Shown: positions 1-64,000 of the stretch, in pieces
Layout of the letters: every line of letters begins with the position of its first letter
Position numbering within the stretch: position 1 is the first letter of the stretch
DNA from: Tsukamurella asaccharolytica
GTDB lineage: Bacteria; Actinomycetota; Actinomycetes; Mycobacteriales; Mycobacteriaceae
Reading direction: 5' to 3'
Assembly (NCBI RefSeq): GCF_007858435.1
Contig: NZ_VIGW01000008.1
Span: forward strand, 62,001 to 126,000
DNA length: 64,000 nucleotides
Notes under the pieces: generated by a model
Databases searched by the model: none
The model's input: only the letters and a program-made list of their open reading frames with translations
Told to the model about the DNA's origin: nothing
Made by a program: the position numbers and the translations under genes

Positions 1-3000
1 GTCTTCGCGACCGACGAGGACGTCCCGGAGGACGAGGTCGACGACGCGCCCGCCGAGGCCGCGGCGCCCGCCGCGACGGCGGCCCCGGCCGCCGCGCCGG
101 TCACGAGCGCACCGTCGGGCGGCCCCCGACCGGCCGACCTCGGCTTCGACGCCGCGGACGCCACCCGCGCCATGATCGCGATCTGGACCAAGATGCGTCC
201 GGACCAGCTGGAGAAGACCGACACCATCGAGACGCTGTGCGACGGCGTGAGCTCGCGCCGCAACCAGCTGCTCCTCGACCTGGGCAGCGAGCTCAACCTC
301 GGCGCCATCGACGGTGCCGCAGAGGCCGACCTGCCGACCCTGGCCGGCACCGTCACCAAGCTGGCCCGCACGTACAAGCCGCTCGGCCCCGTGCTCTCCG
401 AGACCGTCGGCAACCAGCTGCGCAAGCTGCTGGGCTCGACCGGCAAGCGGCCGAACTACATCACCGAGTACGTGACCGGCACCTGGGAGCTGGGCCCGGG
501 CTGGGCGCAGCACACTGTGCTCGCGCTGGCCACCGGCACCCGCGAGGGCGCCTCGGTCCGCGGCGGCGACCTGGCGACGCTGCTCGACGGCCCCGTCTCC
601 AACGCGGCCGCGCTCGACGCGCTGATCGACCGCGCGGTCGCCGAGGTCGGCGCCGCGCAGGGCGTGCCCGTCGGCAAGCCGTCGGCCGGCGGCGGTGGCG
701 CGGGCGCCACCGTCGACGCGGCGGCGCTCGCCGAGTTCACCTCGGCGATCACCGGCCCCGATGGCGCCCTGGCCGCCTCGGCCCGCGTGCTCCTGAGCAA
801 GTTGGGTCTCGAGGACGAGCAGGGGGGCCTGCCCTCGCTCGACGACGAGTCGGAGCGGCTCGCCGCGCTGATCGCCACCGAGCTGGGCGACGACTGGGCG
901 ACCTCGGTCGCGCCGGCCTTCGACGCCAACAAGGCCGTCCTCATCGACGACCGCTGGGCCAGCGCCCGCGAGGACCTGCTCCGCGTGTGGAACATGGACC
1001 CGGCGACCTTCCCGACCTACAGCAAGCACATTCTGGAGACCGCCAAGGGCGCAGGCAAGGCGCTGCAGGACCAGGCGCGGTGGTGGGAGAAGAAGGCCAC
1101 CGAGGCCGGCCGCCCGGAGCACGCCCGGGCCTACGCCTTCCTTTCCGGCCTGGCCACGAGCAGCCCGGAGCCGGGCGTCTACGCCGGCGAGGTCGCCGTC
1201 GTCACCGGGGCCTCCGCCGGGTCGATCGCTGCGGCCGTCGCCGCGCGCCTGCTCGCGGGCGGTGCGACGGTGATCGCGACGACCAGCCGGCTCGACGACA
1301 AGCGGCTCGACTTCTTCAAGGAGCTCTACCGCACCAGCGCCCGGACCGACGCCGCGCTGTGGGTCGTGCCCGCGAACATGGCGAGTTACGCCGATGTCGA
1401 CGCGCTCAGCGCGTGGATCGGGGAGCGTCAGGCCGAGACCGTCGGCCCGTACACCATGGTCCACAAGGAGGCCCTGGTCCCGACGATGCTGTTCCCGTTC
1501 GCGGCGCCCCGCGTCTCGGGCGACATGTCGGACGCCGGCCCGCGCGCCGAGCTCGAGATGAAGATCCTGCTGTGGTCGGTCGAGCGGCTCATCGCCGGTC
1601 TCGCCGCCATCGGCAAGGACACCGACCTGGCCTCGCGGCTGCACGTCGTGCTCCCGGGTTCGCCGAACCGCGGCATGTTCGGCGGCGACGGTGCCTACGG
1701 CGAGTCGAAGGCCTCCCTGGACGCCCTCGTCACCCGCTGGAGCGCCGAGAAGTCCTGGTCCGAGCGCGTCACCCTGGCTCACGCCATCATCGGCTGGGTC
1801 CGCGGCACGGGCCTCATGGGCGGCAACGACCCGCTGGTCGAGGCCGTCGAGGCGGCCGGCGTGCGCACCTGGTCCACCTTCGAGATGGCCGACAAGCTGC
1901 TGGCGAACGCCAGCGCCGAGGCGCGGGAGCGCGCCGCGACGGCGCCGCTGTTCGACGACCTCACCGGCGGCCTGGGCGGCGTCACCCTGGATATGAAGGC
2001 GCTCGCCGAGCAGGCCATGGAGGCCCGCCTGGCCGAGGCCGCCGAGGCCGAGGACGAGGGCACCATCGACGCCCTGCCCGGCGCCCCGGTCGCCACCCTC
2101 CGCGAGCCGGAGTGGGGCTCCGTCGAGGCCCGGCCCGAGGACATGGTCGTCATCGTCGGCGCCGGCGAGGTGGGCCCGTACGGCAGCTCGCGCACCCGCT
2201 TCGAGATGGAGGTCGACGAGCGGCTCTCCGCCGCGGGCGTCGCCGAGCTCGCCTGGGTGACCGGCATGATCACCTGGGAGAACGACCCGGAGCCGGGCTG
2301 GTACGACACAGAGTCGGGCGACCTGGTGCCCGAGGCCGAGCTGGCCGACACCTACCACGACGCGGTCGTCGAACGCTGCGGCATCCGCGCGTTCAGCGAC
2401 GACGGCGACATCGTCGACCAGGCGGCGCCGCTGCTGGTGTCGGTCTTCCTGCCCGAGGACATGTCCTTCGTGGTGGCGAACGAGGCCGAGGCCCGCGCCT
2501 TCGCGGACGCGGACCCGGAGCACACCGTCGCGGTGCCGATGGAGTCGGGGGAGTGGCGGGTCACCCGTAAGGCGGGCACCGAGATCCGCGTGCCGCGTCG
2601 CACCAAGCTGCTGCGCAGCGTGGGCGGGCAGGTGCCGGACGGTTTCGATCCCACCCACTGGGGCATCACGCCCGAGATGATCGAGTCGGTCGATCGGCTC
2701 GCCCTGTGGAACCTGGTCGCCACCGTCGACGCCTTCATCTCCGCGGGCTTCGAGCCGGCCGAACTGATGGAGTACGTGCACCCGTCGCACGTCGCCAACA
2801 CGCAGGGCACCGGCATGGGCGGCATGAGCTCCATGCGCGACCTGTTCATCAACACCCTGCTGGGCGAGCCGAACCAGAACGACATCCTGCAGGAGGCCCT
2901 GCCGAACGTCGTCGCCGCCCACGTGGTGCAGAGCTACGTCGGCAGCTACGGCGCGATGATCCACCCGGTCGCGGCCTGCGCCACGGCGGCGGTCTCGGTG

Positions 3001-4053
3001 GAGGAGGGTGTCGACAAGATCAAGGTCGGCAAGGCCCTGTTCGCGGTCACCGGCGGCTTCGACGACCTGTCCATCGAGGGCATCACCGGCTTCGGCATGA
3101 TGCAGGCGACCGCGGACAGCGCCAAGATGCTGTCCAAGGGCATCAGCCCGCGCCGCTTCTCCCGCGCCAACGACCGGCGGCGCGCCGGCTTCGTCGAGGC
3201 GCAGGGCGGCGGCACCGTCCTGCTGGCCCGCGGCGACGTCGCGGCGAAGATGGGTCTGCCGGTGCTCGGCGTGGTCGCGTGGGCGCAGAGTTTCGGCGAC
3301 GGTGTGCACACGTCCATCCCGGCTCCCGGCATGGGTGCGCTGTCCGTGGCCGCCGGGGGCCCGGAGGCGCCGATGGCGCGCAGCCTGCGGCAGCTGGGGG
3401 TGGCGGCGGACGACGTCTCGATCATCAGCAAGCACGACACGTCGACGAACGCGAACGACCCGAACGAGGCGAACCTGCACGAGCGGATCGCCGCGTCGAT
3501 CGGCCGGTCCGAGGGCGCACCGATGTTCGTGGTCTCGCAGAAGTCGCTCACCGGTCACGCCAAGGGCGGCGCCGCCGCCTTCCAGCTGATCGGCATGTGC
3601 CAGATGCTCAACGACCAGGTGGTACCGCCGAACCGCAGCCTCGACTGCGTGGACGACGAGATGCGCAAATACCCGCACCTGGTGTGGCTGCGCGAGACCC
3701 ACCGATTCGACGCGAGCTTCCGCCCCAAGGCGGGCCTGCTCACCTCGCTCGGCTTCGGTCACGTCTCGGGCCTCATCGCGGTCGTGCACCGCGACGCCTT
3801 CCTCGCCTCGCTGGAGCCGGCGGCCCGCGCCGCGTACCTCGCGACGGCGCGCGAGCGCGAGGTCGCGGGTGCCCGCGCGGTGCTCTCCGCGATGTGCGGC
3901 CGGTCGAGCCTGTACCGCAAGCCCCCGGCGGGCCGGCGCTTCGGCGCCGACGCCACGGCGGAGGCGACGGACCGGAACGAGGCGGCCCTGCTGCTCGACG
4001 AGGCCGTGCGGCTCGGATCCGACGGCACGTACTGCGCCGACGGATGCCGGTAG
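1..4053 (+). CDS. fas: Type I fatty acid synthase, C-terminal part (partial; 5' end outside window)
   Basis: This is the 3' part of the giant single-chain FAS-I that makes acyl-CoAs for membrane lipids and mycolate precursors in the cytoplasm. The frame is already open at base 1, inside an Ala/Pro-rich linker, so the ATG at 172 is internal. Domains follow the order of the fungal alpha chain. First comes ACP; aligned with the fungal motif, the likely phosphopantetheine serine is codon 253-255 in GVSSRRNQ. Next is the ketoreductase, with the NADPH motif VTGASAGS at 1201-1224, Tyr at 1696 and Lys at 1708. Last is the ketosynthase, with Cys at 2977 (VAACATA), His at 3433 (KHDTSTNAND) and His at 3556 (LTGHAKGG). 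There is no C-terminal phosphopantetheinyl transferase domain; acpS lies 17 bp downstream and supplies that activity. Identification is secure; only the upstream domains are missing. Confidence 0.97.
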   Translation, partial: VFATDEDVPEDEVDDAPAEAAAPAATAAPAAAPVTSAPSGGPRPADLGFDAADATRAMIAIWTKMRPDQLEKTDTIETLCDGVSSRRNQLLLDLGSELNLGAIDGAAEADLPTLAGTVTKLARTYKPLGPVLSETVGNQLRKLLGSTGKRPNYITEYVTGTWELGPGWAQHTVLALATGTREGASVRGGDLATLLDGPVSNAAALDALIDRAVAEVGAAQGVPVGKPSAGGGGAGATVDAAALAEFTSAITGPDGALAASARVLLSKLGLEDEQGGLPSLDDESERLAALIATELGDDWATSVAPAFDANKAVLIDDRWASAREDLLRVWNMDPATFPTYSKHILETAKGAGKALQDQARWWEKKATEAGRPEHARAYAFLSGLATSSPEPGVYAGEVAVVTGASAGSIAAAVAARLLAGGATVIATTSRLDDKRLDFFKELYRTSARTDAALWVVPANMASYADVDALSAWIGERQAETVGPYTMVHKEALVPTMLFPFAAPRVSGDMSDAGPRAELEMKILLWSVERLIAGLAAIGKDTDLASRLHVVLPGSPNRGMFGGDGAYGESKASLDALVTRWSAEKSWSERVTLAHAIIGWVRGTGLMGGNDPLVEAVEAAGVRTWSTFEMADKLLANASAEARERAATAPLFDDLTGGLGGVTLDMKALAEQAMEARLAEAAEAEDEGTIDALPGAPVATLREPEWGSVEARPEDMVVIVGAGEVGPYGSSRTRFEMEVDERLSAAGVAELAWVTGMITWENDPEPGWYDTESGDLVPEAELADTYHDAVVERCGIRAFSDDGDIVDQAAPLLVSVFLPEDMSFVVANEAEARAFADADPEHTVAVPMESGEWRVTRKAGTEIRVPRRTKLLRSVGGQVPDGFDPTHWGITPEMIESVDRLALWNLVATVDAFISAGFEPAELMEYVHPSHVANTQGTGMGGMSSMRDLFINTLLGEPNQNDILQEALPNVVAAHVVQSYVGSYGAMIHPVAACATAAVSVEEGVDKIKVGKALFAVTGGFDDLSIEGITGFGMMQATADSAKMLSKGISPRRFSRANDRRRAGFVEAQGGGTVLLARGDVAAKMGLPVLGVVAWAQSFGDGVHTSIPAPGMGALSVAAGGPEAPMARSLRQLGVAADDVSIISKHDTSTNANDPNEANLHERIAASIGRSEGAPMFVVSQKSLTGHAKGGAAAFQLIGMCQMLNDQVVPPNRSLDCVDDEMRKYPHLVWLRETHRFDASFRPKAGLLTSLGFGHVSGLIAVVHRDAFLASLEPAARAAYLATAREREVAGARAVLSAMCGRSSLYRKPPAGRRFGADATAEATDRNEAALLLDEAVRLGSDGTYCADGCR

Positions 4054-4070
4054 CCCGCTAGGCTTCCGCC

Positions 4071-4454
4071 ATGGCCGTGGTGGGAGTCGGGATCGACGTG
4101 GTGCACGTGCCCGGGTTCGCGGAGCAACTCGCGCAACCCGGGACCACGATGCTCTCGTCGTTCAGTCCCGCCGAACGACGGGACGCGGCGGGCGACGTCC
4201 GCTCTTTGGCCGCCCGGTGGGCGGCCAAAGAGGCCGTCTTCAAGGCGTTCTCGTCGGGCTTCTACGCTCAGCGGCCCGCCGAGCAGGAGGTCGGGGCGCG
4301 CGAGGTGGAGGTCGTCTCCGATGCCTGGGGACGCCCGGCGGTCCGGGTGTACGGCCGCATCGCGGCCGACTTGGGGCCGGATGCGACGATCCATGTGTCA
4401 CTCACCCACGACGGTGATACTGCGGCGGCGGTCGCGGTGATCGAGAGAACGTAA
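4071..4454 (+). CDS. acpS: Holo-ACP synthase (4'-phosphopantetheinyl transferase)
   Basis: AcpS of 127 aa, the usual family length. It transfers 4'-phosphopantetheine from CoA to the ACP serine of FAS-I. The two family signatures are present: GVGIDVV near the N terminus, with Asp9 a likely Mg ligand, and RWAAKEAVFKAF, with Glu54 the second ligand; SLTHDGDTAAA closes the fold. The gene begins 17 bp after the fas stop on the same strand, and in mycobacteria the same pair is adjacent, so co-transcription with its substrate gene is likely. It is the stand-alone counterpart of the PPT domain fused to fungal FAS. Confidence 0.95.
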   Translation: MAVVGVGIDVVHVPGFAEQLAQPGTTMLSSFSPAERRDAAGDVRSLAARWAAKEAVFKAFSSGFYAQRPAEQEVGAREVEVVSDAWGRPAVRVYGRIAADLGPDATIHVSLTHDGDTAAAVAVIERT

Positions 4455-4517
4455 AGAGCGCGGCGGTCCGAACGGACTGCACGAGCGCACCGGATAGAGC
4501 CGAAAGGGAACAAGCGA

Positions 4518-7500
4518 GTGTTCAGCCGAATCGCCATCGTGAACCGAGGTGAGGCCGCGATGCGCCTCATCCACGCGGTCCGCGACCTGGCCGCCGAGAC
4601 CGGGCAGCAGATCGAGACCGTCGCCCTCTACACCGACGTGGACCGCACTGCGACCTTCGTCCGCGAGGCCGACATCGCCTACGACCTGGGGCCCGCCGCG
4701 GCGCGGCCGTACCTCAACTACGAGCTGCTCGGCACGGCCCTGCAGGAGACCGGGGCCGACGCGGCGTGGGTCGGCTGGGGCTTCGTCGCCGAGGATCCGG
4801 TCTTCGCCGAGAAGTGCGCCGAGGTCGGCGTGACCTTCGTGGGGCCGAGCCCCGACGCCATGCGCCAGCTCGGCGACAAGATCGGCGCGAAGCTGATCGC
4901 CGAGGAGGTCGGCGTCCCCGTCGCACCGTGGAGCCGGGGCCCCGTCGAGACCCTCGAGGAGGCCAAGTCCAAGGCCAAGGACATCGGCTATCCCCTCATG
5001 CTCAAGGCGACCGCCGGCGGCGGCGGTCGCGGCATTCGTATGGTCGCCTCCGACGCCGACCTCGAGGAGGCCTACCTGCGCACGCGCGACGAGGCCGAGC
5101 GTGCCTTCGGTAGCGGCGTCGTCTTCCTCGAGCGCCTGGTCACCGGCGCTCGCCACGTCGAGGTCCAGGTCATCTCCGACGGCGAGACCGCGTGGGCCCT
5201 GGGCGTGCGCGACTGTTCGGTGCAGCGCCGCAACCAGAAGGTCATCGAGGAGTCTGCGTCGCCGGTGCTCGGCCCCGAGCAGGTGCAGCGTCTCAAGGAA
5301 TCCGCGGAACGGCTGGCCATCAAGGTCGGTTACCGGGGCGCGGCGACGGTGGAGTTCCTCTACCACCCCGGCGACGACCTTCTCGCCTTCCTCGAGGTGA
5401 ACACCCGCCTGCAGGTGGAGCATCCGATCACCGAGGTCACCAATGACTTCGATCTGGTCCGCGCGCAGCTGCACGTCGCCTCGGGTGGCACGCTCGACGG
5501 CGAGCGCCCCGTCGAGCGCGGCCACGCCATCGAGGCGCGCCTCAACGCGGAGGATCCGGACCGCGACTTCGCGCCGGCCCCCGGCCGCATCGCGCTGCTG
5601 GACCTGCCCGCCGGCCCCGGCATCCGCATCGACACGGGTGTCTCCCAGGGCGATACCATCCCTGCCGACTTCGACTCGATGATCGCCAAGGTGATCGCGT
5701 ACGGCCGGGACCGCGACCAGGCGCTAGGGCGGCTGCGCCGCGCCATGAACGAGACCCGCGTCATCATCGAGGGCGGCGCGACCAACAAGAGCTTCGTACT
5801 CGACCTGCTGAATCAGCCCGAGGTTATCGACGGCAGCGCCGACACGGGGTGGATCGACCGGGTCCGCGGCGAGGGGCGGCTGGTGGCCGACAGGCACACC
5901 GCGGTCGCCCTGGCCTCCGCCGCCATCGACGCCTACGAGGACGAGGAGCGTACCGAGCTCACCCGCCTGCTGACCACCGCGTCCGGCGGCCGCCCGCAGG
6001 TGCAGCACGAGAGCGGCACCCCGCTCGACTTCAAGCTGCGCGGCGCGAGCTACCGCGTCCGGGTCGCCCGCACGGGCGCGCACACCTTCCGGCTCGTCAT
6101 CGACAACGGCGCGGAGACCCGCACCGCCGATGTCGACCTGGAACGTTTCGACAACCACACCGGGCAGGCCGTGGTCAACGGCGTCCGGTACCGGCTCACC
6201 ACCGGAACGCACGGTCCCGTCCACGTGGTCGACGTGGACGGCGTCACGCACCGGGTCAGCCGCGACGAGGGCGGCGTGGTCCGCTCGCCCGCGCCGGCGC
6301 TCGTGGTCGCCGTTCCGCTCGCCGTCGGGGACGAGGTCGAGGCCGGTGCGCCGATCCTGGTGCTGGAGTCGATGAAGATGGAAACCGTGCTCCGCGCCCC
6401 GTTCTCCGCACGCCTCAAGGAGTGCGCGGTCACCGTCGGTAGCCAGGTCGAGGCCGGCGCACCGCTGCTGCGGCTCGAGCCGCTCGGCGACGGTGACGAG
6501 GAGGCCGCCGGCTCCGCAGCGGGTCCGATCGACCTGCCCGCGGAGCCCGACAAGGTGGGTGCGGTCGAGCGCGCGGCCGCGGGCCGCGAAGCCCTCCGCA
6601 GCCAGCTGCTGGGCTACGACGTGGACCCGGCGGACGAGAGCCGCCTGCTCGACGAGTACCTCGTGGACCGCGTGGCCGCCGAGTTGGAGGGTGCCGCACC
6701 GGCGGCCGCCGAGCTCGCGCTGGCCAGCGTCTTCGCCGACCTCGCCGAGCTCGGCCTGCGCCGCTCGGTGGGCGGCGACGACGAGGTCCACAGCCCCCGC
6801 GAGCACTTCCACACCTACCTGCGGAGCCTCGACGCCGACCGTGCCGGCCTGCCGGATTCGTACCGGGCGAAGCTCGCGGCGGCCCTGGGGCACTACGGCG
6901 TCACCGAACTCGACCGCACGCCGGAGCTCGAGTCGGCCGTCTTCCGTGTCTTCCTCGCCCAGCAGCGGCCCAAGGTCGGCGTCCGCGTCATCACGGCGCT
7001 GCTCCGCAAGTGGCTCCGCGAGCCGGCCCCCTCGGTGGAGGAGGGCGGCGACGCGCGCGCCGTGCTCGAGCGGCTCATGGACGCGACGCAGTCGCGCTAC
7101 CCGCTGATCGCCGACCTGGCCCGGGGTGTGGTCTTCGCCTGGTTCGGCCAGCCGCTGTTGCGCAGGAACCGCGAGGGTGTCTACTCGGCGGTCCGGGCGC
7201 ACTTGACGCACCTCGACGAGAACCCCACGGCGGCGGATCGTTCCGAGCGGATCGCAGAGATGGTGCGCAGCACCGAGCCGCTGGTCCTGTTGCTCGGTGA
7301 GCGACTGGCGGGTGACCACCCGACCGACAACGCGGTGATGCTCGAGGTCCTGACGCGGCGCTACTACGGCAACAAGGGCCTGACGGAGGTTCGCACGCAG
7401 GACGTCGCGGGCACGGAGTGGGTCGTCGCCGAGCGCGATGGCGCCCTCCTCGCCTCGGCCGCGGTGGCCTATGACGGCCTCAGCGACGCGGTCGCCGGGC

Positions 7501-9971
7501 TGGCGCAGGTCGCCGAGGGGGCTGCGTCGGTGGACGCCGACATCTATCTCAGCTGGGAGCAGCAGCCCGAGGATCAGGACGAGATGGTGGCCGCCTTCGA
7601 CAGCGTGCTGTCGGCCCACCCGCTGCCGGCGCAGGTCCGGCGCGTGACCATCACGGTCGCGGGAAGCGGCGGCGCGGTCATGCACCACCACTTCACCTTC
7701 CGCGCCGCCGCCAACGGCGTCGCAGAGGATCGCCTGATCCGCGGCCTGCACCCGTACATCGCCCAGCGCATGCAGCTGGAGCGGCTGCGCCGCTTCGATC
7801 TGACGCGCCTCACGTCGTCGGACGACGAGGAGGTGTACCTGTACCGCGCCGTCGCCAAGGAGAACCCGGCCGACGATCGCCTGGTCGCCTTCGCGCAGGT
7901 CCGCGACCTCGCCGCCGTCCGCGACCGTGAGGGCCGCCTGCTGGCGCTGCCGACGGCCGAGATCGCCCTCGCCACGTGCGTGGACTCGATCCGCCGGGCA
8001 CAGACCGCTCGTCCCACCGCGAAGCGGCTGCCCACCAACCGGATCGTCATGTACATCTGGCCGCCGGTGGACCTCAGCGACGCCGAACTCGAGGCGCTCG
8101 CCGGGCACATCGAGTCGACGACGGTCGGCGCGGGCCTCGAGGAGGTCCTGCTCATCGGTCGCCGCCGCGACGCGGCGAGCGGCGAGCTGGTCAAGACAGA
8201 GGTGCGGGTCTCGTTCAGCCCCACCGGGCGGGCCGACCTGCACATCGGGGAGCCGATCGAGGACACCGTCGAGCCGATCGACGGCTATCGCCAGAAGGTG
8301 CTGCGCGCCGCGAGCCGCAACACCGTCTATCCGTACGAGTTGACCACCGCACTCGGTGATTTCGTCGAGTACGAGCTGGCCGATGGCGATATCGCCGACG
8401 TGCTGGTGCCCACCGACCGGCCGAAGGGGCGCAACACCGCGGGCATCGTGGTCGGCGTGATCTCGACCGCGACGGAGCTCTACCCGGAGGGAATCAAGCG
8501 AGTCCTGCTGCTCGGTGACCCGACGAAGTCGCTGGGCGCGCTCGCCGAAGCGGAGTGCCGCCGGATCAGCGCAGCGATCGACCTCGCGCACCGGATGGAG
8601 CTACCGATCGAGTGGTACGCGCTCTCCGCAGGCGCCCGCATTTCCATGGACTCGGGCACCGAGAACATGGACTGGGTCGCGGCGGCGCTGAAGAAGATCG
8701 TCGAGTTCACCCAGCAGGGCGGCGAGATCAACATCGTCTCCGCCGGCATCAACGTGGGCGCGCAGCCGTACTGGAACGCCGAGGCCACGATGCTCATGCA
8801 CACCAAGGGCGTGCTGATCATGACGCCGGAGTCGGCGATGGTGCTCACCGGCAAGCAATCGCTGGACTTCTCGGGCGGTGTCTCTGCGGAGGACAACTTC
8901 GGCATCGGCGGCCACGACCGCATCATGGGCCCGAACGGGCAGGCACAGTACTGGGCGCCGGACTTGATGGGTGCGCACAAGATCCTGATGGAGCACTACG
9001 CGCACACCTACATCGCCCCCGGCGAGGTGGCGCCGCGCCGAGCCGCGACCACGGATCCGGGCGACCGCGACATCACCACCTATCCGCATGTACTGGCCGA
9101 CAGCGACTTCACCACGGTCGGCGACATCTTCTCCGCGGAGAAGAATCCGGATCGCAAGAAGCCCTTCGATATCCGCACGGTGATGCGCGCACTGTCGGAC
9201 CAGGATCACGGGGTGCTCGAGCGCTGGGCCGGTATGGCCGACGCCCAGACCGCGGTCGTGCAGGACGTGCACATCGGTGGCATCCCGGTCTGCCTGCTGG
9301 GGATCGAGTCGAAGTCGGTGCCGCGCCTCGGCTTCCCGGCTACGGATGGCCCGGATACCTACACGGCCGGCACGCTGTTCCCGCAGTCGTCGAAGAAGGC
9401 GGCCCGCGCGATCAACGCGGCGAGTGACAACCGGCCGCTGGTCGTGCTCGCGAACCTCTCGGGCTTCGACGGTTCGCCGGAGTCGTTGCGCAAGCTGCAG
9501 TTGGAGTACGGCGCCGAGATCGGCCGCGCCATCGTCAACTTCTCGGGTCCGATCGTGTTCTGCGTGATCTCGCGGTACCACGGCGGAGCTTTCGTCGTGT
9601 TCAGCAAGCAGCTGAACCCGAACATGACGGTGCTGGCCATCGAGGGCTCGTTCGCCTCGGTGCTCGGTGGCGCCCCCGCGGCCGCGGTGGTGTTCTCGGG
9701 CGAGGTCAATGCGCGCACCGCCGGTGATGCGCGGGTCAAGGACCTCGAGGCGCAGGTGGCGGAGGCCACCGGCACCGAGCGTGCGGCGCTGCTCGCCGAA
9801 CTCGACGAGGTGCGGGGCTCCGTCCGCGCCGAGAAGCTGGGCGAGGTCGCCTCCGAGTTCGACGGGGTGCACAGCATCCGCCGTGCCGTCGAGGTCGGCT
9901 CGGTCGACGAGATCATCGCCGCCGCGGACCTGCGCCCGAAGATCATCTCGGTGATCGAGGCCGCGCAGTAG
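4518..9971 (+). CDS. Single-chain multidomain acetyl/propionyl-CoA carboxylase (eukaryotic-type layout)
   Basis: An 1817-residue biotin-dependent carboxylase carrying all ACC functions in one chain. Residues ~1-450 are biotin carboxylase, including GWGFVAEDP and an ATP-grasp glycine loop KATAGGGGRG. The biotinyl domain is at ~590-655, with LESMKMET and the biotin lysine at residue 620 (codon 6375). A long central region (~690-1270) resembles the linker of eukaryotic ACC, with segments such as RGLHPYIAQRMQLERLRRF and NRIVMYIWPPVDLS. Residues ~1300-1817 are carboxyltransferase, with SAMVLTGKQSLDFSGG and NFGIGGHDRIMGPNG. The GTG start at 4518 has an AAAGGGA ribosome site 8 bp upstream. It lies 63 bp after acpS, so one transcript could provide malonyl-CoA and FAS together. 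Substrate preference (acetyl, propionyl or longer) cannot be read from the sequence. Confidence 0.9.
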   Translation: MFSRIAIVNRGEAAMRLIHAVRDLAAETGQQIETVALYTDVDRTATFVREADIAYDLGPAAARPYLNYELLGTALQETGADAAWVGWGFVAEDPVFAEKCAEVGVTFVGPSPDAMRQLGDKIGAKLIAEEVGVPVAPWSRGPVETLEEAKSKAKDIGYPLMLKATAGGGGRGIRMVASDADLEEAYLRTRDEAERAFGSGVVFLERLVTGARHVEVQVISDGETAWALGVRDCSVQRRNQKVIEESASPVLGPEQVQRLKESAERLAIKVGYRGAATVEFLYHPGDDLLAFLEVNTRLQVEHPITEVTNDFDLVRAQLHVASGGTLDGERPVERGHAIEARLNAEDPDRDFAPAPGRIALLDLPAGPGIRIDTGVSQGDTIPADFDSMIAKVIAYGRDRDQALGRLRRAMNETRVIIEGGATNKSFVLDLLNQPEVIDGSADTGWIDRVRGEGRLVADRHTAVALASAAIDAYEDEERTELTRLLTTASGGRPQVQHESGTPLDFKLRGASYRVRVARTGAHTFRLVIDNGAETRTADVDLERFDNHTGQAVVNGVRYRLTTGTHGPVHVVDVDGVTHRVSRDEGGVVRSPAPALVVAVPLAVGDEVEAGAPILVLESMKMETVLRAPFSARLKECAVTVGSQVEAGAPLLRLEPLGDGDEEAAGSAAGPIDLPAEPDKVGAVERAAAGREALRSQLLGYDVDPADESRLLDEYLVDRVAAELEGAAPAAAELALASVFADLAELGLRRSVGGDDEVHSPREHFHTYLRSLDADRAGLPDSYRAKLAAALGHYGVTELDRTPELESAVFRVFLAQQRPKVGVRVITALLRKWLREPAPSVEEGGDARAVLERLMDATQSRYPLIADLARGVVFAWFGQPLLRRNREGVYSAVRAHLTHLDENPTAADRSERIAEMVRSTEPLVLLLGERLAGDHPTDNAVMLEVLTRRYYGNKGLTEVRTQDVAGTEWVVAERDGALLASAAVAYDGLSDAVAGLAQVAEGAASVDADIYLSWEQQPEDQDEMVAAFDSVLSAHPLPAQVRRVTITVAGSGGAVMHHHFTFRAAANGVAEDRLIRGLHPYIAQRMQLERLRRFDLTRLTSSDDEEVYLYRAVAKENPADDRLVAFAQVRDLAAVRDREGRLLALPTAEIALATCVDSIRRAQTARPTAKRLPTNRIVMYIWPPVDLSDAELEALAGHIESTTVGAGLEEVLLIGRRRDAASGELVKTEVRVSFSPTGRADLHIGEPIEDTVEPIDGYRQKVLRAASRNTVYPYELTTALGDFVEYELADGDIADVLVPTDRPKGRNTAGIVVGVISTATELYPEGIKRVLLLGDPTKSLGALAEAECRRISAAIDLAHRMELPIEWYALSAGARISMDSGTENMDWVAAALKKIVEFTQQGGEINIVSAGINVGAQPYWNAEATMLMHTKGVLIMTPESAMVLTGKQSLDFSGGVSAEDNFGIGGHDRIMGPNGQAQYWAPDLMGAHKILMEHYAHTYIAPGEVAPRRAATTDPGDRDITTYPHVLADSDFTTVGDIFSAEKNPDRKKPFDIRTVMRALSDQDHGVLERWAGMADAQTAVVQDVHIGGIPVCLLGIESKSVPRLGFPATDGPDTYTAGTLFPQSSKKAARAINAASDNRPLVVLANLSGFDGSPESLRKLQLEYGAEIGRAIVNFSGPIVFCVISRYHGGAFVVFSKQLNPNMTVLAIEGSFASVLGGAPAAAVVFSGEVNARTAGDARVKDLEAQVAEATGTERAALLAELDEVRGSVRAEKLGEVASEFDGVHSIRRAVEVGSVDEIIAAADLRPKIISVIEAAQ

Positions 9972-9985
9972 GGCTGACGCTGCAC

Positions 9986-10014
9986 GTGCGCCGCCGGGAT
10001 TCCCGGCGGCGCAC
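9986..10014 (+). terminator. Perfect hairpin after the carboxylase gene
   Basis: GTGCGCCGCCGGGA at 9986-9999 is followed by T and then its exact reverse complement at 10001-10014. The hairpin has a 12-14 bp GC stem, starts 14 bp after the stop codon, and has no U-tract, as is common for actinobacterial terminators. It sits between convergent genes, so it may act in both directions. Confidence 0.7.
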
Positions 10015-10152
10015 GAGGAGTCGGCACCACGGCAGTGGCGCTCTCGGATTCTGTCCGCTGTGGACGCGCTGTCCGAACCGGACGGAATACGAGAGTCGCG
10101 CGGCCGAAGCCGCCTCGCTCCCGGCCGAACCCCGGCCGTCGCCGTCGGCGGC

Positions 10153-11298
10153 CTACAGCGCGAGATCGCGCCCGATGATTTCCTTCATGATCTCGGACGA
10201 GCCGGCCCAGATGCGGGTGACGCGGGCGTCCATCCACGCGCGGGCGGCGCGGTACTCGCGCATGTAGCCGTACCCGCCGTGCAGCTGCACGCAGGAGTCG
10301 AGCACCTGGTTCTGGATCTCGGCGGAGATGTACTTGACCTTGGCGGCGTCCACGGCGGTCAGGGTGCCCTCGGCGTGCGCGAGGATCGCCTGGTCCACGT
10401 AGGCCTGCACCATCTCGATCTTGCTCACGAGATCGGCCAGCAGGAACTTGTTGTGCTGGAAGGAGCCGATCGACGCGCCGAAGGCCTTGCGCTCGCGTGC
10501 GTACTCGATGGTCTCGGCCAGGATCTGCTTGGCGTGCGCCACGTTGCCCACCGCGGAGCCGACGCGCTCCTGCGGCAGCTTCTCCATCATGTGGTAGAAA
10601 CCGCGATCCACCTCGCCGATCAGGGCGCTGGCCGGGACGCGCAGGTCGGAGTAGAACAGCTCCGCCGTATCGGCCTCGGGCTGGCCCACCTTGTCGAGCT
10701 TGCGGCCGCGCTCGAAGCCGGGCAGCGAGCAGTCCACGGCGAACAGAGAGATGCCGCGGGCCTTGGCGTCGGGGTTGGTCTTCGCCGCGATCACGGCGAC
10801 GTCGCACGTGTAGCCGTTGGTGATGAAGGTCTTGGAGCCGTTGAGGATCCAGTCGTCGCCGCTGCGCACCGCCGTGGACTTGATGCCGGCCAGATCAGAA
10901 CCCGCGGACGGCTCGGTCATGCCGATCGCGGCCACGGCCTCGCCGGCGGCGATGGCGGGCAGCCACTGCTGCTTCGCCTCCTCGGTGCCCAGACGCACGA
11001 TGTACGGCGTGGTGATGTCGAAGTCGATGCCCACCGAGCTCGCGAAGGCCATCGAGACCGCGGCCAGCTCCTCCTGCGCGATGGCGTTGAAGCGGTAGTC
11101 CTCCGCCTCGCCGCCGCCGTAGGACTCCGGGATCTCCAGTCCGAGGACGCCCTGCTCGCCGAGTCCGCGCCAGACGTCGCGCGAAATCAGCTTGTCGTTG
11201 ATGTACTGCTCGGCGTGCGGCAGCACCTGCTTCTGCAGGTAGTCGCGGACCGCCGAGCCGAATTGCCGGTGGTCCTCGGAGTAGATGGTGCGTTCCAC
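10153..11298 (-). CDS. Acyl-CoA dehydrogenase (FadE family)
   Basis: A 381-aa FAD-dependent acyl-CoA dehydrogenase that introduces the alpha,beta double bond in acyl-CoA oxidation. Family signatures are AIGMTEPSAGSDLAGI (flavin/substrate region), LNGSKTFITNG, and a C-terminal block LHGGYGYMREYRAARAWMDA followed by RIWAGSSEIMKEIIGRDL, typical of long-chain and isovaleryl-like members. The GTG start at 11298 is preceded by a GAGAGGA ribosome site. The bcp stop lies 16 bp upstream on the same strand, so bcp and this gene probably share a transcript. Chain-length specificity is not evident. Confidence 0.9.
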   Translation of the reverse strand: MERTIYSEDHRQFGSAVRDYLQKQVLPHAEQYINDKLISRDVWRGLGEQGVLGLEIPESYGGGEAEDYRFNAIAQEELAAVSMAFASSVGIDFDITTPYIVRLGTEEAKQQWLPAIAAGEAVAAIGMTEPSAGSDLAGIKSTAVRSGDDWILNGSKTFITNGYTCDVAVIAAKTNPDAKARGISLFAVDCSLPGFERGRKLDKVGQPEADTAELFYSDLRVPASALIGEVDRGFYHMMEKLPQERVGSAVGNVAHAKQILAETIEYARERKAFGASIGSFQHNKFLLADLVSKIEMVQAYVDQAILAHAEGTLTAVDAAKVKYISAEIQNQVLDSCVQLHGGYGYMREYRAARAWMDARVTRIWAGSSEIMKEIIGRDLAL

Positions 11299-11314
11299 GT
11301 CTGTGGGTTCCTCT

Positions 11315-11788
11315 CTAGAGCTTCAGGTCGCGGCGCAACTTGGCGACATGGCCGGTCGCCCGCACGTTGTACTGCGCCACCTCGATGGTGCCGTCGGTGC
11401 CGATGACGAACGTCGACCTGATGACACCCGTCACGGTCTTGCCGTACATCATCTTCTCACCGAAGGCCCCGTACTCGGTAAGCACCTGCTTATCGGGGTC
11501 CGAGAGGAGTGGGAACGTGATCGAATCGCGCTCCTGGAACTTCTTGAGCTTCTCCGGCTTGTCGGGGGAGATGCCCAGCACCGTGAGTCCGGCGTCGGCG
11601 AAATCGCCCAGGTTGTCGCGGAAGTCGCAGGCCTGCTTGGTGCAGCCGGGGGTCATGGCCGCCGGATAGAAGTACAGGACCACCCGCTGGCCCTGGAAGT
11701 CGGAGAGCGAGACGGGGTTCCCGTCCTGATCCGGCAGTGTGAAAGAGGGTGCATGAGCTCCCGGCTCGAGCCGCGTCGATGTCGTCAT
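11315..11788 (-). CDS. bcp: Thioredoxin-dependent peroxiredoxin, Bcp family
   Basis: A 157-aa bacterioferritin comigratory protein-type peroxiredoxin that reduces peroxides in the cytoplasm. The peroxidatic cysteine is Cys49 in AMTPGCTKQACDF, and Cys54 five residues later is the resolving cysteine, giving the atypical 2-Cys pattern. The thioredoxin fold is marked by VVLYFYP and LGISPDKPEKLKKF. The ATG at 11788 is the first in frame. In M. tuberculosis bcp lies in the same fas/acpS neighbourhood, which supports the assignment. Confidence 0.93.
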   Translation of the reverse strand: MTTSTRLEPGAHAPSFTLPDQDGNPVSLSDFQGQRVVLYFYPAAMTPGCTKQACDFRDNLGDFADAGLTVLGISPDKPEKLKKFQERDSITFPLLSDPDKQVLTEYGAFGEKMMYGKTVTGVIRSTFVIGTDGTIEVAQYNVRATGHVAKLRRDLKL

Positions 11789-11834
11789 GTCGTAACCGTA
11801 TCGGTAGTCGACACGCGGGACGAGGACCGTCGGA

Positions 11835-12701
11835 TCAGCCCCGTCGGTAGCCGTTCGACAGCCCGACCAACAGCTCCGCGACCAGCGGGTTCGGGGTGGC
11901 GTCGGTGCGCAGCACCGCGGAGACGGGCAGAGTGAAGCCCGGCGCGGGCCGGCTGGCTATGCCGGGCTGGCGCGGGTCCTCGTACAGCAGGGTCCACCCC
12001 TCGGGATCGTTGATCAGCTCGAAGGCGACGGGGTGGTCGTCGCGGATCTCGGGGCCGAGGCGCACCTCCAGGCCGTCGGCGGTGAAGACCTTGTCCACGA
12101 GCCGGTGCAGCAGCACCTGCTGGTGCGGAGGTGGCAGGAGCAGGGGGTACCCCGCCAGCTCCGCGGTCGACGGTGCCCGCCCCAGCGCCGCGAGAGGGTG
12201 CCGTGTCGAGAACGCGATGAGCGGGTTGTCGACCCACAGCGGCTCGAGGTAGAGGCCGGGCTCGTCCAGGCGGCCGCGGATGAGTGCGAGGTCGGCTTCG
12301 CCCGACCGCACGGCGGCGATGCGTTGGGCGAAGGGCTTGATGAGGAAGTCGATCTCCGCGCCGGGGTGCCGCTCGCGCACGTCGGAGGCCGCGGCGAGCG
12401 CCGACCGGGCGAAGGACATGTTCGCGGCGAGCCGGATCCGGTCGGGCCGCGGGCGCACCGCGTCGATAGCCTCGTCCCGCTGCCGGAGCAACTCGCGCGC
12501 CCGGGGGAGCAGCGATTCGCCCGCGTCGGTGAGGCGCACCCGTCGCCCGGCGCGTTCGAAGAGCTCGACGCCCAGCTCCTTCTCGAGGGTCGCGATCTGG
12601 TGGCTCACGGCCGACTGCGAGACGAAACACTGCCGCGCGGCGCGGGAGAAGCCGCCGTGATCGGCCACCGCGACGAGGTACTCGAGCTGCCGGAATTCCA
12701 T
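11835..12701 (-). CDS. LysR-family transcriptional regulator
   Basis: A 288-aa LysR-type regulator. The N-terminal winged helix-turn-helix is MEFRQLEYLVAVADHGGFSRAARQ followed by VSQSAVSHQIATLEKELG. The rest is a substrate-binding-like effector domain (about residues 90-288). I chose ATG 12701 because the LysR fold begins there; the frame stays open 78 codons further but that part has no homology-like content. The only Shine-Dalgarno-like GGAGG abuts the start codon, so initiation may be leaderless or use unusual spacing. It is transcribed divergently from the ndh gene, and classical LysR logic suggests it controls that gene and itself. The effector is unknown. Confidence 0.9.
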   Translation of the reverse strand: MEFRQLEYLVAVADHGGFSRAARQCFVSQSAVSHQIATLEKELGVELFERAGRRVRLTDAGESLLPRARELLRQRDEAIDAVRPRPDRIRLAANMSFARSALAAASDVRERHPGAEIDFLIKPFAQRIAAVRSGEADLALIRGRLDEPGLYLEPLWVDNPLIAFSTRHPLAALGRAPSTAELAGYPLLLPPPHQQVLLHRLVDKVFTADGLEVRLGPEIRDDHPVAFELINDPEGWTLLYEDPRQPGIASRPAPGFTLPVSAVLRTDATPNPLVAELLVGLSNGYRRG

Positions 12702-12734
12702 CCCTCCAGTGTATGAACAAAGAAGATGGATTGC

Positions 12735-12793
12735 ATCACCAATAAGGTGATCTACCAGGTTGAAGCATATTGATCCATGCACCAATCTGGTAG
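12735..12793. promoter_or_regulatory. Inverted repeats in the lysR/ndh divergent control region
   Basis: Two dyads lie between the divergent starts. ATCACC-AATAA-GGTGAT (12735-12751) is a perfect 6-bp palindrome. CTACCAGGTTG (12752-12762) and CAATCTGGTAG (12783-12793) form an inverted repeat matching 10 of 11 bases, 20 bp apart. This arrangement of adjacent recognition and activation half-sites fits a LysR operator. Function is inferred from position. Confidence 0.5.
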
Positions 12794-12825
12794 TAGACAA
12801 CGACGTCTTGAAGGAGGAGAAGATC

Positions 12826-14154
12826 ATGCGCAACACCCACGTCGTGGTGATCGGCTCGGGATTCGGTGGCCTCGCCGCCGCGAAGCAGCTCGCCAAGTCG
12901 AACATCGAGACCACACTCATCTCGGCGAACGGCACCCACCTCTTCCAGCCGCTGCTCTACCAGGTGGCCACCGGCATCACCGCCGGCGAGCACATCGCGC
13001 CGCCCATCGCCGAGGTTCTGCGGCGGCGCCGAACCGTCGAGGTGGTCACCGGCTACGTCACCGCGGTCGACGCGGAACGCAAGGTCGTCACCTACGCCAC
13101 CGAGGACGGCGTCGAGCAGATCGGCTACACCTACCTCATCGTCGCCGCGGGCGCCGCGCAGGCGTACTTCGGCCACGACGAGTGGGAGAACCGGACCTTC
13201 GCCCTCAAGACCCTCGAGGACGCGGAGAACCTCCGGGCGCGACTTCGCGCCGCGTTCGAGGAGCCCGCCGAGAGCCCCGCGCGCACCGTCGTGGTGGTCG
13301 GCGCGGGCGCCACGGGCGTCGAGGTGGCCGGGCAGGTCGCCGAGCTGGCGCGCCGCTTCCACGACGACGCCGAGATCCGCATCCACCTGGTCGAGGGCGC
13401 CGACGACGTGCTGCCCTTCTACGGCGGCACGCTCTCGGGCTACACCCGGGCCACCCTCGAGAAGGCGGGCGTGCAGGTGCACACCGGCACCGTCGTCACC
13501 GCCATCGAGGACGGCGTGGTCACCGTCAAGGATCCGGAGGGCGCCGAGCGCGACATCGCCGCCGGCACTGTCGTCTGGTCGGCCGGCGTGCAGGCCACCC
13601 CGCTCGCCGGCGTCATCGCCGAGGCCACGGGCTGCGAGACCGACCGCGCCGGGCGTCTGCTCGTGGGCCGCGACCTCACGGTCGGCGGCCGGGCCGACGT
13701 CTTCGCCCTCGGCGACATGACCAGCCTGAACGGCCTGCCCGGGCAGAGCCCGGTCGCTATGCAGCAGGGCCGCCACGCCGCCGACGTCATCCGCGGCACG
13801 AAGGGGCCCGGCACCCACTTCCGGTACCTCGACAAGGGCAGCATGGCCATGATCGACACCCCGCACGCCGTGGTCCAGCCGCCGCTGGGCCTGCCCGGCC
13901 TCACCGGCTTCGTCGCCTGGGCGGGCTGGCTGGCCGTGCACCTGTACTACCTGGCGGGCATGGGCAACCGGGTCGCGGTGCTCCGGGACTGGCTGCGCGC
14001 CTTCGTCGGCACGGCACGTCCCGGGTTCGCAGCGGCGCCGCCCGACGGTGCGCCGACGGTCACCGTCGGAGCCCCGGAGGAGGGAGAGGCGCTACCCGGC
14101 GGCCTTGGCGTTGCCGGCACGCCAGACGGACCACGGCAGGTTCCAGTCGCCTAG
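12826..14154 (+). CDS. ndh: Type II NADH:quinone oxidoreductase (NDH-2)
   Basis: A 442-aa single-subunit flavoprotein that passes electrons from NADH to menaquinone at the membrane without pumping protons. There are two Rossmann motifs: VIGSGFGG at the N terminus for FAD and VVGAGATGVE (~residue 160) for NADH. ALGDMTSL is the second FAD contact. A hydrophobic C-terminal stretch (GFVAWAGWLAVHLYYLAGM) matches the membrane-attachment region of the family. ATG 12826 was chosen because AAGGAGGAG lies 6 bp upstream; an ATG at 12760 in the same frame would lie inside the operator region. Its last 63 bp overlap the convergent transpeptidase gene. A divergent LysR gene probably regulates it. Confidence 0.9.
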   Translation: MRNTHVVVIGSGFGGLAAAKQLAKSNIETTLISANGTHLFQPLLYQVATGITAGEHIAPPIAEVLRRRRTVEVVTGYVTAVDAERKVVTYATEDGVEQIGYTYLIVAAGAAQAYFGHDEWENRTFALKTLEDAENLRARLRAAFEEPAESPARTVVVVGAGATGVEVAGQVAELARRFHDDAEIRIHLVEGADDVLPFYGGTLSGYTRATLEKAGVQVHTGTVVTAIEDGVVTVKDPEGAERDIAAGTVVWSAGVQATPLAGVIAEATGCETDRAGRLLVGRDLTVGGRADVFALGDMTSLNGLPGQSPVAMQQGRHAADVIRGTKGPGTHFRYLDKGSMAMIDTPHAVVQPPLGLPGLTGFVAWAGWLAVHLYYLAGMGNRVAVLRDWLRAFVGTARPGFAAAPPDGAPTVTVGAPEEGEALPGGLGVAGTPDGPRQVPVA

Positions 14155-15312
14155 CCCGTCGGTGCCCTCCAGCACGGGCCCCGAGGTGTCGGTGACCTTC
14201 ACGATGTCGCCGCGCTTGGTGTTCTGCATGAACCACAGGGCGTTCTCGGTGCTCACGTTGAGGCAGCCGTGGCTGACGTTGGTGGAGCCCTGCTGGTTGA
14301 CCGACCACGGGGCGCTGTGCAGGTAGATGCCGCTGTAGGACATCTGCACGGCGTAGTCGACCAGCGTGCGGTATCCGTTGGGGGAGTTCACCGGGACGCC
14401 GTAGGTCGACGAGTCCATGATCATGTTCTCGCGGTGGTCGCCGATGAGGTAGACGCCGTTCGGGGTCTCGTTGCCCGGGCCGCCCATCGAGGTGGGCATC
14501 GTCTTGACGACCTTGCCGTTCTTCGTGACGCGGACGATCTTGTCCTTGTCGGAGACGGTGGTGATCACCTCGTCGCCCACGGTGAACCGGGTGGAGGCGT
14601 CCTTCTGGCCGAAGGTCCCGCCGCCCAGGTCAACGCCGTAGATCTTCACGTCCACGCTGACCTTGGTCCCCGGCTTGAGGTAGTTCTCCGTTCGCCACCG
14701 CACCTCGGAGGGGCTGATCCAGTAGAACGCGCCCTCGACCGGCGGGTCGGTGACGATCTTGATCGCGCGCTGCGCTGCCATGCGGTCGGCGATGCGCTCG
14801 TCGAACTTCACGCCCACGGTCTGTCCGACGCCCACCGTCGAGTTGTCGGCCGTGGTGAAGTACGCCTGGGTCAGGTTGTTCGGCGACTGGGTGCTGAAGG
14901 TCTCGGTGGCGACGTTCACCCCGCCGATGCCGTTGGCCTCCGCGCGCAGCTTGTACGTCTTGTTGTAGCCGAGCGGCTCGGAGTTGCTCCACGAGCGGCC
15001 GTCCTCCGCGAGCGTTCCGGAGACCTCCTTGCCGTCCGCGTTCGTCATCACGACCTTGGTGAGCGTGCCACCGCTGGCGGTCACCTTCACAGGGACGCCG
15101 GGCTGCACGTCGACCGCGCCGTTACGCGCGGTCGAGGTGATCTGCGGGCGCAGCAGGTCGAAGAAGGGGGTCGAGTCGGTGATCTTCTGGCTCTCGTCCG
15201 GCAGTGCCGCATCACCCGTCGACGACGTGCAGCCGGCGATCAGCGCGGCGGAGACGAGCAATGCCGTCACCGCCGTCGGGATACGTCGGTACACGGCGGG
15301 ACGGTTGCGCAT
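14092..15312 (-). CDS. L,D-transpeptidase lipoprotein (LdtB/LdtMt2-like)
   Basis: A 406-aa cell-wall enzyme that forms 3->3 peptidoglycan cross-links. An N-terminal signal ends in the lipobox LIAGC, so it is probably anchored in the outer face of the membrane. Two Ig-like domains follow (roughly residues 50-250). The YkuD catalytic domain carries YLHSAPWS and, downstream, STNVSHGCLNVS, with catalytic Cys350. Length and layout match mycobacterial LdtB (Rv2518c), which lies in the same gene neighbourhood. A Trp-containing C-terminal tail follows the catalytic domain. The 3' end overlaps ndh by 63 bp in convergent orientation. Confidence 0.92.
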   Translation of the reverse strand: MRNRPAVYRRIPTAVTALLVSAALIAGCTSSTGDAALPDESQKITDSTPFFDLLRPQITSTARNGAVDVQPGVPVKVTASGGTLTKVVMTNADGKEVSGTLAEDGRSWSNSEPLGYNKTYKLRAEANGIGGVNVATETFSTQSPNNLTQAYFTTADNSTVGVGQTVGVKFDERIADRMAAQRAIKIVTDPPVEGAFYWISPSEVRWRTENYLKPGTKVSVDVKIYGVDLGGGTFGQKDASTRFTVGDEVITTVSDKDKIVRVTKNGKVVKTMPTSMGGPGNETPNGVYLIGDHRENMIMDSSTYGVPVNSPNGYRTLVDYAVQMSYSGIYLHSAPWSVNQQGSTNVSHGCLNVSTENALWFMQNTKRGDIVKVTDTSGPVLEGTDGLGDWNLPWSVWRAGNAKAAG

Positions 15313-15401
15313 GGCTCAGCTCCAGGAAAACGGATCAGTCGGGTTCGGTCCACGGGACCGATTGCTCCCGATTCTAGCGGGCGCCGAGGGGCGAAACCGG
15401 T

Positions 15402-16142
15402 TCAGGTGAGGCTGGTCGTTCCGAGGAGTCGGCCGATCGCGTAGGTGATCGACATGGCGGCTGCGCCGCCGATGAGCAGCCGGATGACCGCGGTCCGTCG
15501 GTCGGCGCCGCCGAGCGCGGCGGACGCGTAGCCGGTGACGGCGAGACCGACGGCGACCGCGAGCGCGATCCAGAGCATGCGGTGCCACGCGATTAGTGAG
15601 GCTGCGATGGGGACGAGGGCTCCGAGGCTGAACGCGACCGCTGACGACAGTGCCGCTGCCAGGGGATTGGTGAGCTCCTCCTCGTCGAGCCCGAGTTCGA
15701 TGTCGAGATGGGCGCCCAGGGCATCCTTCGCAGTGAGCTCTGTCGCGACCTGCCGGGCGGTCGGCTCACTGAGTCCTTTGGCGGTGTAGAGCCCGACGAG
15801 CTCGTCGAACTCTTCCTCCGGCCGATCCAGCAGTTCCTGTCGCTCTTTCGCGATCCACGCCCTTTCCGTGTCGCGTTGGGTGCTCACCGACACGTATTCG
15901 CCGAGGGCCATCGCCGAAGCCCCCGCCGACAGGCCGGCGACACCCGCGACGACGATCGCTCCGGGCGTGGCGGCGGTAGCGGCCACGCCTATCACCAATC
16001 CTGCGGTGGAGAGCAGGCCGTCGTTCGCTCCTAAGACCCCGGCTCGGAGCCAGTTCAGCTTGCTGCCCACCGCGCCGCTGTGCGGCTCGCCCTCGTGTCC
16101 GGAGTGATTCTTCGTGGTGTCGGCGATCCTGTCACTGGTCAC
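15402..16142 (-). CDS. VIT/CCC1-family Fe2+/Mn2+ transporter
   Basis: A 246-aa membrane protein of the VIT1/CCC1 family, which moves ferrous iron or manganese across membranes. After a hydrophilic, His-containing N terminus (NHSGHEGEPHSG), the signature LRAGVLGANDGLLSTAGLVIGVA covers TM1. TM2 is followed by GEYVSVSTQRDTE, then a long charged cytoplasmic helical hairpin with Glu-rich metal-binding potential (RPEEEFDELV, DIELGLDEEEL), then three more TM helices. The start is GTG at 16142 with a weak ribosome site. Neighbouring genes do not suggest a specific metal. Confidence 0.85.
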   Translation of the reverse strand: MTSDRIADTTKNHSGHEGEPHSGAVGSKLNWLRAGVLGANDGLLSTAGLVIGVAATAATPGAIVVAGVAGLSAGASAMALGEYVSVSTQRDTERAWIAKERQELLDRPEEEFDELVGLYTAKGLSEPTARQVATELTAKDALGAHLDIELGLDEEELTNPLAAALSSAVAFSLGALVPIAASLIAWHRMLWIALAVAVGLAVTGYASAALGGADRRTAVIRLLIGGAAAMSITYAIGRLLGTTSLT

Positions 16143-16332
16143 ATCGATCAGGGTAAGCGCAGGTCAGTGGCCATTTCAACGTACCCAAGGCTTCCCTCGC
16201 GCAGGGCTGCCAGTGCTCAATGAGGCAAGCCAATGCTCCCGCTTCGGTGAATTGGGACAGCTGGTTCCGCGTGTTCCGGCGCCACCGCTGATCGTCTTCG
16301 GTGCGATTCGCTTCAGGTGCCCGCCCGGCCTG

Positions 16333-16641
16333 TCAGCGGAGGTAGACGACGGCCCCGTTGCCGCCGGTGCATACGGAACCGGCGTTCGTGCAGGTCATGA
16401 TGTAGGTGGTGTTCGTGACCCGGCTGTACACCTTGAACGGCCGAGAGCCGGACCCGTTGACGTGGTAGGTGTTCGCGGTGTTGATCGCGAATGCGCAGGA
16501 CGTGTTGGCGTTCCCGCTGTAGACAGCGGCGCCCCGGGTGGAGGTGCCGCAGTACGAGGGCGCGGCGTTCGCCGCGGCGGTCGGGGCGAGGGCGGCGCCG
16601 AGTGCGAATACGGCAGTGGCCGCGACGAGCTTGCGGGTCAT
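16333..16641 (-). CDS. Small secreted protein, unknown function
   Basis: A 102-aa protein with a clear Sec signal peptide: MTRK, a hydrophobic core to ~residue 22, and an ANA-A cleavage site near residue 26. The mature part of about 75 residues is rich in Asn, Thr, Ser and Gly and has four cysteines (Y-C-G, S-C-A, M-T-C, S-V-C), which suggests two disulfides in a small exported domain. GAAAGG lies upstream of the ATG. I do not recognise a family. It sits alone between the VIT gene and a broken gene, in a patch of accessory character. Confidence 0.65.
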   Translation of the reverse strand: MTRKLVAATAVFALGAALAPTAAANAAPSYCGTSTRGAAVYSGNANTSCAFAINTANTYHVNGSGSRPFKVYSRVTNTTYIMTCTNAGSVCTGGNGAVVYLR

Positions 16642-16794
16642 GAGGAGGCCTTTCGTGAGCTGCGCTGGAGTGATGACTTCTTGCTGCAGAGGACGATGCC
16701 AAAAGCGCCTTAATCGACACCTGGCACCTGCTTGTACTCGACGAAAGCTGCGCAGCGTGCTCCCGCATCGCTCACCAGCAGAGCCGCCTGATGG

Positions 16795-17310
16795 TCATCC
16801 CAACTGAGCCCGCTCAACGAGCCGCCGCTCGACTCCGTCGACGCCGAGCTCAAGGATTTCGCGTGCCGCCCGCAGCGACACCTCGTCGGGAGGGTTCGCG
16901 GCCACCAGCTCCGCTGCCCGGATTCCAGCCTCCGCGATTTCGCGTGCCGACTTCTGTGTGCGTCCCAGCTTCATCGCCCCGGTATACATCCGAGGTCTGA
17001 CAATTTCCGCCCATCCGTCCTCGCTCGTGAATGCCCAGCCGAGCACGCGCGGGTCGTACCAGGCGGCGGCGTCGAGCGTCGCGCGGTCCACGATCGGGGG
17101 TGCCCGACCCGTTCCAGGCACGTCGAAGCGGCAGCAGCAGTACTCGACGCCGGGCGCCCAGTCACCGTTGAAGGTGGAAGGCGGCGCACCGTCGGGGTGC
17201 CCCCGTGCTCGAAGCCGGCCTGGAGTAGGCAGAGGCCGTCGGCGTCGGCGGGGTACCGCTCGTCGTTCACGATGCCGTAGCGGATGCCTTCGTCGCCGCT
17301 CCACGCTGTG
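16795..17310 (-). pseudogene. Frameshifted and probably 5'-truncated gene, unknown function
   Basis: Protein-like sequence continues across two frames on the minus strand. The upstream part (~17310-17205) reads AWSGDEGIRYGIVNDERYP and on to LLQAGFEHGGTP. The downstream part (~17200-16795) reads STFNGDWAPGVEY, DPRVLGWAFTSEDGWAEIV and a charged helical C terminus ending at a stop at 16795. The switch falls at the homopolymers GGGG (17194-17197) and CCCCC (17200-17204), consistent with a single-base indel. The upstream frame runs back into the neighbouring gene without an obvious start, so the N terminus may also be lost. I do not recognise the family. A sequencing error would make it an intact gene. 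Confidence 0.55.
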
Positions 17311-17313
17311 GCC

Positions 17314-17514
17314 CTACGCCGAGCGGGACCGATCCCGGCGCCGTTCCCACAGCGCCCACGCGCCCATCAGCGCGGTCCAGATCGCCGTCATCACGGCCGC
17401 GTCGATGGCGGATTGGCCGAGCGTCTGCTCCGGGTTCAGCAGCCACACGAACCCCGCGGTGGTGAGCACGAAAACCACGACGGCGCCGACGAGCAGACCG
17501 CGGATGCTGTTCAT
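17314..17514 (-). CDS. Small two-TM membrane protein, unknown function
   Basis: A 66-aa protein starting at ATG 17514: MNSIRGLLVGAVVVFVLTTA begins a first TM helix, and a second hydrophobic helix (AVMTAIWTALMGAWALW) ends in an Arg-rich cytoplasmic tail. The frame extends 36 codons upstream, but that part is basic and low in protein character, so the internal ATG is preferred. The arrangement resembles many small actinobacterial membrane proteins of unknown role. No ribosome site is strong. Confidence 0.5.
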   Translation of the reverse strand: MNSIRGLLVGAVVVFVLTTAGFVWLLNPEQTLGQSAIDAAVMTAIWTALMGAWALWERRRDRSRSA

Positions 17515-17699
17515 GGCCGCGACGTTAACAGGTGTGCGGGGGAGTTGCCGGTACTCGGGGAGTCTCCGGGCGCTGCTGGCGCTGGAGCGCTCGCGCCGCG
17601 TCGCCCGCGCGAGTGGGCCCATCTCCGCGCGAGCAGAGGTGGTGGCTACGGGGCCTGGAGCGGACGAAGTTTGTCAGTCCCGGCGTGGATGATGCGGCC

Positions 17700-18344
17700 A
17701 TGGATTCAGCCACCGCTCCGCCGCCAGACGAATCCGTCTGGCGTGGGTTCGCTGGCGCGAAGCTCCACCCGGTGTTCTGGGCCGGGGAGACGTCGGTCGA
17801 AGGCTACTGGTTCCCCAATGTGGTCGTCCGCCGCGATGGTGACGTCGAGGTGCCGATTGTCGTCGCCTCCGACGGATCGATCGACCCGCGCGGCCATTGG
17901 GGCGCGGCTGCGGTGAGCTCCCGCGGCGATGTCACCCTGAAGACCGGAGCGGGGGAGTTCGAGGTGGGGACCACCGAGCTCGAGGCGGTGATCCTTGCTG
18001 TGCAACTCGTCGAGGAGCTTGAGGCCTCGGCAGCGGTGGTCCTCGTCGATAGTGACGACGCGCTAGCGATCGCCCGCAACGCTCAGGGCAAATATCCGCC
18101 CGCTCGAACGCGCGGGATCGATGCCAGGGTGCGCTACCGGTTGGAGGCGGCGTTGTTCGGCATCGACTCGGTCATCGAGTTCCAGAAGGTGAAGGCGCAT
18201 TCGGGGCACGAACTGAACGACGCTGCGGATCACGTCGCCTGGCTCGGACGGCGGGCGACCCGCGGTAGCCGGACTGTGGCCGAGCGTGAGTTGAGTACAC
18301 GGCTGGAGACGATAAGCGAGGAAGTGCTTAGCCTGGCGATCTGA
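17700..18344 (+). CDS. RNase H-fold protein with complete DEDD site
   Basis: A 214-aa protein whose residues ~52-185 fit the RNase HI fold. The first strand VPIVVASDGS carries Asp58, TTELEA carries Glu93, AVVLVDSDD carries Asp117, and ELNDAADHVA carries Asp174, giving all four catalytic metal ligands in order. FQKVKAHSGHE matches the family's KVKAHSG segment ahead of the last Asp, as in RNase HI of E. coli. The ~50-residue N-terminal part (WRGFAGAKLHPVFW) is unfamiliar and the C terminus is helical. The frame is open further upstream, but ATG 17700 begins the plausible protein. It is followed after 84 bp by a Ser/Thr kinase gene. It is unlikely to be the housekeeping RNase HI, and may degrade RNA in RNA-DNA hybrids. 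Confidence 0.7.
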   Translation: MDSATAPPPDESVWRGFAGAKLHPVFWAGETSVEGYWFPNVVVRRDGDVEVPIVVASDGSIDPRGHWGAAAVSSRGDVTLKTGAGEFEVGTTELEAVILAVQLVEELEASAAVVLVDSDDALAIARNAQGKYPPARTRGIDARVRYRLEAALFGIDSVIEFQKVKAHSGHELNDAADHVAWLGRRATRGSRTVAERELSTRLETISEEVLSLAI

Positions 18345-18428
18345 CCTCTCATTCCCTAGCCGAAACACCTTCTGGCCCTGCCAGTCCGCCGCTTCCCGTC
18401 GCGCCGACAACCTGCCACAATCGCCGAT

Positions 18429-19955
18429 ATGTCCTTCGCTGAGATCGCCGGGTACCGAATCGTCCGTCAGCTGGGTGCCGGCGGCATGGGGCAGGTGTTC
18501 TTGGTCCAGCATCCGCGTCTGCCGCGTCAGGACGCGCTCAAGCTCCTGGACGCCGGTGTCTCGCGCAACGACGACTTCAAGGTGCGGTTCCAGCGCGAAG
18601 CCGACCTGCTCGCCCAGCTGTCGCACCCGAACATCGTGACGTTGCACGATCGGGGTGAGTTCGAGGACCGGTTGTGGATCACGATGGAGTATGTCGCCGG
18701 TACCGATGCCGGGGAGCTGGTGAAGGTGGGCGGCGCGCTGGATCCGACCTTGGGGTTGGAACTCGTCGCCGGTGCTGGCGCGGCCCTGGACTACGCGTGG
18801 CGAAAGCAGCGGATCACACATAGGGACGTCAAGCCTGCGAACATCCTGCTCGGCGTCGACGGGGGTGAGCTGGAGGTGGTGAAGCTCGCGGACTTCGGTA
18901 TCGCCAAGGCTGCGGGTGAGTCGACGTCGTTGACGTCGACGGGGATCACCGTGGGGACGATGCAGTACATCTCGCCGGAGGCGATCGAGGGAGAGGACCT
19001 CGACAACCGTGCGGATATCTACTCGCTGGGGTGCACGGCGTTCCACCTGCTCACCGGCCGGCCACCGTACACGGGCAAGTCGATCACGGCGTTGATGAGC
19101 GCGCACCTGACGCAGGCTCCGCCGTCGGTGCGTGAGGTGGCGCCGCAGCTGCCGGATGGGCTCGACACGGTGTTCGCGAAGGTCCTGGCGAAGGCTCCGG
19201 AGGATCGGTATCAGAGCAGCGGGGAGTTCGTAGCCGCGCTGCGTGGTGCCCTCGATGGGCAGCTGGACGACAGTCTTGCGATTGCCGTGCCGGTTGTGCC
19301 GTCGCGACAGACCGCCCCGGACGTGGTCACCGAGCTCCGAGCTGAGCCCGGGCCTGCCGGCGACGCCGGCGCCACTCACCTGCGGGCCGCGGCTGCTGAG
19401 CGGGCGACGAGGTCGCGGGCGGTGCCGATCCTCGCCGCGGTCGTGGCCGTGCTGGCGGTCGCGGCGACGGTGCTCGGCGTGGCCGTCAGTCGGTCGGGTG
19501 GCGCCGAGGAGCCAGCTGCGGTGACGAGTTCCACGACGACCAATGTGCCTCCGGCGCCGGTCATCAGGCCTTCCAGTGCGTCCGCTCCCTCTCCGGTCTC
19601 AGTCAGCACACCGGCACCGATACCGACCGTGACCGCGAGGCCGACGACGGCCGCGACATTAGCTCCCACCATGACCACGTCAGTCAATAAGAATGTCCCG
19701 GGCTCATCCTCGCCACAGATCGAGGGAAGCTATTGCTACCCCTCCGAATACGGAAAGGTCTCTGACGACGGCAAGCTAGTGTGTGTTCCTCTAGGGGAAG
19801 GCTTCTGGCGCGACCGGACGAACGAGTCGCGGCCAGCAGTGAGGTACGGGTCGCCTTGCACCGAACCGGGTGCTCGCGCTCGAATCGCCGGTACCGATGA
19901 ACTCACTACCTGCATCCTTAACACTGGCGGCGTCCTGACTTGGGGCGGTCAGTAG
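18429..19955 (+). CDS. Transmembrane Ser/Thr protein kinase with Cys-containing ectodomain
   Basis: A 508-aa Hanks-type kinase of the bacterial Pkn class. The catalytic domain (~residues 8-275) shows the glycine loop LGAGGMGQV, Lys38, HRDVKPAN with catalytic Asp133, DFG at 155-157, an activation loop with several Ser/Thr (STSLTSTGITVGT) and SPEAIEG. All key residues are present, so it should be active. A juxtamembrane linker leads to one TM helix (~331-353), then a Thr/Pro/Ser-rich stalk and a small extracellular domain (~430-508) with four cysteines. There are no PASTA repeats, so it is closer to PknF/PknI-type kinases than to PknB. The extracellular ligand and the substrates are unknown. 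Confidence 0.9.
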   Translation: MSFAEIAGYRIVRQLGAGGMGQVFLVQHPRLPRQDALKLLDAGVSRNDDFKVRFQREADLLAQLSHPNIVTLHDRGEFEDRLWITMEYVAGTDAGELVKVGGALDPTLGLELVAGAGAALDYAWRKQRITHRDVKPANILLGVDGGELEVVKLADFGIAKAAGESTSLTSTGITVGTMQYISPEAIEGEDLDNRADIYSLGCTAFHLLTGRPPYTGKSITALMSAHLTQAPPSVREVAPQLPDGLDTVFAKVLAKAPEDRYQSSGEFVAALRGALDGQLDDSLAIAVPVVPSRQTAPDVVTELRAEPGPAGDAGATHLRAAAAERATRSRAVPILAAVVAVLAVAATVLGVAVSRSGGAEEPAAVTSSTTTNVPPAPVIRPSSASAPSPVSVSTPAPIPTVTARPTTAATLAPTMTTSVNKNVPGSSSPQIEGSYCYPSEYGKVSDDGKLVCVPLGEGFWRDRTNESRPAVRYGSPCTEPGARARIAGTDELTTCILNTGGVLTWGGQ

Positions 19956-20111
19956 CCGGACTTTCTTCGCCCTGTTCAAGCAACAGTCTCGCTGCGTTGA
20001 CCGCGGTTCAGCGCTCCAGCTGAATCGATCAGCAGCCCGCAACCCCGCTCACCTCCCAGCGGCGATCTGCAGCAGGTCCTACAACGGAACCACGGCTCGT
20101 ACTGCCGTCAC

Positions 20112-20321
20112 TTACGGAGGCCTGGACGTGGTGGTCCTACAGCTGAGGAAGAAACCGTGACCCGAGTCGGGGGAGCGGTTCACCTCGGCCTCGAGATCCG
20201 GGACCCTCTGTGCGGGGACGGGGGTGCCGATGGTGCCGTCCTGTGACAGCTCTCGCTCAGCGCGGTAGGCGCGCAGATTGCGCCCGAGCGCGTTGCAAGT
20301 GGCCATCCATACCGGGTTCAC
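20112..20321 (-). pseudogene. Possible decayed HTH (XRE-type) gene fragment
   Basis: Within the 483-bp gap 19956-20438, the minus strand encodes ALGRNLRAYRAERELSQD, which resembles the first helix of XRE-family helix-turn-helix proteins. It then loses the pattern, and the frame ends after 69 codons without an HTH recognition helix. This could be a remnant of a small regulator or coincidence. I see nothing else in the gap apart from upstream sequence for the following gene. GC content looks lower here than in flanking genes. Confidence 0.25.
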
Positions 20322-20438
20322 CGTGTCGACCTGCTACTGATACGTCTACAGACTTTTGAGAAGCATCGACCTGTCTGGCCAGTTCAAACCTGCACATTCC
20401 GTTCAATCCGCACCGCATCGAGAGAGCGAGCCCGCACG

Positions 20439-21152
20439 ATGAGCACCCCGACCCCGCCGCCCGGATGGCACCCCGACCCCGCCGGATCGAGCCGGTTCCG
20501 CTGGTGGGACGGCACCATGTGGACCGAGCAGTACGCCGACAGCGCTGACGCCGCGCCGCCGTCCGCAGCCGGTGCGTCCGCGACGCCGCCCAGCGTTGAG
20601 AAGCCCATCAGCCGGGGCAAGAAGATCGCCCTCGGCGTCGGCGGCGCGCTCGTCGTGCTGATCCTCCTGACCCTCGTGGTGCCCAAGGACGAGAAGCCCA
20701 CGAACGCCGCCTCCGAGACCACGACGACCGCCGCCGCATCCGCTCCGGCGACCACCGCCACGGCGCAAGCCGCACCGTCCGCCGCTCCGGCCACGAGCAC
20801 CACGGCCACCACCTCGGCGCGTCGCTCGACCAAGCCGAAGCCCGCAGGCTGCGAGGCCGTGCCGGAGAACTACCTGTCCCTGATCAACGCCTCGTTCAAG
20901 AACGGCTATCAGCTGATTAACTCCAGCGCCTATACCGCTGGCGGCACGCTCTACATCGCCGGGGAGATCGCCAAGGCCGACGGCAGGATCCGCTCCCGCG
21001 ACGACGTGTTCGCGGTCAAGGGCGGCGTCCTCAGCGCCATCACGGCGACCGCGCGTAACGAGTCGAACCTCCCCGACGCCCGCAAGGTCCAGGACCTCAG
21101 CGTTCTGGACGAGGGCGCGGTGAAGGCCCAGGACTGCGCCCGCACCTACTGA
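20439..21152 (+). CDS. DUF2510 membrane protein, unknown function
   Basis: A 237-aa protein with four parts. The N-terminal DUF2510 motif (PPGWHPDPAGSSRFRWWDG, then MWTEQYA) is a short Trp-rich cytoplasmic module common in actinobacteria. One TM helix (~62-82) follows, then a ~60-residue Thr/Ala-rich linker. The last ~100 residues form a presumed extracellular domain (CEAVPENYLSLINASF ... ARTY) with two cysteines that could pair. The ATG start at 20439 has GAGAGAG upstream. Its function is not known; a role at the envelope is inferred only from topology. Confidence 0.75.
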   Translation: MSTPTPPPGWHPDPAGSSRFRWWDGTMWTEQYADSADAAPPSAAGASATPPSVEKPISRGKKIALGVGGALVVLILLTLVVPKDEKPTNAASETTTTAAASAPATTATAQAAPSAAPATSTTATTSARRSTKPKPAGCEAVPENYLSLINASFKNGYQLINSSAYTAGGTLYIAGEIAKADGRIRSRDDVFAVKGGVLSAITATARNESNLPDARKVQDLSVLDEGAVKAQDCARTY

Positions 21153-21202
21153 TCTCTTAGCCTCACAGGTTCCTGCGATCGAGTCGTGCCCTGAGAATGA
21201 CG

Positions 21203-21231
21203 AAACCCCCTCCGACGCTGGTGGGAGGGGA
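21203..21231 (-). terminator. Terminator downstream of tRNA-Lys
   Basis: On the minus strand CCCCTCC (complement of 21224-21230) and GGAGGGG (complement of 21207-21213) form a 7-bp stem with a 10-nt loop, followed by G and a short T run (complement of the AAA at 21203-21205). It begins about 11 nt after the 3' end of tRNA-Lys. The + strand gene ending at 21152 may also use the hairpin. Confidence 0.6.
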
Positions 21232-21241
21232 CTTCTTGTTG

Positions 21242-21314
<73 letters not shown>

Positions 21315-21407
21315 CTGCTCGCTCGCTGCGTGCTGGAATACACTAGCAAGGAGTACGCCGAAACATGAAATCCGCAGTTCACGGCCGGTTTCTGGGCTAA
21401 CCGCGGG

Positions 21408-22577
21408 TCACTGGAAGGCGCTGTAGCCGGTGAGCTTCTGGCCCAGGATCAGCGTGTGCATCTCCACGGTGCCCTCGTACGTCAGCACGCTCTCGAGGTT
21501 GTTCGCGTGCCGGATCACCGGGTACTCCAGTGAGATGCCGTTCGCGCCCAGGATCGTGCGAGCGGTGCGGCAGATGTCGATCGCCTCGCGCACGTTGTTG
21601 AGTTTGCCGATCGAGACCTGCTCGGCGCGCAGTGCCCCGGCGTCCTTGAGGCGGCCGAGGTGCACGGCGAGGAGCACGCCCTTCGTGTACTCGAGGGTCA
21701 TGTCGGCGAGCTTCTGCTGGGTCAGCTGGAAGCCGCCGATCGGACGGCCGAACTGTTCGCGCTCCACCGCGTACCGCTGCGCGCACTCGAGCGCGGTGCG
21801 TGCGGCGCCCATGGCGCCCCAGACGATGCCGTACCGCGCCTCGCTGAGGCAGGAAAGAGGCCCGCGCAGCCCGCGGACCTCGGGAAAGGCCGCGGAGTCG
21901 GGAACGCGCACACCGTCGAGCACCAGCTCGGACGTGACGGACGCACGCAACGACATCTTGTGCTCGATGGTGTTCGCGGCGAAGCCGGCGGTCTCCGTCG
22001 GTACGGCGAAGCCGCGGACGCCCTCGTCGGTCCGTGCCCAGATCACGGCGACGTCGGCCAGGGAGCCGTTGGTGATCCACATCTTCCGGCCGTCGAGGAT
22101 CCAGTCCGCGCCGTCGCGCCGCGCCCTGGTGCGCATGCTGGCCGGGTCGGAGCCGTGGTCGGGCTCGGTCAGCCCGAAGCAGCCGATCAGCTCGCCCGCC
22201 GCCATGCCGGGCAGCCAGCGCTGCTTCTCCTGCTCGCTCGCCCACTTCCAGATCGCATACATCGCGAGCGAGCCCTGCACGGAGACCATCGACCGCAGCC
22301 CCGAATCACAAGCCTCGAGCTCGAGGCAGGCGACGCCGTACTCGGTGGCGGTCGTTCCGGCGCAACCGTATCCGTCGAGGTGCATGCCGAGCAGGCCGAG
22401 GGCGCCCAGCTTGCGCATCAGGCCGCGGGGATCATCGAGTTCTCCGCGCTCGAACCAGTCGGCCACGTAGGGCTCCACCTCGCGGGCGGTCAGCGCGCGC
22501 ACGGAGTCGGCGATCGCACGCTCCTGGTCGGTGAACAGGCCGTTCAGGCCCGCCAGCTCATCGGGATGTGTGGTCAT
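21408..22577 (-). CDS. Glutaryl-CoA dehydrogenase-like acyl-CoA dehydrogenase
   Basis: A 389-aa flavoprotein of the acyl-CoA dehydrogenase superfamily. Several segments point to the glutaryl-CoA dehydrogenase group: SGLRSMVSVQGSLAMY, GCFGLTEPDHGSDPASM, GGFQLTQQKLADM, and the C-terminal LTYEGTVEMHTLILGQ with the catalytic Glu. GcdH oxidises and decarboxylates glutaryl-CoA to crotonyl-CoA in lysine and tryptophan breakdown. ATG 22577 is chosen because GAGGAGG lies 5 bp upstream; the frame stays open for 70 more codons without protein character. No lysine-degradation partner lies beside it, so substrate assignment rests on sequence resemblance alone. Confidence 0.78.
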   Translation of the reverse strand: MTTHPDELAGLNGLFTDQERAIADSVRALTAREVEPYVADWFERGELDDPRGLMRKLGALGLLGMHLDGYGCAGTTATEYGVACLELEACDSGLRSMVSVQGSLAMYAIWKWASEQEKQRWLPGMAAGELIGCFGLTEPDHGSDPASMRTRARRDGADWILDGRKMWITNGSLADVAVIWARTDEGVRGFAVPTETAGFAANTIEHKMSLRASVTSELVLDGVRVPDSAAFPEVRGLRGPLSCLSEARYGIVWGAMGAARTALECAQRYAVEREQFGRPIGGFQLTQQKLADMTLEYTKGVLLAVHLGRLKDAGALRAEQVSIGKLNNVREAIDICRTARTILGANGISLEYPVIRHANNLESVLTYEGTVEMHTLILGQKLTGYSAFQ

Positions 22578-22647
22578 GATGCCTCCTCGGCGCCACCCTA
22601 GCCGGGCGCGGTGGCAGGGGAGCCGAATGTCGTGCTTAGGTGGGCGC

Positions 22648-23172
22648 ATGACCCTTCCCGGAACCCCCGCCCACGCGGGCGCCGCAGAGGTGCTCAGGCC
22701 GCCGGCCCACCAGGTCTCGCCGCGCGCGAAGATCTGGTGGACGGTGCGCGCTGCGATCCGCTGGGCCATAGTGATCCCGCTGATCACGGTGGTGCTCGTG
22801 GTGATACCGGACGTACCCTGGTACGTCGCCGTCGCGGCCTTCCTGGTGCTGGCGGCCGCCGCCGCGGCGCACCTGATCGTGATGCCGCGCTTCCGCTACG
22901 CCTTCCACCGTTGGGAAATCAACGAGGTGGCGGTGTACTCGCAGGCGGGCTGGCTGACCCGGACCCGCGTCCTGATCCCGATCTCGCGCGTGCAGGTGAT
23001 CGACACCGTCGCCGGGCCGCTCGAGCGCTCCTTCGGCCTGGCGACGGTCACTGTCACCACGGCCTCGTCGGCGGGCACGGTGCGCATCTCGGGCCTGCCC
23101 ACGGAGACCGCGCAGGCGATCGCCGCCAGCCTCACCGTCAGCGCCGCGGAGGACACCGATGACGCAACCTGA
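22648..23172 (+). CDS. Bacterial PH-domain membrane protein (YdbS-like)
   Basis: A 174-aa protein with two TM helices (~35-75: AIRWAIVIPLITVVLVV and YVAVAAFLVLAAAAAAHLIV) followed by one bacterial PH (bPH_2) domain with the pattern RYAFHRWEINEVAVYSQAGW, IPISRVQVIDTVAGPLERSFGLATV. ATG 22648 has AGGTGG upstream. The gene overlaps the next by 14 bp, so the two are translationally coupled. YdbS/YdbT pairs occur widely in Firmicutes and Actinobacteria; in Bacillus they have been linked to resistance to a bacteriocin. Their molecular role here is unknown. Confidence 0.85.
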   Translation: MTLPGTPAHAGAAEVLRPPAHQVSPRAKIWWTVRAAIRWAIVIPLITVVLVVIPDVPWYVAVAAFLVLAAAAAAHLIVMPRFRYAFHRWEINEVAVYSQAGWLTRTRVLIPISRVQVIDTVAGPLERSFGLATVTVTTASSAGTVRISGLPTETAQAIAASLTVSAAEDTDDAT

Positions 23173-24685
23173 TCCCCCGGCGGCGCCCGCCACGAGCGAC
23201 GACTGGAACCGACTCTCTCCGTGGGGAATCGGGACTCGTGTCATCAAGTCGATCCCGTCGCTCATCCCCGCGCTCATCGGCGTCTTCTTCCTCGGGCGCG
23301 CCGCGGGCCCTGTGTTCTTCGTGATCGCCGGCGTCGCGATCAGCGTCCTGGTGGGCCTGCTGCCGTGGCTCACCACGCGCTGGCGGGTCACCGAGGATCA
23401 GCTGGAGCTGCGGCACGGACTGCTGCGCAAGGTCTCCGCCACCGCGCGCCGCGACCGGATCCGCAGCGTCGACGTCACGGCCGGGCCCATCGAGCGCGCG
23501 CTCAAGCTGCGCAAGGTGGTGGTCGGTACCGGCGTGGGCGGTAAGGAGTCTGCGCTCGTCCTCGACCCGATCCCCGCCGGCGTCGCCGAGCGACTCGGCC
23601 GGGACCTCCTGCGTCGCAGCGCGGCACCGTCGACCGCTGACGTGCCGGGTGAGGACGGGGCCGAGGCGGCGCCCGCACTCGCCGCGCCCGAGGAGGAGCT
23701 CGCGCGACTCCGGCCGGCGTGGATCCGGTTCGCCCCGTTCTCGCTCACCGGGTTCGCCGTCGTCGCCGCGGGCGCGGGGATCGGTTTCCGCACCGTCGAC
23801 GAGGCGGGGCTGCGCGAGCGCGGCTCCCAGCTCGCGGAGTCCTGGTTCGTCACGATCCTCGACCTCGGTGCGGCCGTGGTGATCCCGGCCGCCGTGCTGC
23901 TCGTGATCGCGCTCTCGGTCCTGGTCTCGGTGCTCGCCTACGTGCTCGCGTTCTGGGGCTTCCGACTGGTCCGCCGGGCCGACGGGGCGCTGCACACCAG
24001 TCGCGGGCTCATCTCGACGGTGGCGGCGACGATCGAGCGCAAACGGGTGCGGGGGGTGCAACTGCACGAACCCGTCCTCATGCGCCTGCCCGGCGGCGCG
24101 AAGCTGCGGGCCATCGCCACGGGCACGGATCGCAATCCCACCCTGCTACCGCCCGCCCCGCGGGCCGAGGCCGTCCAGGTCGCCGACAAGATCCTCGGCC
24201 GGCCCGGCGCGGTGGAGGTGCCTCTGACGGGGCACGGCCCGGTGGCGGTGCGGCGCCGCTACACCCGCGCGCTGGCGGCGGCGGCACTGCCCGCAGTGGC
24301 GTTCGCCGCCCTCGCAGTGGGGGCCGCCGTGATCCCCGACTGGTGGGCGTTGGTCCCGGCCGCGGTCGCTCTCGTGCTGTTGGTGGGGGCCGTGGGTACG
24401 GCGTCCGTCCGCGCCCGGCATCTCGGTTCGGCCACGAACGGATCGACCGTGTCGATCGGTGCGCCCACTCTCGCGCGCACCCGCACCGTCCTCGAGTTCG
24501 ACGGCGTGACCGGCTTCGTGACCCGGGAGTCCTTCTTCCAGCGGCGCGCGGGCGTCGCGACCCTCACCGTCGCGACCGCTGCAGGCGCCTTCGGCGCGGT
24601 GGACGTGACACCGGAGCGCGCGGCGGAGCTCGCGCGCACCGTCCAGCCCGAGATCGTGACGGGGTTCCTCGTCAGCGAGGCGTGA
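23159..24685 (+). CDS. Triple bacterial PH-domain membrane protein (YdbT-like)
   Basis: A 508-aa partner of the preceding protein. It has three repeats of paired TM helices followed by a bPH_2 domain. The first domain (~60-160) contains TTRWRVTEDQLELRHGLLRK and RRDRIRSVDVTAGPIERALKL. The second (~265-360) contains FRLVRRADGALHTSRGLIST and ERKRVRGVQLHEPVLMRLPG. The third is C-terminal (~425-505), weaker, with ARTRTVLEFDGVTGF. The ATG lies within the upstream gene (14-bp overlap). Its 3' end overlaps the convergent DDN-family gene by 14 bp. Function is not known beyond membrane association. Confidence 0.85.
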   Translation: MTQPDPPAAPATSDDWNRLSPWGIGTRVIKSIPSLIPALIGVFFLGRAAGPVFFVIAGVAISVLVGLLPWLTTRWRVTEDQLELRHGLLRKVSATARRDRIRSVDVTAGPIERALKLRKVVVGTGVGGKESALVLDPIPAGVAERLGRDLLRRSAAPSTADVPGEDGAEAAPALAAPEEELARLRPAWIRFAPFSLTGFAVVAAGAGIGFRTVDEAGLRERGSQLAESWFVTILDLGAAVVIPAAVLLVIALSVLVSVLAYVLAFWGFRLVRRADGALHTSRGLISTVAATIERKRVRGVQLHEPVLMRLPGGAKLRAIATGTDRNPTLLPPAPRAEAVQVADKILGRPGAVEVPLTGHGPVAVRRRYTRALAAAALPAVAFAALAVGAAVIPDWWALVPAAVALVLLVGAVGTASVRARHLGSATNGSTVSIGAPTLARTRTVLEFDGVTGFVTRESFFQRRAGVATLTVATAAGAFGAVDVTPERAAELARTVQPEIVTGFLVSEA

Positions 24686-25151
24686 GTCGGTACAGCTTGA
24701 TCGTGCGTTCGCCGGCCCAATCGACGTAGTCGTCGTACGCCGGCCACACCGCGACAATACTGGGCCACAGGCGTTTCCGATCGGACTCGGAGACCCGCCG
24801 TGCCCGCACCGGGATGCGCCGGGTGCCGAGGAGCACTTCGGCGTCGGGCGTCGCCTCGAGGTTGTAGGACCACGCGGGGTGATGCTTCTGGCCGAAGTTG
24901 GAGGCGATCACCACGAAGTCCTCGCCGTCGCGCACGTAGAGCAGTGGAACGGCTCGGGCGACCCCGCTGCGCCGGCCGACGGTGGTGAGGGTGAGCTGAG
25001 GGAGCAGGGCCTCGGGGATGAGGTGCACCGAGCCGCGGCTGATGCGGGTCACGGCCTTGTCGAGCGGCACGGCGGCGCGCACGACGCGCGACACCGCGCG
25101 GTGCCGCCCGAGCTGCAGGAACCGTGATCTGACGTGATCCACGACGGTCAT
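24672..25151 (-). CDS. Deazaflavin (F420)-dependent nitroreductase family protein
   Basis: A 159-aa protein of the DDN family, small split-barrel proteins of mycobacteria and relatives that bind F420H2 and reduce quinones or nitro compounds. Characteristic segments are LTLTTVGRRSGVARAVPLLYVRDGEDFVVIASNFG, then HPAWSYNLEATPDAEVLLG and VWPAYDDYVDWAGER. The ATG at 25151 lacks a strong ribosome site. The stop lies inside the 3' end of the PH-domain gene (14-bp convergent overlap). Physiological substrate is not evident. Confidence 0.85.
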   Translation of the reverse strand: MTVVDHVRSRFLQLGRHRAVSRVVRAAVPLDKAVTRISRGSVHLIPEALLPQLTLTTVGRRSGVARAVPLLYVRDGEDFVVIASNFGQKHHPAWSYNLEATPDAEVLLGTRRIPVRARRVSESDRKRLWPSIVAVWPAYDDYVDWAGERTIKLYRLTPR

Positions 25152-25191
25152 GGCGGCAGTGTAGTGAATTCGACCCGCCGCCGGGCCGTGA

Positions 25192-26037
25192 TCAGTTGGT
25201 CGCCAGGCGCGCGCCGCCCGCGGCGCGGAGCACCGCGTTCAGCGAGTAGTACTGGGTGAGCTGCTGCGTGACGCGACCGGAGTCGCTGTCGGTGAGGGTG
25301 ACCGCGTCCGTGATGATGCCCAGCGCGGCGTTGTCCGACGTGCGGATCAGCGGCCCTCCGCTGTCGCCCTGCGTGGTCACGATGTCGGCCACGACCCAGT
25401 CGCCCATCACCTTTGTCACCCTGCCGCAGCGGCGCCCGTTCACCGAGCCCAGCTGGCACACCGGATCGCCGACCTGCGCGGTGCCCACCGTCCGCGGCGC
25501 CATCCCGGGCGCGGACGCGAGGAGCCTCACCTGCGGGTCGGTCAGCCGGAAGGTCGCCCAGTCGGGGCCGAACGGATCGACGGGGGAGTAGCGCCCCGGG
25601 CGGTTCGGGTCCTCCTTGACCGCGGGGGACTTCGACTGCACGACCTCACCGACGATCCACTTCTTGACGCCGACCGGCTGCTCCGGCGCGCCGCAGTGCC
25701 CCGCGGTCACGCCGAGCCGCTCGCCGCCCGGGGCGGTCACGGCGAAGCCCATGGTGCACTGCAGCGACTCGAAGCGGCCGCCGCCGAGGGAGCGCTGCAG
25801 GATGTCGATGCGGTCGCCCGGCGCCACCGACTTCGGGGCGGGGGCCTGCGTGGGCGCGGAGGCGGGTGCGCTCGGCGCCGCGGGGCTCGACGGTGCGGAG
25901 GGCTTGGGCGACGGGGCCGGCGTCGTCGGCGCACCCGATGCGAGCGCGGGGGTCAGGAGCACTCCGGACACCAGCAAGGTGATCACCCCGATCGTTCCGC
26001 GTCGCAGTGTCGCACCGATGCGCGTCCCGTCGGTCAA
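25192..26037 (-). CDS. Secreted trypsin-like serine protease (S1 family)
   Basis: A 281-aa exported protease. A signal peptide (~1-36: TIGVITLLVSGVLLTPALASGA) is followed by a Pro/Ala/Ser-rich linker (~37-70) and a chymotrypsin-fold domain. The triad is present: His114 in TAGHC, Asp159 in GPDWATF, Ser226 in QGDSGGPL. Cys pairs around CQLGSVNGRRCG and near the active-site His fit disulfides. The TTG start at 26037 was chosen because AGGAGGG lies 7 bp upstream. The substrate is unknown; the layout is like alpha-lytic or S. griseus-type proteases but lacks a pro-region. Confidence 0.85.
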   Translation of the reverse strand: MTDGTRIGATLRRGTIGVITLLVSGVLLTPALASGAPTTPAPSPKPSAPSSPAAPSAPASAPTQAPAPKSVAPGDRIDILQRSLGGGRFESLQCTMGFAVTAPGGERLGVTAGHCGAPEQPVGVKKWIVGEVVQSKSPAVKEDPNRPGRYSPVDPFGPDWATFRLTDPQVRLLASAPGMAPRTVGTAQVGDPVCQLGSVNGRRCGRVTKVMGDWVVADIVTTQGDSGGPLIRTSDNAALGIITDAVTLTDSDSGRVTQQLTQYYSLNAVLRAAGGARLATN

Positions 26038-26172
26038 GGTCGAACCCTCCTAGGGTGGGTGATCGAGGGGCGCTCAAGGAAAGCGCCGCAGAAAAACGTG
26101 ACTGAGCCTACCATTCCGCATGACTGACCTCGCGTGAGATCAGTTCACCGTAATGGGATTTCGCTCGTCGTA

Positions 26173-26183
26173 TACATCATGTA
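26173..26183. promoter_or_regulatory. Palindrome upstream of putP
   Basis: TACATCATGTA is a perfect 11-bp palindrome centred on C, inside the larger dyad CGTATACATCATGTACG. It lies 42 bp before the putP GTG and 136 bp before the protease TTG, in the divergent control region. It may be an operator for a dimeric regulator or overlap a promoter -10 box. Function is inferred from position only. Confidence 0.35.
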
Positions 26184-26225
26184 CGAACAGCGAGTTTCGG
26201 TTCCTGGACCTGAGGAGACCTCGGA

Positions 26226-27725
26226 GTGTCTGACCAGACATATCAGACGATTGCAGTAACCCTGTATTTCGCCGCCATGTTGTACATCGGTTGGAGTGCG
26301 TATCGGAAGACGCGCGACAACCTCGACGACTACATGTTGGCGGGCCGTGGCCTCAAACCCTGGGTCGCGGCGCTCAGCGCCGGGGCATCGGACATGTCCG
26401 GCTGGCTGCTGATGGGCCTGCCCGGGGCGATCTACGCCAAGGGGCTCGTCGAGTCCTGGATCGCGATCGGCCTGACGGTGGGCGCGTGGCTCAACTGGAA
26501 GTTCGTCGCGCCGCGGCTGCGCTCGTACACCGAGGTCGCGGGCAACTCGATCACGATCCCCAGCTTCCTCGAGCACCGTCTACGTGACCGGTCGCGTTCG
26601 CTGCGGATCGTGTGCGGCCTCATCATCCTGGTCTTCTTCACCTTCTACGTCTCCAGCGGCATGGTGGCCGCGGGGAAGTTCTTCGACAGCACCTTCGGTG
26701 TGCAGTACATCCACGGCATGCTCATCGTCGCGGCGGTGACGATGATCTACACGCTCTTCGGCGGCTTCCTCGGCGCCACGCTCACGGACGTCGCCCAGGG
26801 CCTGCTCATGCTCGCCGCCCTGGTCGCCGTGCCGATCGTCGCCCTGATCAAGGTGGGTGGGCCGGCCGTCACCATCGAGACCGTGAACGAGGTGAACCCG
26901 ACCTTCTTCAGCCTGTTCGCGGGCGGCACCGCCCTCGGTATCGTCTCCGCGGCAGCGTGGGGCCTCGGCTACTTCGGTCAGCCCCACATCATCGTGCGGT
27001 TCATGGCGCTGCGCTCGCCGCAGGAGGCGTCCACCGCCCGCCGCTTCGGCATCAGCTGGATGGTCGCCACCGCCCTCGGGGCGATCCTCACCGGGTTCAT
27101 CGGTATCGCCTACTTCGCGCTGCACCCCGAGAAGGCGCCGAGTGACCCCGAGACCGTCTTCCTGGTGCTCGCGCAGATCCTGTTCCACCCGTTCGTCGCG
27201 GGCCTGGTCCTCGCGGCCGTGCTCGCGGCCATCATGTCGACGGTGTCCTCGCAGCTGGTCGTATGCTCGTCGGCGCTGGTCGAGGACCTGTTCAAGATCT
27301 TCGCCGAGAAGTCGGGGCGCGAGACGCAGATCAGCGACAAGACCTACGTGCGGCTCGGTCGGCTGGGCGTGCTGGTCGTCGCGGTGATCGCGGTGGTGCT
27401 CGCCATCGACCCGTCCGACAGCATCCTCGAACTCGTCGGCTTCGCCTGGGCCGGCTTCGGCTCGTCCTTCGGCCCCGTCGTGCTCCTCGCGCTGTTCTGG
27501 CGCAAGCTCACCGCGCCGGGCGCCCTCGCGGGCCTCATCGTGGGCGCGGTCGTCGCCTTCGTCTGGGGTCAGTGGCCGCCCTTCGATCTGTACGAGATCG
27601 TGCCCGGCTTCCTCGCGAACCTCGTGGTCGCGGTCGGTGTCAGCCTCGCGACGTACCGGCCCGACGCTGCCGTCGACGCAGAATTCGACGAGGCCGCCCG
27701 CCTGGCGGAGAAGCAGCCCGCGTAG
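26226..27725 (+). CDS. putP: Sodium/proline symporter
   Basis: A 499-aa sodium:solute symporter (SSS family) that imports proline with Na+. It has about 13 TM helices. Family motifs are DYMLAGRGLKPWVAALSAGASDMSGWLLMGLPGAIY over TM1-2, where Ser/Asp residues bind Na+ and proline, and GLGYFGQPHIIVRFMAL over the TM6-7 region. Start GTG 26226 follows GAGGAGACC. Length matches E. coli PutP (502 aa). No proline dehydrogenase gene lies beside it. A strong terminator follows directly. Confidence 0.92.
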   Translation: MSDQTYQTIAVTLYFAAMLYIGWSAYRKTRDNLDDYMLAGRGLKPWVAALSAGASDMSGWLLMGLPGAIYAKGLVESWIAIGLTVGAWLNWKFVAPRLRSYTEVAGNSITIPSFLEHRLRDRSRSLRIVCGLIILVFFTFYVSSGMVAAGKFFDSTFGVQYIHGMLIVAAVTMIYTLFGGFLGATLTDVAQGLLMLAALVAVPIVALIKVGGPAVTIETVNEVNPTFFSLFAGGTALGIVSAAAWGLGYFGQPHIIVRFMALRSPQEASTARRFGISWMVATALGAILTGFIGIAYFALHPEKAPSDPETVFLVLAQILFHPFVAGLVLAAVLAAIMSTVSSQLVVCSSALVEDLFKIFAEKSGRETQISDKTYVRLGRLGVLVVAVIAVVLAIDPSDSILELVGFAWAGFGSSFGPVVLLALFWRKLTAPGALAGLIVGAVVAFVWGQWPPFDLYEIVPGFLANLVVAVGVSLATYRPDAAVDAEFDEAARLAEKQPA

Positions 27726-27741
27726 GCCGAGAGACGAAGAA

Positions 27742-27773
27742 GGCCGGTCGTTCCCCTCGAGGAACGACCGGCC
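27742..27773 (+). terminator. Terminator after putP
   Basis: GGCCGGTCGTTCC (27742-27754), loop CCTCGA, and the exact complement GGAACGACCGGCC (27761-27773) form a 13-bp stem 16 bp after the putP stop. No U-tract. Confidence 0.8.
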
Positions 27774-27890
27774 CGCTCCGTGTGTCCGGCATCACCATCC
27801 AACCAGCGGGGTGACGTGGATGCACGAGAAGTGGAGCGGGGATCGCGGAACAGGGCGCACGGCCCTCGCCACACCCCGTTGCATGGGAAG

Positions 27891-27930
27891 AAAAACCCGG
27901 TCTTGCAACGAATCTTGTTGCAAGACCGGG
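27891..27930 (-). terminator. Rho-independent terminator after tRNA-His
   Basis: CCCGGTCTTGCAAC (27896-27909) and GTTGCAAGACCGGG (27917-27930) form a perfect 14-bp stem with a 7-nt loop. Read on the minus strand, it is followed directly by TTTTTC, a classical intrinsic terminator just downstream of tRNA-His. Confidence 0.85.
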
Positions 27931-27943
27931 CTTTCCCGTTTGG

Positions 27944-28017
27944 GGTGGATGACGGGACTCGAACCCGCGACAGCCAGAATCACAATCTGGTGCTCTACCA
28001 ACTGAACTACACCCACC
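27944..28017 (-). tRNA. tRNA-His (anticodon GUG)
   Basis: The minus strand folds as tRNA-His: acceptor GTGGGTG/CATCCAC, anticodon stem CCAGA/TCTGG with loop TTGTGAT (anticodon GTG), and a TTCGAGT T-loop. G at position -1 (28017) pairs with C73 (27944), the hallmark of tRNA-His. The CCA end is encoded (27943-27941). In M. tuberculosis, as I recall it, a tRNA-His gene likewise lies next to orn. Confidence 0.95.
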
Positions 28018-28116
28018 AGGTGCCTGGGATCGCCAGGCTGGGAGAACTCTACCCGACGGTTCCGGCGGAATCCAATCGGTATGACGCCCACCCTGTCGAT
28101 CCGGCGACCTGCGGTC

Positions 28117-28713
28117 TCAGGCCGGGCCGAGCTCCTGCACGGCAGCGGTGATCTGCTCGGTCGACGGGCCGGGCGCGGGCACGAAGGCGGTGCTGCGGTA
28201 GTACTTCAACTCGCGGATCGACTCGCGGATATCGGCGAGCGCACGGTGTGCGAGGCCCTTGTCCGGCTGGCCGAAGTAGATGCGCGGGTACCAGCGGCGG
28301 CACAGCTCCTTGATCGAGCTGACGTCCACCATTCGGTAGTGCAGGAAGTCGTCCAGTTCCGGCATCTCCTTGGCGATGAAACCCCGGTCGGTGGCGATCG
28401 AGTTGCCCGCCAGCGGCGCCGCGCCCGCCTCGAGGTGCTCGCGGAGGTAGGCGAGCACGGCCTCCTCGGCCTCGCGCACGGTCACCGTCGACGCCCGGAC
28501 ATCGTCCGTCAGGCCCGAGCGGGCGTGCATCTCCTGCACCACGGGCGGCATGGCGGCGAGCGCCTCCTCGTCGGCGTGGATCACCAGGTCCACGCCGTCT
28601 CCGAGGATGTTCAGGTCCCCGTCGGTCACCAGGGCGGCGATCTCGATGAGCCGGTCGGAGGTCAGGTCGAGGCCGGTCATCTCACAATCGATCCACACGA
28701 GTTTGTCGTCCAC
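28117..28713 (-). CDS. orn: Oligoribonuclease (3'-5' exoribonuclease, DEDDh)
   Basis: A 198-aa enzyme that degrades 2-5 nt RNA oligomers and pGpG to mononucleotides. The DEDDh residues are visible: Asp9 and Glu11 in WIDCEMTG, an Asp in NSIATDRGF, and HRALADI with the catalytic His and last Asp. KYYRSTAF near the C terminus is typical of Orn. GTG 28713 gives the normal family length (about 200 aa); the 29 upstream codons have no protein character. It is divergent from the HerA-like gene, as Rv2511/Rv2510c are in M. tuberculosis. Confidence 0.93.
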
Positions 28714-28829
28714 GCCGATCAGCGTAGCCAACGCCAACGGTCGTGGACGGGCGCGTCCCGCAACCTGGTATCGATGTCGACGACCCGTCAGAACCTCCAT
28801 CGACCCAGGTCTCGGCTAGGGTTTGCACC

Positions 28830-30377
28830 GTGACTGACAACGCGAAATCCCCGGCGCAGACGATCGCCGCGGGTTACGAATTCTCGGGGCCCGCCCTGGA
28901 GCTCGGAACCGTCCTCGTGGACGGCACCGTCGACCCGTCGGCCAAGGTGCGGATCCCGCTGGCCATGATGAACCGCCACGGCCTGGTCGCCGGCGCCACG
29001 GGCACCGGTAAGACGAAGACGCTGCAGCTCATCGTCGAGCAGCTGTCGGCCAACGGCGTGCCCGTCGTGCTCGCCGATATCAAGGGCGACCTCGCCGGCC
29101 TGTCCAAGCCGGGCGAGGCCAACGACAAGACCGCAGCTCGCGCCACCGACACCGGCGACGACTGGAAGCCGTCCGGGGTTCCGGCGGAATTCGTCTCCCT
29201 CGGCACCAACGGCGTCGGCGTTCCGATCCGCGCGACCATCTCCTCGTTCGGCCCGATCCTGCTGTCGAAGGTGCTCGGCCTGAACGCGACCCAGGAGTCG
29301 ACGCTCGGCTTGATCTTCCACTGGGCCGATCAGAACCAGCTCGAGCTGCTGGACCTCAAGGACCTGCGCTCGGTGATCCAGTACCTCACCTCGGCGGAGG
29401 GCAAGGCCGACCTGGAGGGTATCGGCGGCGTGAGCAAGCAGACCGCCGGCGTGATCCTGCGCGCCCTGGTCAACCTCGAGGCCGAGGGCGGCGACACCTT
29501 CTTCGGCGAGCCCGAGATCGACATGGGCGACCTGCTCCGCACCGCGGGCGGCCAGGGCGTTGTCACCCTGTTCGAGCTCGGCGACCAGGCCGCGCGGCCG
29601 ACGCTGTTCTCCACCTTCCTCATGTGGGTGCTGGCCGATCTGTTCCAGTACCTGCCCGAGGCCGGCGACCTCGACAAGCCCAAGCTCGTCTTCATCTTCG
29701 ACGAGGCGCACCTGCTCTTCGCGGACGCAAGTAAGGCGTTCAAGGACCAGGTCGAGCAGACCGTCAAGCTGATCCGCTCGAAGGGCGTGGGCGTCTTCTT
29801 CTGCTCGCAGCTACCCACGGACATCCCGAACCCGGTGCTCAGCCAGCTCGGCGCGCGCATCCAGCACGCGCTGCGCGCCTTCACCCCGGAGGATCAGGCC
29901 GCGCTGAGCAAGACGGTCAAGACGTACCCGACGTCGCCTGCCTACAAGCTCGACGAGGCCCTCACCAGCCTCGGCATCGGCGAGGCGATCGTCACCGTGC
30001 TCTCCGACAAGGGTGCGCCGACGCCCGTCGCGTGGACCCGCCTGCGGGCCCCGCGCTCGCTGATGTCCGCGATCGGCGACGATGCCGTCCGGTCGGCCGC
30101 ACAGGCGTCGCCGCTGTGGGCGAAATACGCGCAGACCGTCGACAACCTGTCGGCGTTCGAGAAGTTGTCGCAGAACGCCCAGCAGGCGCAGCAGGAGAAC
30201 GCGCCGGCCGAGCAGGCCCCGCCGCCCCCGCCGGCGCCCAAGAGGGAAGAAGAGGAGTCCGGTTGGGTGTCGGACGTGATGAGTAACCCCGCCGTGAAAT
30301 CCTTCCTGCGGTCCGCGGCGTCCAGCGCCGGTCGAGAGCTGTCCCGCAGCATCTTCGGCACCAAGCGTCGCCGCTGA
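28830..30377 (+). CDS. HerA-like ATPase, DUF853 family (Rv2510c-like)
   Basis: A 515-aa P-loop ATPase of the HerA/FtsK-like superfamily (DUF853). Walker A is GATGTGKT (~residue 55) and Walker B is LVFIFDEAH (~290). SQLPTDIPNPVLSQLGARIQHALRAFTP carries the arginine-finger region typical of the group. The C-terminal ~70 residues are a Gln/Ala/Pro-rich linker ending in a basic tail. I chose GTG 28830 because the -10-like hexamer TAGGGT (28817-28822) sits 7 bp upstream, consistent with a leaderless mRNA. The family has been annotated as a putative helicase or DNA-pumping ATPase; its cellular role is undefined. Confidence 0.88.
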   Translation: MTDNAKSPAQTIAAGYEFSGPALELGTVLVDGTVDPSAKVRIPLAMMNRHGLVAGATGTGKTKTLQLIVEQLSANGVPVVLADIKGDLAGLSKPGEANDKTAARATDTGDDWKPSGVPAEFVSLGTNGVGVPIRATISSFGPILLSKVLGLNATQESTLGLIFHWADQNQLELLDLKDLRSVIQYLTSAEGKADLEGIGGVSKQTAGVILRALVNLEAEGGDTFFGEPEIDMGDLLRTAGGQGVVTLFELGDQAARPTLFSTFLMWVLADLFQYLPEAGDLDKPKLVFIFDEAHLLFADASKAFKDQVEQTVKLIRSKGVGVFFCSQLPTDIPNPVLSQLGARIQHALRAFTPEDQAALSKTVKTYPTSPAYKLDEALTSLGIGEAIVTVLSDKGAPTPVAWTRLRAPRSLMSAIGDDAVRSAAQASPLWAKYAQTVDNLSAFEKLSQNAQQAQQENAPAEQAPPPPPAPKREEEESGWVSDVMSNPAVKSFLRSAASSAGRELSRSIFGTKRRR

Positions 30378-30395
30378 CGCCTCTGCTCGCGACGC

Positions 30396-30439
30396 AGAAC
30401 GCCGCCCGCCCCGTGCAACCACGAGTCGGGCGGCGTTCT
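30396..30439. terminator. Bidirectional terminator between the HerA-like gene and cmrA
   Basis: AGAACGCCGCCCG (30396-30408) pairs exactly with CGGGCGGCGTTCT (30427-30439), a 13-bp stem with an 18-nt loop, midway between two convergent stop codons. Confidence 0.7.
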
Positions 30440-30470
30440 CCGCGGCGGCGGGTGCTCCCGGCCGCGACGA

Positions 30471-31277
30471 TCAGTCGCCCGCGAGCTTCTTGTACATCTC
30501 GCCGACGATGGGCGCCATGATCGCGCGCGGGGTGTAGTGGCCGGCCATGGACATGCCCTTCGAGAGCAGGCCCGGCACGACGCGCATCTTGTTCTTCTCG
30601 AGCGCGTCCAGGGTCACGCGCGCGGTGTACTCGGTGTTGACCCAGAGGAACTCCGGCACGACCTTCTCGACCGTGGAGCGGTCCTCGGGGTCGGGGAGCT
30701 CGGTACGTACCGGGCCGGGCGCGAGCAACGTGACATGCACCCCGGTCTTCTTCAGCTCACCGCGCAGCGACTCGGAGAAGGTGTTGGCGAAGGCCTTCGA
30801 GGCCGCGTAGGTGGCATTGTTCGGGATCGGCATGTTGCCGGCGGCGGAGCCGGTGATCATGATGCCGCCGCTGCCGCGCTTGACCATCTGGGGGAGGACC
30901 GCGAGGGTCAGGTCGTGGACGGCGTTGGCGTTGAGCTCCAGCTGCGCGCGCTCGTAGTCGAAGTCGAGGTCGATGACGCGGCCGAAGGTCGCGGTGCCGG
31001 CGTTGTTGCACAGGATGGAGATCTCGCGGGAGCCGAGCTCCTCGCAGAGCACGGCGCGGGCGGCGTGATCGGAGAGGTCGACGCCCCGGACCTCGGCTTC
31101 CACGCCGAACTCGGCGCGCAGCTTCGCGGCCAGCTCCTCCATCGGGCCGGTGCTGCGGGCCACGAGGATGACCGAGTGGCCGCGGCGGGCGAGCTCCGTC
31201 GCGAGGGCGACACCGATGCCGGAGGAGCCGCCGGTGACGACGGCGCGGGCGGACTGATGGGGTGCGGGTACTGGCAT
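30471..31277 (-). CDS. cmrA: Short-chain dehydrogenase, mycolate reductase CmrA-like (Rv2509)
   Basis: A 268-aa SDR enzyme. NADPH binding is by VTGGSSGIGVALATELA and the LCNNAGTATFG motif; the catalytic set is Ser in TGSAAGN and Tyr/Lys in YAASKAFANTFSESL. Length and motifs such as LAPGPVRTELP and NKMRVVPGL fit Rv2509/NCgl2385 (CmrA), which reduces the beta-keto group after Pks13 condensation to give mature mycolic acid. Its place next to orn and the DUF853 ATPase matches the order in mycobacteria, which supports orthology. The ATG at 31277 is the family start. It implies a mycolic-acid cell envelope. Confidence 0.85.
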   Translation of the reverse strand: MPVPAPHQSARAVVTGGSSGIGVALATELARRGHSVILVARSTGPMEELAAKLRAEFGVEAEVRGVDLSDHAARAVLCEELGSREISILCNNAGTATFGRVIDLDFDYERAQLELNANAVHDLTLAVLPQMVKRGSGGIMITGSAAGNMPIPNNATYAASKAFANTFSESLRGELKKTGVHVTLLAPGPVRTELPDPEDRSTVEKVVPEFLWVNTEYTARVTLDALEKNKMRVVPGLLSKGMSMAGHYTPRAIMAPIVGEMYKKLAGD

Positions 31278-31421
31278 GGGGGAGATGCTACGGGAGGCCG
31301 CGGGCGAGCCGACATCGCGAAGATCGCACTGTGACCTCCGGACTCGGCGGCCTCCCGGATGCGGCGGATCGCGTCCGGACCGCGATCCGCCGCACCAGGT
31401 CCGACTATGACGCTCGCGGGG

Positions 31422-33503
<2,082 letters not shown>

Positions 33504-34037
33504 TCAGGGGGCGAGCGCGGTGAGTACTTCGTCGAGCCAGGCGACGGTGCTCTGTTCGGAGTACACGCCCCCGCGCAGCACCAGGTGCTGCTGTAGGGCG
33601 GTCCCGGTGAGAGTGGCCGGCGCCGGGTAGTCACGGGCCTCGAGGGAGCGGAAGAGGTCCGCCCGCTCGGCGTGCAGCTCGCGCACGCGCCGGATCTCGG
33701 CGATCAGGTCCGGTAGGTCCGACGGTGCCGCGCCCCGGATCTTGGTGGCCAGTTCGCGCCGATCCATGGCGTCTTTACCCGGGGTGCGGATCCACTCCGA
33801 GAGGACCTTCCGGCCGGAGTCGGTGATGGAGTAGACCTTCTTGTCGGGCTTGCCGTCCTGCGCCTGTTCGACGTAGACGACGAGGCCGTTCTCCGTCATT
33901 CGTGCGAGCGTCTTGTAGATCTGCTGGTGCGAGGCCCGCCACCAGTGCCCGATCGAGCGGTCGAAACGCCGGGTGAGCTGGTACCCGGTACCCGAACGCT
34001 CGCTCAGGGAGACGAGCAGTGCGTGTTCGAGGGCCAC
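33504..34037 (-). CDS. PadR-family transcriptional regulator
   Basis: A 177-aa PadR regulator. The winged-helix N terminus is MALEHALLVSLSERSGTGYQLTRRFD with SIGHWWRASHQQIYKTLARMTENGLV; the C-terminal helical part (VinR-type) mediates dimerisation. GTG 34037 is chosen because the PadR fold begins exactly there; the open frame upstream passes through a tRNA gene and is not coding. A perfect palindrome lies 31 bp upstream. It precedes fadH in the same direction and probably represses padR-fadH, released by an unknown ligand, perhaps an acyl-CoA. Confidence 0.88.
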   Translation of the reverse strand: MALEHALLVSLSERSGTGYQLTRRFDRSIGHWWRASHQQIYKTLARMTENGLVVYVEQAQDGKPDKKVYSITDSGRKVLSEWIRTPGKDAMDRRELATKIRGAAPSDLPDLIAEIRRVRELHAERADLFRSLEARDYPAPATLTGTALQQHLVLRGGVYSEQSTVAWLDEVLTALAP

Positions 34038-34068
34038 ACCCGCGACGGTACCGCGACGATCGACACTA

Positions 34069-34082
34069 TGCAACAAGTTGCA
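34069..34082. promoter_or_regulatory. Candidate PadR operator upstream of padR
   Basis: TGCAACAAGTTGCA is a perfect 14-bp palindrome (TGCAAC-AA-GTTGCA) 31 bp upstream of the padR GTG. On the minus strand it is followed by TAGTGT, a plausible -10 box (complement of 34062-34067), so a bound dimer would block the promoter. Size and position fit PadR autoregulation. Confidence 0.55.
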
Positions 34083-34144
34083 CAGGGTGGTAGGCAAGAG
34101 TCGGGTGAGCGCGCCGCTGCCGATAAGATGACCACCGCACCACT

Positions 34145-34218
34145 GCCTCCGTAGCTCAGTTGGATAGAGCATCGGCCTTCTAATCCGAATGTCGCAGGTT
34201 CGATTCCTGCCGGGGGCG
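34145..34218 (+). tRNA. tRNA-Arg (anticodon UCU)
   Basis: A 74-nt tRNA: acceptor GCCTCCG/CGGGGGC with discriminator G, D arm GCTC/GAGC, anticodon stem TCGGC/TCCGA (one mismatch at its end) with loop CTTCTAA (anticodon TCT, decoding AGA), and a TTCGATT T-loop. CCA is not encoded. Confidence 0.95.
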
Positions 34219-34285
34219 CTCACGGGCGGCGACCTTCTCGGCCGGATCCCCTTCCGAGCGAGGATCGGCTGGCTACGCTGAGCCG

Positions 34286-35911
34286 ATGCCCAGGATCCGG
34301 CTGCGTACGCAGATCCTCCTGCTCCAGGTGGTGATCATCATCATCAGCCTCACCGTGGGCTTCGGGATCGTCCTTCATCGCGTCGCCACCGACACGCGCA
34401 CCGAGTACGGCTACCGAGCGAAGGCGATCGCCGAGACGGTCGCCTCCGACACCGAAGTCCGCGCCGGCGCCGCCGGGCAATCGGCGGCGCGGCGGGCCGG
34501 ACGCCCGGCCGCGCAACAGGAACTCGCGGCCGCCCCGTTGCAGCGCCAGGCGCTCGCCATCACCGAACGCACGCACGTCCTCTTCGTGGTCATCGCCGAC
34601 GACGCGGGCTACCGCATCGCCCACCCGGAGCCGTCCCACCTCGGCGCGCCGCTGAGCACCGACCCGTCCGCCACCCTCGCCGGGGAGGTTGAGGTGTCCC
34701 AGCAGCGTGGAACGCTGGGCGAATCGGTCCGCGCCAAGGCCCCGGTGCTCGGGGACGACGGCATCGTCGTCGGACTGGTCAGCGTCGGCATCGCGACGGA
34801 GACCGTGGACGAGGCCGCGCGGCGCGCCCTACTCCTGCTGGTGGGGCTCGCCGCACTCGCTCTCGCCATCGGCGTCCTCGGATCCGGACTCCTCGCACGG
34901 CGGTGGCGGCGCCTCACCCTCGGCCTCGAACCCGAGGAGATGGCCGAGCTCATCCGAGAGCAGAACGCTGTCCTGTACTCGGGCTCCGAGGGCGTGATCG
35001 CAATCGACGCGGAGGGCGTCACCCGGGTCATCAACGACCGGGCCCGCGAGTTGCTCGGCGTCACGGCCGAGGCGGGCACGCCGCTCGCCGACCTCGGCCT
35101 GACGGACCGGGTGGCGGGCGTCGTCGAGACACCGACCGAGGTGCCGGTCGCCGCCGCGGTGAACGAGCGCGTCGTCCTCGTCGCCTCGCGGCGGGTGATC
35201 CGGGGCGACACCGACTTGGGCACGGTGCTCACCGCCGTCGACCGGACCGACGTCGAGGCGCTGACCCGGGAGCTGGACTCGGTGCAGGCGATGAGCGCGG
35301 CGCTGCGCGCGCAGCGGCACGAGTCGGCGAACCGGATCCACGTCGTCGCCGGGCTGCTCCGGGACGGCCGTACCGACGAGGCCCTGGCGTACCTCGACGA
35401 GATCGCGGGCCGCGCGGGTGTTCTCCCGGTCTCCGGTCTCGATCGCCTCGACGAGCCGCACCTGCGGGCCTTCGTCTCCGCCAAGGCGGCGCGGGCCCGC
35501 GAGCGGGGCGTCGTCCTGCGCGTCGGCGCCGACACGGCCCTCGTCGGCGTGCTCGCCCACCCCGTCGACACCACGACCCTGGTCGGCAACCTGCTGGACA
35601 ACGCCATCGACGCGGCCGGCGACGGCCCCGCACCCCGGGAGGTGGAGCTCGACGTGCTCCGTGACGGCGACGACCTCGCGATCATCGTCGTCGACAGCGG
35701 CCCCGGCTTCGCCGTCGACGACCCCTTCGCCGAGGGGGTCAGTACGCGCGCCGATCCGACGGTGCCCGGCGGGCGCGGGCTCGGCCTCGTCATCGCCCGC
35801 CAGGTCGCCCGCGGGCACGGGGGCGAGGTGACCGTCGTGGCGCGGGGCGACGACGGCGAGCCCACCACCGTCATGGCCACACTGCCCCGGGGGGTGTGCG
35901 ACGATGCCTGA
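34286..35911 (+). CDS. Sensor histidine kinase, CitA/DcuS-like
   Basis: A 541-aa membrane sensor. TM1 (~10-30) and TM2 (~180-203) flank an extracellular PDC/Cache domain of ~145 residues of the type that binds citrate or C4-dicarboxylates in CitA/DcuS. A cytoplasmic PAS domain (~225-320) precedes the SpoB-type dimerisation helix with His345 in QRHESANRIHVVAGLL. The ATPase domain has the N box NLLDNAIDAA and glycine boxes DSGPGF and GGRGLGLVIA. It overlaps the regulator gene by 8 bp. CitA/DcuS systems often control dicarboxylate transport, but no such transporter lies within the window, so the regulated genes are elsewhere or differ. Confidence 0.88.
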   Translation: MPRIRLRTQILLLQVVIIIISLTVGFGIVLHRVATDTRTEYGYRAKAIAETVASDTEVRAGAAGQSAARRAGRPAAQQELAAAPLQRQALAITERTHVLFVVIADDAGYRIAHPEPSHLGAPLSTDPSATLAGEVEVSQQRGTLGESVRAKAPVLGDDGIVVGLVSVGIATETVDEAARRALLLLVGLAALALAIGVLGSGLLARRWRRLTLGLEPEEMAELIREQNAVLYSGSEGVIAIDAEGVTRVINDRARELLGVTAEAGTPLADLGLTDRVAGVVETPTEVPVAAAVNERVVLVASRRVIRGDTDLGTVLTAVDRTDVEALTRELDSVQAMSAALRAQRHESANRIHVVAGLLRDGRTDEALAYLDEIAGRAGVLPVSGLDRLDEPHLRAFVSAKAARARERGVVLRVGADTALVGVLAHPVDTTTLVGNLLDNAIDAAGDGPAPREVELDVLRDGDDLAIIVVDSGPGFAVDDPFAEGVSTRADPTVPGGRGLGLVIARQVARGHGGEVTVVARGDDGEPTTVMATLPRGVCDDA

Positions 35912-36563
35912 CGACCTGCGGATCCTCGTCGTCGACGACGACTTCCGGGTGGCCGCGGTGCACGCGAAGATCGTGGACGCGATGGTCGGCCTCACGACCG
36001 CGGGATCCGCACGCAGCCTGTCCGAGGCCCGCGCGATCCTCGAGCGCGACCGGGTCGATCTGGCGCTCGTGGACGTCTACCTGCCGGACGGTTCGGGGAT
36101 CGACCTCGTCCGCGAGCTGCGCTGTGATGCGTTCATCCTCGGCGCCGCCGACGACGCCGCCAGCGTCCGGGCCGGCCTCGCCGCGGGGGCGCTGCAGTAC
36201 CTCATCAAGCCTTTCGCGACGACGGAACTGGCCCGCAGGCTCGGCGCCTACACCGCGTACCGCCGGATCCTCGGCGCCGGCGAGGTCACGCAGGAGCAGG
36301 TCGACGCCGCGGCCTCGGTGCTCCGCAGCGAGCGGCCCGCCTCGCGGCGCGACGAGTCCGGCTCGGTCACCGAACGGCGGATCGTCGAGGCGCTGCGCAC
36401 CGCCGACGGGCCGATGCTCGCGGACGACCTCGCCTCGGAGGTCGGCGTCTCCCCGGCGACCGCCCGGCGTTACCTCGCGGAGCTGGTGCGGGAGGGAACG
36501 CTGACGATGGCGCTGCAGTACGGCGCCACCGGCAGGCCGCGCCAGCGGTACACGCTGAGCTGA
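35904..36563 (+). CDS. Response regulator, CitB/DcuR-like
   Basis: A 219-aa two-component regulator. The receiver domain (~5-120) has the acidic pair in VVDDDFRV, phospho-acceptor Asp57 in LVDVYLPDG and Lys in YLIKPF. The C-terminal DNA-binding part (~155-219) is a winged helix typical of CitB/DcuR: LADDLASEVGVSPATARRYLAELVREG, then YGATGRPRQRY. Translationally coupled to the kinase (8-bp overlap), so the two form one phosphorelay. Confidence 0.9.
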   Translation: MPDDLRILVVDDDFRVAAVHAKIVDAMVGLTTAGSARSLSEARAILERDRVDLALVDVYLPDGSGIDLVRELRCDAFILGAADDAASVRAGLAAGALQYLIKPFATTELARRLGAYTAYRRILGAGEVTQEQVDAAASVLRSERPASRRDESGSVTERRIVEALRTADGPMLADDLASEVGVSPATARRYLAELVREGTLTMALQYGATGRPRQRYTLS

Positions 36564-36685
36564 ATTCCACGCGCGCCCGCCGGCCGATCCTCCGACTCGT
36601 CCGTCGCGGCACCCCGGGGCGCGGTCGACCCTGCCCCGACGGCATGGTGTCTCCTGGAGTCATCCCGACGAAAGGAGTGACCACC

Positions 36686-38575
36686 ATGCCGCTGCCGAAC
36701 CTCATCACCGTCGAGGAGTTCTTCGCTTCGCCCGTTCGGGCCGCAGCGAAGATCTCGCCCGACGGCACCCGGATCGCCTTCCTGGCGCCGTCGAACGACC
36801 GGCTCAACGTCTGGGTCGAGGACCTCGATGGGGATGCGCCCGCCCGGCCCGTCACCGCCGACGCGACCCGCAGCGTCCAGATGTTCTACTGGACCACCGA
36901 CCCTCGCTGGCTGATCTACCTGCAGGACAACGGGGGCGACGAGCGTTGGCACCTCCTGCGTGCGGACCTGGACGATCCCGGCGCGCCGGCCGTGGACCTC
37001 ACCCCGTTCGACGGGGCGACGACCTTCCTCATGGACCTCCCGATCGCCCGCCCCGGCATCGCGATCATCTCCACCAACGCCCGCAAGGTCGACGAGTTCG
37101 ACGTCTTCGAGCTCGACATCGCGACCGGCGGCCTCACCGAGATCGAACGCAATCCCGGCAACGTCGCCGGCTGGGTCTACGGCGCCGACGGCACCCTGTT
37201 CGCCTCGACCCAGGACGCTGCGGGGGCGATCGCGATCTGCCGGTGGGACTCCGGGACGCGCGAACTCCGACCGATCGCCGCGTTCGACGGCCTCGACTAC
37301 CCGCTGGGCGTGTTCCCGATCGTGCCGGCGCCCGACGGCGGGCTCTGGCTGGGTTCCAACCGCGGGACCGATCGCACGCGCGTCGTGCACCTCGACGGCG
37401 TGACCGGCGAGGAGACCGAGGTCGATGCGCACCCGTCGCTCGACCTCGACACCACCGGCCTCGTCGCCCCGATCCTGCCGCAGCCGCTCATCGTCGACCC
37501 GCGCGCCGGCACGCTGCTCGGCGTGCGGTACCTCGGTGAGCGACAGGAGATCCGCGCGCTGGACGCGCGGTTCGGCGAGGTGCTCGAGGCACTGCGGGGC
37601 CTCTCCGACGGTGACGTCGGCGCCCTGTCCTGCGACCTCGACGGGAACCGGTGGGTCGTGTCCTTCGTCCACGACCGGGACCCCGGCGCGACGTACGTCT
37701 ACGACCACGGCACGGGCGAATCCCGCCTGCTGTTCCGGCCCTTCCCGCACCTCGATCCCGCGCAGCTGGCGCCGATGGAACCGGTCACCGTCACCGCCCG
37801 CGACGGTCGCGCGCTGCCCTCCTTCCTGACCCTGCCGCAGGGCGTGGACCCCGTCGGCCTGCCCCTGGTACTCCTCGTGCACGGCGGGCCGTGGTCCCGC
37901 GACACCTGGGGCTATCACGGCGAGGTGCAACTGCTGGCGAACCGCGGTTATGCGGTGCTGCAGGTGAACTTCCGCGGCTCCACCGGCTACGGCAAGGCCC
38001 ACATGCAGGCGGGGATCGGCGAACTGGCCGGCGCGATGCACGACGACCTCATCGACGCCGTGGACTGGGCCGTCGCGGAGGGCATCGCCGACCCGGAGCG
38101 GCTCGCGATCTTCGGCGGCTCCTACGGCGGCTACGCCGCACTGGTCGGCGTCACCTTCACCCCGGACGTCTTCGCCGCGGCCATCGACTACGTCGGGATC
38201 TCGAGCCTGCCGAACTTCATGGCGACCCTGCCCGAGATCGCCCGGCCCTATCTGGCCAACAACTGGTTCCGGTACGTCGGCGATCCGTCCGACCCCGAGC
38301 AGCTGGCCGACATGCTCGCCCGCTCGCCGATCACGAAGGTCGACGAGATCCGGACCCCGCTGCTCGTGGTGCAGGGCGCGAACGATCCGCGGGTGGTGCA
38401 GGCCGAGTCCGACAACCTCGTGGAGGCGCTGCGCGCCCGCGGCGTCGAGGTGGAGTACATGGTCAAGGCCGACGAGGGGCACGGCTTCGTCAACCCGGAG
38501 AACACGATCGACCTGTTCCGAGCCACCGAGCGCTTCCTCGCGGAGCACCTCGGCGGGCGCGCGGGGGAGTCCTGA
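36686..38575 (+). CDS. S9-family serine peptidase (prolyl oligopeptidase-like)
   Basis: A 629-aa cytoplasmic peptidase. The N-terminal ~370 residues form a WD-like beta-propeller that restricts access (repeats such as AKISPDGTRIAFLAP). The C-terminal alpha/beta hydrolase has VLLVHGGPWSRD, the nucleophile Ser479 in GGSYGGYAAL, an Asp in GANDPRV, and His in DEGHGF. No signal peptide is seen. ATG 36686 is chosen because AAAGGAG lies 8 bp upstream. It resembles acylaminoacyl or dipeptidyl peptidases; specificity cannot be told. It ends 9 bp from the convergent paaK stop. Confidence 0.88.
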   Translation: MPLPNLITVEEFFASPVRAAAKISPDGTRIAFLAPSNDRLNVWVEDLDGDAPARPVTADATRSVQMFYWTTDPRWLIYLQDNGGDERWHLLRADLDDPGAPAVDLTPFDGATTFLMDLPIARPGIAIISTNARKVDEFDVFELDIATGGLTEIERNPGNVAGWVYGADGTLFASTQDAAGAIAICRWDSGTRELRPIAAFDGLDYPLGVFPIVPAPDGGLWLGSNRGTDRTRVVHLDGVTGEETEVDAHPSLDLDTTGLVAPILPQPLIVDPRAGTLLGVRYLGERQEIRALDARFGEVLEALRGLSDGDVGALSCDLDGNRWVVSFVHDRDPGATYVYDHGTGESRLLFRPFPHLDPAQLAPMEPVTVTARDGRALPSFLTLPQGVDPVGLPLVLLVHGGPWSRDTWGYHGEVQLLANRGYAVLQVNFRGSTGYGKAHMQAGIGELAGAMHDDLIDAVDWAVAEGIADPERLAIFGGSYGGYAALVGVTFTPDVFAAAIDYVGISSLPNFMATLPEIARPYLANNWFRYVGDPSDPEQLADMLARSPITKVDEIRTPLLVVQGANDPRVVQAESDNLVEALRARGVEVEYMVKADEGHGFVNPENTIDLFRATERFLAEHLGGRAGES

Positions 38576-38584
38576 CCGCGGCGC

Positions 38585-39874
38585 TCAGTCCTTCGGTCGG
38601 TTGTCGATGAGCCGCCGGGCCTTGCCCACCGAGCGCTCCAGGCCGCCGGGCTCGACGACGTCCACGGACACGGTGACGCCGATCGTGTCCTTGATCCGCT
38701 TGCGCAACTGCTCGCCGGCCGCGCGGTCGACGCGGCCGGCGGGGCGGTGCTCGACCCGCACCGTGAGCTGATCCATCCGGTCCGGACGGTCCAGGACGCA
38801 CTGGAACTGCGGCGCCAGCTCGTCGATCCCGAGGATCAACTCCTCGATCTGGGTGGGGAAGAGGTTCACGCCGCGGAGGATGATCATGTCGTCGGTCCGG
38901 CCCGTGACCTTCTCCATCCGGCGCACCGCGCGGGCGGTGCCGGGCAGCAGGCGCGTGAGATCGCGGGTGCGGTACCGGATGATCGGCGTGGCCTGCTTGG
39001 TGAGCGAGGTGAAGACGAGCTCGCCGTGCTCCCCGTCGGGCAGCACCTCGCCCGTCATCGGGTCGATGACCTCGGGGTAGAAATGGTCTTCCCAGATGTG
39101 GAGGCCGTCCTTCGTCTCCACGCACTCCATCGCCACTCCGGGGCCGATCACCTCCGAGAGCCCGTAGATGTCCACGGCGTCGATCCCCGCGTCCTGCTCG
39201 AGCTCGGCGCGCATCTTCTCGGTCCACGGTTCGGCGCCGAAGACGCCCACCCTCAGGGTGGTCGCTGCCGGGTCGATACCCATCGCGGTCATCGCGTCGA
39301 GGATCGTGAGCATGTAGGACGGGGTCACCATGATCGCGTCGGGCTCGAAGTCCCGGATCAGCTGGATCTGCCTCTCCGTCTGACCGCCGGACATGGGGAT
39401 CACCGTGGCGCCCAGCCGCTCGGCGCCGTAGTGCGCGCCGAGCCCGCCCGTGAACAGGCCGTACCCGTAGGCCACGTGCACCCGGTCGCCGGCGCGCACG
39501 CCCGCGGCCCGGAGCGAGCGCGCGACGACCTCGGCCCACATGCCGACGTCCTCGGCGGTGTAGCCCACCACGGTGGGGCGCCCGGTGGTGCCGGACGAGG
39601 CGTGCACGCGCGAGACCCGCTCGCGCGGAACGGCGAACATGCCGAACGGGTAGTTCTCCCGCAGGTCGGCCTTCGTGGTGAACGGGAACTTCGCGAGATC
39701 GCTCAGGTCCAGCAGGTCGGACGGGTGCACGCCCGCCTCGTCGAAGGCCCGGCGGTAGTGCGGGACGTTCTCGTAGGCGTGCGCCAGCGACCAGCGCAGG
39801 CGTTCGAGCTGGAGCGTCGCGATCCGGTCACGGGAGGCGAATTCGATGTCGTCGGAGGGGGTCGCCGTCGTCAT
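38585..39874 (-). CDS. paaK: Phenylacetate-CoA ligase
   Basis: A 429-aa adenylate-forming ligase that activates phenylacetate to phenylacetyl-CoA, the first step of the pathway. The phosphate loop SSGTTGRPTVVGYT is at ~93-106, YGLSEVIGPGV is the A5 region, and RTDDMIILRGVNLFP is the A8 hinge typical of PaaK. Length matches E. coli PaaK (437 aa). ATG 39874 is chosen since the frame remains open far upstream only by chance, antisense to nothing and overlapping paaE in another frame. It is the last gene of the minus-strand paa operon, 29 bp after paaE. Confidence 0.95.
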   Translation of the reverse strand: MTTATPSDDIEFASRDRIATLQLERLRWSLAHAYENVPHYRRAFDEAGVHPSDLLDLSDLAKFPFTTKADLRENYPFGMFAVPRERVSRVHASSGTTGRPTVVGYTAEDVGMWAEVVARSLRAAGVRAGDRVHVAYGYGLFTGGLGAHYGAERLGATVIPMSGGQTERQIQLIRDFEPDAIMVTPSYMLTILDAMTAMGIDPAATTLRVGVFGAEPWTEKMRAELEQDAGIDAVDIYGLSEVIGPGVAMECVETKDGLHIWEDHFYPEVIDPMTGEVLPDGEHGELVFTSLTKQATPIIRYRTRDLTRLLPGTARAVRRMEKVTGRTDDMIILRGVNLFPTQIEELILGIDELAPQFQCVLDRPDRMDQLTVRVEHRPAGRVDRAAGEQLRKRIKDTIGVTVSVDVVEPGGLERSVGKARRLIDNRPKD

Positions 39875-39903
39875 GGGCTGGACGTCCTCGGGCTCGGGGG
39901 GTA

Positions 39904-41004
39904 TCAGGCGTCGAAATCGACGGTGACGTCGTCGCTGGTGGGATAGGTCTGGCAGGTGAGGACGAAGCCGGCGGCCACCTCGTCGTCCTCGAGTGCGTAG
40001 TTGCGCCGCATGTCGACGGTGCCCCGCAGCACCTTGGCGCGGCAGGTGCCGCAGACGCCGCCCTTGCACGCGAACGGGAGGTCGGACCGGACGGCCTCGG
40101 CGCCGTCGAGGAGCGTCGCGTTCTGCGACGTCGTGCCGGTGACGCTGCGGCCGTCGAGGACCACGGTGACCTCGCTGGTCGGGCCCTCGACCCCACGCTC
40201 GACGTGCCGTTCCTGCGGCGGCGGGGTGCCGTCGTCGACGTGGAAGAGTTCGCGGTGCACCTGGGTGCGGGCGACGCCGAGATCGCGCAGGACGGCGACG
40301 GCGTCGGCCACCATGCCGTGCGGGCCGCACAGCCAGAAGTGGTCGGCGTCCGCCGTGGGGATCACCGTCCGCAGCAGCTCCCGGAGTCGTGCGGCGTCCA
40401 CGCGGCCGGTGAACAGCTCCACGTCGCGCGGCTCGCGGGAGAGCACGTGGATCACGTCGAACCGGTCGTGGTACTGGTCCTTGAGATCGGCGATCTCGTC
40501 GGCGAACATCACCGACCGGGCGCGGCGGTTGCCGTAGACCAGGATCACCCGGGAAGCCGGGTTCGTCAGTACCGTGGCGGCGATCGACAGTACGGGGGTG
40601 ATCCCGGAGCCCGCAGCGATGAGCACGTGCACTCCGGCGACCCCGGGATCGGCCGCGAACGTGCCCGTGGGGCCCTGCACCTCGATCGTGTCCCCCGCCC
40701 GGACCTCGCGCACGAGCCACGTGGAGAACAGGCCGTCGGTGACCTCGCGGACGCCGACACGGGGGCGCCGGCCCACCGGCGAGCAGATCGAGTACGAGCG
40801 GCGGTGTTCGACGCCGTCGATCGTGCGCCGCAGGGTGAGCGACTGGCCGGCGGCGAAGGCGAACTCGTCGGCGAGGTCGGTGGGGACGTCGAAGGTGACG
40901 GCGACGGCGTCGTCGCACAGTGGCTCGACGCCGGCGACGGTCAGCGGGTGGAACGCCCGGCCACGGGACGCGGCCCCCGTGGCGGGGGAGGCGGCGGCGG
41001 TCAT
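39904..41004 (-). CDS. paaE: Phenylacetyl-CoA epoxidase reductase subunit
   Basis: A 366-aa oxidoreductase that feeds electrons from NADPH to the PaaABC epoxidase. It has FAD (RRSYSICSPVG), NAD(P) (LIAAGSGITPVLSIA, LCGPHGMVADA) and C-terminal plant-type 2Fe-2S domains (CKGGVCGTCRAKV, then Cys in LTCQTYP). ATG 41004 overlaps the paaD stop as ATGA, indicating translational coupling; the 37 codons upstream lie in paaD in another frame. Confidence 0.93.
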   Translation of the reverse strand: MTAAASPATGAASRGRAFHPLTVAGVEPLCDDAVAVTFDVPTDLADEFAFAAGQSLTLRRTIDGVEHRRSYSICSPVGRRPRVGVREVTDGLFSTWLVREVRAGDTIEVQGPTGTFAADPGVAGVHVLIAAGSGITPVLSIAATVLTNPASRVILVYGNRRARSVMFADEIADLKDQYHDRFDVIHVLSREPRDVELFTGRVDAARLRELLRTVIPTADADHFWLCGPHGMVADAVAVLRDLGVARTQVHRELFHVDDGTPPPQERHVERGVEGPTSEVTVVLDGRSVTGTTSQNATLLDGAEAVRSDLPFACKGGVCGTCRAKVLRGTVDMRRNYALEDDEVAAGFVLTCQTYPTSDDVTVDFDA

Positions 41005-41519
41005 CAGATCTCCTTGACGTGGTCGAAGGGCTCGCTGCAGTCGAGGCATCGGTAGAGCGCCTTGCACGGGGTCGCGCTGAACTCGGAGTCGAGCCGTGTC
41101 GCGGTGGAATCGCAAGAGGGGCAGGTGACCGCGCGTCGGCGTGGGCCGAGTGTCAGCGGGATCGGGCCGGCGCCGCGCTGCGGCGCCGCGCCGGGGGTGG
41201 AGTAGCCGGCGGCGCGCAGTTTGGCGCGTCCCGCGTCGGTGATCCAGTCGGTGGTCCAGGCGGGGGACAGGGCGGTGCGGATCGTGACCTTCCGGTATCC
41301 GGCGGCGCGGAGCGCGGATTCGATGTCGGCGCGGATCGTGCCCAGGGCGGGGCAGCCGGAGTACGTGGGCGTGATGGTGACGTCGACCGCGCCGTCGCCG
41401 GGCTCGGCGACGGCGCGCACGATGCCGAGGTCGGCCAGCGTGACGACGGGCATCTCGGGGTCGAGCACGGCGCCGACCACCTGCCCGGCGGGGGAGGCAG
41501 CTGCGCGCATCGTCACCAC
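41004..41519 (-). CDS. paaD: PaaD Fe-S assembly-type protein of the epoxidase complex
   Basis: A 171-aa protein with an MIP18/DUF59 domain (LDPEMPVVTLADLGIV, PTYSGCPAL) and a C-terminal zinc-ribbon-like CPSCDSTATRLDSEF ... YRCLDCSEPF. PaaD is needed for phenylacetyl-CoA epoxidase activity in E. coli, probably for iron-sulfur or metal-centre maturation. GTG 41519 overlaps the paaC stop by 7 bp; ATG 41510 is an alternative start three codons later. Confidence 0.92.
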   Translation of the reverse strand: MVTMRAAASPAGQVVGAVLDPEMPVVTLADLGIVRAVAEPGDGAVDVTITPTYSGCPALGTIRADIESALRAAGYRKVTIRTALSPAWTTDWITDAGRAKLRAAGYSTPGAAPQRGAGPIPLTLGPRRRAVTCPSCDSTATRLDSEFSATPCKALYRCLDCSEPFDHVKEI

Positions 41520-42430
41520 GTCCCGTCGGGATGGGCGCGGGCCACGGACTGCATCTCGGCGAGGATGCGACTGAGTTCCTCAGTGTGCAGGCCCTGCCGG
41601 CCGGCGCGGCCGCCGACCCGGGCGACGGCGGGCGGCCCGGGAACGGGGAGACCGGCGGCGCCGAACGTGAGTTCCATGACCGCGTCGAACTCCGGCCGCA
41701 GGCTGCTCGGGTCCACCCCGATCCCGACGGCGGCCAGCGCGCCCTCCTCGGCCGCGGGCTCGAACAACTCGGGCACGTACGGCCACACCCGCGCGATGGC
41801 CGCCTCGGTCCGGCGGCGTGACTCGTCCGTGCCCTGCGCCAGCGTCACGACCCACCGCGCCGCGTAGTCCCGGTGGTAGGTCAGTTCCTTGACCCCCTTG
41901 GCGGCCACCGCCGCCAGCACCGGATCCCGGGATCCGCGCAGTGCGTCGAACAGCGCGAGGCGCGCGGTCGCGAAGGCCAGCAGGCGGACGACGGTCACGG
42001 CGAAGTCACCGTTGTCGAGCTCGACGAGGCGCACGTTGCGGAAGTCCCGCTCGTCGCGGAAGAACGCGAGCGCGTCCTCGTCCGGAACGGGGGACGTCGC
42101 GCCCAGCGCGGGGACGACGGCGCCGTCGGCGGCCGCGGCCCGCGCCAGGAGCAGCCGCGCCTGGCCGAGGAGGTCGAGGCCGATGTTGGCGAGCGCCACC
42201 TCCTCCTCGAGCTCGGGGGCGCGGGTGCTCCATTCGGCGAGGCGCTGCGCGGCGATCAGTGCGTCGTCGCCGAGCATCAGGCAGTAAACGGCGAGGTCGT
42301 GGGGGTCGACGTCGTCGGGGACCGTCGTGTCGACGCCGGCCAGCGGCTCGTCGAAGCTGGTGCCGAAAGCCCATTGGCCGTGGCCGTCGGCATCGACGAG
42401 GCCGTCGTAGACGCTGTCGTGATCGATCAT
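41513..42430 (-). CDS. paaC: Phenylacetyl-CoA epoxidase structural subunit
   Basis: A 305-aa ferritin-like helical protein, the structural partner of PaaA in the 1,2-epoxidase. Typical segments are YCLMLGDDALIAAQRLAEW, ALANIGLDLLGQARLLL and KGVKELTYHRDYAARWVVTL. It lacks the full di-iron ligand set of PaaA, as expected. Extra length (E. coli PaaC ~248 aa) comes from the N-terminal ~30 residues and a C-terminal tail. ATG 42430; 48 bp after paaB. Confidence 0.92.
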   Translation of the reverse strand: MIDHDSVYDGLVDADGHGQWAFGTSFDEPLAGVDTTVPDDVDPHDLAVYCLMLGDDALIAAQRLAEWSTRAPELEEEVALANIGLDLLGQARLLLARAAAADGAVVPALGATSPVPDEDALAFFRDERDFRNVRLVELDNGDFAVTVVRLLAFATARLALFDALRGSRDPVLAAVAAKGVKELTYHRDYAARWVVTLAQGTDESRRRTEAAIARVWPYVPELFEPAAEEGALAAVGIGVDPSSLRPEFDAVMELTFGAAGLPVPGPPAVARVGGRAGRQGLHTEELSRILAEMQSVARAHPDGTW

Positions 42431-42478
42431 GACTGGATTCCTGTTCGCGGCGGTGCGGGCGTCCCGGTGACCCGGGGG

Positions 42479-42775
42479 TCACATGTGCGGGACGGCCTCG
42501 GGAATGTCGTAGAACGTCGGGTGGCGGTAGACCTTGTCGCCGCTGGGGGCGAAGAACGGGTCCTTCTCGGAGGGGCTGGAGGCGACCACGTCGGCCGAGC
42601 GCACCACCCAGATGCTCACGCCCTCGTTCCGGCGCGTGTAGACGTCGCGGGCGTTGCGCAGCGCCATCGCGTCGTCGGCGGCGTGCAGCGAGCCGACGTG
42701 CACGTGATTGAGGCCGCGCTTGCCACGCAGGAAGACCTCGTAGAGCGGCCATTCGGCCCGGATCGGTTCACTCAT
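42479..42775 (-). CDS. paaB: Phenylacetyl-CoA epoxidase subunit PaaB
   Basis: A 98-aa subunit that bridges PaaAC heterodimers. Signature [22 protein letters not shown] and [18 protein letters not shown]. The ATG lies inside paaA (8-bp overlap), so the genes are translationally coupled. Length matches E. coli PaaB (95 aa). Confidence 0.95.
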
Positions 42776-43745
42776 GTCCAGCTCCTTCTGCCGTGGCGGC
42801 GCGCGCGGCGAAGGCCGTGGCGGCGCGCGCGGCGAAGGCCGTGGCGGCGGCGCGAACCCACGCGCCGTTCTCGTGTGCGGAGCGCCGGTTCTTCAGGCGC
42901 TCCACGCTGGTGGCGCCGTTGCCCTTGACCACCTGCATGAACTCATCCCAGTCGGGCTCGCCGAAGTCGTACGAGCCACGCTCGGCGTTCCACCGGAGGT
43001 CGGGATCGGGGAAGGTGACCCCGAGGATCTCGGCCTGCGGGACGGACATGTCGACGAAGCGTTGGCGCAGCTCGTCGTTGGTGTGCCGCTTGATCCGCCA
43101 GGCCATCGACTGCGCCGAGTTCGGGGACCGGTCGTCGGGCGGCCCGAACATCATCAGGGACGGCCACCACCAGCGGTTCACCGATTCCTGGACCATCTCC
43201 CGCTGCGCCTGCGTGCCGGACATCATGGTCATCAGTAGCTCGAAACCCTGGCGCTGGTGGAAGGACTCCTCCTTGCACACCCGGATCATGGCGCGCCCGT
43301 ACGGCCCGTAGGAGCTGCGGCAGAGCGGCACCTGGTTGCAGATGGCGGCACCGTCGACCAGCCAGCCGATGACGCCGACGTCGGCGAAGGAGAGGGTGGG
43401 GTAGTTGAAGATCGACGAGTACTTCTGCCGCCCCTCGATGAGGTTCTCCGTGAGCTCGGCGCGGTCGACGCCCAGCGTCTCGGTCGCGGAGTACAGGTAG
43501 AGGCCGTGTCCGGCCTCGTCCTGCACCTTCGCCATGAGGATCGCCTTGCGCCGCAGGGACGGCGCGCGGGTGAGCCAGTTGCCCTCCGGCTGCATCCCGA
43601 TGATCTCGGAGTGGGCGTGCTGGGCGATCTGCCGGATCAGCGTCTTGCGGTAGCCGTCGGGCATCCAGTCGCGCGGCTCGATCCGCTGGTCGGCCTCGAC
43701 GATCTGCTGGAACTGCCTCTCCAGGTCGTCAATGGTATCGGTCAT
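42768..43745 (-). CDS. paaA: Phenylacetyl-CoA epoxidase catalytic subunit
   Basis: A 325-aa di-iron monooxygenase subunit that epoxidises the aromatic ring of phenylacetyl-CoA. Two ExxH iron-binding motifs are seen: [16 protein letters not shown] and [20 protein letters not shown]-like and [11 protein letters not shown] segments match the family. The C terminus after MQVVKGNG is extended by an Ala-rich tail made of a tandem 24-bp repeat (TAFAARAA twice), which is not part of the catalytic fold. The ATG overlaps the paaG stop (ATGA). Confidence 0.95.
42791..42849. repeat. 24-bp tandem repeat in the 3' end of paaA
   Basis: The + strand unit CCGTGGCGGC...GCGAAGG (24 bp) occurs at 42791-42814 and 42815-42838, with a third partial copy at 42839-42849. 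Being a multiple of three, it keeps the paaA frame and encodes Ala-rich octapeptides. Confidence 0.9.
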
Positions 43746-44554
43746 GTCGCTTCCTTCCGGGCCGCGGACGATGCTTCGCCCGTGAATGCGGGCCTGCGTT
43801 TGTCCAGGAACGCCGCGACGGCGCCGCGGTGATCCGCCGTGGCGGCGAGCGGCGCTGCGGCTGCGCGCTCGCGTTCGAGGGCGTCGCCGAGCGGGGGGAG
43901 CGAGGCGGTGACGAGGGCCTTGGCCGCGGCGAAGGCGGCCGTCGGCCCCGCGGCGAGCCGGCGCGCCGCCGACTCGGCCGTGGCCGCCGCGTCGTGGTCG
44001 GGCGCGACCTGCGCGATCAGGCCCCAGTCGAGGGCCTGTGCGGCCGAGATCCGCTCGCCGAGCAGCAGGAAAGCGCGGGTGCGCACGGCGCCGATCGCGT
44101 CGACGAGGGAGCGGGTGAGCCCGGAGTCGGACGCGAGGCCGATGGAGGTGAACGCGGTGGCGAAGGTGGCGCTCTCGGCGGCGATCACCACATCGGCGGC
44201 GAGCGCGATGCCCAGGCCGGCGCCCACGCAGGCGCCCTGGACGGAGGCGACGACCGGGACCGGCAGTCCGGCGATCGCCGAGATCAGTGGGTTGTAGTGC
44301 TCGGCGACCGTGTCCATCGACCGTTCCGGCGACGCTGCGAGGGCAGCGGCGTGCTCGGCGAGGTCCTGGCCGACGCAGAAGTTGCGGCCCTCGGCGCGGA
44401 TCAGGACGGCCCGGACGGACCCGTCCGAGGCGATGGCGCGGACGCCGTCGAGCAGGGCCGTTTTGAGGGCGAGGTCGAGCGCATTGGCAGCCGCGGGCCG
44501 ATTCAGGGTGAGGACGGCGAGGCCGTCCGTGACGGTGAGGGTGACGGAATCCAT
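43742..44554 (-). CDS. paaG: Ring-1,2-epoxyphenylacetyl-CoA isomerase-type crotonase
   Basis: A 270-aa crotonase-fold enzyme. The oxyanion hole region is [19 protein letters not shown]. Instead of the second hydratase Glu it has an Asp in [13 protein letters not shown], characteristic of PaaG-type isomerases that convert the epoxide to the oxepin-CoA. Ends with [18 protein letters not shown]. Sits between paaH and paaA; start overlaps neither upstream gene (31-bp gap to paaH). Confidence 0.88.
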
Positions 44555-44585
44555 GCGTTCTCCTCTGCGATGGTGACCCGGCGGG

Positions 44586-45437
44586 TCAGGACCAGGTGTG
44601 GAACCCGCGGCCGGTCTTGCGTCCGAGGTCGCCGCGGGCGACCATGTCGCGCAACAACTGCGGGGGTGCGAATCGTTCGCCCAATGTCGACGTGAGGTGC
44701 TCGGCGATCGCGAGCCGCACGTCGAGGCCCACGAGGTCCGTGGAGCGCAGCGGGCCCATGGGATGGCGGTAGCCGAGCTCCATGGCCCGGTCGATCGACG
44801 CGGCGTCGGCCACGCCCTCCTCGAGCATGCGAATCGCCTCGAGCCCCAGGCACACGCCGAGCCGACTGGTGGCGAAGCCGGGGGAGTCGTTGACCAGTAC
44901 CTCCTGCTTGCCCAGCAGTTCCACCCAGCCGCGCACGCGGTCCACCACTTCGCCGGCAGTGTGCGGGGTGCGAATGATCTCGACGAGCGTCGACGCCGGC
45001 ACGGGATTGAAGAAATGCATCCCCACGAGGCGCGACGGGGTGTCCAGGGCGGCCGCGAGGACCGCGATGGACAGCGAGCTGGTGTTGCTCGCGATCACAC
45101 ACTGCGGGCCGACGACACCCTCGACGCGGTGCAGCACGTCGAGCTTGAGGTCGATGATCTCGGGCACGGCCTCGACGACCACCTCGGCGTCGGTGGGGAG
45201 CTCGTCGATCCGGGCGGCGACGGCGACCCGTGCGAGCACCTCGTCGGGCGCTGCGCCGCCGAGCGTTCCGCGCTCGGCGGCACGCTGCAGCCCGGTGGCC
45301 ACACGCTCCGCCGCGGCGGCGCGGTCGCCGTTCTCGGCGATCACGACGGACGAGCCGAGCGTGGCGAAGACCTGCGCGATACCGGCGCCCATCCGGCCTC
45401 CGCCCACGACGCCCACGGTGGAGGGTGCTGTGGTCAT
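44586..45437 (-). CDS. paaH: 3-hydroxyacyl-CoA dehydrogenase
   Basis: A 283-aa NAD-dependent dehydrogenase of the 3-hydroxybutyryl-CoA type. The Rossmann motif is GVVGGGRMGAGIAQVFA. NTSSLSIA and the catalytic His in GMHFFNPVP with a downstream Glu follow, and the substrate domain has NDSPGFATSRLGVCLGLEA. It oxidises 3-hydroxyadipyl-CoA late in phenylacetate catabolism. The ATG overlaps the paaF stop by 4 bp. Confidence 0.92.
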   Translation of the reverse strand: MTTAPSTVGVVGGGRMGAGIAQVFATLGSSVVIAENGDRAAAAERVATGLQRAAERGTLGGAAPDEVLARVAVAARIDELPTDAEVVVEAVPEIIDLKLDVLHRVEGVVGPQCVIASNTSSLSIAVLAAALDTPSRLVGMHFFNPVPASTLVEIIRTPHTAGEVVDRVRGWVELLGKQEVLVNDSPGFATSRLGVCLGLEAIRMLEEGVADAASIDRAMELGYRHPMGPLRSTDLVGLDVRLAIAEHLTSTLGERFAPPQLLRDMVARGDLGRKTGRGFHTWS

Positions 45438-46192
45438 CGGCGGTTCCTCTTCTCCAGGAATGCGGTCATGCGGTCCCGTTTGTCGGAGGTCTCGAACAGG
45501 ACGGCCTGCGCGACGTCCTCGACTCGCCCGGTGCCGCTGACGATCGCCTTGGTCAGGCGCAGCGCGAGCCCGGATGAGGCAGTGATGCGGTCCACGATCC
45601 GGTGCGCGGCGGCGAGGTGTTCGCCTGTGGGGACGACGTCCATCACGAGTCCGCAGCGCAGCGCGGCCGCTGCGTCGAGCGAGTGGCCCGCGAGCAGGAC
45701 CTGCTTGGCCACGGACTCGCCGACCAGCGCCGGCAATCGGTACGTGGCGCCCGCCGCTGCCAGGATGCCGAGCCCGGGCTCGGGGTTCCCGAAGACCGCG
45801 GTCTCGGCAGCGATCCGGAGGTCGCAGGCGTAGCTGAGCTCCGCGCCGCCGCCGAGGGCGTAGCCGCTCACCGCAGCGACCGTGGGCAGGGGAAGGGCGG
45901 CGAACCGGTCGAACAACGTCCGGTTGATCCCGGCGAGAGCCTGATCGCGCCCGCGCTCGCGGAGCTCCCCGATGTCGGCGCCGCCGGCGAAGTGCTCGCC
46001 GGCGCCCGCCAGCACGACCGGGGCGGGATCGGACTCGATCAGGCCGCAGACGGTGTGCAGGTCCGCGACCATCGCGGCGTTGATGGCGTTGCGCGCCGCC
46101 GGTCGGTCGAGGGTGACGACGTACCGGTCGTCCGTGCGCAGTACGGAGACGGTGCGGAGGCGGGGGAGGGTTGCCGGCGCGGGGTCGGTCAT
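45434..46192 (-). CDS. paaF: Enoyl-CoA hydratase, 2,3-dehydroadipyl-CoA hydratase
   Basis: A 252-aa crotonase. Both hydratase glutamates are present: GYALGGGAELSYACDL and FGNPEPGLGILAAAG. It probably hydrates 2,3-dehydroadipyl-CoA. ATG 46192 is selected because GAAGGAGG lies 7 bp upstream; 37 further codons upstream run through the operator. It is the first gene of the minus-strand operon, and the operator is 34 bp upstream of its start. Confidence 0.88.
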   Translation of the reverse strand: MTDPAPATLPRLRTVSVLRTDDRYVVTLDRPAARNAINAAMVADLHTVCGLIESDPAPVVLAGAGEHFAGGADIGELRERGRDQALAGINRTLFDRFAALPLPTVAAVSGYALGGGAELSYACDLRIAAETAVFGNPEPGLGILAAAGATYRLPALVGESVAKQVLLAGHSLDAAAALRCGLVMDVVPTGEHLAAAHRIVDRITASSGLALRLTKAIVSGTGRVEDVAQAVLFETSDKRDRMTAFLEKRNRR

Positions 46193-46225
46193 GGCGCTTC
46201 CTCCTTCAGTCGATGCCCCGAAATA

Positions 46226-46249
46226 GTAACCGATCATTCGGTCGGTAAC
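46226..46249. promoter_or_regulatory. Candidate PaaR operator, site 1 (paaF/paaR gap)
   Basis: The minus strand reads GTTACCGACCGAATGATCGGTTAC, an imperfect palindrome (7-bp arms with one mismatch). It lies between the divergent paaF (34 bp) and paaR (44 bp) starts and matches site 2 upstream of paaZ at 18 of 24 positions, including TTACCGACC and CGGT. Confidence 0.75.
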
Positions 46250-46293
46250 AAGATTATGGACGGCTCCGGGTTGCGGGATGGGAGAATCCGACA

Positions 46294-46905
46294 ATGGCTG
46301 CAACTCCCGCCCCTCGGCGCACTGGCTCCCCTGGTCGTCCCGGTTACGATCTCGACTCCCTCCTCGCGGTCGCCGTCCGCGTCTTCAACGAGCGCGGCTA
46401 CGACGCCACGAGCATGGACGTGCTGGCGAAGAACCTGGGGCTGACGAAGTCCTCGATCTACCACCACGTCGCGGGCAAGGAGGAGCTGCTCGAGCTCGCG
46501 CTGGGTCGCGCGCTGAGCGGGTTGTTCGCCGTGACCACCGAGGCGGGCGCGACCGCCGGCAGGTCGGTCGACCGACTCGAGTACCTGTTGCGCCGCAGTG
46601 TCGAAGTGCTGGTCGCGGAGCTCCCGTACGTGACATTGCTACTTCGTGTGCGCGGCAACTCCGATGTCGAGCGGCGCGCGCTGGCGCGGCGCCGCGAATT
46701 CGACGCCGTGATCGCGGACCTGGTGGCGGGCGCCGTCGCGGAGGGTGACGTGCGCCCGGACGCCGACCCCGCCGTCACGAGCAGGCTGTTGTTCGGCATG
46801 GTCAACTCGTTGGTCGAGTGGTACCGCCCCCGTTCCGATCGTCCGGTGAACGAGGTGGCGAACGCCCTCGTGGCGATCGCCTTCGACGGGCTGCGCCGTA
46901 CCTGA
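46294..46905 (+). CDS. paaR: TetR-family regulator of the paa genes
   Basis: A 203-aa TetR regulator. The HTH is at ~22-68: RVFNERGYDATSMDVLAKNLGLTKSSIYHHVAGKEELL. The C-terminal helical ligand domain has LPYVTLLLRVRGNSDVERRA and a terminal VNSLVEWYRP segment. It lies between the two paa transcripts, and both are preceded by the same palindrome, so it most likely represses them and itself, with phenylacetyl-CoA the probable inducer as in other PaaR/PaaX systems (inference). Confidence 0.88.
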   Translation: MAATPAPRRTGSPGRPGYDLDSLLAVAVRVFNERGYDATSMDVLAKNLGLTKSSIYHHVAGKEELLELALGRALSGLFAVTTEAGATAGRSVDRLEYLLRRSVEVLVAELPYVTLLLRVRGNSDVERRALARRREFDAVIADLVAGAVAEGDVRPDADPAVTSRLLFGMVNSLVEWYRPRSDRPVNEVANALVAIAFDGLRRT

Positions 46906-46953
46906 GCGAGGGCGACGGCCGTTCTTGACACACGCAGGCGTGGCGGGCCACTC

Positions 46954-46981
46954 TTATTACCGACCAAACGTACGGTAATAA
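46954..46981. promoter_or_regulatory. Candidate PaaR operator, site 2 (upstream of paaZ)
   Basis: TTATTACCG (46954-46962) and CGGTAATAA (46973-46981) are perfect 9-bp inverted arms 10 bp apart; the core 46956-46979 aligns with site 1. It lies just downstream of a TTGACA -35-like box (46925-46930) and overlaps the first bases of the paaZ ribosome site, so binding would block transcription. Confidence 0.8.
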
Positions 46982-46993
46982 GGAGTGAGCGTC

Positions 46994-49048
46994 ATGGGCG
47001 GCAGGATGCTGGAGAGCTATGCGTGCGGCCGGTGGCACCGCGCGACGGACGAGGGCCGAGCGGTGGTCAGCCCCGTCGACGGGGCCGAGGTCGCGAGGGT
47101 CTCGTCGACCGGCCTGGACGTCGCCGCGATGGCGACCTACGCCCGCGAGACCGGCGGCCCTGCCCTCGCCGCACTGACCTTCCACGAGCGCGCCGCGGCG
47201 CTCAAAGCGCTCGGCCTCACCCTGATGGCGGGCAAGGCGGAGTTCTACGCCGAGTCCGCCCGGACCGGCGCCACCGAGCGGGACTCGGCCGTCGACATCG
47301 ACGGCGGCTTCGGCACCCTGCTCAGCTACGCCAGCAAAGCAAAGCGCGAGCTTCCCAACGACGTGATCCACCTCGACGGTCCCGTCGAGCAGCTCGGCAA
47401 GAAGGGCACCTTCGTCGCGCGGCACGTCCACACCTCGCGCCGGGGCGTCGCGGTGCAGATCAACGCCTACAACTTCCCCGTCTGGGGCTTCCTCGAGAAG
47501 TTGGCGCCCGCCTTCATCGCCGGCGTGCCCACCATCGTCAAGCCCGCCACCCAGACGGCCTACCTCACCGAGCTCGTCTTCCGCCGGATCATCGAATCCG
47601 GACTGCTCCCCGAGGGGGCCGTGCAGCTGCTGTGCGGGAACCCGGCGCCCCTGCTCGAGGCCCTCGGCGGCCAGGACTCCGTCGCCTTCACCGGCTCCGC
47701 ACACACGGCGGCGATCCTGCGCGCGCACCCGGTTCTCGTGGAGCGCAGCGTGCACTTCACCGCCGAGGCCGATTCGCTCAACGCCTCCGTCCTCGGCTCC
47801 GACGTCACGCCGGACGCCCCGGAGTTCGAGCTGTACGTCAAGCAGCTCACGATCGAGATGACCGTCAAGGCCGGGCAGAAGTGCACCGCCATCCGCCGCG
47901 CGCTCGTCCCGGAGTCGATGGTCGACGCGGTGATCGAGGCCGCGCGGGCGCGCCTCGACCGGGTGGTCGTGGGTGCGCCCGGCGCCGAGGGGGTCACCAT
48001 GGGCCCCGTCGTCTCCCTGGCGCAGCGCACCGACGTGCTCGCGGCCGTGGACAAGCTCCGCGGGGCCGCCGAGCTGGTGGTCGGCGATCCGGACCACGTC
48101 GCCGTGGTCGGCGGGGACCGCGCTACCGGCGCCTACCTGCCTCCGATGCTGCTGCGCTGCACGGATCCCGAGGCGCCCGAGGTGCATGAGATCGAGGCCT
48201 TCGGGCCGGTCGCGACGGTCATCGGCTACCGCGACACCGCCCACGCGGTCGAGCTGATCGCGCGCGGTGGGGGCAGCCTGGTGGCCTCCCTGGTGACCGC
48301 CGATCCGCGGCTCGCCAGGGACGTCCTGCTCGGGGTCGCCCCGTACCACGGCCGGCTCCTGGTGCTCAACGCCGAGAATGCCGGGGAGTCCACCGGCCAC
48401 GGTTCGCCGTTGCCCGTGCTCGTGCACGGCGGTCCGGGTCGCGCCGGCGGCGGCGAGGAGCTCGGTGGCATCCGCGGCGTGTTGCACCACATGCAGCGCA
48501 CCGCGATCCAGGGCACCCCGGAGGTGCTCGCCGCCGCGACCGGTCAGTGGGTCACCGGTGCACCGCGCGTGGAGAGCGACGAGCACCCGTTCCGGAAGTC
48601 GTTGGCTGAGCTCAGGATCGGCGACACCATCGAGGGCGGACCGCGCACCGTCACCCTCGCGGACATCGGCCACTTCGCGGACTTCACCGGCGACACCTTC
48701 TACGCCCACACCGATCCGGTGGCAGCGGCGGCGAACCCTCTGTTCGGCGGCATCGTCGCGCACGGCTACCTCGTGGTGTCCTTGGCGGCGGGCCTCTTCG
48801 TCGACCCCGCGCCCGGCCCCGTGCTGGCGAACTTCGGTGTCGACTCGCTCCGCTTCCTCACCCCGGTGCGCGCGGACGACGCGCTGACGGTGACCCTCAC
48901 CGCCAAGCAGATCACCCCGCGCAGCGGCGCCGACTACGGCGAGGTGCGCTGGGACGCCGTGGTCGTCAACCAGGACGGCGCGCCCGTCGCCACCTACGAC
49001 GTGCTGACCCTCGTCGCGAAGACCCGGGACGGCGGCGAAGGCCGGTGA
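46994..49048 (+). CDS. paaZ: Oxepin-CoA hydrolase / 3-oxo-5,6-dehydrosuberyl-CoA semialdehyde dehydrogenase
   Basis: A 684-aa bifunctional ring-opening enzyme. The N-terminal aldehyde dehydrogenase (~1-515) has the Glu region VHFTAEADSLNAS, the catalytic Cys in VKAGQKCTAIRRAL and PEAPEVHEIEAFGPVA. The C-terminal MaoC-type hot-dog hydratase (~535-684) has DFTGDTFYAHTD with the Asp/His pair and FGGIVAHGYLVVSL. ATG 46994 is chosen because AAGGAG ends 8 bp upstream; GTG 46985 in the same frame overlaps that ribosome site. It is followed by paaI with a 4-bp overlap. Confidence 0.95.
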   Translation: MGGRMLESYACGRWHRATDEGRAVVSPVDGAEVARVSSTGLDVAAMATYARETGGPALAALTFHERAAALKALGLTLMAGKAEFYAESARTGATERDSAVDIDGGFGTLLSYASKAKRELPNDVIHLDGPVEQLGKKGTFVARHVHTSRRGVAVQINAYNFPVWGFLEKLAPAFIAGVPTIVKPATQTAYLTELVFRRIIESGLLPEGAVQLLCGNPAPLLEALGGQDSVAFTGSAHTAAILRAHPVLVERSVHFTAEADSLNASVLGSDVTPDAPEFELYVKQLTIEMTVKAGQKCTAIRRALVPESMVDAVIEAARARLDRVVVGAPGAEGVTMGPVVSLAQRTDVLAAVDKLRGAAELVVGDPDHVAVVGGDRATGAYLPPMLLRCTDPEAPEVHEIEAFGPVATVIGYRDTAHAVELIARGGGSLVASLVTADPRLARDVLLGVAPYHGRLLVLNAENAGESTGHGSPLPVLVHGGPGRAGGGEELGGIRGVLHHMQRTAIQGTPEVLAAATGQWVTGAPRVESDEHPFRKSLAELRIGDTIEGGPRTVTLADIGHFADFTGDTFYAHTDPVAAAANPLFGGIVAHGYLVVSLAAGLFVDPAPGPVLANFGVDSLRFLTPVRADDALTVTLTAKQITPRSGADYGEVRWDAVVVNQDGAPVATYDVLTLVAKTRDGGEGR

Positions 49049-49488
49049 CCGCCATCGCGCGGGGCGGGGAGTGCGAGCCCGCCCGGTCGATGTTCGCCGC
49101 CGACAAGGCCTCCCGGGCCCTCGGCATCGAGATCGTCGATCTCCGCGCCGGCGCCGCGACCACGACGGTCACGGTGGGGGAGGCCATGGTCAACGGGCAC
49201 GGGATCACCCACGGCGGCTATGTCTTCCTGCTGGCCGACACCACCTTCGCCCTCGCGTGCAACTCGCGGGGCGACGCCGCCGTCGCCGCGCGCGCCGACA
49301 TCCGGTTCCTGCGCGCCACGCGGCTCGGCGACGTGCTCACCGCGACTGCGATCGAGCGGGAGCGGTTCGGCCGCAACGGCCTGTACGACGTCACGGTGCG
49401 GCGCGGTGACGAGGTGATCGCGGAGTTCCGCGGCGACAGCCGAACCCTCCCGTCGGGGCCCGCGAGGGGCGGGCCTGACCTCAGCTGA
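49045..49488 (+). CDS. paaI: Phenylacetate-pathway thioesterase
   Basis: A 147-aa hot-dog thioesterase that hydrolyses stalled aryl-CoA intermediates and frees CoA. Signature NGHGITHGGYVFLLADTTFALACNSRG with the catalytic Asp, and RADIRFLRATRLGDVLTATA. GTG 49045 overlaps paaZ (GTGA). The 3' end overlaps the convergent ABC permease gene by 8 bp. Confidence 0.93.
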   Translation: MTAIARGGECEPARSMFAADKASRALGIEIVDLRAGAATTTVTVGEAMVNGHGITHGGYVFLLADTTFALACNSRGDAAVAARADIRFLRATRLGDVLTATAIERERFGRNGLYDVTVRRGDEVIAEFRGDSRTLPSGPARGGPDLS

Positions 49489-50365
49489 CGACGTCCTTCG
49501 TGCGGAAGCCGCGGACCGCGAGCGCGAAGAAGACGACGGCGATGCTCACCGAGAGCGCGACGCCCTGCGCCATCGCCGCCCACTCGATGTCCGGCTGCAG
49601 CAGGTCGGTCCAGGCGTACTGCCAGTGCGCCGGCAGCGCGGCGCGCAGGCCGCCGAGGGCGGTCACCTGGTCGAGGACGCTGCCGATCACGGTGAGGCCC
49701 ACGGCCCCGCCGACCGCCGCGAGCGGCGCGTCGGTGCGGGTCGAGAGCCACAGCGCGAGACCCGCGGTGGCGAGCTCGGAGACGATGATGAAGCCGGCCG
49801 CGAGCAGCAACCGCCACAGGCCGTCGGCCGCCGGTATCGCGGTGCTCGCGGGCGTCTGCAGCGGGCCCCAGCCGTAGGCGAGGGTGCCCGCGACCAGTGC
49901 GACCGCCGTGAGCAGCGCGATCGAGGCGATCGACAGGATCAGTGCGACGATGGCCTTCGTGACCAGCAGCCGGGTCCGTGGGACCGGTGCGGCCAGCAGG
50001 TACCGCAGCGACGACCAGTCCGCTTCCGAGGCCACGGCGTCGCCGAAGTACAGCGCCACGGGGATCACCAGCAGGAATCCGGTGCCCGCAATGAGGACGG
50101 TCGCGGTCAGGTTGAGCCCCGAGGTGGTCGCGACGTCGAACATCGACGGCCGCCCGCTGCCGCGGCCGTCGTCGTCGGTGCCCACGGCGAGAGCGACGAT
50201 CAACACGATCGGCAGCGCCGCGAGGAGTGCCGCCATCACCAGGGTGCGGCGGCGCCGCAGCTGCCGGGCGAGCTCCACGCGCACCGTCAGGGTGTGCCCG
50301 GGCGTGTACCCCGGGGCGGCGCCGTGCGCGGAGTCGCGCGCGGTGGAGTCCTTCGTGGTGGTCAT
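49481..50365 (-). CDS. ABC transporter permease (ABC-2 type) partner of the hydrolase-ABC fusion
   Basis: A 294-aa membrane protein with six predicted TM helices: ~42-62, ~87-107, ~135-160, ~183-210, ~220-240 and ~265-285. The fold and the GDAVASEADWSSLRYLLAAPVPRTRLLVTKAIVAL block are typical of ABC-2 permeases. The start overlaps the stop of the upstream ATPase-fusion gene (ATGA), so the two are translated together and probably form the transporter. The substrate is unknown. Confidence 0.85.
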   Translation of the reverse strand: MTTTKDSTARDSAHGAAPGYTPGHTLTVRVELARQLRRRRTLVMAALLAALPIVLIVALAVGTDDDGRGSGRPSMFDVATTSGLNLTATVLIAGTGFLLVIPVALYFGDAVASEADWSSLRYLLAAPVPRTRLLVTKAIVALILSIASIALLTAVALVAGTLAYGWGPLQTPASTAIPAADGLWRLLLAAGFIIVSELATAGLALWLSTRTDAPLAAVGGAVGLTVIGSVLDQVTALGGLRAALPAHWQYAWTDLLQPDIEWAAMAQGVALSVSIAVVFFALAVRGFRTKDVVS

Positions 50366-52809
50366 GCCTCGTCTCCTGTCAGCTGGAGGAACGCGTCTTC
50401 GAGGGTGCGCGAGCCGCCGTCCTCGCCCGCCTGCACGATCTCGTCGACGGTGCCGGCGGCGATGAGCTCGCCGCGGCGCAGCACCACGACGTGCGTGCAG
50501 GTCTGCTCGACCTCCGCCAGCAGGTGGCTGGAGACGATCACGGTCCGGCCGGTGGCGCCGTAGCGGACGATCGCGGCGCGCATCTCGCGGATCTGGGACG
50601 GGTCGAGGCCGTTGGTGGGCTCGTCGAGCACCAGCACGTCGGGCAGGCCGAGCATCGCCTGAGCGATGGCCAGGCGCTGGCGCATGCCCTGCGAGTACGT
50701 GCGCACGGGGCGCTGCAGCGCGCTGCCGAGGTCGGCGATCTCGAGCGCCTCCTCGAGGTGCGCCTGATCGGCCGGGCGGCCGGTGGCGCGCCAGTACAGA
50801 TCCAGGTTGGCCCGGCCCGACAGGTGCGGCAGGAAGCCCGCGCCCTCCACGAAGGCGCCGACCCGCGAGAGCACCGGCGCGCCGGGCCGGATGGCGTGCC
50901 CGAAGACCCTGATCTCGCCCTCATCGGGCGTGATCAGCCCCATCAGCATGCGTAGGGTGGTCGTCTTGCCCGCGCCGTTGGGGCCCAACAGGCCCAGCAC
51001 CTGGCCCCGGTCCACCCGGAAGGTGACGTCTCGCACGCTGTAACCGTCGCCGCCCGCGTACTTCTTGGACAGGCCGCTCACCTGGAGCGCGACATCGGCC
51101 AGGTCCGGGTCGACGGGCGGCGCCCCGCGCGGGCGCCTTACGAGGAGCACGGCCGCGGCGATCCCCAGCGCGACGAGCGGCAGCACCCACACCCAGGTGG
51201 GCAGCGGCGCCGGCGCAGTCTTCAGGGCCGGAACCTCGGGCACGGTCAGCGGACCGGTCGCCGTGATCGTGTGCGTCGCGGGCGCGTTCGGCGAAAGATA
51301 GGCCAGGTCGGTGGTCGCGAGCGCCAGACGCATCCGGTGACCGGCCGCGAACTCGTGGTCGATGACGGGCAGCCGGATCGTCGCCGTGGCCGATCCGCCG
51401 GTCACCGGGATCCGGATCGGCGCGGCGAGCTGCTGCGGCAGGGTCTGCGTGCCCTCGGGGCTCACGTCGTAGAGCTTGGCGAAGAGCACAGCCTCGGGTG
51501 CGGCGGAGTCGACCCTGATCGTCACCGTCGGTCCTCCGGTCACGGTGACCGGCTCGCTCAGCGGTTCGGAGTCGACGATGGCGGCCTGCGCCGGAAGGTC
51601 GCGTGAGAGCCCGGCGGCGCCGAGCGCAGCGGCGGAGGAGGCCAGGCCGCCGAGCCCAGGGACGCCCGAGATCGACGGCGGCGCACCGCCCGCCGGGTTC
51701 TCCGCCTGCTGCGGGGTACGCGGCAGCTCGACGGTCCGCGTGATGGTCCCGCCGAGCCCGGGGTAGGTGTCGGTGCTCGAGGCGCGGATCGTGCGCTCGC
51801 CGGACTCGCGGTCCACCCCGCCGGACCGGGAGACCTGGAACGCGGGCACGACGGGGGCGTCCTCGCCCTTGAGGTACCGGTCGAACCATTCCGTCGTGCG
51901 GGCGTTCACTCGAGCGTCCTCGGCGCTACCGGCGTCGTGCCCCCCGGCGATCCAGTCGACCGCGACGGGCGCGCCGTTCGCCGCGATGCGGCGTGCCGCC
52001 GCGTCGGCGTGCTCGAGCGGGAAGAGCGAATCGAGCTCGCCCTGCGCGAGGTACGTGGGGACGCGGATGTCCGCGCCCACCGTCGCGGGGCTCCGCGCAG
52101 CGAGCAGCGCGCGGTCGGCGTCCGTCACCGCGCCGCCCTGGGCGACCCGCGTGTACATCTCGCAGACGGCCGGCTCGAACCGGGCGCAGCCGCCCCCCAT
52201 CGCGAACAGGATGCCGGCCCACTGCTTCTTGTAGACGCCCCCCGGGAACAGCGCCTGCTCGAGGTCCCAGTAGGTGATGCGCGGGGCGATGGCGTCGACG
52301 CGCGGGTCGCGCCCGGCGAGCAGGAGCGCCAGAGCGCCGCCGTAGCTGCCGCCGGCCACTCCGACGCGGGGGTCTCCGGGCCGGTCCTGCTGCACATCGG
52401 GGCGCGCGGCGAGCCAGTCGAGGAGCTTGCGGGCGTCGGCCACTTCGGCGTCGGGGGAATCGAGCCCGACCAGCCCCGTCGACTTCCCGAAGCCGCGCGC
52501 CGTGTACGTGAGGACCGCGTAGCCCCGTCCGGCGAGCTGTTCGGCCTCGTCGCGCACGTCCTCCTTGGAACCGCCGAAGCCGTGCGCGAGGAGCACCGCC
52601 GGCGCGGGGGTGGCACCGTCGGGCCGGAAGAAGGAGGTGTCCAGGCGCACCCCGGCCCCGTCGATCGTTTGGTCGGTGCGCTGGAACGACGGCGTGCCGC
52701 TTGCTCCCGCGAGGCCGCAGGCGGCCAGGATGATCAGGACGGCGACCAGCGCCGCACCGGTGACGAGCGGGCGCGCTGTGGCGCCGCGCAGAGCGCGAGG
52801 TGGGGGCAC
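50362..52809 (-). CDS. Fusion: lipoprotein CocE/S15-like hydrolase + TM helix + ABC ATPase
   Basis: An 815-aa protein of unusual architecture. Residues 1-30 are a signal with lipobox LAAC (Cys31). Residues ~50-330 are an alpha/beta hydrolase: LLAHGFGGSKED, Ser155 in GGSYGG, Asp260 in QGELDSLFP, His291 in GGHDAG. A jelly-roll domain of the X-Pro peptidase C-terminal type follows (~400-520). One TM helix (~537-557) leads to a cytoplasmic ABC ATPase (~570-815): Walker A GPNGAGKTT (609-617), signature YSQGMRQRLA, Walker B VLVLDEPTNG and an H-loop in VSSHLL. GTG 52809 is chosen because TATCCT lies 6 bp upstream, a leaderless promoter, and gives a proper signal peptide; the frame continues 27 codons upstream. 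The permease gene follows with a 4-bp overlap. Confidence 0.85.
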   Translation of the reverse strand: MPPPRALRGATARPLVTGAALVAVLIILAACGLAGASGTPSFQRTDQTIDGAGVRLDTSFFRPDGATPAPAVLLAHGFGGSKEDVRDEAEQLAGRGYAVLTYTARGFGKSTGLVGLDSPDAEVADARKLLDWLAARPDVQQDRPGDPRVGVAGGSYGGALALLLAGRDPRVDAIAPRITYWDLEQALFPGGVYKKQWAGILFAMGGGCARFEPAVCEMYTRVAQGGAVTDADRALLAARSPATVGADIRVPTYLAQGELDSLFPLEHADAAARRIAANGAPVAVDWIAGGHDAGSAEDARVNARTTEWFDRYLKGEDAPVVPAFQVSRSGGVDRESGERTIRASSTDTYPGLGGTITRTVELPRTPQQAENPAGGAPPSISGVPGLGGLASSAAALGAAGLSRDLPAQAAIVDSEPLSEPVTVTGGPTVTIRVDSAAPEAVLFAKLYDVSPEGTQTLPQQLAAPIRIPVTGGSATATIRLPVIDHEFAAGHRMRLALATTDLAYLSPNAPATHTITATGPLTVPEVPALKTAPAPLPTWVWVLPLVALGIAAAVLLVRRPRGAPPVDPDLADVALQVSGLSKKYAGGDGYSVRDVTFRVDRGQVLGLLGPNGAGKTTTLRMLMGLITPDEGEIRVFGHAIRPGAPVLSRVGAFVEGAGFLPHLSGRANLDLYWRATGRPADQAHLEEALEIADLGSALQRPVRTYSQGMRQRLAIAQAMLGLPDVLVLDEPTNGLDPSQIREMRAAIVRYGATGRTVIVSSHLLAEVEQTCTHVVVLRRGELIAAGTVDEIVQAGEDGGSRTLEDAFLQLTGDEA

Positions 52810-52815
52810 CCGACC

Positions 52816-52821
52816 AGGATA
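52816..52821 (-). promoter_or_regulatory. -10 box for a leaderless transcript of the hydrolase-ABC fusion
   Basis: TATCCT on the minus strand ends 6 bp before the GTG at 52809. Spacing puts the transcription start at or beside the start codon, a common arrangement in Mycobacteriales. No ribosome site precedes the GTG. Confidence 0.5.
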
Positions 52822-52950
52822 GGTGCGCTCGTCCGCGCTCGCCGCTGCGCGGATTCCGCCCACGGCGAAAAAGACTTTGCGATAGGCCATCGACGGCTGT
52901 CAGAGTGGGATCCGGCACTGACCGGGGAGTGGCCGGCGCGGGATACCGCG

Positions 52951-53026
52951 GCCGGTTCCGCGTGTTCGAACCGGCAAACCGACCAGTGGCACGGCCCCAC
53001 CAGGGCTCAGAGGGTTCGAGTCCCTC
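52951..53026 (+). other. Hairpin and tRNA 3'-half-like sequence (relic)
   Basis: In the 360-bp gap 52810-53169, GCCGGTTC/GAACCGGC (52951-52975) forms an 8-bp hairpin. Further on, GAGGG-TTCGAGT-CCCTC (53010-53026) is a perfect tRNA T-arm, followed by GACCACC, like the 3' acceptor strand of a tRNA. No complementary 5' acceptor strand or proper D-arm is present upstream, so this is not a full tRNA. It may be a leftover tRNA 3' end or an attachment-site remnant. Nothing else was recognised in the gap. Confidence 0.35.
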
Positions 53027-53169
53027 GACCACCGTCCCGCCGGAAGCGCGGGCGGCAGCGGCCCTGCGATGCCCGGCCACGGCCCGGGACATCCCGCCGC
53101 CGCTGCCCGCCCGGCGGGCCGGCGCCACACCCATCAAGGCCCTCGGGCCGCCACGAGAGGAGATCCACC

Positions 53170-53844
53170 GTGTCGATCATGACCGCAGTCCGCGGCCGAC
53201 GCATCGTCGTGCCGGTGGGCCGCCGCGCCGTCGAGTTCCGGGACGGCGCCGTCGCCCGCGTCCTCGAGTCCGGCCCTCATCGGGTTCGTCGGGCGCACAG
53301 CGTCGTCCCCGTCGTCGTCGCCGAGCGGCTGCTGGCCGTCGCGCCGCAGGAGGTCGTCACCGCTGAGTCCGTCCCGGTCCGGGTGTCGATGGCGCTGCGC
53401 GTGCGTGTCGCCGATCCCGTCGCGTACCTCGAGCGCGCCGCCGATCCCGACGCCGTCGTCTACCTGGCGGCGCAGGTCGCGCTGCGGGAGGTTCTGGGCG
53501 GCATCGGTATTGACGACCTGGTGCGCCGCACGGCGGCCGTCGACGGTGAGGCGATCCGCTCGCGCGTCGGCCCGGCCTCCGAGTCCGTGGGGATCGAGGT
53601 GCTCACCGTGGTGGTCAAGGACGTGGTGCTGCCGGCCGAGATCCGGAGCGCCGCGGTCGGCCTGATCACCGCCAAGGCGCGGGGCGCCGCCCGGCTGGAG
53701 GAGGCGCGGGCCGAGACGGCCGCGCTGCGGGCGCTCGCCAACGCCGGCCGGATGCTCGACGGCTCCCCGGCGCTGGCACGCCTGCGGATGATCGAGGCGA
53801 CGCCGCCCGGCGCGACGATCGTCTTCAGCGACACGGGTCGGTGA
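53170..53844 (+). CDS. SPFH/band 7 (slipin-like) domain protein
   Basis: A 224-aa protein whose central part (~20-190) matches the stomatin/slipin SPFH fold: RVLESGPHRVRRAHSVVPVVV, VRVSMALRVRVADPVAYLERAADPDAVVYLAAQVALREVLG, and VKDVVLPAEIRSAAVGLITAKARGAARLEEARAETAALRALANA. It lacks the N-terminal hydrophobic hairpin that anchors typical slipins, so it may be peripheral or soluble. GTG 53170 is preceded by GAGAGGAG 8 bp upstream; ATG 53179 is an alternative. Role unknown; family members scaffold membrane protein complexes. Confidence 0.8.
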   Translation: MSIMTAVRGRRIVVPVGRRAVEFRDGAVARVLESGPHRVRRAHSVVPVVVAERLLAVAPQEVVTAESVPVRVSMALRVRVADPVAYLERAADPDAVVYLAAQVALREVLGGIGIDDLVRRTAAVDGEAIRSRVGPASESVGIEVLTVVVKDVVLPAEIRSAAVGLITAKARGAARLEEARAETAALRALANAGRMLDGSPALARLRMIEATPPGATIVFSDTGR

Positions 53845-53903
53845 CCGCGCACGGCTGCAACAAGGCGACGCGCAGGTCGCCGGCAGGCGCCCGCTGACCG
53901 GCG

Positions 53904-54941
53904 TCAGTCGTCGCTCAGCATGTCCTTGACCATCGGGACGACGCGCTCGCCGTAGAGGGAGATCGACTCCACCAGGTCGGCGTGGGTCACCGGCTGGTCG
54001 TATTTGAGGTCGAACCGGTCGACGCCGAGGGTGCGGACGGTCGCGGCGATCCGTCGCGCCACGGTCTCGGGCGAGCCCAGGTACAGCGCTCCGGTCTCCA
54101 CCTCGCGCTCGAAGTCGCCGGGCGAGGGCGGGGGCCAGCCGCGCTCGGCGCCCATGCGGCGGCGCATCCGGAGCCAGCCGTCGTGGACCAGGTCGCGGGC
54201 CCGCTCGTCGGTCTCCGCGACCAGCCCCGGCGAGTGCACGGCGATGGGTTGCGGCGATCCGCCGAACTCGTTCTCGGCCCGGCGGAACAGGTCGGTGTAC
54301 GCCGCGAACCGCTCCGCGGGCCCGCCGATGATCGCGAGGAAGAGGCCGAAGCCGTACCGGGCCGTGCGGACGACCGATTCGGGGCTTCCCCCGACGCCCA
54401 CCCAGGCGCGGATGCCGGCGGCCGTGGTGGGGTACACCCGCTGCTCGGTCAGCGGGGCGCGCGTCGTGCCCGACCAGGTGACCGGCTCCTCGGTGAGGAG
54501 CGCGGCGAGCAGCTCCAGCTTCTCCTCGAACAGCACCTCGTAGTCCCGCAGGTCGTAGCCGAACAGCGGGAAGGACTCAGTGAACGAGCCGCGGCCCGCG
54601 ACGATCTCGGCGCGGCCGTTCGAGACGGCGTCGAGCGTCGCGAAGCGCTCGTAGACGCGCACCGGATCGTCCGAGCTGAGCACCGTGACGGTGGAACCGA
54701 GGCGGATGGTCTCGGTGCGACCGGCGATCGCCGCGAGGACCGTCTCCGGGCTGGAGACGGCGAAATCGGCGCGGTGGTGCTCGCCGACGCCGAAGAAGTC
54801 GAGGCCCGCGCGGTCGGCCGCGACGGCCTCGTCGACGAGGTCGCGGATCACCTGCGGATGGGGCAACGGCTCGCCCTGGGCGTCCTTGGTCACGCCGCCG
54901 AAGGTGTCCACGCCGAACTCGGGAATCGTCATGAGCGACAT
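53904..54941 (-). CDS. LLM-class flavin-dependent oxidoreductase
   Basis: A 345-aa luciferase-like monooxygenase fold. Typical segments are GLDFFGVGEHHRADFAVSSPETVLAAIAGRT, RLGSTVTVLSSDDPVRVYERFATLDAVSNGR and WVGVGGSPESVVRTARYG. It lies 44 bp downstream of the SfnB/DszC-like gene on the same strand and is probably the last gene of the organosulfur operon, though its substrate could be different. ATG 54932 is an alternative start. Confidence 0.85.
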   Translation of the reverse strand: MSLMTIPEFGVDTFGGVTKDAQGEPLPHPQVIRDLVDEAVAADRAGLDFFGVGEHHRADFAVSSPETVLAAIAGRTETIRLGSTVTVLSSDDPVRVYERFATLDAVSNGRAEIVAGRGSFTESFPLFGYDLRDYEVLFEEKLELLAALLTEEPVTWSGTTRAPLTEQRVYPTTAAGIRAWVGVGGSPESVVRTARYGFGLFLAIIGGPAERFAAYTDLFRRAENEFGGSPQPIAVHSPGLVAETDERARDLVHDGWLRMRRRMGAERGWPPPSPGDFEREVETGALYLGSPETVARRIAATVRTLGVDRFDLKYDQPVTHADLVESISLYGERVVPMVKDMLSDD

Positions 54942-54985
54942 CGTACACCCAATCGGACCGCAGTCCGCATAGTGCGCGTCCGGCG

Positions 54986-56197
54986 CTACACGACGCCGTG
55001 GAGGGGCGGCCGCTCCTCGTTGAGCGTGTACCGGCCCAGATGGTGCACCTTGTACCGCACGGGGTCGTGCAGCGTATGGGTGCGCGCGTCGCGCCAGTAC
55101 CGGTCCAGGCCCAGCCCGCCCGCGGCGCTCCGCGTGCCACTCACCTCGAACAGCGCCGACGGCACCTCGGTGGCCGCCCGGTCCGCGAGCACCTTGGCGG
55201 TGGCCACGGCGAGCGAGGCCTCCGCCGCGGCGTCCGGCCCGGGCGTCGCGAAAGCGTCATCCACCGCGCGCCCGGCGACGGTCAGCGCCGCCTCCGCGGC
55301 GCGCACCGCCACGGTCAGCTCGCCGAAGCGCTGGATCACGAGCGGATCGTCCTGCGCCCGGTCGACGCCCGCCTCGAACCAGGGCCGCGACTTGGTCCGG
55401 ACGAAGTCGGCCGCGGCCTCCACCGCGCCGCGAGCGAGCCCGGCGTCGATGGCGACGTGCAACAGCTGGGCGAACGCGCCGTAGCCGGTGGGCTCGGAGA
55501 CCGCGGCCGAGCGCGGTAGGACTGCGTCGAGCGGTACGGCGACGTCGTCGAACCGGACGGTGCCGCTGCCGGTCGTGCGCTGGCCGAGCGCGTTCCAGTC
55601 GTCCGCGATGGTGACGCCGGGGGTGTCGGCCGGCACGAAGGCGACGACCTGCTCGCCTGTGTCCGGATCGCGGGCGAGCACCGCGAGGAGGTGCGCGTAG
55701 GGCGAACCCGTGCAGTAGAACTTCTCGCCGTCGAGGTACGCGCGATCGGCCGCGCGCGTCAGAGTCGTCGCCACCTCTGCGACCGTCCTGCCGCCCCGCT
55801 CCGACTGCGCGTTGGCAATCCGCGCCCCGTCGAGCACCTGCTTGAAGATCCTGCGCTGCAGTGCCTCCGGCCCCGCGAGGCGCAGGGCGGTGAGGTACAC
55901 GTAGTGGCTGTGCGGAATCTGGGCGAGTGACGCGTCCGCGGTCGCCAGGATGCGGAAGACCTCCGCGACGACCGACGGCGGCAGGTCGGGTCCGCCGAAG
56001 CGGTCGGGCACCGTCAACGCGAAGAGGCCGGCGTCGGAGAGGTATTCGACCTCCGCGTGGGGGAGGCGTCGCTCGCGGTCCCGCTCGGCCGCACCGTCGG
56101 CGAACCTGTCGGCGAGCTCGCGCGCCGCGGCGACCGCGGCCTCGGCGGTGTCGATCGCCGCGGCGGGCCGCGAGTCGACGTCCGGCGCGACCGTCAC
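54986..56197 (-). CDS. SfnB/DszC-like flavin monooxygenase (acyl-CoA dehydrogenase fold)
   Basis: A 403-aa member of the acyl-CoA dehydrogenase superfamily that uses reduced flavin rather than acyl-CoA. Its segments IPHSHYVYLTALRLAG, NAQSERGGRTVAEVATTLTR, CTGSPYAHLLAVLA, NALGQRTTGSGTVRFDDVAVP and a C-terminal RYWRDARTHTLHDPVRYKVHHLGRYTL are characteristic of the SfnB/DszC sulfur-acquisition group. GTG 56197 overlaps the sfnG stop (GTGA), which fixes the start. The operon context supports a role in releasing sulfur from organic sulfones. Confidence 0.85.
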   Translation of the reverse strand: MTVAPDVDSRPAAAIDTAEAAVAAARELADRFADGAAERDRERRLPHAEVEYLSDAGLFALTVPDRFGGPDLPPSVVAEVFRILATADASLAQIPHSHYVYLTALRLAGPEALQRRIFKQVLDGARIANAQSERGGRTVAEVATTLTRAADRAYLDGEKFYCTGSPYAHLLAVLARDPDTGEQVVAFVPADTPGVTIADDWNALGQRTTGSGTVRFDDVAVPLDAVLPRSAAVSEPTGYGAFAQLLHVAIDAGLARGAVEAAADFVRTKSRPWFEAGVDRAQDDPLVIQRFGELTVAVRAAEAALTVAGRAVDDAFATPGPDAAAEASLAVATAKVLADRAATEVPSALFEVSGTRSAAGGLGLDRYWRDARTHTLHDPVRYKVHHLGRYTLNEERPPLHGVV

Positions 56198-57303
56198 ACC
56201 AGTGCCTCGGAGCGGCTCGCCTCGATCTCGCGGACCAGCGGCAGGACCTTCTCGCCGAAGTACTCGATCTCCTCCTGGAAGTGGAGGAAGCCGCCGAGGA
56301 TGAGGTCGACGCCGAGCTCCTTGTACGCGACGATCCGCTCCGCGACCTGCTCCGGCGTGCCGATGAGCTGGGTGCGGAAGCCGTCGTTGTACTGGACCAG
56401 GTCCTCGAACGACGAGTCGGCCCACATGCCGCGGCCGTCCGAGGTGGACTTGCCGGCCTGCTGCACGGCATCCCGGAAACCCTCGACCGCGGGCTTGTTC
56501 GCCTTCTCGACGATCTCGCGGAGGGTGTCGCGCGCCTCCTTCTCGGTGTCGCGGGCGATGATGAAGCCGTTGAGGCCGAACTTGACCTCCCGCTGCGCTT
56601 CCCGAGCCACGCGGCGCAGGTCGTCGAGCTGATCGGTGACGCCGTCGAAGTCCTTGCCGTTGGAGAAGTACCAGTCGGCGTACTTGCCGCCGTTGACGCG
56701 TGCGGCGGAGGAGTTGCCACCCTGGAACAGTTCCGGGTTGGGGCGCTCCGGGGTGTTGAGCGGCTTGGGCTTGAGCGTGAAGTCGCGGATCCGGTAGAAG
56801 TCGCCACCGAAGTCGACGTTGTCCTCGGTCCAGATCTTGCGGATCACCTCGAGGAACTCCGCGCTGCGTCGGTAACGCTCGTCGTGCTCGAGCCACGGCT
56901 CGCCGAGGGCCTTGAACTCGCCGGCGAACCAGCCGGAGACCACGTTGATCGCGAACCGGCCGTTCGAGAGGTGGTCGGCGGTGGCGCCGAACTTGGCGAG
57001 GACGGCCGGGTGCCACAGTCCCGGGTGCACGGCGGCGATGACCTTGAGCTTCTCCGTCGCGCCGAGCAGGGCGAGGCTGAACGACGTGGACTCGTGCTGG
57101 TACTCGGCGCCGTAGCTGGCCATGTACCGCACCTGCGAGAGGGCGTACTCGAAGCCCACGCGCTCGGCGGTCTGCGCCAGCTTCTTGTTGTACTCGAAGT
57201 CCCAGCTGGTGCGCTGCTCGATGTCGCTGGTGACCAGGCCACCCGAGACGTTGGGCACCCAGTAGGCGAACTTGATCTGGTCGGCGATCTTCTCGGTTGT
57301 CAT
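56194..57303 (-). CDS. sfnG: Dimethylsulfone monooxygenase-like (SfnG)
   Basis: A 369-aa FMNH2-dependent LLM monooxygenase. Segments such as FAYWVPNVSGGLVTSDIEQRT, GRFAINVVSGWFAGEFKALGEPWLEHDERYRRSAEFLEVI and ELFQGGNSSAARVNGGKYADWYFSNG are typical of SfnG, which oxidises dimethylsulfone to methanesulfinate. The ATG at 57303 is 18 bp after the SsuD-like gene. The next step, desulfonation, would suit the upstream SsuD-like enzyme. A reductase that supplies FMNH2 is not in the window. Confidence 0.87.
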   Translation of the reverse strand: MTTEKIADQIKFAYWVPNVSGGLVTSDIEQRTSWDFEYNKKLAQTAERVGFEYALSQVRYMASYGAEYQHESTSFSLALLGATEKLKVIAAVHPGLWHPAVLAKFGATADHLSNGRFAINVVSGWFAGEFKALGEPWLEHDERYRRSAEFLEVIRKIWTEDNVDFGGDFYRIRDFTLKPKPLNTPERPNPELFQGGNSSAARVNGGKYADWYFSNGKDFDGVTDQLDDLRRVAREAQREVKFGLNGFIIARDTEKEARDTLREIVEKANKPAVEGFRDAVQQAGKSTSDGRGMWADSSFEDLVQYNDGFRTQLIGTPEQVAERIVAYKELGVDLILGGFLHFQEEIEYFGEKVLPLVREIEASRSEALV

Positions 57304-57321
57304 CCGTGCAGTCCTTCTGGG

Positions 57322-58506
57322 CTAGGAGGTGGGGGAGAGGTCGGGCAGGAAGGCGCCGCGTACGGGCTCCGACGATGCGTCGGACGCGCCGAGCAGGCCG
57401 CGCTTCGCGAGTCGCGGCCGGACGCCCTCACCGAAGTGGTACGCCTCCTCCAGGTGCGGATACCCGGAGAGGATGAAGTGGTCGAGGCCGAGCGCTGCGT
57501 ACTCGGCGATGAGATCGGCGACCTCGTCGTGCGAGCCGACGAGCGCGGTGCCCGCGCCGCCGCGGACCAGGCCCACGCCGGACCACAGGCCCGGGTACAC
57601 CTGCAACGATCGGGCATCCGCGGCCTCGTCGAAGGCCGCGCCGCCGCCGTGCAGTTCGCGCATCAGGCGCTGCCCCTCGGACTCGCTCTTCGCCAGGCTC
57701 GCCTGGGCGGCGCGCACCGTCGCGGGGTCGAGGTTGTTCAGCAGGCGGTTCGCCTCGGCCCACGCCTCCTCGCTGGTGTCGCGTGAAATGACGTGCAGCC
57801 GGATGCCGTAGGTGAGTTCGCGGCCCTGCTCGGCGGCGAGACCACGGATCCAATCCACCTTCTTCGTCACCTGCGCGGGCGGTTCGCCCCACGTGAGGTA
57901 GGTGTCGGCGTGCTTCGCCGCGACGTCGCCGGCGGCGGGCGAACTGCCGCCGAAGAAGATCGGGGGAGCAGGATCGGGGCGGCGGGCGAGGAGCGCGTTC
58001 TCCGCGGAGACGTACTTCCCGGCGACGTTCACCGGTTCGGACGAGCTCCACAGCTGCGTGGTGATGTCGAGGAACTCACTGCACCGGGCGTACCGCTCGT
58101 CCTTGCTCAGGGTGTCGCCGAAGGCGCGCTGCTCGGAGGACTCGCCGCCGGTGACGACGTTGAGCAGGACGCGCCCGCCGGACTGCCACTGCAGGGTGCT
58201 CGCCATCTGTGCCGAGAGCAGCGGGCTGACCAGTCCCGGACGCAGTGCGACCAGGAACTTGAGCGTCTGCGTGGCCTCGGTGAGGAGCGCAGCGGTGAGC
58301 CACGAGTCCTCGCACCACAGCCCGGTGGGGATGAGGACGGATTCGAAATCGTTCGCCTCCGCGGCCAGGGCCAGCTGCTTGAGGTAATGCAGGTTCGCGG
58401 GACGGTCGCCGTTCATCGAGCTGCCGTGCCCGCCCGCCATGAGGTTCCGCGAGTCGCCGTAGGTCGGCAGAAACCAGTGCAGGTGGAGAGGTGTGCGCGA
58501 GCTCAC
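57322..58506 (-). CDS. Alkanesulfonate monooxygenase-like (SsuD family)
   Basis: A 394-aa FMNH2-dependent LLM enzyme that cleaves C-S bonds of alkanesulfonates to release sulfite. SsuD signatures: LHLHWFLPTYGDSRNL, LKFLVALRPGLVSPLLSAQMASTLQWQSGGRVLLNVVTGG and PPIFFGGSSPAAGDVAAKHADTYLTWGEPP. GTG 58506 is chosen because GGAAGG lies 5 bp upstream; the frame runs 16 codons further. First gene of the sulfur operon, divergent from car. No Ssu ABC transporter is near. Confidence 0.87.
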   Translation of the reverse strand: MSSRTPLHLHWFLPTYGDSRNLMAGGHGSSMNGDRPANLHYLKQLALAAEANDFESVLIPTGLWCEDSWLTAALLTEATQTLKFLVALRPGLVSPLLSAQMASTLQWQSGGRVLLNVVTGGESSEQRAFGDTLSKDERYARCSEFLDITTQLWSSSEPVNVAGKYVSAENALLARRPDPAPPIFFGGSSPAAGDVAAKHADTYLTWGEPPAQVTKKVDWIRGLAAEQGRELTYGIRLHVISRDTSEEAWAEANRLLNNLDPATVRAAQASLAKSESEGQRLMRELHGGGAAFDEAADARSLQVYPGLWSGVGLVRGGAGTALVGSHDEVADLIAEYAALGLDHFILSGYPHLEEAYHFGEGVRPRLAKRGLLGASDASSEPVRGAFLPDLSPTS

Positions 58507-58575
58507 ATCGGCCTTCCGTCGGGGAGCGAGAATTACGAAGCTCCAGTTCATCACCGCGCGTAGTCGGGGGCCAGG

Positions 58576-58598
58576 GTTCGACTCGCGGTGCGTCGAAC
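58576..58598. promoter_or_regulatory. Inverted repeat between the sulfur operon and car
   Basis: GTTCGAC (58576-58582) and GTCGAAC (58592-58598) are perfect 7-bp arms 9 bp apart, in the 165-bp divergent region. It is 70 bp from the SsuD-like start and 73 bp from the car start, so it could regulate either. It does not match the actinobacterial SOS box. No riboswitch-like structure was seen. Confidence 0.45.
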
Positions 58599-58671
58599 GT
58601 GCACACCTACCTGTCAGTAGCTACCCTAGGAAAGGAGTTAGTTAGAGTTCCGTAGTGAAAAGAGGTGTCAG

Positions 58672-61600
58672 ATGTCGATCGAGACGGAGCGGGGCGACGG
58701 CCCCACGACGATCGGTACTACCGCGACGGCTGGTGCTACGGCGGCAGGGGCCGCCGCGGCGGAGGCCGAGCGGCTTCCCCAGGTGATCGCGCGGATCTTC
58801 GCCCGGTACGCGGATCGTCCGGCGTTCGGGACGCGGGCGGGCGGCCCCCGGGAGCCCTTCACCACCGTCACCTACGGCGAGATCTGGCGCCGGGTCACTG
58901 CGCTGGCGGCGGCGTGGCGCAGCGAGCTGGATCCGGGGGACTTCGTCGCGATCCTCGGCTTCACCAGCGCGGACTTCGTCACCGTCGACCTGGCGTCCAC
59001 GCTTCTCGGCGCCCCGAACGTGCCGCTGCAGGCCGGAGCCCCCGCCGCCCGGATCGCCGCGATCCTCGACGAGACCCGCCCCAAGGTCTTCGCCGTCAGC
59101 GCTGACCAGGTCGGACTCGCCGAGCAGGCGCTCGGCGAATCCTCCGCGACGCCCCGGGTCGTGGTGTTCGACGGCGAGCACGCCGGCTACGAGGGGATCG
59201 AGTCCGACATCCTCGCGGGTGAGGTCCTGCCCGCACCGGAGTTCTTCGAGGCCGAGCCCGGGACCGACCCCCTGGTGACGTTGATCTACACCTCGGGGAG
59301 CACGGGTACCCCGAAGGGCGCGATGTACACGGAGAAGCTGGTCGTCGACGCGTGGCTGAAGGTGGATACCTTCGTCGACTTCGACCTGCCGTCCGAATCG
59401 CTACTGCACTTCCTCCCGATGAGCCACATGTACGGCCGGAACTGGCTCATCGCCGGGCTGGCCTCGGGCGGCACCGGCTACTTCGCCGCCTCGTCCGACA
59501 TGTCGACGCTGTTCGACGACCTCGCCGACGTCCGCCCGACCGCCATCGGTTTCGTTCCCCGGGTGTGCGAGTTGATCCATCAGCGGTTCCTGGCCGTCGA
59601 GTCGGAGACCGACACGGAGACGGCGCGCGCCGAGCTGCGCGACCGGGTCCTCGGCGGCCGCCTCCAGGTGGTGATGAGCGCCAGCGCCGCGCTCTCCGCG
59701 GAGCTACAGACCTTCATGGAATGGCTGCTGGGCGTCGAGATCCAGATCGGGTACGGCTCCACCGAAGCGGGCGGCATCCTGCGCGACGGAGCGATCGTCC
59801 GCCCGCCGGTCACCGAATACAAGCTCATCGACGTCCCCGAGCTCGGCTACGCCGTGACGGATGCGCCGCATCCTCGCGGCGAGCTCCTGGTCAAGTCGAC
59901 CCAGCTGATCCCCTGCTACTACAACTCGGACAAGCGGATCCGCGACGACGAGGGCTTCTATCACACCGGCGACGTCATGGCCGAGCTCGCGCCCGACCGC
60001 CTCGAGTACGTCGACCGCCGCAGCAACGTGATCAAGCTCGCGCAGGGCGAGTTCGTGCCGATCGCCCAGCTCGAGGCGACCTACGCCGCCGGGCCCGACG
60101 TGCACCAGATCTTCCTCTACGGCACCAGCGAGCGTTCCTACCTGCTCGGCGTGGTGGTACCGGCGCCCGGTCCCGACGGTGAGTCCGAGGCCGACACCCG
60201 TGCGCGCGTCCTCGACGGCCTGGCGGCGATCGCCCGCGCGAACGACCTCGCATCCTACGAGCTGCCGCGCGATGTGATCATCGAGCGCGAGCCCTTCTCG
60301 CAGGAGAACGGGCTGCGCTCGGGCATTGGCAAGCTCGTCCGTCCCGCCCTCGTCGCCCGATACGGCGACGAGCTGAACGCCCTGTACGACGCCGCCGAGA
60401 ACCGGCGCCGCGACGGCCTGCGTGCCCTCGACGCCGACGGCTCCGTGACGGAGACCGTCGTGCGGGCCGCCGCTCTGACCCTCGGCGTGCTCCCGGAGGA
60501 GCTCGACGAGGACACCCGGTTCCTCGACTTCGGCGGCGACTCGCTGTCGGCGCTCTCCCTCGCCACCACGCTCGAGGGGATCTACGACCTGCCGGTGCCG
60601 GTGCAGACGATCGTCGGTCCCACCGCGACGCTGCGCGGCGTGATCGCGCACATCGAGGAGGCCCGGTCGGGCGGCGTCCAGGCGCCCACCGCCGCGTCGA
60701 TCCATGGCGCAGGCGCCGTCGTCGCCCGCGCGTCCGACCTGCGGCTCGACCGCTTCATCGACCCGGGCCTGCTGGCGGCGGCACCGTCTCTCCCCGCCCC
60801 GCACGGCGAGCCCGCGACGGTGCTGGTCACCGGCGGCACCGGTTACCTCGGCCGGTTCCTGCTGCTCGAGTGGCTGCGCCGGGTCGCGCCGCACGGCGGC
60901 ACCGTCGTGGCCCTCGTCCGCGGGGCCGACGCCGACGACGCTCGCGCTCGCGTCTTCGATGCGATCGGGACCTCGGATCCGGAGCTCACCGCCGAGTTCG
61001 GGGAGCTCGCCGCGCGCCACCTGGAGGTGGTCGCCGGGGACTTCGGCGCACCGTCGCTGGGTCTCGATGACCCGACCTGGGACCGCCTGGCCGAGCGCGT
61101 GGATCACGTGGCGCACTGCGGCGCCATGGTCAACCACGTGCTGCCCTACGACCAGTTGTTCGGCCCGAACGTCGTCGGGACCGCGGAGATCGCCCGGCTC
61201 GCGCTCACCGTGCGTCGCAAATCGATCGACTACGTCTCGACGGTGGCGGTGGTCCCGCAGGACGACGGCCGTCTGCTCGTCGAGGACGACGACGTCCGGG
61301 TGGCCGGCGCCGAACGCAGGATCGGCGCGGACGCCTACGCCAACGGCTACGCCCTGAGCAAGTGGGCGGGCGAAGTGCTCCTCCGCGAGGCCGCCGACCT
61401 CGCGGAACTGCCGGTGCGGGTCTTCCGTTCGAACATGATCCTGGCCCACAGCCGCTTCCGCGGGCAGTACAACCCGGTGGACCAGTTCACCCGGCTACTG
61501 CTGAGCATCGCCGAGACGGGCCTCGCGCCCGCGTCCTTCTCCGCCGACCCGAGCGGGCCGCGCGCGCACTACGACGGCCTGCCCGTGGACTTCACCGCCG

Positions 61601-61995
61601 AGGCGATCACCCGTCTCGGGTCCGCGGGCCGGACCGGTTTCCGCACGTTCCACGTCCTCAACGTCGCCGAGGGCGGCGCGGGTCTCGACGACTTCGTGGA
61701 CTGGATCGCCGAGGACCGCCCGATCGAGCGGATCGCGGACTACGACGAGTGGCTCACGCGATTCGAGGCGGCGCTGCGCGCCCTCCCCCCGGAGGACCGT
61801 CACCGCTCGGTGCTGCCGCTGCTGCACTCCTTCACGACGCCCGCCGCGGCCGGCGCCGGCGCGGCGCTCAGTGCAGACCGGTTCCGCGAGTCCGTCCGCG
61901 CCGAGAACGTGGGGCCGGGCGACATCCCGCAGCTCGATCGCGGGCTGATCGAGCGGTATCTCGACGGGTTCACGGCGGCGGGGTGGCTCGACTAG
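58672..61995 (+). CDS. car: Carboxylic acid reductase
   Basis: A 1107-aa NRPS-like enzyme that reduces aryl and alkyl carboxylic acids to aldehydes with ATP and NADPH. The adenylation domain (~1-590) has LIYTSGSTGTPKGAMYTE, YGSTEAGG and the hinge VDRRSNVIKLAQGEFVP. The carrier domain (~595-670) has LDFGGDSLSALSL with the phosphopantetheine serine at residue 624 (codon 60541). The reductase domain (~710-1107) has VLVTGGTGYLGRFLLLEWL and the catalytic YALSKWAGEVLLRE. The start has AGAGGTG upstream and TACCCT as a -10 candidate. It needs a phosphopantetheinyl transferase; the nearby AcpS is more specific for FAS, so an Sfp-type enzyme elsewhere is expected. Confidence 0.95.
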   Translation: MSIETERGDGPTTIGTTATAGATAAGAAAAEAERLPQVIARIFARYADRPAFGTRAGGPREPFTTVTYGEIWRRVTALAAAWRSELDPGDFVAILGFTSADFVTVDLASTLLGAPNVPLQAGAPAARIAAILDETRPKVFAVSADQVGLAEQALGESSATPRVVVFDGEHAGYEGIESDILAGEVLPAPEFFEAEPGTDPLVTLIYTSGSTGTPKGAMYTEKLVVDAWLKVDTFVDFDLPSESLLHFLPMSHMYGRNWLIAGLASGGTGYFAASSDMSTLFDDLADVRPTAIGFVPRVCELIHQRFLAVESETDTETARAELRDRVLGGRLQVVMSASAALSAELQTFMEWLLGVEIQIGYGSTEAGGILRDGAIVRPPVTEYKLIDVPELGYAVTDAPHPRGELLVKSTQLIPCYYNSDKRIRDDEGFYHTGDVMAELAPDRLEYVDRRSNVIKLAQGEFVPIAQLEATYAAGPDVHQIFLYGTSERSYLLGVVVPAPGPDGESEADTRARVLDGLAAIARANDLASYELPRDVIIEREPFSQENGLRSGIGKLVRPALVARYGDELNALYDAAENRRRDGLRALDADGSVTETVVRAAALTLGVLPEELDEDTRFLDFGGDSLSALSLATTLEGIYDLPVPVQTIVGPTATLRGVIAHIEEARSGGVQAPTAASIHGAGAVVARASDLRLDRFIDPGLLAAAPSLPAPHGEPATVLVTGGTGYLGRFLLLEWLRRVAPHGGTVVALVRGADADDARARVFDAIGTSDPELTAEFGELAARHLEVVAGDFGAPSLGLDDPTWDRLAERVDHVAHCGAMVNHVLPYDQLFGPNVVGTAEIARLALTVRRKSIDYVSTVAVVPQDDGRLLVEDDDVRVAGAERRIGADAYANGYALSKWAGEVLLREAADLAELPVRVFRSNMILAHSRFRGQYNPVDQFTRLLLSIAETGLAPASFSADPSGPRAHYDGLPVDFTAEAITRLGSAGRTGFRTFHVLNVAEGGAGLDDFVDWIAEDRPIERIADYDEWLTRFEAALRALPPEDRHRSVLPLLHSFTTPAAAGAGAALSADRFRESVRAENVGPGDIPQLDRGLIERYLDGFTAAGWLD

Positions 61996-62074
61996 GGCTG
62001 CCACGGCGGTGGGACGGGCACGCCGCCGAACCGCCCGTCATCCACAGATAAGCGTATGTAACGTTTTTCCTCCA

Positions 62075-62111
62075 CAGGGCCCGCTTCGGACGCCGTCCGG
62101 GGCGGGCCCTG
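62075..62111 (+). terminator. Long hairpin between car and the SSB paralogue
   Basis: CAGGGCCCGC (62075-62084) pairs with GCGGGCCCTG (62102-62111), and inside it CGGACG pairs with CGTCCG, giving a nearly continuous 16-bp stem. It lies 80 bp after the car stop and 65 bp before the next ATG. No U-tract follows. Confidence 0.65.
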
Positions 62112-62175
62112 CGCGCGACACTCGTCGACGACGGCCGGGAACCGCCGGTCGCGCGAGACGACGAGGAGGCGCGTC

Positions 62176-62658
62176 ATGCCCGGGGTTCTGGTATTCGCAG
62201 CGGGGAACGTCACGAACGATCTGACCTACCGGGAGTCGGCCCGCGATCAGCGGCACGACTTCCTGAGCTTCACGATGGCGGCCAACAACGGCTACCTGGA
62301 CGACAACGGAGAGTGGAAGCAGACCAGCACGGTCTGGCTCAACGTCAAGGCCTTCGGCGCGCTCGCCCGCAACGCACGCGCGGTGATCGCGAAGGGTCGG
62401 CCCGTCATCGTGCACGGCGAACTCAAGCACGAGACCTTCGACGGCGCCGACGGGCAGCGGCACAGCTCGCTGGACCTCAAGGCCGACGCGATCGGCCTCA
62501 ACCTGCGGATGTGCGCGAGCCAGTACGTCGGCACGGGGGAGCGGTACCGTGAGGTCGCGCCGCCCCTGGAGACGGTCGCCGGCGTTCCGGCGGACGGTTC
62601 GGCGGTCGACGGTCCGGACGTCAGCGGACCGGCGCTGGTCGGCGAACCGGACCTCTAG
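62176..62658 (+). CDS. Single-stranded DNA-binding protein paralogue
   Basis: A 160-aa OB-fold protein of the SSB family: LVFAAGNVTNDLTYRES, FLSFTMAANN, STVWLNVKAFGALARNARAVIAKGRPVIVHGELKHE, and SSLDLKADAIGLNLRMCAS. It is not the housekeeping SSB by context: it is not beside rpsF/rpsR and its C terminus (PALVGEPDL) lacks the acidic DDDIPF-type tip that recruits partner proteins. Many actinobacteria carry a second SSB (SsbB-type), linked to chromosome segregation or competence in some. ATG 62176 follows GAGGAGG. Confidence 0.85.
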   Translation: MPGVLVFAAGNVTNDLTYRESARDQRHDFLSFTMAANNGYLDDNGEWKQTSTVWLNVKAFGALARNARAVIAKGRPVIVHGELKHETFDGADGQRHSSLDLKADAIGLNLRMCASQYVGTGERYREVAPPLETVAGVPADGSAVDGPDVSGPALVGEPDL

Positions 62659-62803
62659 GCTCGGGGAGGCGCAGGATCTCACACCCGGTCGTGCGGCAGC
62701 GTGAGGTCGAGTTCACGGGGCGGACACCGCGGGAACCGGTGGCGCAACATCGGCTGCCTACCTTCGACGCGACAGCGATCGTCGACGCACCGGGAGGTCT
62801 GAC

Positions 62804-64000
62804 ATGAGCCGATCACACACGATCACGGACTGGGATCCGGAGAACCGGCAGCAGTGGGATGCGGGCGGGGAGAAGATCGCCAAGCGGAACCTGCTGTGGT
62901 CCGTCATCGCGGAGCACGTGGGCTTCTCCGTCTGGTCGCTGTGGTCCGTGATGGTCCTGTTCATGCCACAGGACGTCTACGGACTGACCACCGCGGACAA
63001 GTTCCTCATCGGCGCCACTGCCACCCTCGTGGGATCCTGCCTGCGGATCCCGTACACCCTGGCCACCGCGCGTTTCGGCGGCCGGAACTGGACCGTCTTC
63101 AGCGCGTTCGTGCTCGCTGTTCCGGTGATCGCCACGATGGTGATCCTCGCGAACCCGGGGCAGCCCCTGTGGGTGTACCTCGCCTGCGCCGCCCTCACCG
63201 GCTTCGGCGGCGGCAATTTCGCATCATCGATGACCAACATCAACGCCTTCTTCCCGCAGCGACTCAAGGGCTGGGCCCTTGGGCTCAACGCGGGTGGCGG
63301 CAACATCGGCGTCCCGGCCGTGCAGATCGTCGGGCTGCTCGTCATCGCTACCGTTGGCAACCGCGAGCCCTACTGGGTGTGCGCCGTGTACTTGGTGCTG
63401 CTGGCTGTGGCCGGCATCGCTGCCGCTCTCTTCATGGACAACCTGCAGGTCCCGACTGTCGACACGGCGGCCATGCGCGCTGCGGCCAAGGACCGGGACA
63501 CCTGGATCGTCTCCCTGCTCTACATCGGGACCTTCGGCTCGTTCATCGGCTTCTCCTTCGCCTTCGGGCAGGTCCTGCAGGCGACGTTCCGGGCCGGCGG
63601 CGAGACTGCCGCGCAGGCCTCGCTGCACGCCGCGCAGATCGCCTTCCTCGGCCCGCTGCTGGGCTCGATCTCCCGCGTGTACGGCGGCAAGCTCGCCGAC
63701 CGGCTCGGCGGCGGCCGGGTCACTCTCTACGTCTTCGCCGGAATGGTCGCCGCCGGCGGCGTCCTCATCGCTGCGGCCACCACTGCAGGCTCCGGGGCCC
63801 CGTCCGGCGCGGTACTCGGCGCCTACGTTCTCGGGTTCATCGCCCTGTTCCTCCTCAGTGGCCTGGGCAACGGATCCGTGTACAAGATGATCCCGTCGAT
63901 CTTCGAGGCGAAGGCCCGCTCGCTCGACGCGGACGACGCGACGCGGACGCACTACTCCCGTGCGATGTCGGGGGCCGTGATCGGCATCGCCGGCGCGATC
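62804..64000 (+). CDS. narK: NarK-type nitrate/nitrite transporter (partial, cut by window end)
   Basis: The first 399 codons of an MFS transporter. Segments WDPENRQQWDAGGEKIAKRNLLWSV, SVWSLWSVMVLFM, LTGFGGGNFASSMTNINAFFPQRLKGWALGLNAGGGNIG and ISRVYGGKLADRLGGGRVT match the NarK/NarU group; GGGNFASSMTNI and NAGGGNIG are the two glycine-rich nitrate signatures. ATG 62804 has GGGAGG 6 bp upstream. The open frame continues past the end, so only about the last 60-80 residues are missing. Nitrate reductase genes may lie further downstream. Confidence 0.9.
   Translation, partial: MSRSHTITDWDPENRQQWDAGGEKIAKRNLLWSVIAEHVGFSVWSLWSVMVLFMPQDVYGLTTADKFLIGATATLVGSCLRIPYTLATARFGGRNWTVFSAFVLAVPVIATMVILANPGQPLWVYLACAALTGFGGGNFASSMTNINAFFPQRLKGWALGLNAGGGNIGVPAVQIVGLLVIATVGNREPYWVCAVYLVLLAVAGIAAALFMDNLQVPTVDTAAMRAAAKDRDTWIVSLLYIGTFGSFIGFSFAFGQVLQATFRAGGETAAQASLHAAQIAFLGPLLGSISRVYGGKLADRLGGGRVTLYVFAGMVAAGGVLIAAATTAGSGAPSGAVLGAYVLGFIALFLLSGLGNGSVYKMIPSIFEAKARSLDADDATRTHYSRAMSGAVIGIAGAI

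Follow-up and report, generated by a model that had tools for sequence, protein, structure and literature searches.

ABC-2 exporters of the DrrAB, NodIJ and lantibiotic-immunity type consist of a full-motif ATPase and a separate six-helix permease joined by a stop-start overlap, and none of them is known to carry a hydrolase domain on the ATPase. In FtsEX, the ATPase lies inside, the hydrolase outside and the permease between them, with the hydrolase being a separate protein bound by FtsX, and ATP turnover switches cell-wall hydrolases on or off. NosF likewise acts together with a partner protein outside the cytoplasm. C39-type peptidase ABC transporters combine a protease-like domain with the ATPase in a single chain, the C39 domain being a cytoplasmic cysteine protease. 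Among the hydrolases, a tyrosine in the oxyanion-hole segment (the PY motif) defines the CocE/NonD family.

The window analysed here, a stretch of 64,000 nucleotides from Tsukamurella asaccharolytica, encodes a protein that unites a serine hydrolase and an ABC ATPase. The fusion shares the ATPase, permease and overlap of the ABC-2 exporters, but its ATPase bears an N-terminal hydrolase, predicted to be outside, and a TM helix. It resembles FtsEX in having the ATPase inside and the hydrolase outside, yet here the hydrolase is part of the ATPase chain; the ATPase reached 94.7 bits with the FtsE model against a cut-off of 264.85, and the permease matched ABC2 families only. In contrast to the C39 transporters, the fusion has a serine hydrolase predicted outside, and the Pfam scan of the fusion gave no C39 peptidase match. 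A protein of Hahella chejuensis (YP_434618.1), one example in a survey table, is described there as a DD-peptidase (S12) and ABC_tran in one protein (PMC2605481). Going by that description, it likewise joins a serine hydrolase to an ABC ATPase, but the hydrolase is of a different family (PMC2605481). Literature searches found no description of the fusion reported here.

Anatomy of the fused gene and its permease

The locus was compared with 128 others (L009-L136), of which eight without a fused frame were dropped, leaving 120 fused loci. The dropped loci were L119-L124, picked as seemingly unfused (L124 runs into a contig end), L127, the own-genome CocE control, and L021, the broken Tsukamurella sp. 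PLM1 copy. As three pairs (L009/L089, L052/L112 and L104/L134) do not differ at all in their final 600 residues, locus counts are not counts of independent lineages. Two alignments, A1 with 43 and A2 with 24 proteins, were also used. One unbroken minus-strand frame holds, in order, a signal segment, the serine hydrolase with PepX_C, one TM helix and a complete ABC ATPase:

52816..52821, minus strand: candidate -10 element TATCCT, 6 nt before GTG; one base differs in T. spumae (L013)
50362..52890, minus strand: reading frame as first given, open over 842 codons from ATG in the ORF list (842 aa); first 27 codons probably untranslated
50362..52809, minus strand: fusion gene from the likely GTG start, 815 aa, with export segment, hydrolase, TM helix and ABC ATPase
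52711..52767, minus strand: hydrophobic export segment, residues 42-60, hydropathy 2.66; relatives have hydrophobic N-terminal segments
52717..52728, minus strand: LAAC lipobox-like motif with Cys58, lineage-specific
51871..52653, minus strand: alpha/beta hydrolase domain, predicted extracytoplasmic, about residues 80-340; Pfam Peptidase_S15, Abhydrolase_1, Hydrolase_4 and DLH, with NCBIfam CocE_NonD above cut-off
52345..52347, minus strand: nucleophile Ser182 in GGSYGG, in 121/121 fused proteins
52030..52032, minus strand: catalytic Asp287, in 121/121 fused proteins
51937..51939, minus strand: catalytic His318, in 121/121 fused proteins
51274..51642, minus strand: PepX_C (jelly-roll type, PF08530), residues 417-539, E 8.6e-11; in 43/43 proteins of A1
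51139..51195, minus strand: TM helix, residues 566-584, then basic RRPR; hydropathy 2.52, same place in relatives
50365..51096, minus strand: ABC ATPase domain (ABC_tran), predicted cytoplasmic, residues 599-842; motif residues in 121/121
50362..50365, minus strand: ATGA stop-start overlap of fusion and permease, 4 nt; overlap kept in 114/120 fused loci
49481..50365, minus strand: ABC-2 permease, 294 aa, six predicted helices; Pfam ABC2_membrane_4 and _2 above cut-off

All four segments of the frame display coding-type GC by codon position (GC3 0.89-0.97), and thus no frameshift is seen between the domains, while hydropathy gives two helices, at residues 42-60 and 566-584. With no sign of two separate proteins either, the fusion is, at the level of sequence, a real single chain, as the earlier note had described it. 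Its start probably differs from the one first given. The DNA upstream of the gene diverges among Tsukamurella, while TAT(C/T)CTGG and then GTG are kept in the window and 11 relatives from the genus, with the GTG 6 nt after the hexamer. This conserved TATCCT-N6-GTG arrangement points to a leaderless GTG at 52809, rather than the ATG at 52890, as the probable start of an 815-aa protein. A sigma-70 promoter scan of 49300-53300 gave no promoter-like site. The annotated T. tyrosinosolvens copy is labelled 'alpha/beta fold hydrolase', and on this one record the gene is under-annotated rather than, as had been supposed of related copies, unannotated.

The permease, an ABC-2 protein with about six helices, lies immediately downstream of the fusion in 119 of the 120 fused loci as scored by tblastn, the remaining locus having no room for it. 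The overlap takes the form ATGA in 93 loci, GTGA in 20 and TTGA in one, and together with this adjacency it bears out the proposed coupling of permease and fusion. No neighbour other than the permease was seen recurring across lineages in the loci compared (partly by eye), and the two genes therefore look self-contained. In Streptomyces, by-eye reading of the sequence showed repeating flanks, with an aldehyde dehydrogenase, a thiamine-diphosphate enzyme and an IolB-like gene upstream and vWA and AMP-ligase genes downstream; these were not seen in the other lineages compared.

The two catalytic domains and their predicted placement

The hydrolase matches Peptidase_S15 at residues 80-223 (E 1.5e-22, Pfam) and passes TIGR00976 with 119.5 bits against a cut-off of 66.3. 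It shares Peptidase_S15, PepX_C, the GxSYxG nucleophile, Asp and His with CocE/NonD enzymes and X-Pro dipeptidyl-peptidases (MEROPS S15), but differs in its attached ATPase, in its score with the Xaa-Pro dipeptidyl-peptidase model NF003780 (47.8 bits against a cut-off of 642) and in its oxyanion-hole segment. There, HGFG aligns where the CocE-type enzyme of the same genome, the one protein compared, has TPY, and the defining tyrosine is missing; His103 is found in 118, Gly104 in all and Phe105 in 119 of the 121 fused proteins. Judged by these residues and scores, the S15/CocE label is a loose one, and X-Pro or cocaine-esterase chemistry is doubtful. Thus, of the CocE/S15-like hydrolase in the earlier note, the triad, intact in 121/121, and the jelly-roll-type PepX_C have held up, while the implied specificity has not. 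A PDB search with the hydrolase profile gave 8yzn and 8yzo as best match (E ~2e-37, profile positions 54-474 of 495). These closest solved relatives, named Lipase in the PDB, are ~505 aa long and come without an ATPase; no paper in the collection searched names either entry.

The ATPase matches ABC_tran at residues 620-760 (E 6.8e-30, Pfam), and Walker A Lys642, signature Ser733, Walker B Asp756-Glu757 and H-loop His789 are invariant in 121/121, in agreement with the full motif set reported before. DrrA, lantibiotic-protection and NodI profiles lead its NCBIfam matches, all below their own cut-offs (DrrA 180.9 against 312.45), while ABCA lipid transporters, followed by NosF, lead the PDB search. 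The ATPase thus resembles exporter ATPases, and family membership would suggest the direction of transport.

The hydrolase is predicted outside and the ATPase inside. The outside placement is supported by export segments that differ by lineage, a pair of hydrolase cysteines (retained in 116 and 118 of the 121 fused proteins) and the basic residues after the TM helix, where columns 580-599 hold at least two Arg/Lys in 121/121. The single TM helix that had been proposed to join the two domains is predicted here as well. The lipobox fared less well: LAAC is present in the window, but Cys58 is found in 9/121 fused proteins, every one from Tsukamurella. Even within the genus, T. spumae (L013) has Trp at this position and another member (L090) has a Cys close to it, and the Streptomyces members listed have no lipobox there. 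Outside the 121 set, an LGAC lipobox (L155) and an AxA-type signal peptide (L153) were seen by eye. The lipobox Cys is not conserved across the family, and, as far as these sequences tell, the common feature is the export segment and not lipidation.

Distribution and history

The searches covered Actinomycetota chromosomes. A match was found in 216 of 298 sampled genomes of the order, where the fusion itself was seen among the matches listed and one ATPase-permease chain (G074) counts within the 216; the expectation of similar fusions elsewhere was thereby confirmed. No match was found in 82/298 genomes of the order or, at a stricter limit, in 223/296 of the class, and the fusion is therefore not universal. 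In the phylum sample, 30/396 genomes match, of which at least five do not hold the fusion: the chain of G074, a hydrolase alone (G303), and ATPase and permease only (G347, G385 and G511). The fused frame recurs in many actinobacterial families, which speaks against chance, and its presence in much of the sampled actinobacteria suggests a widespread role in the envelope or in export. One carrier is S. albidoflavus NRRL B-1271 (L024). Within the genus, the hydrolase is found in 14/16 genomes, the two misses being draft assemblies, while several sister genera of the family gave no match. One genome (G463) is without the fusion, though its family and genus code (f18, g78) is that of many matching genomes, and a few copies, e.g., G453 and G849, have an in-frame stop. 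Three genomes of 1.3-1.4 Mb hold the fusion, which argues against a dispensable extra.

Outside Tsukamurella, median identity to the window is 0.58 for the hydrolase versus 0.79 for the ATPase. ATPase-permease pairs without the hydrolase (L121, L122 and L123) show that a transporter core is possible without it, and a stand-alone hydrolase relative of 599 aa (L119) also occurs. In an ABC-domain tree (FastTree), the fused group includes three unfused ATPases (support 0.516), and the history may be one of single origin or of loss. Tsukamurella groups with Streptomyces and allies in a clade of 92 leaves (0.996) from which every other locus of its GTDB order is absent, a placement that, in one FastTree of one domain, suggests transfer.

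Possible roles of the fused protein

The reading we prefer, at a probability of roughly one half, is an ABC-2 exporter made by the two genes, whose tethered hydrolase would process the cargo outside the cell. It builds on the anatomy, on catalytic residues conserved in each of the two domains, and on the constancy of the two-gene unit. One ABC-2 exporter-type complex would probably consist of two copies each of the fusion and the permease; in it, the ATPase half drives the permease, while the export segment and the single TM helix would put the serine hydrolase on the outer membrane face, at the permease mouth. A cargo carrying an ester or amide would most likely be moved outward, and the tethered hydrolase would trim or release it as it arrives outside, so that cargo and hydrolase substrate would be the same molecule. 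The anatomy entails the physical link between outside hydrolysis and transport proposed in the earlier note, whereas an action of the hydrolase on exported cargo is something we infer. If coupled, outside chemistry would be joined to inside energy within a single chain, and since both active sites are invariant, coupling is directly testable by inactivating one side at a time.

It could instead be speculated that nothing is transported and that ATP turnover moves the permease and TM helix, switching the outside hydrolase on or off. Such gating would fit the single chain, its fixed partner and the invariance of catalytic residues on both sides, as well as NosF being one of the bacterial PDB entries that the ATPase matches best. 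However, the permease is a usual ABC-2 protein of six helices without an FtsX match in the Pfam scan, and unfused pairs without hydrolase occur, leaving gating rather unlikely. We are similarly doubtful that the locus is an undescribed actinobacterial machine in which inside ATP hydrolysis directly gates or times an outside serine hydrolase of the same polypeptide, by way of one TM helix and a permease of its own of the ABC-2 type, with a lipid or peptide of the envelope as the target. The lower conservation of the hydrolase and its stand-alone relative would also suit a fusion that merely holds a general esterase or peptidase, of the envelope or for nutrient scavenging, at the membrane, uncoupled from transport. 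This appears quite unlikely, as a lipobox or TM anchor would suffice and the ATPase would be needless, whereas many families retain the two domains together, with the permease gene next to them. Finally, a drug-type ATPase and permease might expel a toxic molecule in self-defence, with the hydrolase inactivating it or activating an own exported compound. DrrA and lantibiotic-protection profiles do top the NCBIfam list, and a quorum-quenching lactonase model comes second for the hydrolase, though with 61.8 against a cut-off of 400. Yet the scores of the ATPase, too, lie well under the cut-offs, biosynthetic or resistance genes were not seen recurring beside the fusion in the compared loci, and matches in 216 of the 298 genomes of the order would suit a core function better than an accessory cluster, making self-defence improbable.

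A defence or phage role was also considered and dropped, as PADLOC matches the ATPase region only and the PHROGs matches are to generic ABC and esterase families.

A fused hydrolase-ATPase gene and its permease

The fusion and the permease gene behind it are organized as follows, with residues numbered in the 842-aa frame.

50362-52890, minus strand: fusion open frame, 842 codons open
Residues 42-60 of the fusion: hydrophobic helix 1 (hydropathy)
Residues 80-223: Peptidase_S15 (Pfam, above cut-off)
Residues 417-539: PepX_C (Pfam, above cut-off)
Residues 566-584: hydrophobic helix 2, transmembrane (hydropathy)
Residues 620-760: ABC_tran (Pfam, above cut-off)
49481-50365, minus strand: ABC-2 permease (ABC-2 permease families, Pfam; six predicted helices)

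The Pfam domains thus run Peptidase_S15, PepX_C, ABC_tran, and GC by codon position is of the coding type in all four fusion segments tested, including the inter-domain link. Together with the uninterrupted frame, this bears out the earlier note's claim of a hydrolase and an ABC ATPase in one chain, while the ATGA overlap between fusion stop and permease start, the ABC-2 family match, and the six helices agree with its translationally coupled permease. The whole fusion is single copy in its own genome, where 76 further matches concern the ATPase part, bar one, a stand-alone CocE-type hydrolase. By eye, the closest ATPase paralogue (L002, G000:C11:460724-461425) apparently shares one frame with a hydrophobic permease-like part of its own, and a 607-aa frame in another genome (L120, G074) matches both ATPase and permease. 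A divergent Band 7/SPFH protein gene (53170-53844, plus strand) adjoins the fusion, as it also does in T. tyrosinosolvens, and phenylacetate degradation genes encoding a PaaZ bifunctional protein and a PaaI thioesterase, both above NCBIfam cut-off, occupy 46985-49488 (plus strand).

The upstream DNA otherwise diverges, but the window and 11 Tsukamurella relatives share TAT(C/T)CTGG and then a GTG, placed 6 nt past the hexamer. This conservation leads us to read the hexamer as a putative -10 element and the GTG at 52809 as a leaderless start, which would yield 815 aa; a sigma-70 consensus scan of 49300-53300 detected no promoter. The T. tyrosinosolvens copy (L109, locus 6157) is annotated to start 52 codons into the matching frame, inside the hydrophobic segment. 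We think this start is wrong; it would remove most of the export segment, and the annotation of WP_232066410.1 probably truncates the export signal.

Conservation and distribution

Similar fusions do exist in related genomes, as had been supposed, with a fused frame in 120 of 128 loci examined (three locus pairs among those compared are duplicates). The permease follows on the same strand in 119 of these 120, the remaining locus having no room for it, and an ATGA, GTGA, or TTGA overlap is found in 114. When the 120 proteins were aligned with that of the window, Ser182, Asp287, and His318 were invariant (121/121), as were Lys642, Ser733, Asp756, Glu757, and His789. The presence of Cys235 (116/121) and Cys243 (118/121) would fit with an extracellular disulfide bond. 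When proteins from outside Tsukamurella are compared with the window, the hydrolase has a median identity of 0.58, the PepX_C region 0.48, and the ATPase 0.79.

A named-genome scan returned at least 505 related stretches, the best 80 of which belong to Tsukamurella, Streptomyces, Streptacidiphilus, Actinacidiphila, and one unverified record labelled Actinomadura; Nonomuraea gerenzanensis also carries the fusion, as a single 969-aa frame. In overlapping samples that contain the window's own genome and differ in limits, the query matched 216 of 298 genomes of the GTDB order (1e-60), 73 of 296 of the class (1e-90), and 30 of 396 of the phylum (1e-60). Among the matches listed for the order, both domains were crossed in one frame. 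Of the 30 hits in the phylum sample, at least five are something other than the fusion. The hydrolase occurs in 14 of 16 genomes of the window's own genus, several sister genera of the same family gave no match in the genomes sampled, and three genomes of 1.3-1.4 Mb contain the fusion. The copy in Tsukamurella sp. PLM1 (L021) is not readable as one frame, reflecting either real inactivation or a sequencing error.

Export signal and hydrolase type

The lipobox proposed in the earlier note holds for some Tsukamurella but not family-wide, as its Cys58 is present in 9 of 121 fused proteins, all from Tsukamurella. L090 has a Cys near position 58, T. spumae (L013) has Trp in its place, and the Streptomyces N-termini inspected display a hydrophobic segment without a lipobox. 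By eye, locus L155 carries its own lipobox and locus L153 a signal peptide of the AxA type; the kind of signal therefore varies between lineages, while export is constant. At least two basic residues follow the transmembrane helix in all 121 proteins, and the sequence features would place the hydrolase outside and the ATPase inside the cell.

The proposed CocE/S15-like character stands insofar as the hydrolase part scores above the CocE/NonD cut-off of NCBIfam, yet it falls far under the Xaa-Pro peptidase and UilS lactonase cut-offs. Its oxyanion segment is HGFG, whereas the own-genome CocE-type protein, with a full-length Peptidase_S15 match, has TPY at this position, and the Tyr of that segment has a role in CocE. 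The best solved relatives, 8yzn and 8yzo, are named Lipase; no paper naming them was found in the literature searched. We lean towards an esterase or acyl-bond hydrolase, a peptidase being also possible.

Possible function and origin

Beyond the permease, no neighbour recurs across lineages in the loci compared, and taken together with the conserved pair this describes a stable two-gene module. The best explanation, to which we give a probability of about one half, is an ABC-2 exporter that would move a cargo processed by its tethered hydrolase. The main rival, by analogy with FtsEX, would be a hydrolase gated by ATP, which we regard as rather unlikely. For comparison, the accessible text of PMC2605481 lists one DD-peptidase-ABC_tran protein, YP_434618.1 of Hahella chejuensis, a possible parallel. 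PMC11878206 describes the PepX_C domain as obligatory in bacterial dipeptidyl peptidases of PF02129, and its accessible text mentions no ATPase fusion. The fusion found here was not described in the accessible part of the literature searched, whose coverage leaves out most subscription papers.

In the ATPase tree, Tsukamurella groups with Streptomyces and allies (support 0.996), apart from the other loci of its own order, which suggests that Tsukamurella acquired the module by transfer. Three distant genomes (G347, G385, and G511) encode an unfused ATPase of the fusion type followed by the permease; at 1e-15 none of them, G347 being 82 per cent complete, gave a match to the hydrolase. In the tree these unfused ATPases nest among the fused ones, with low support (0.516). 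A 599-aa stand-alone hydrolase relative with S15 and PepX_C domains and without the ATPase is found in genome G303 (L119, 1742-3538), and may be related to the protein from which the fused hydrolase domain came.
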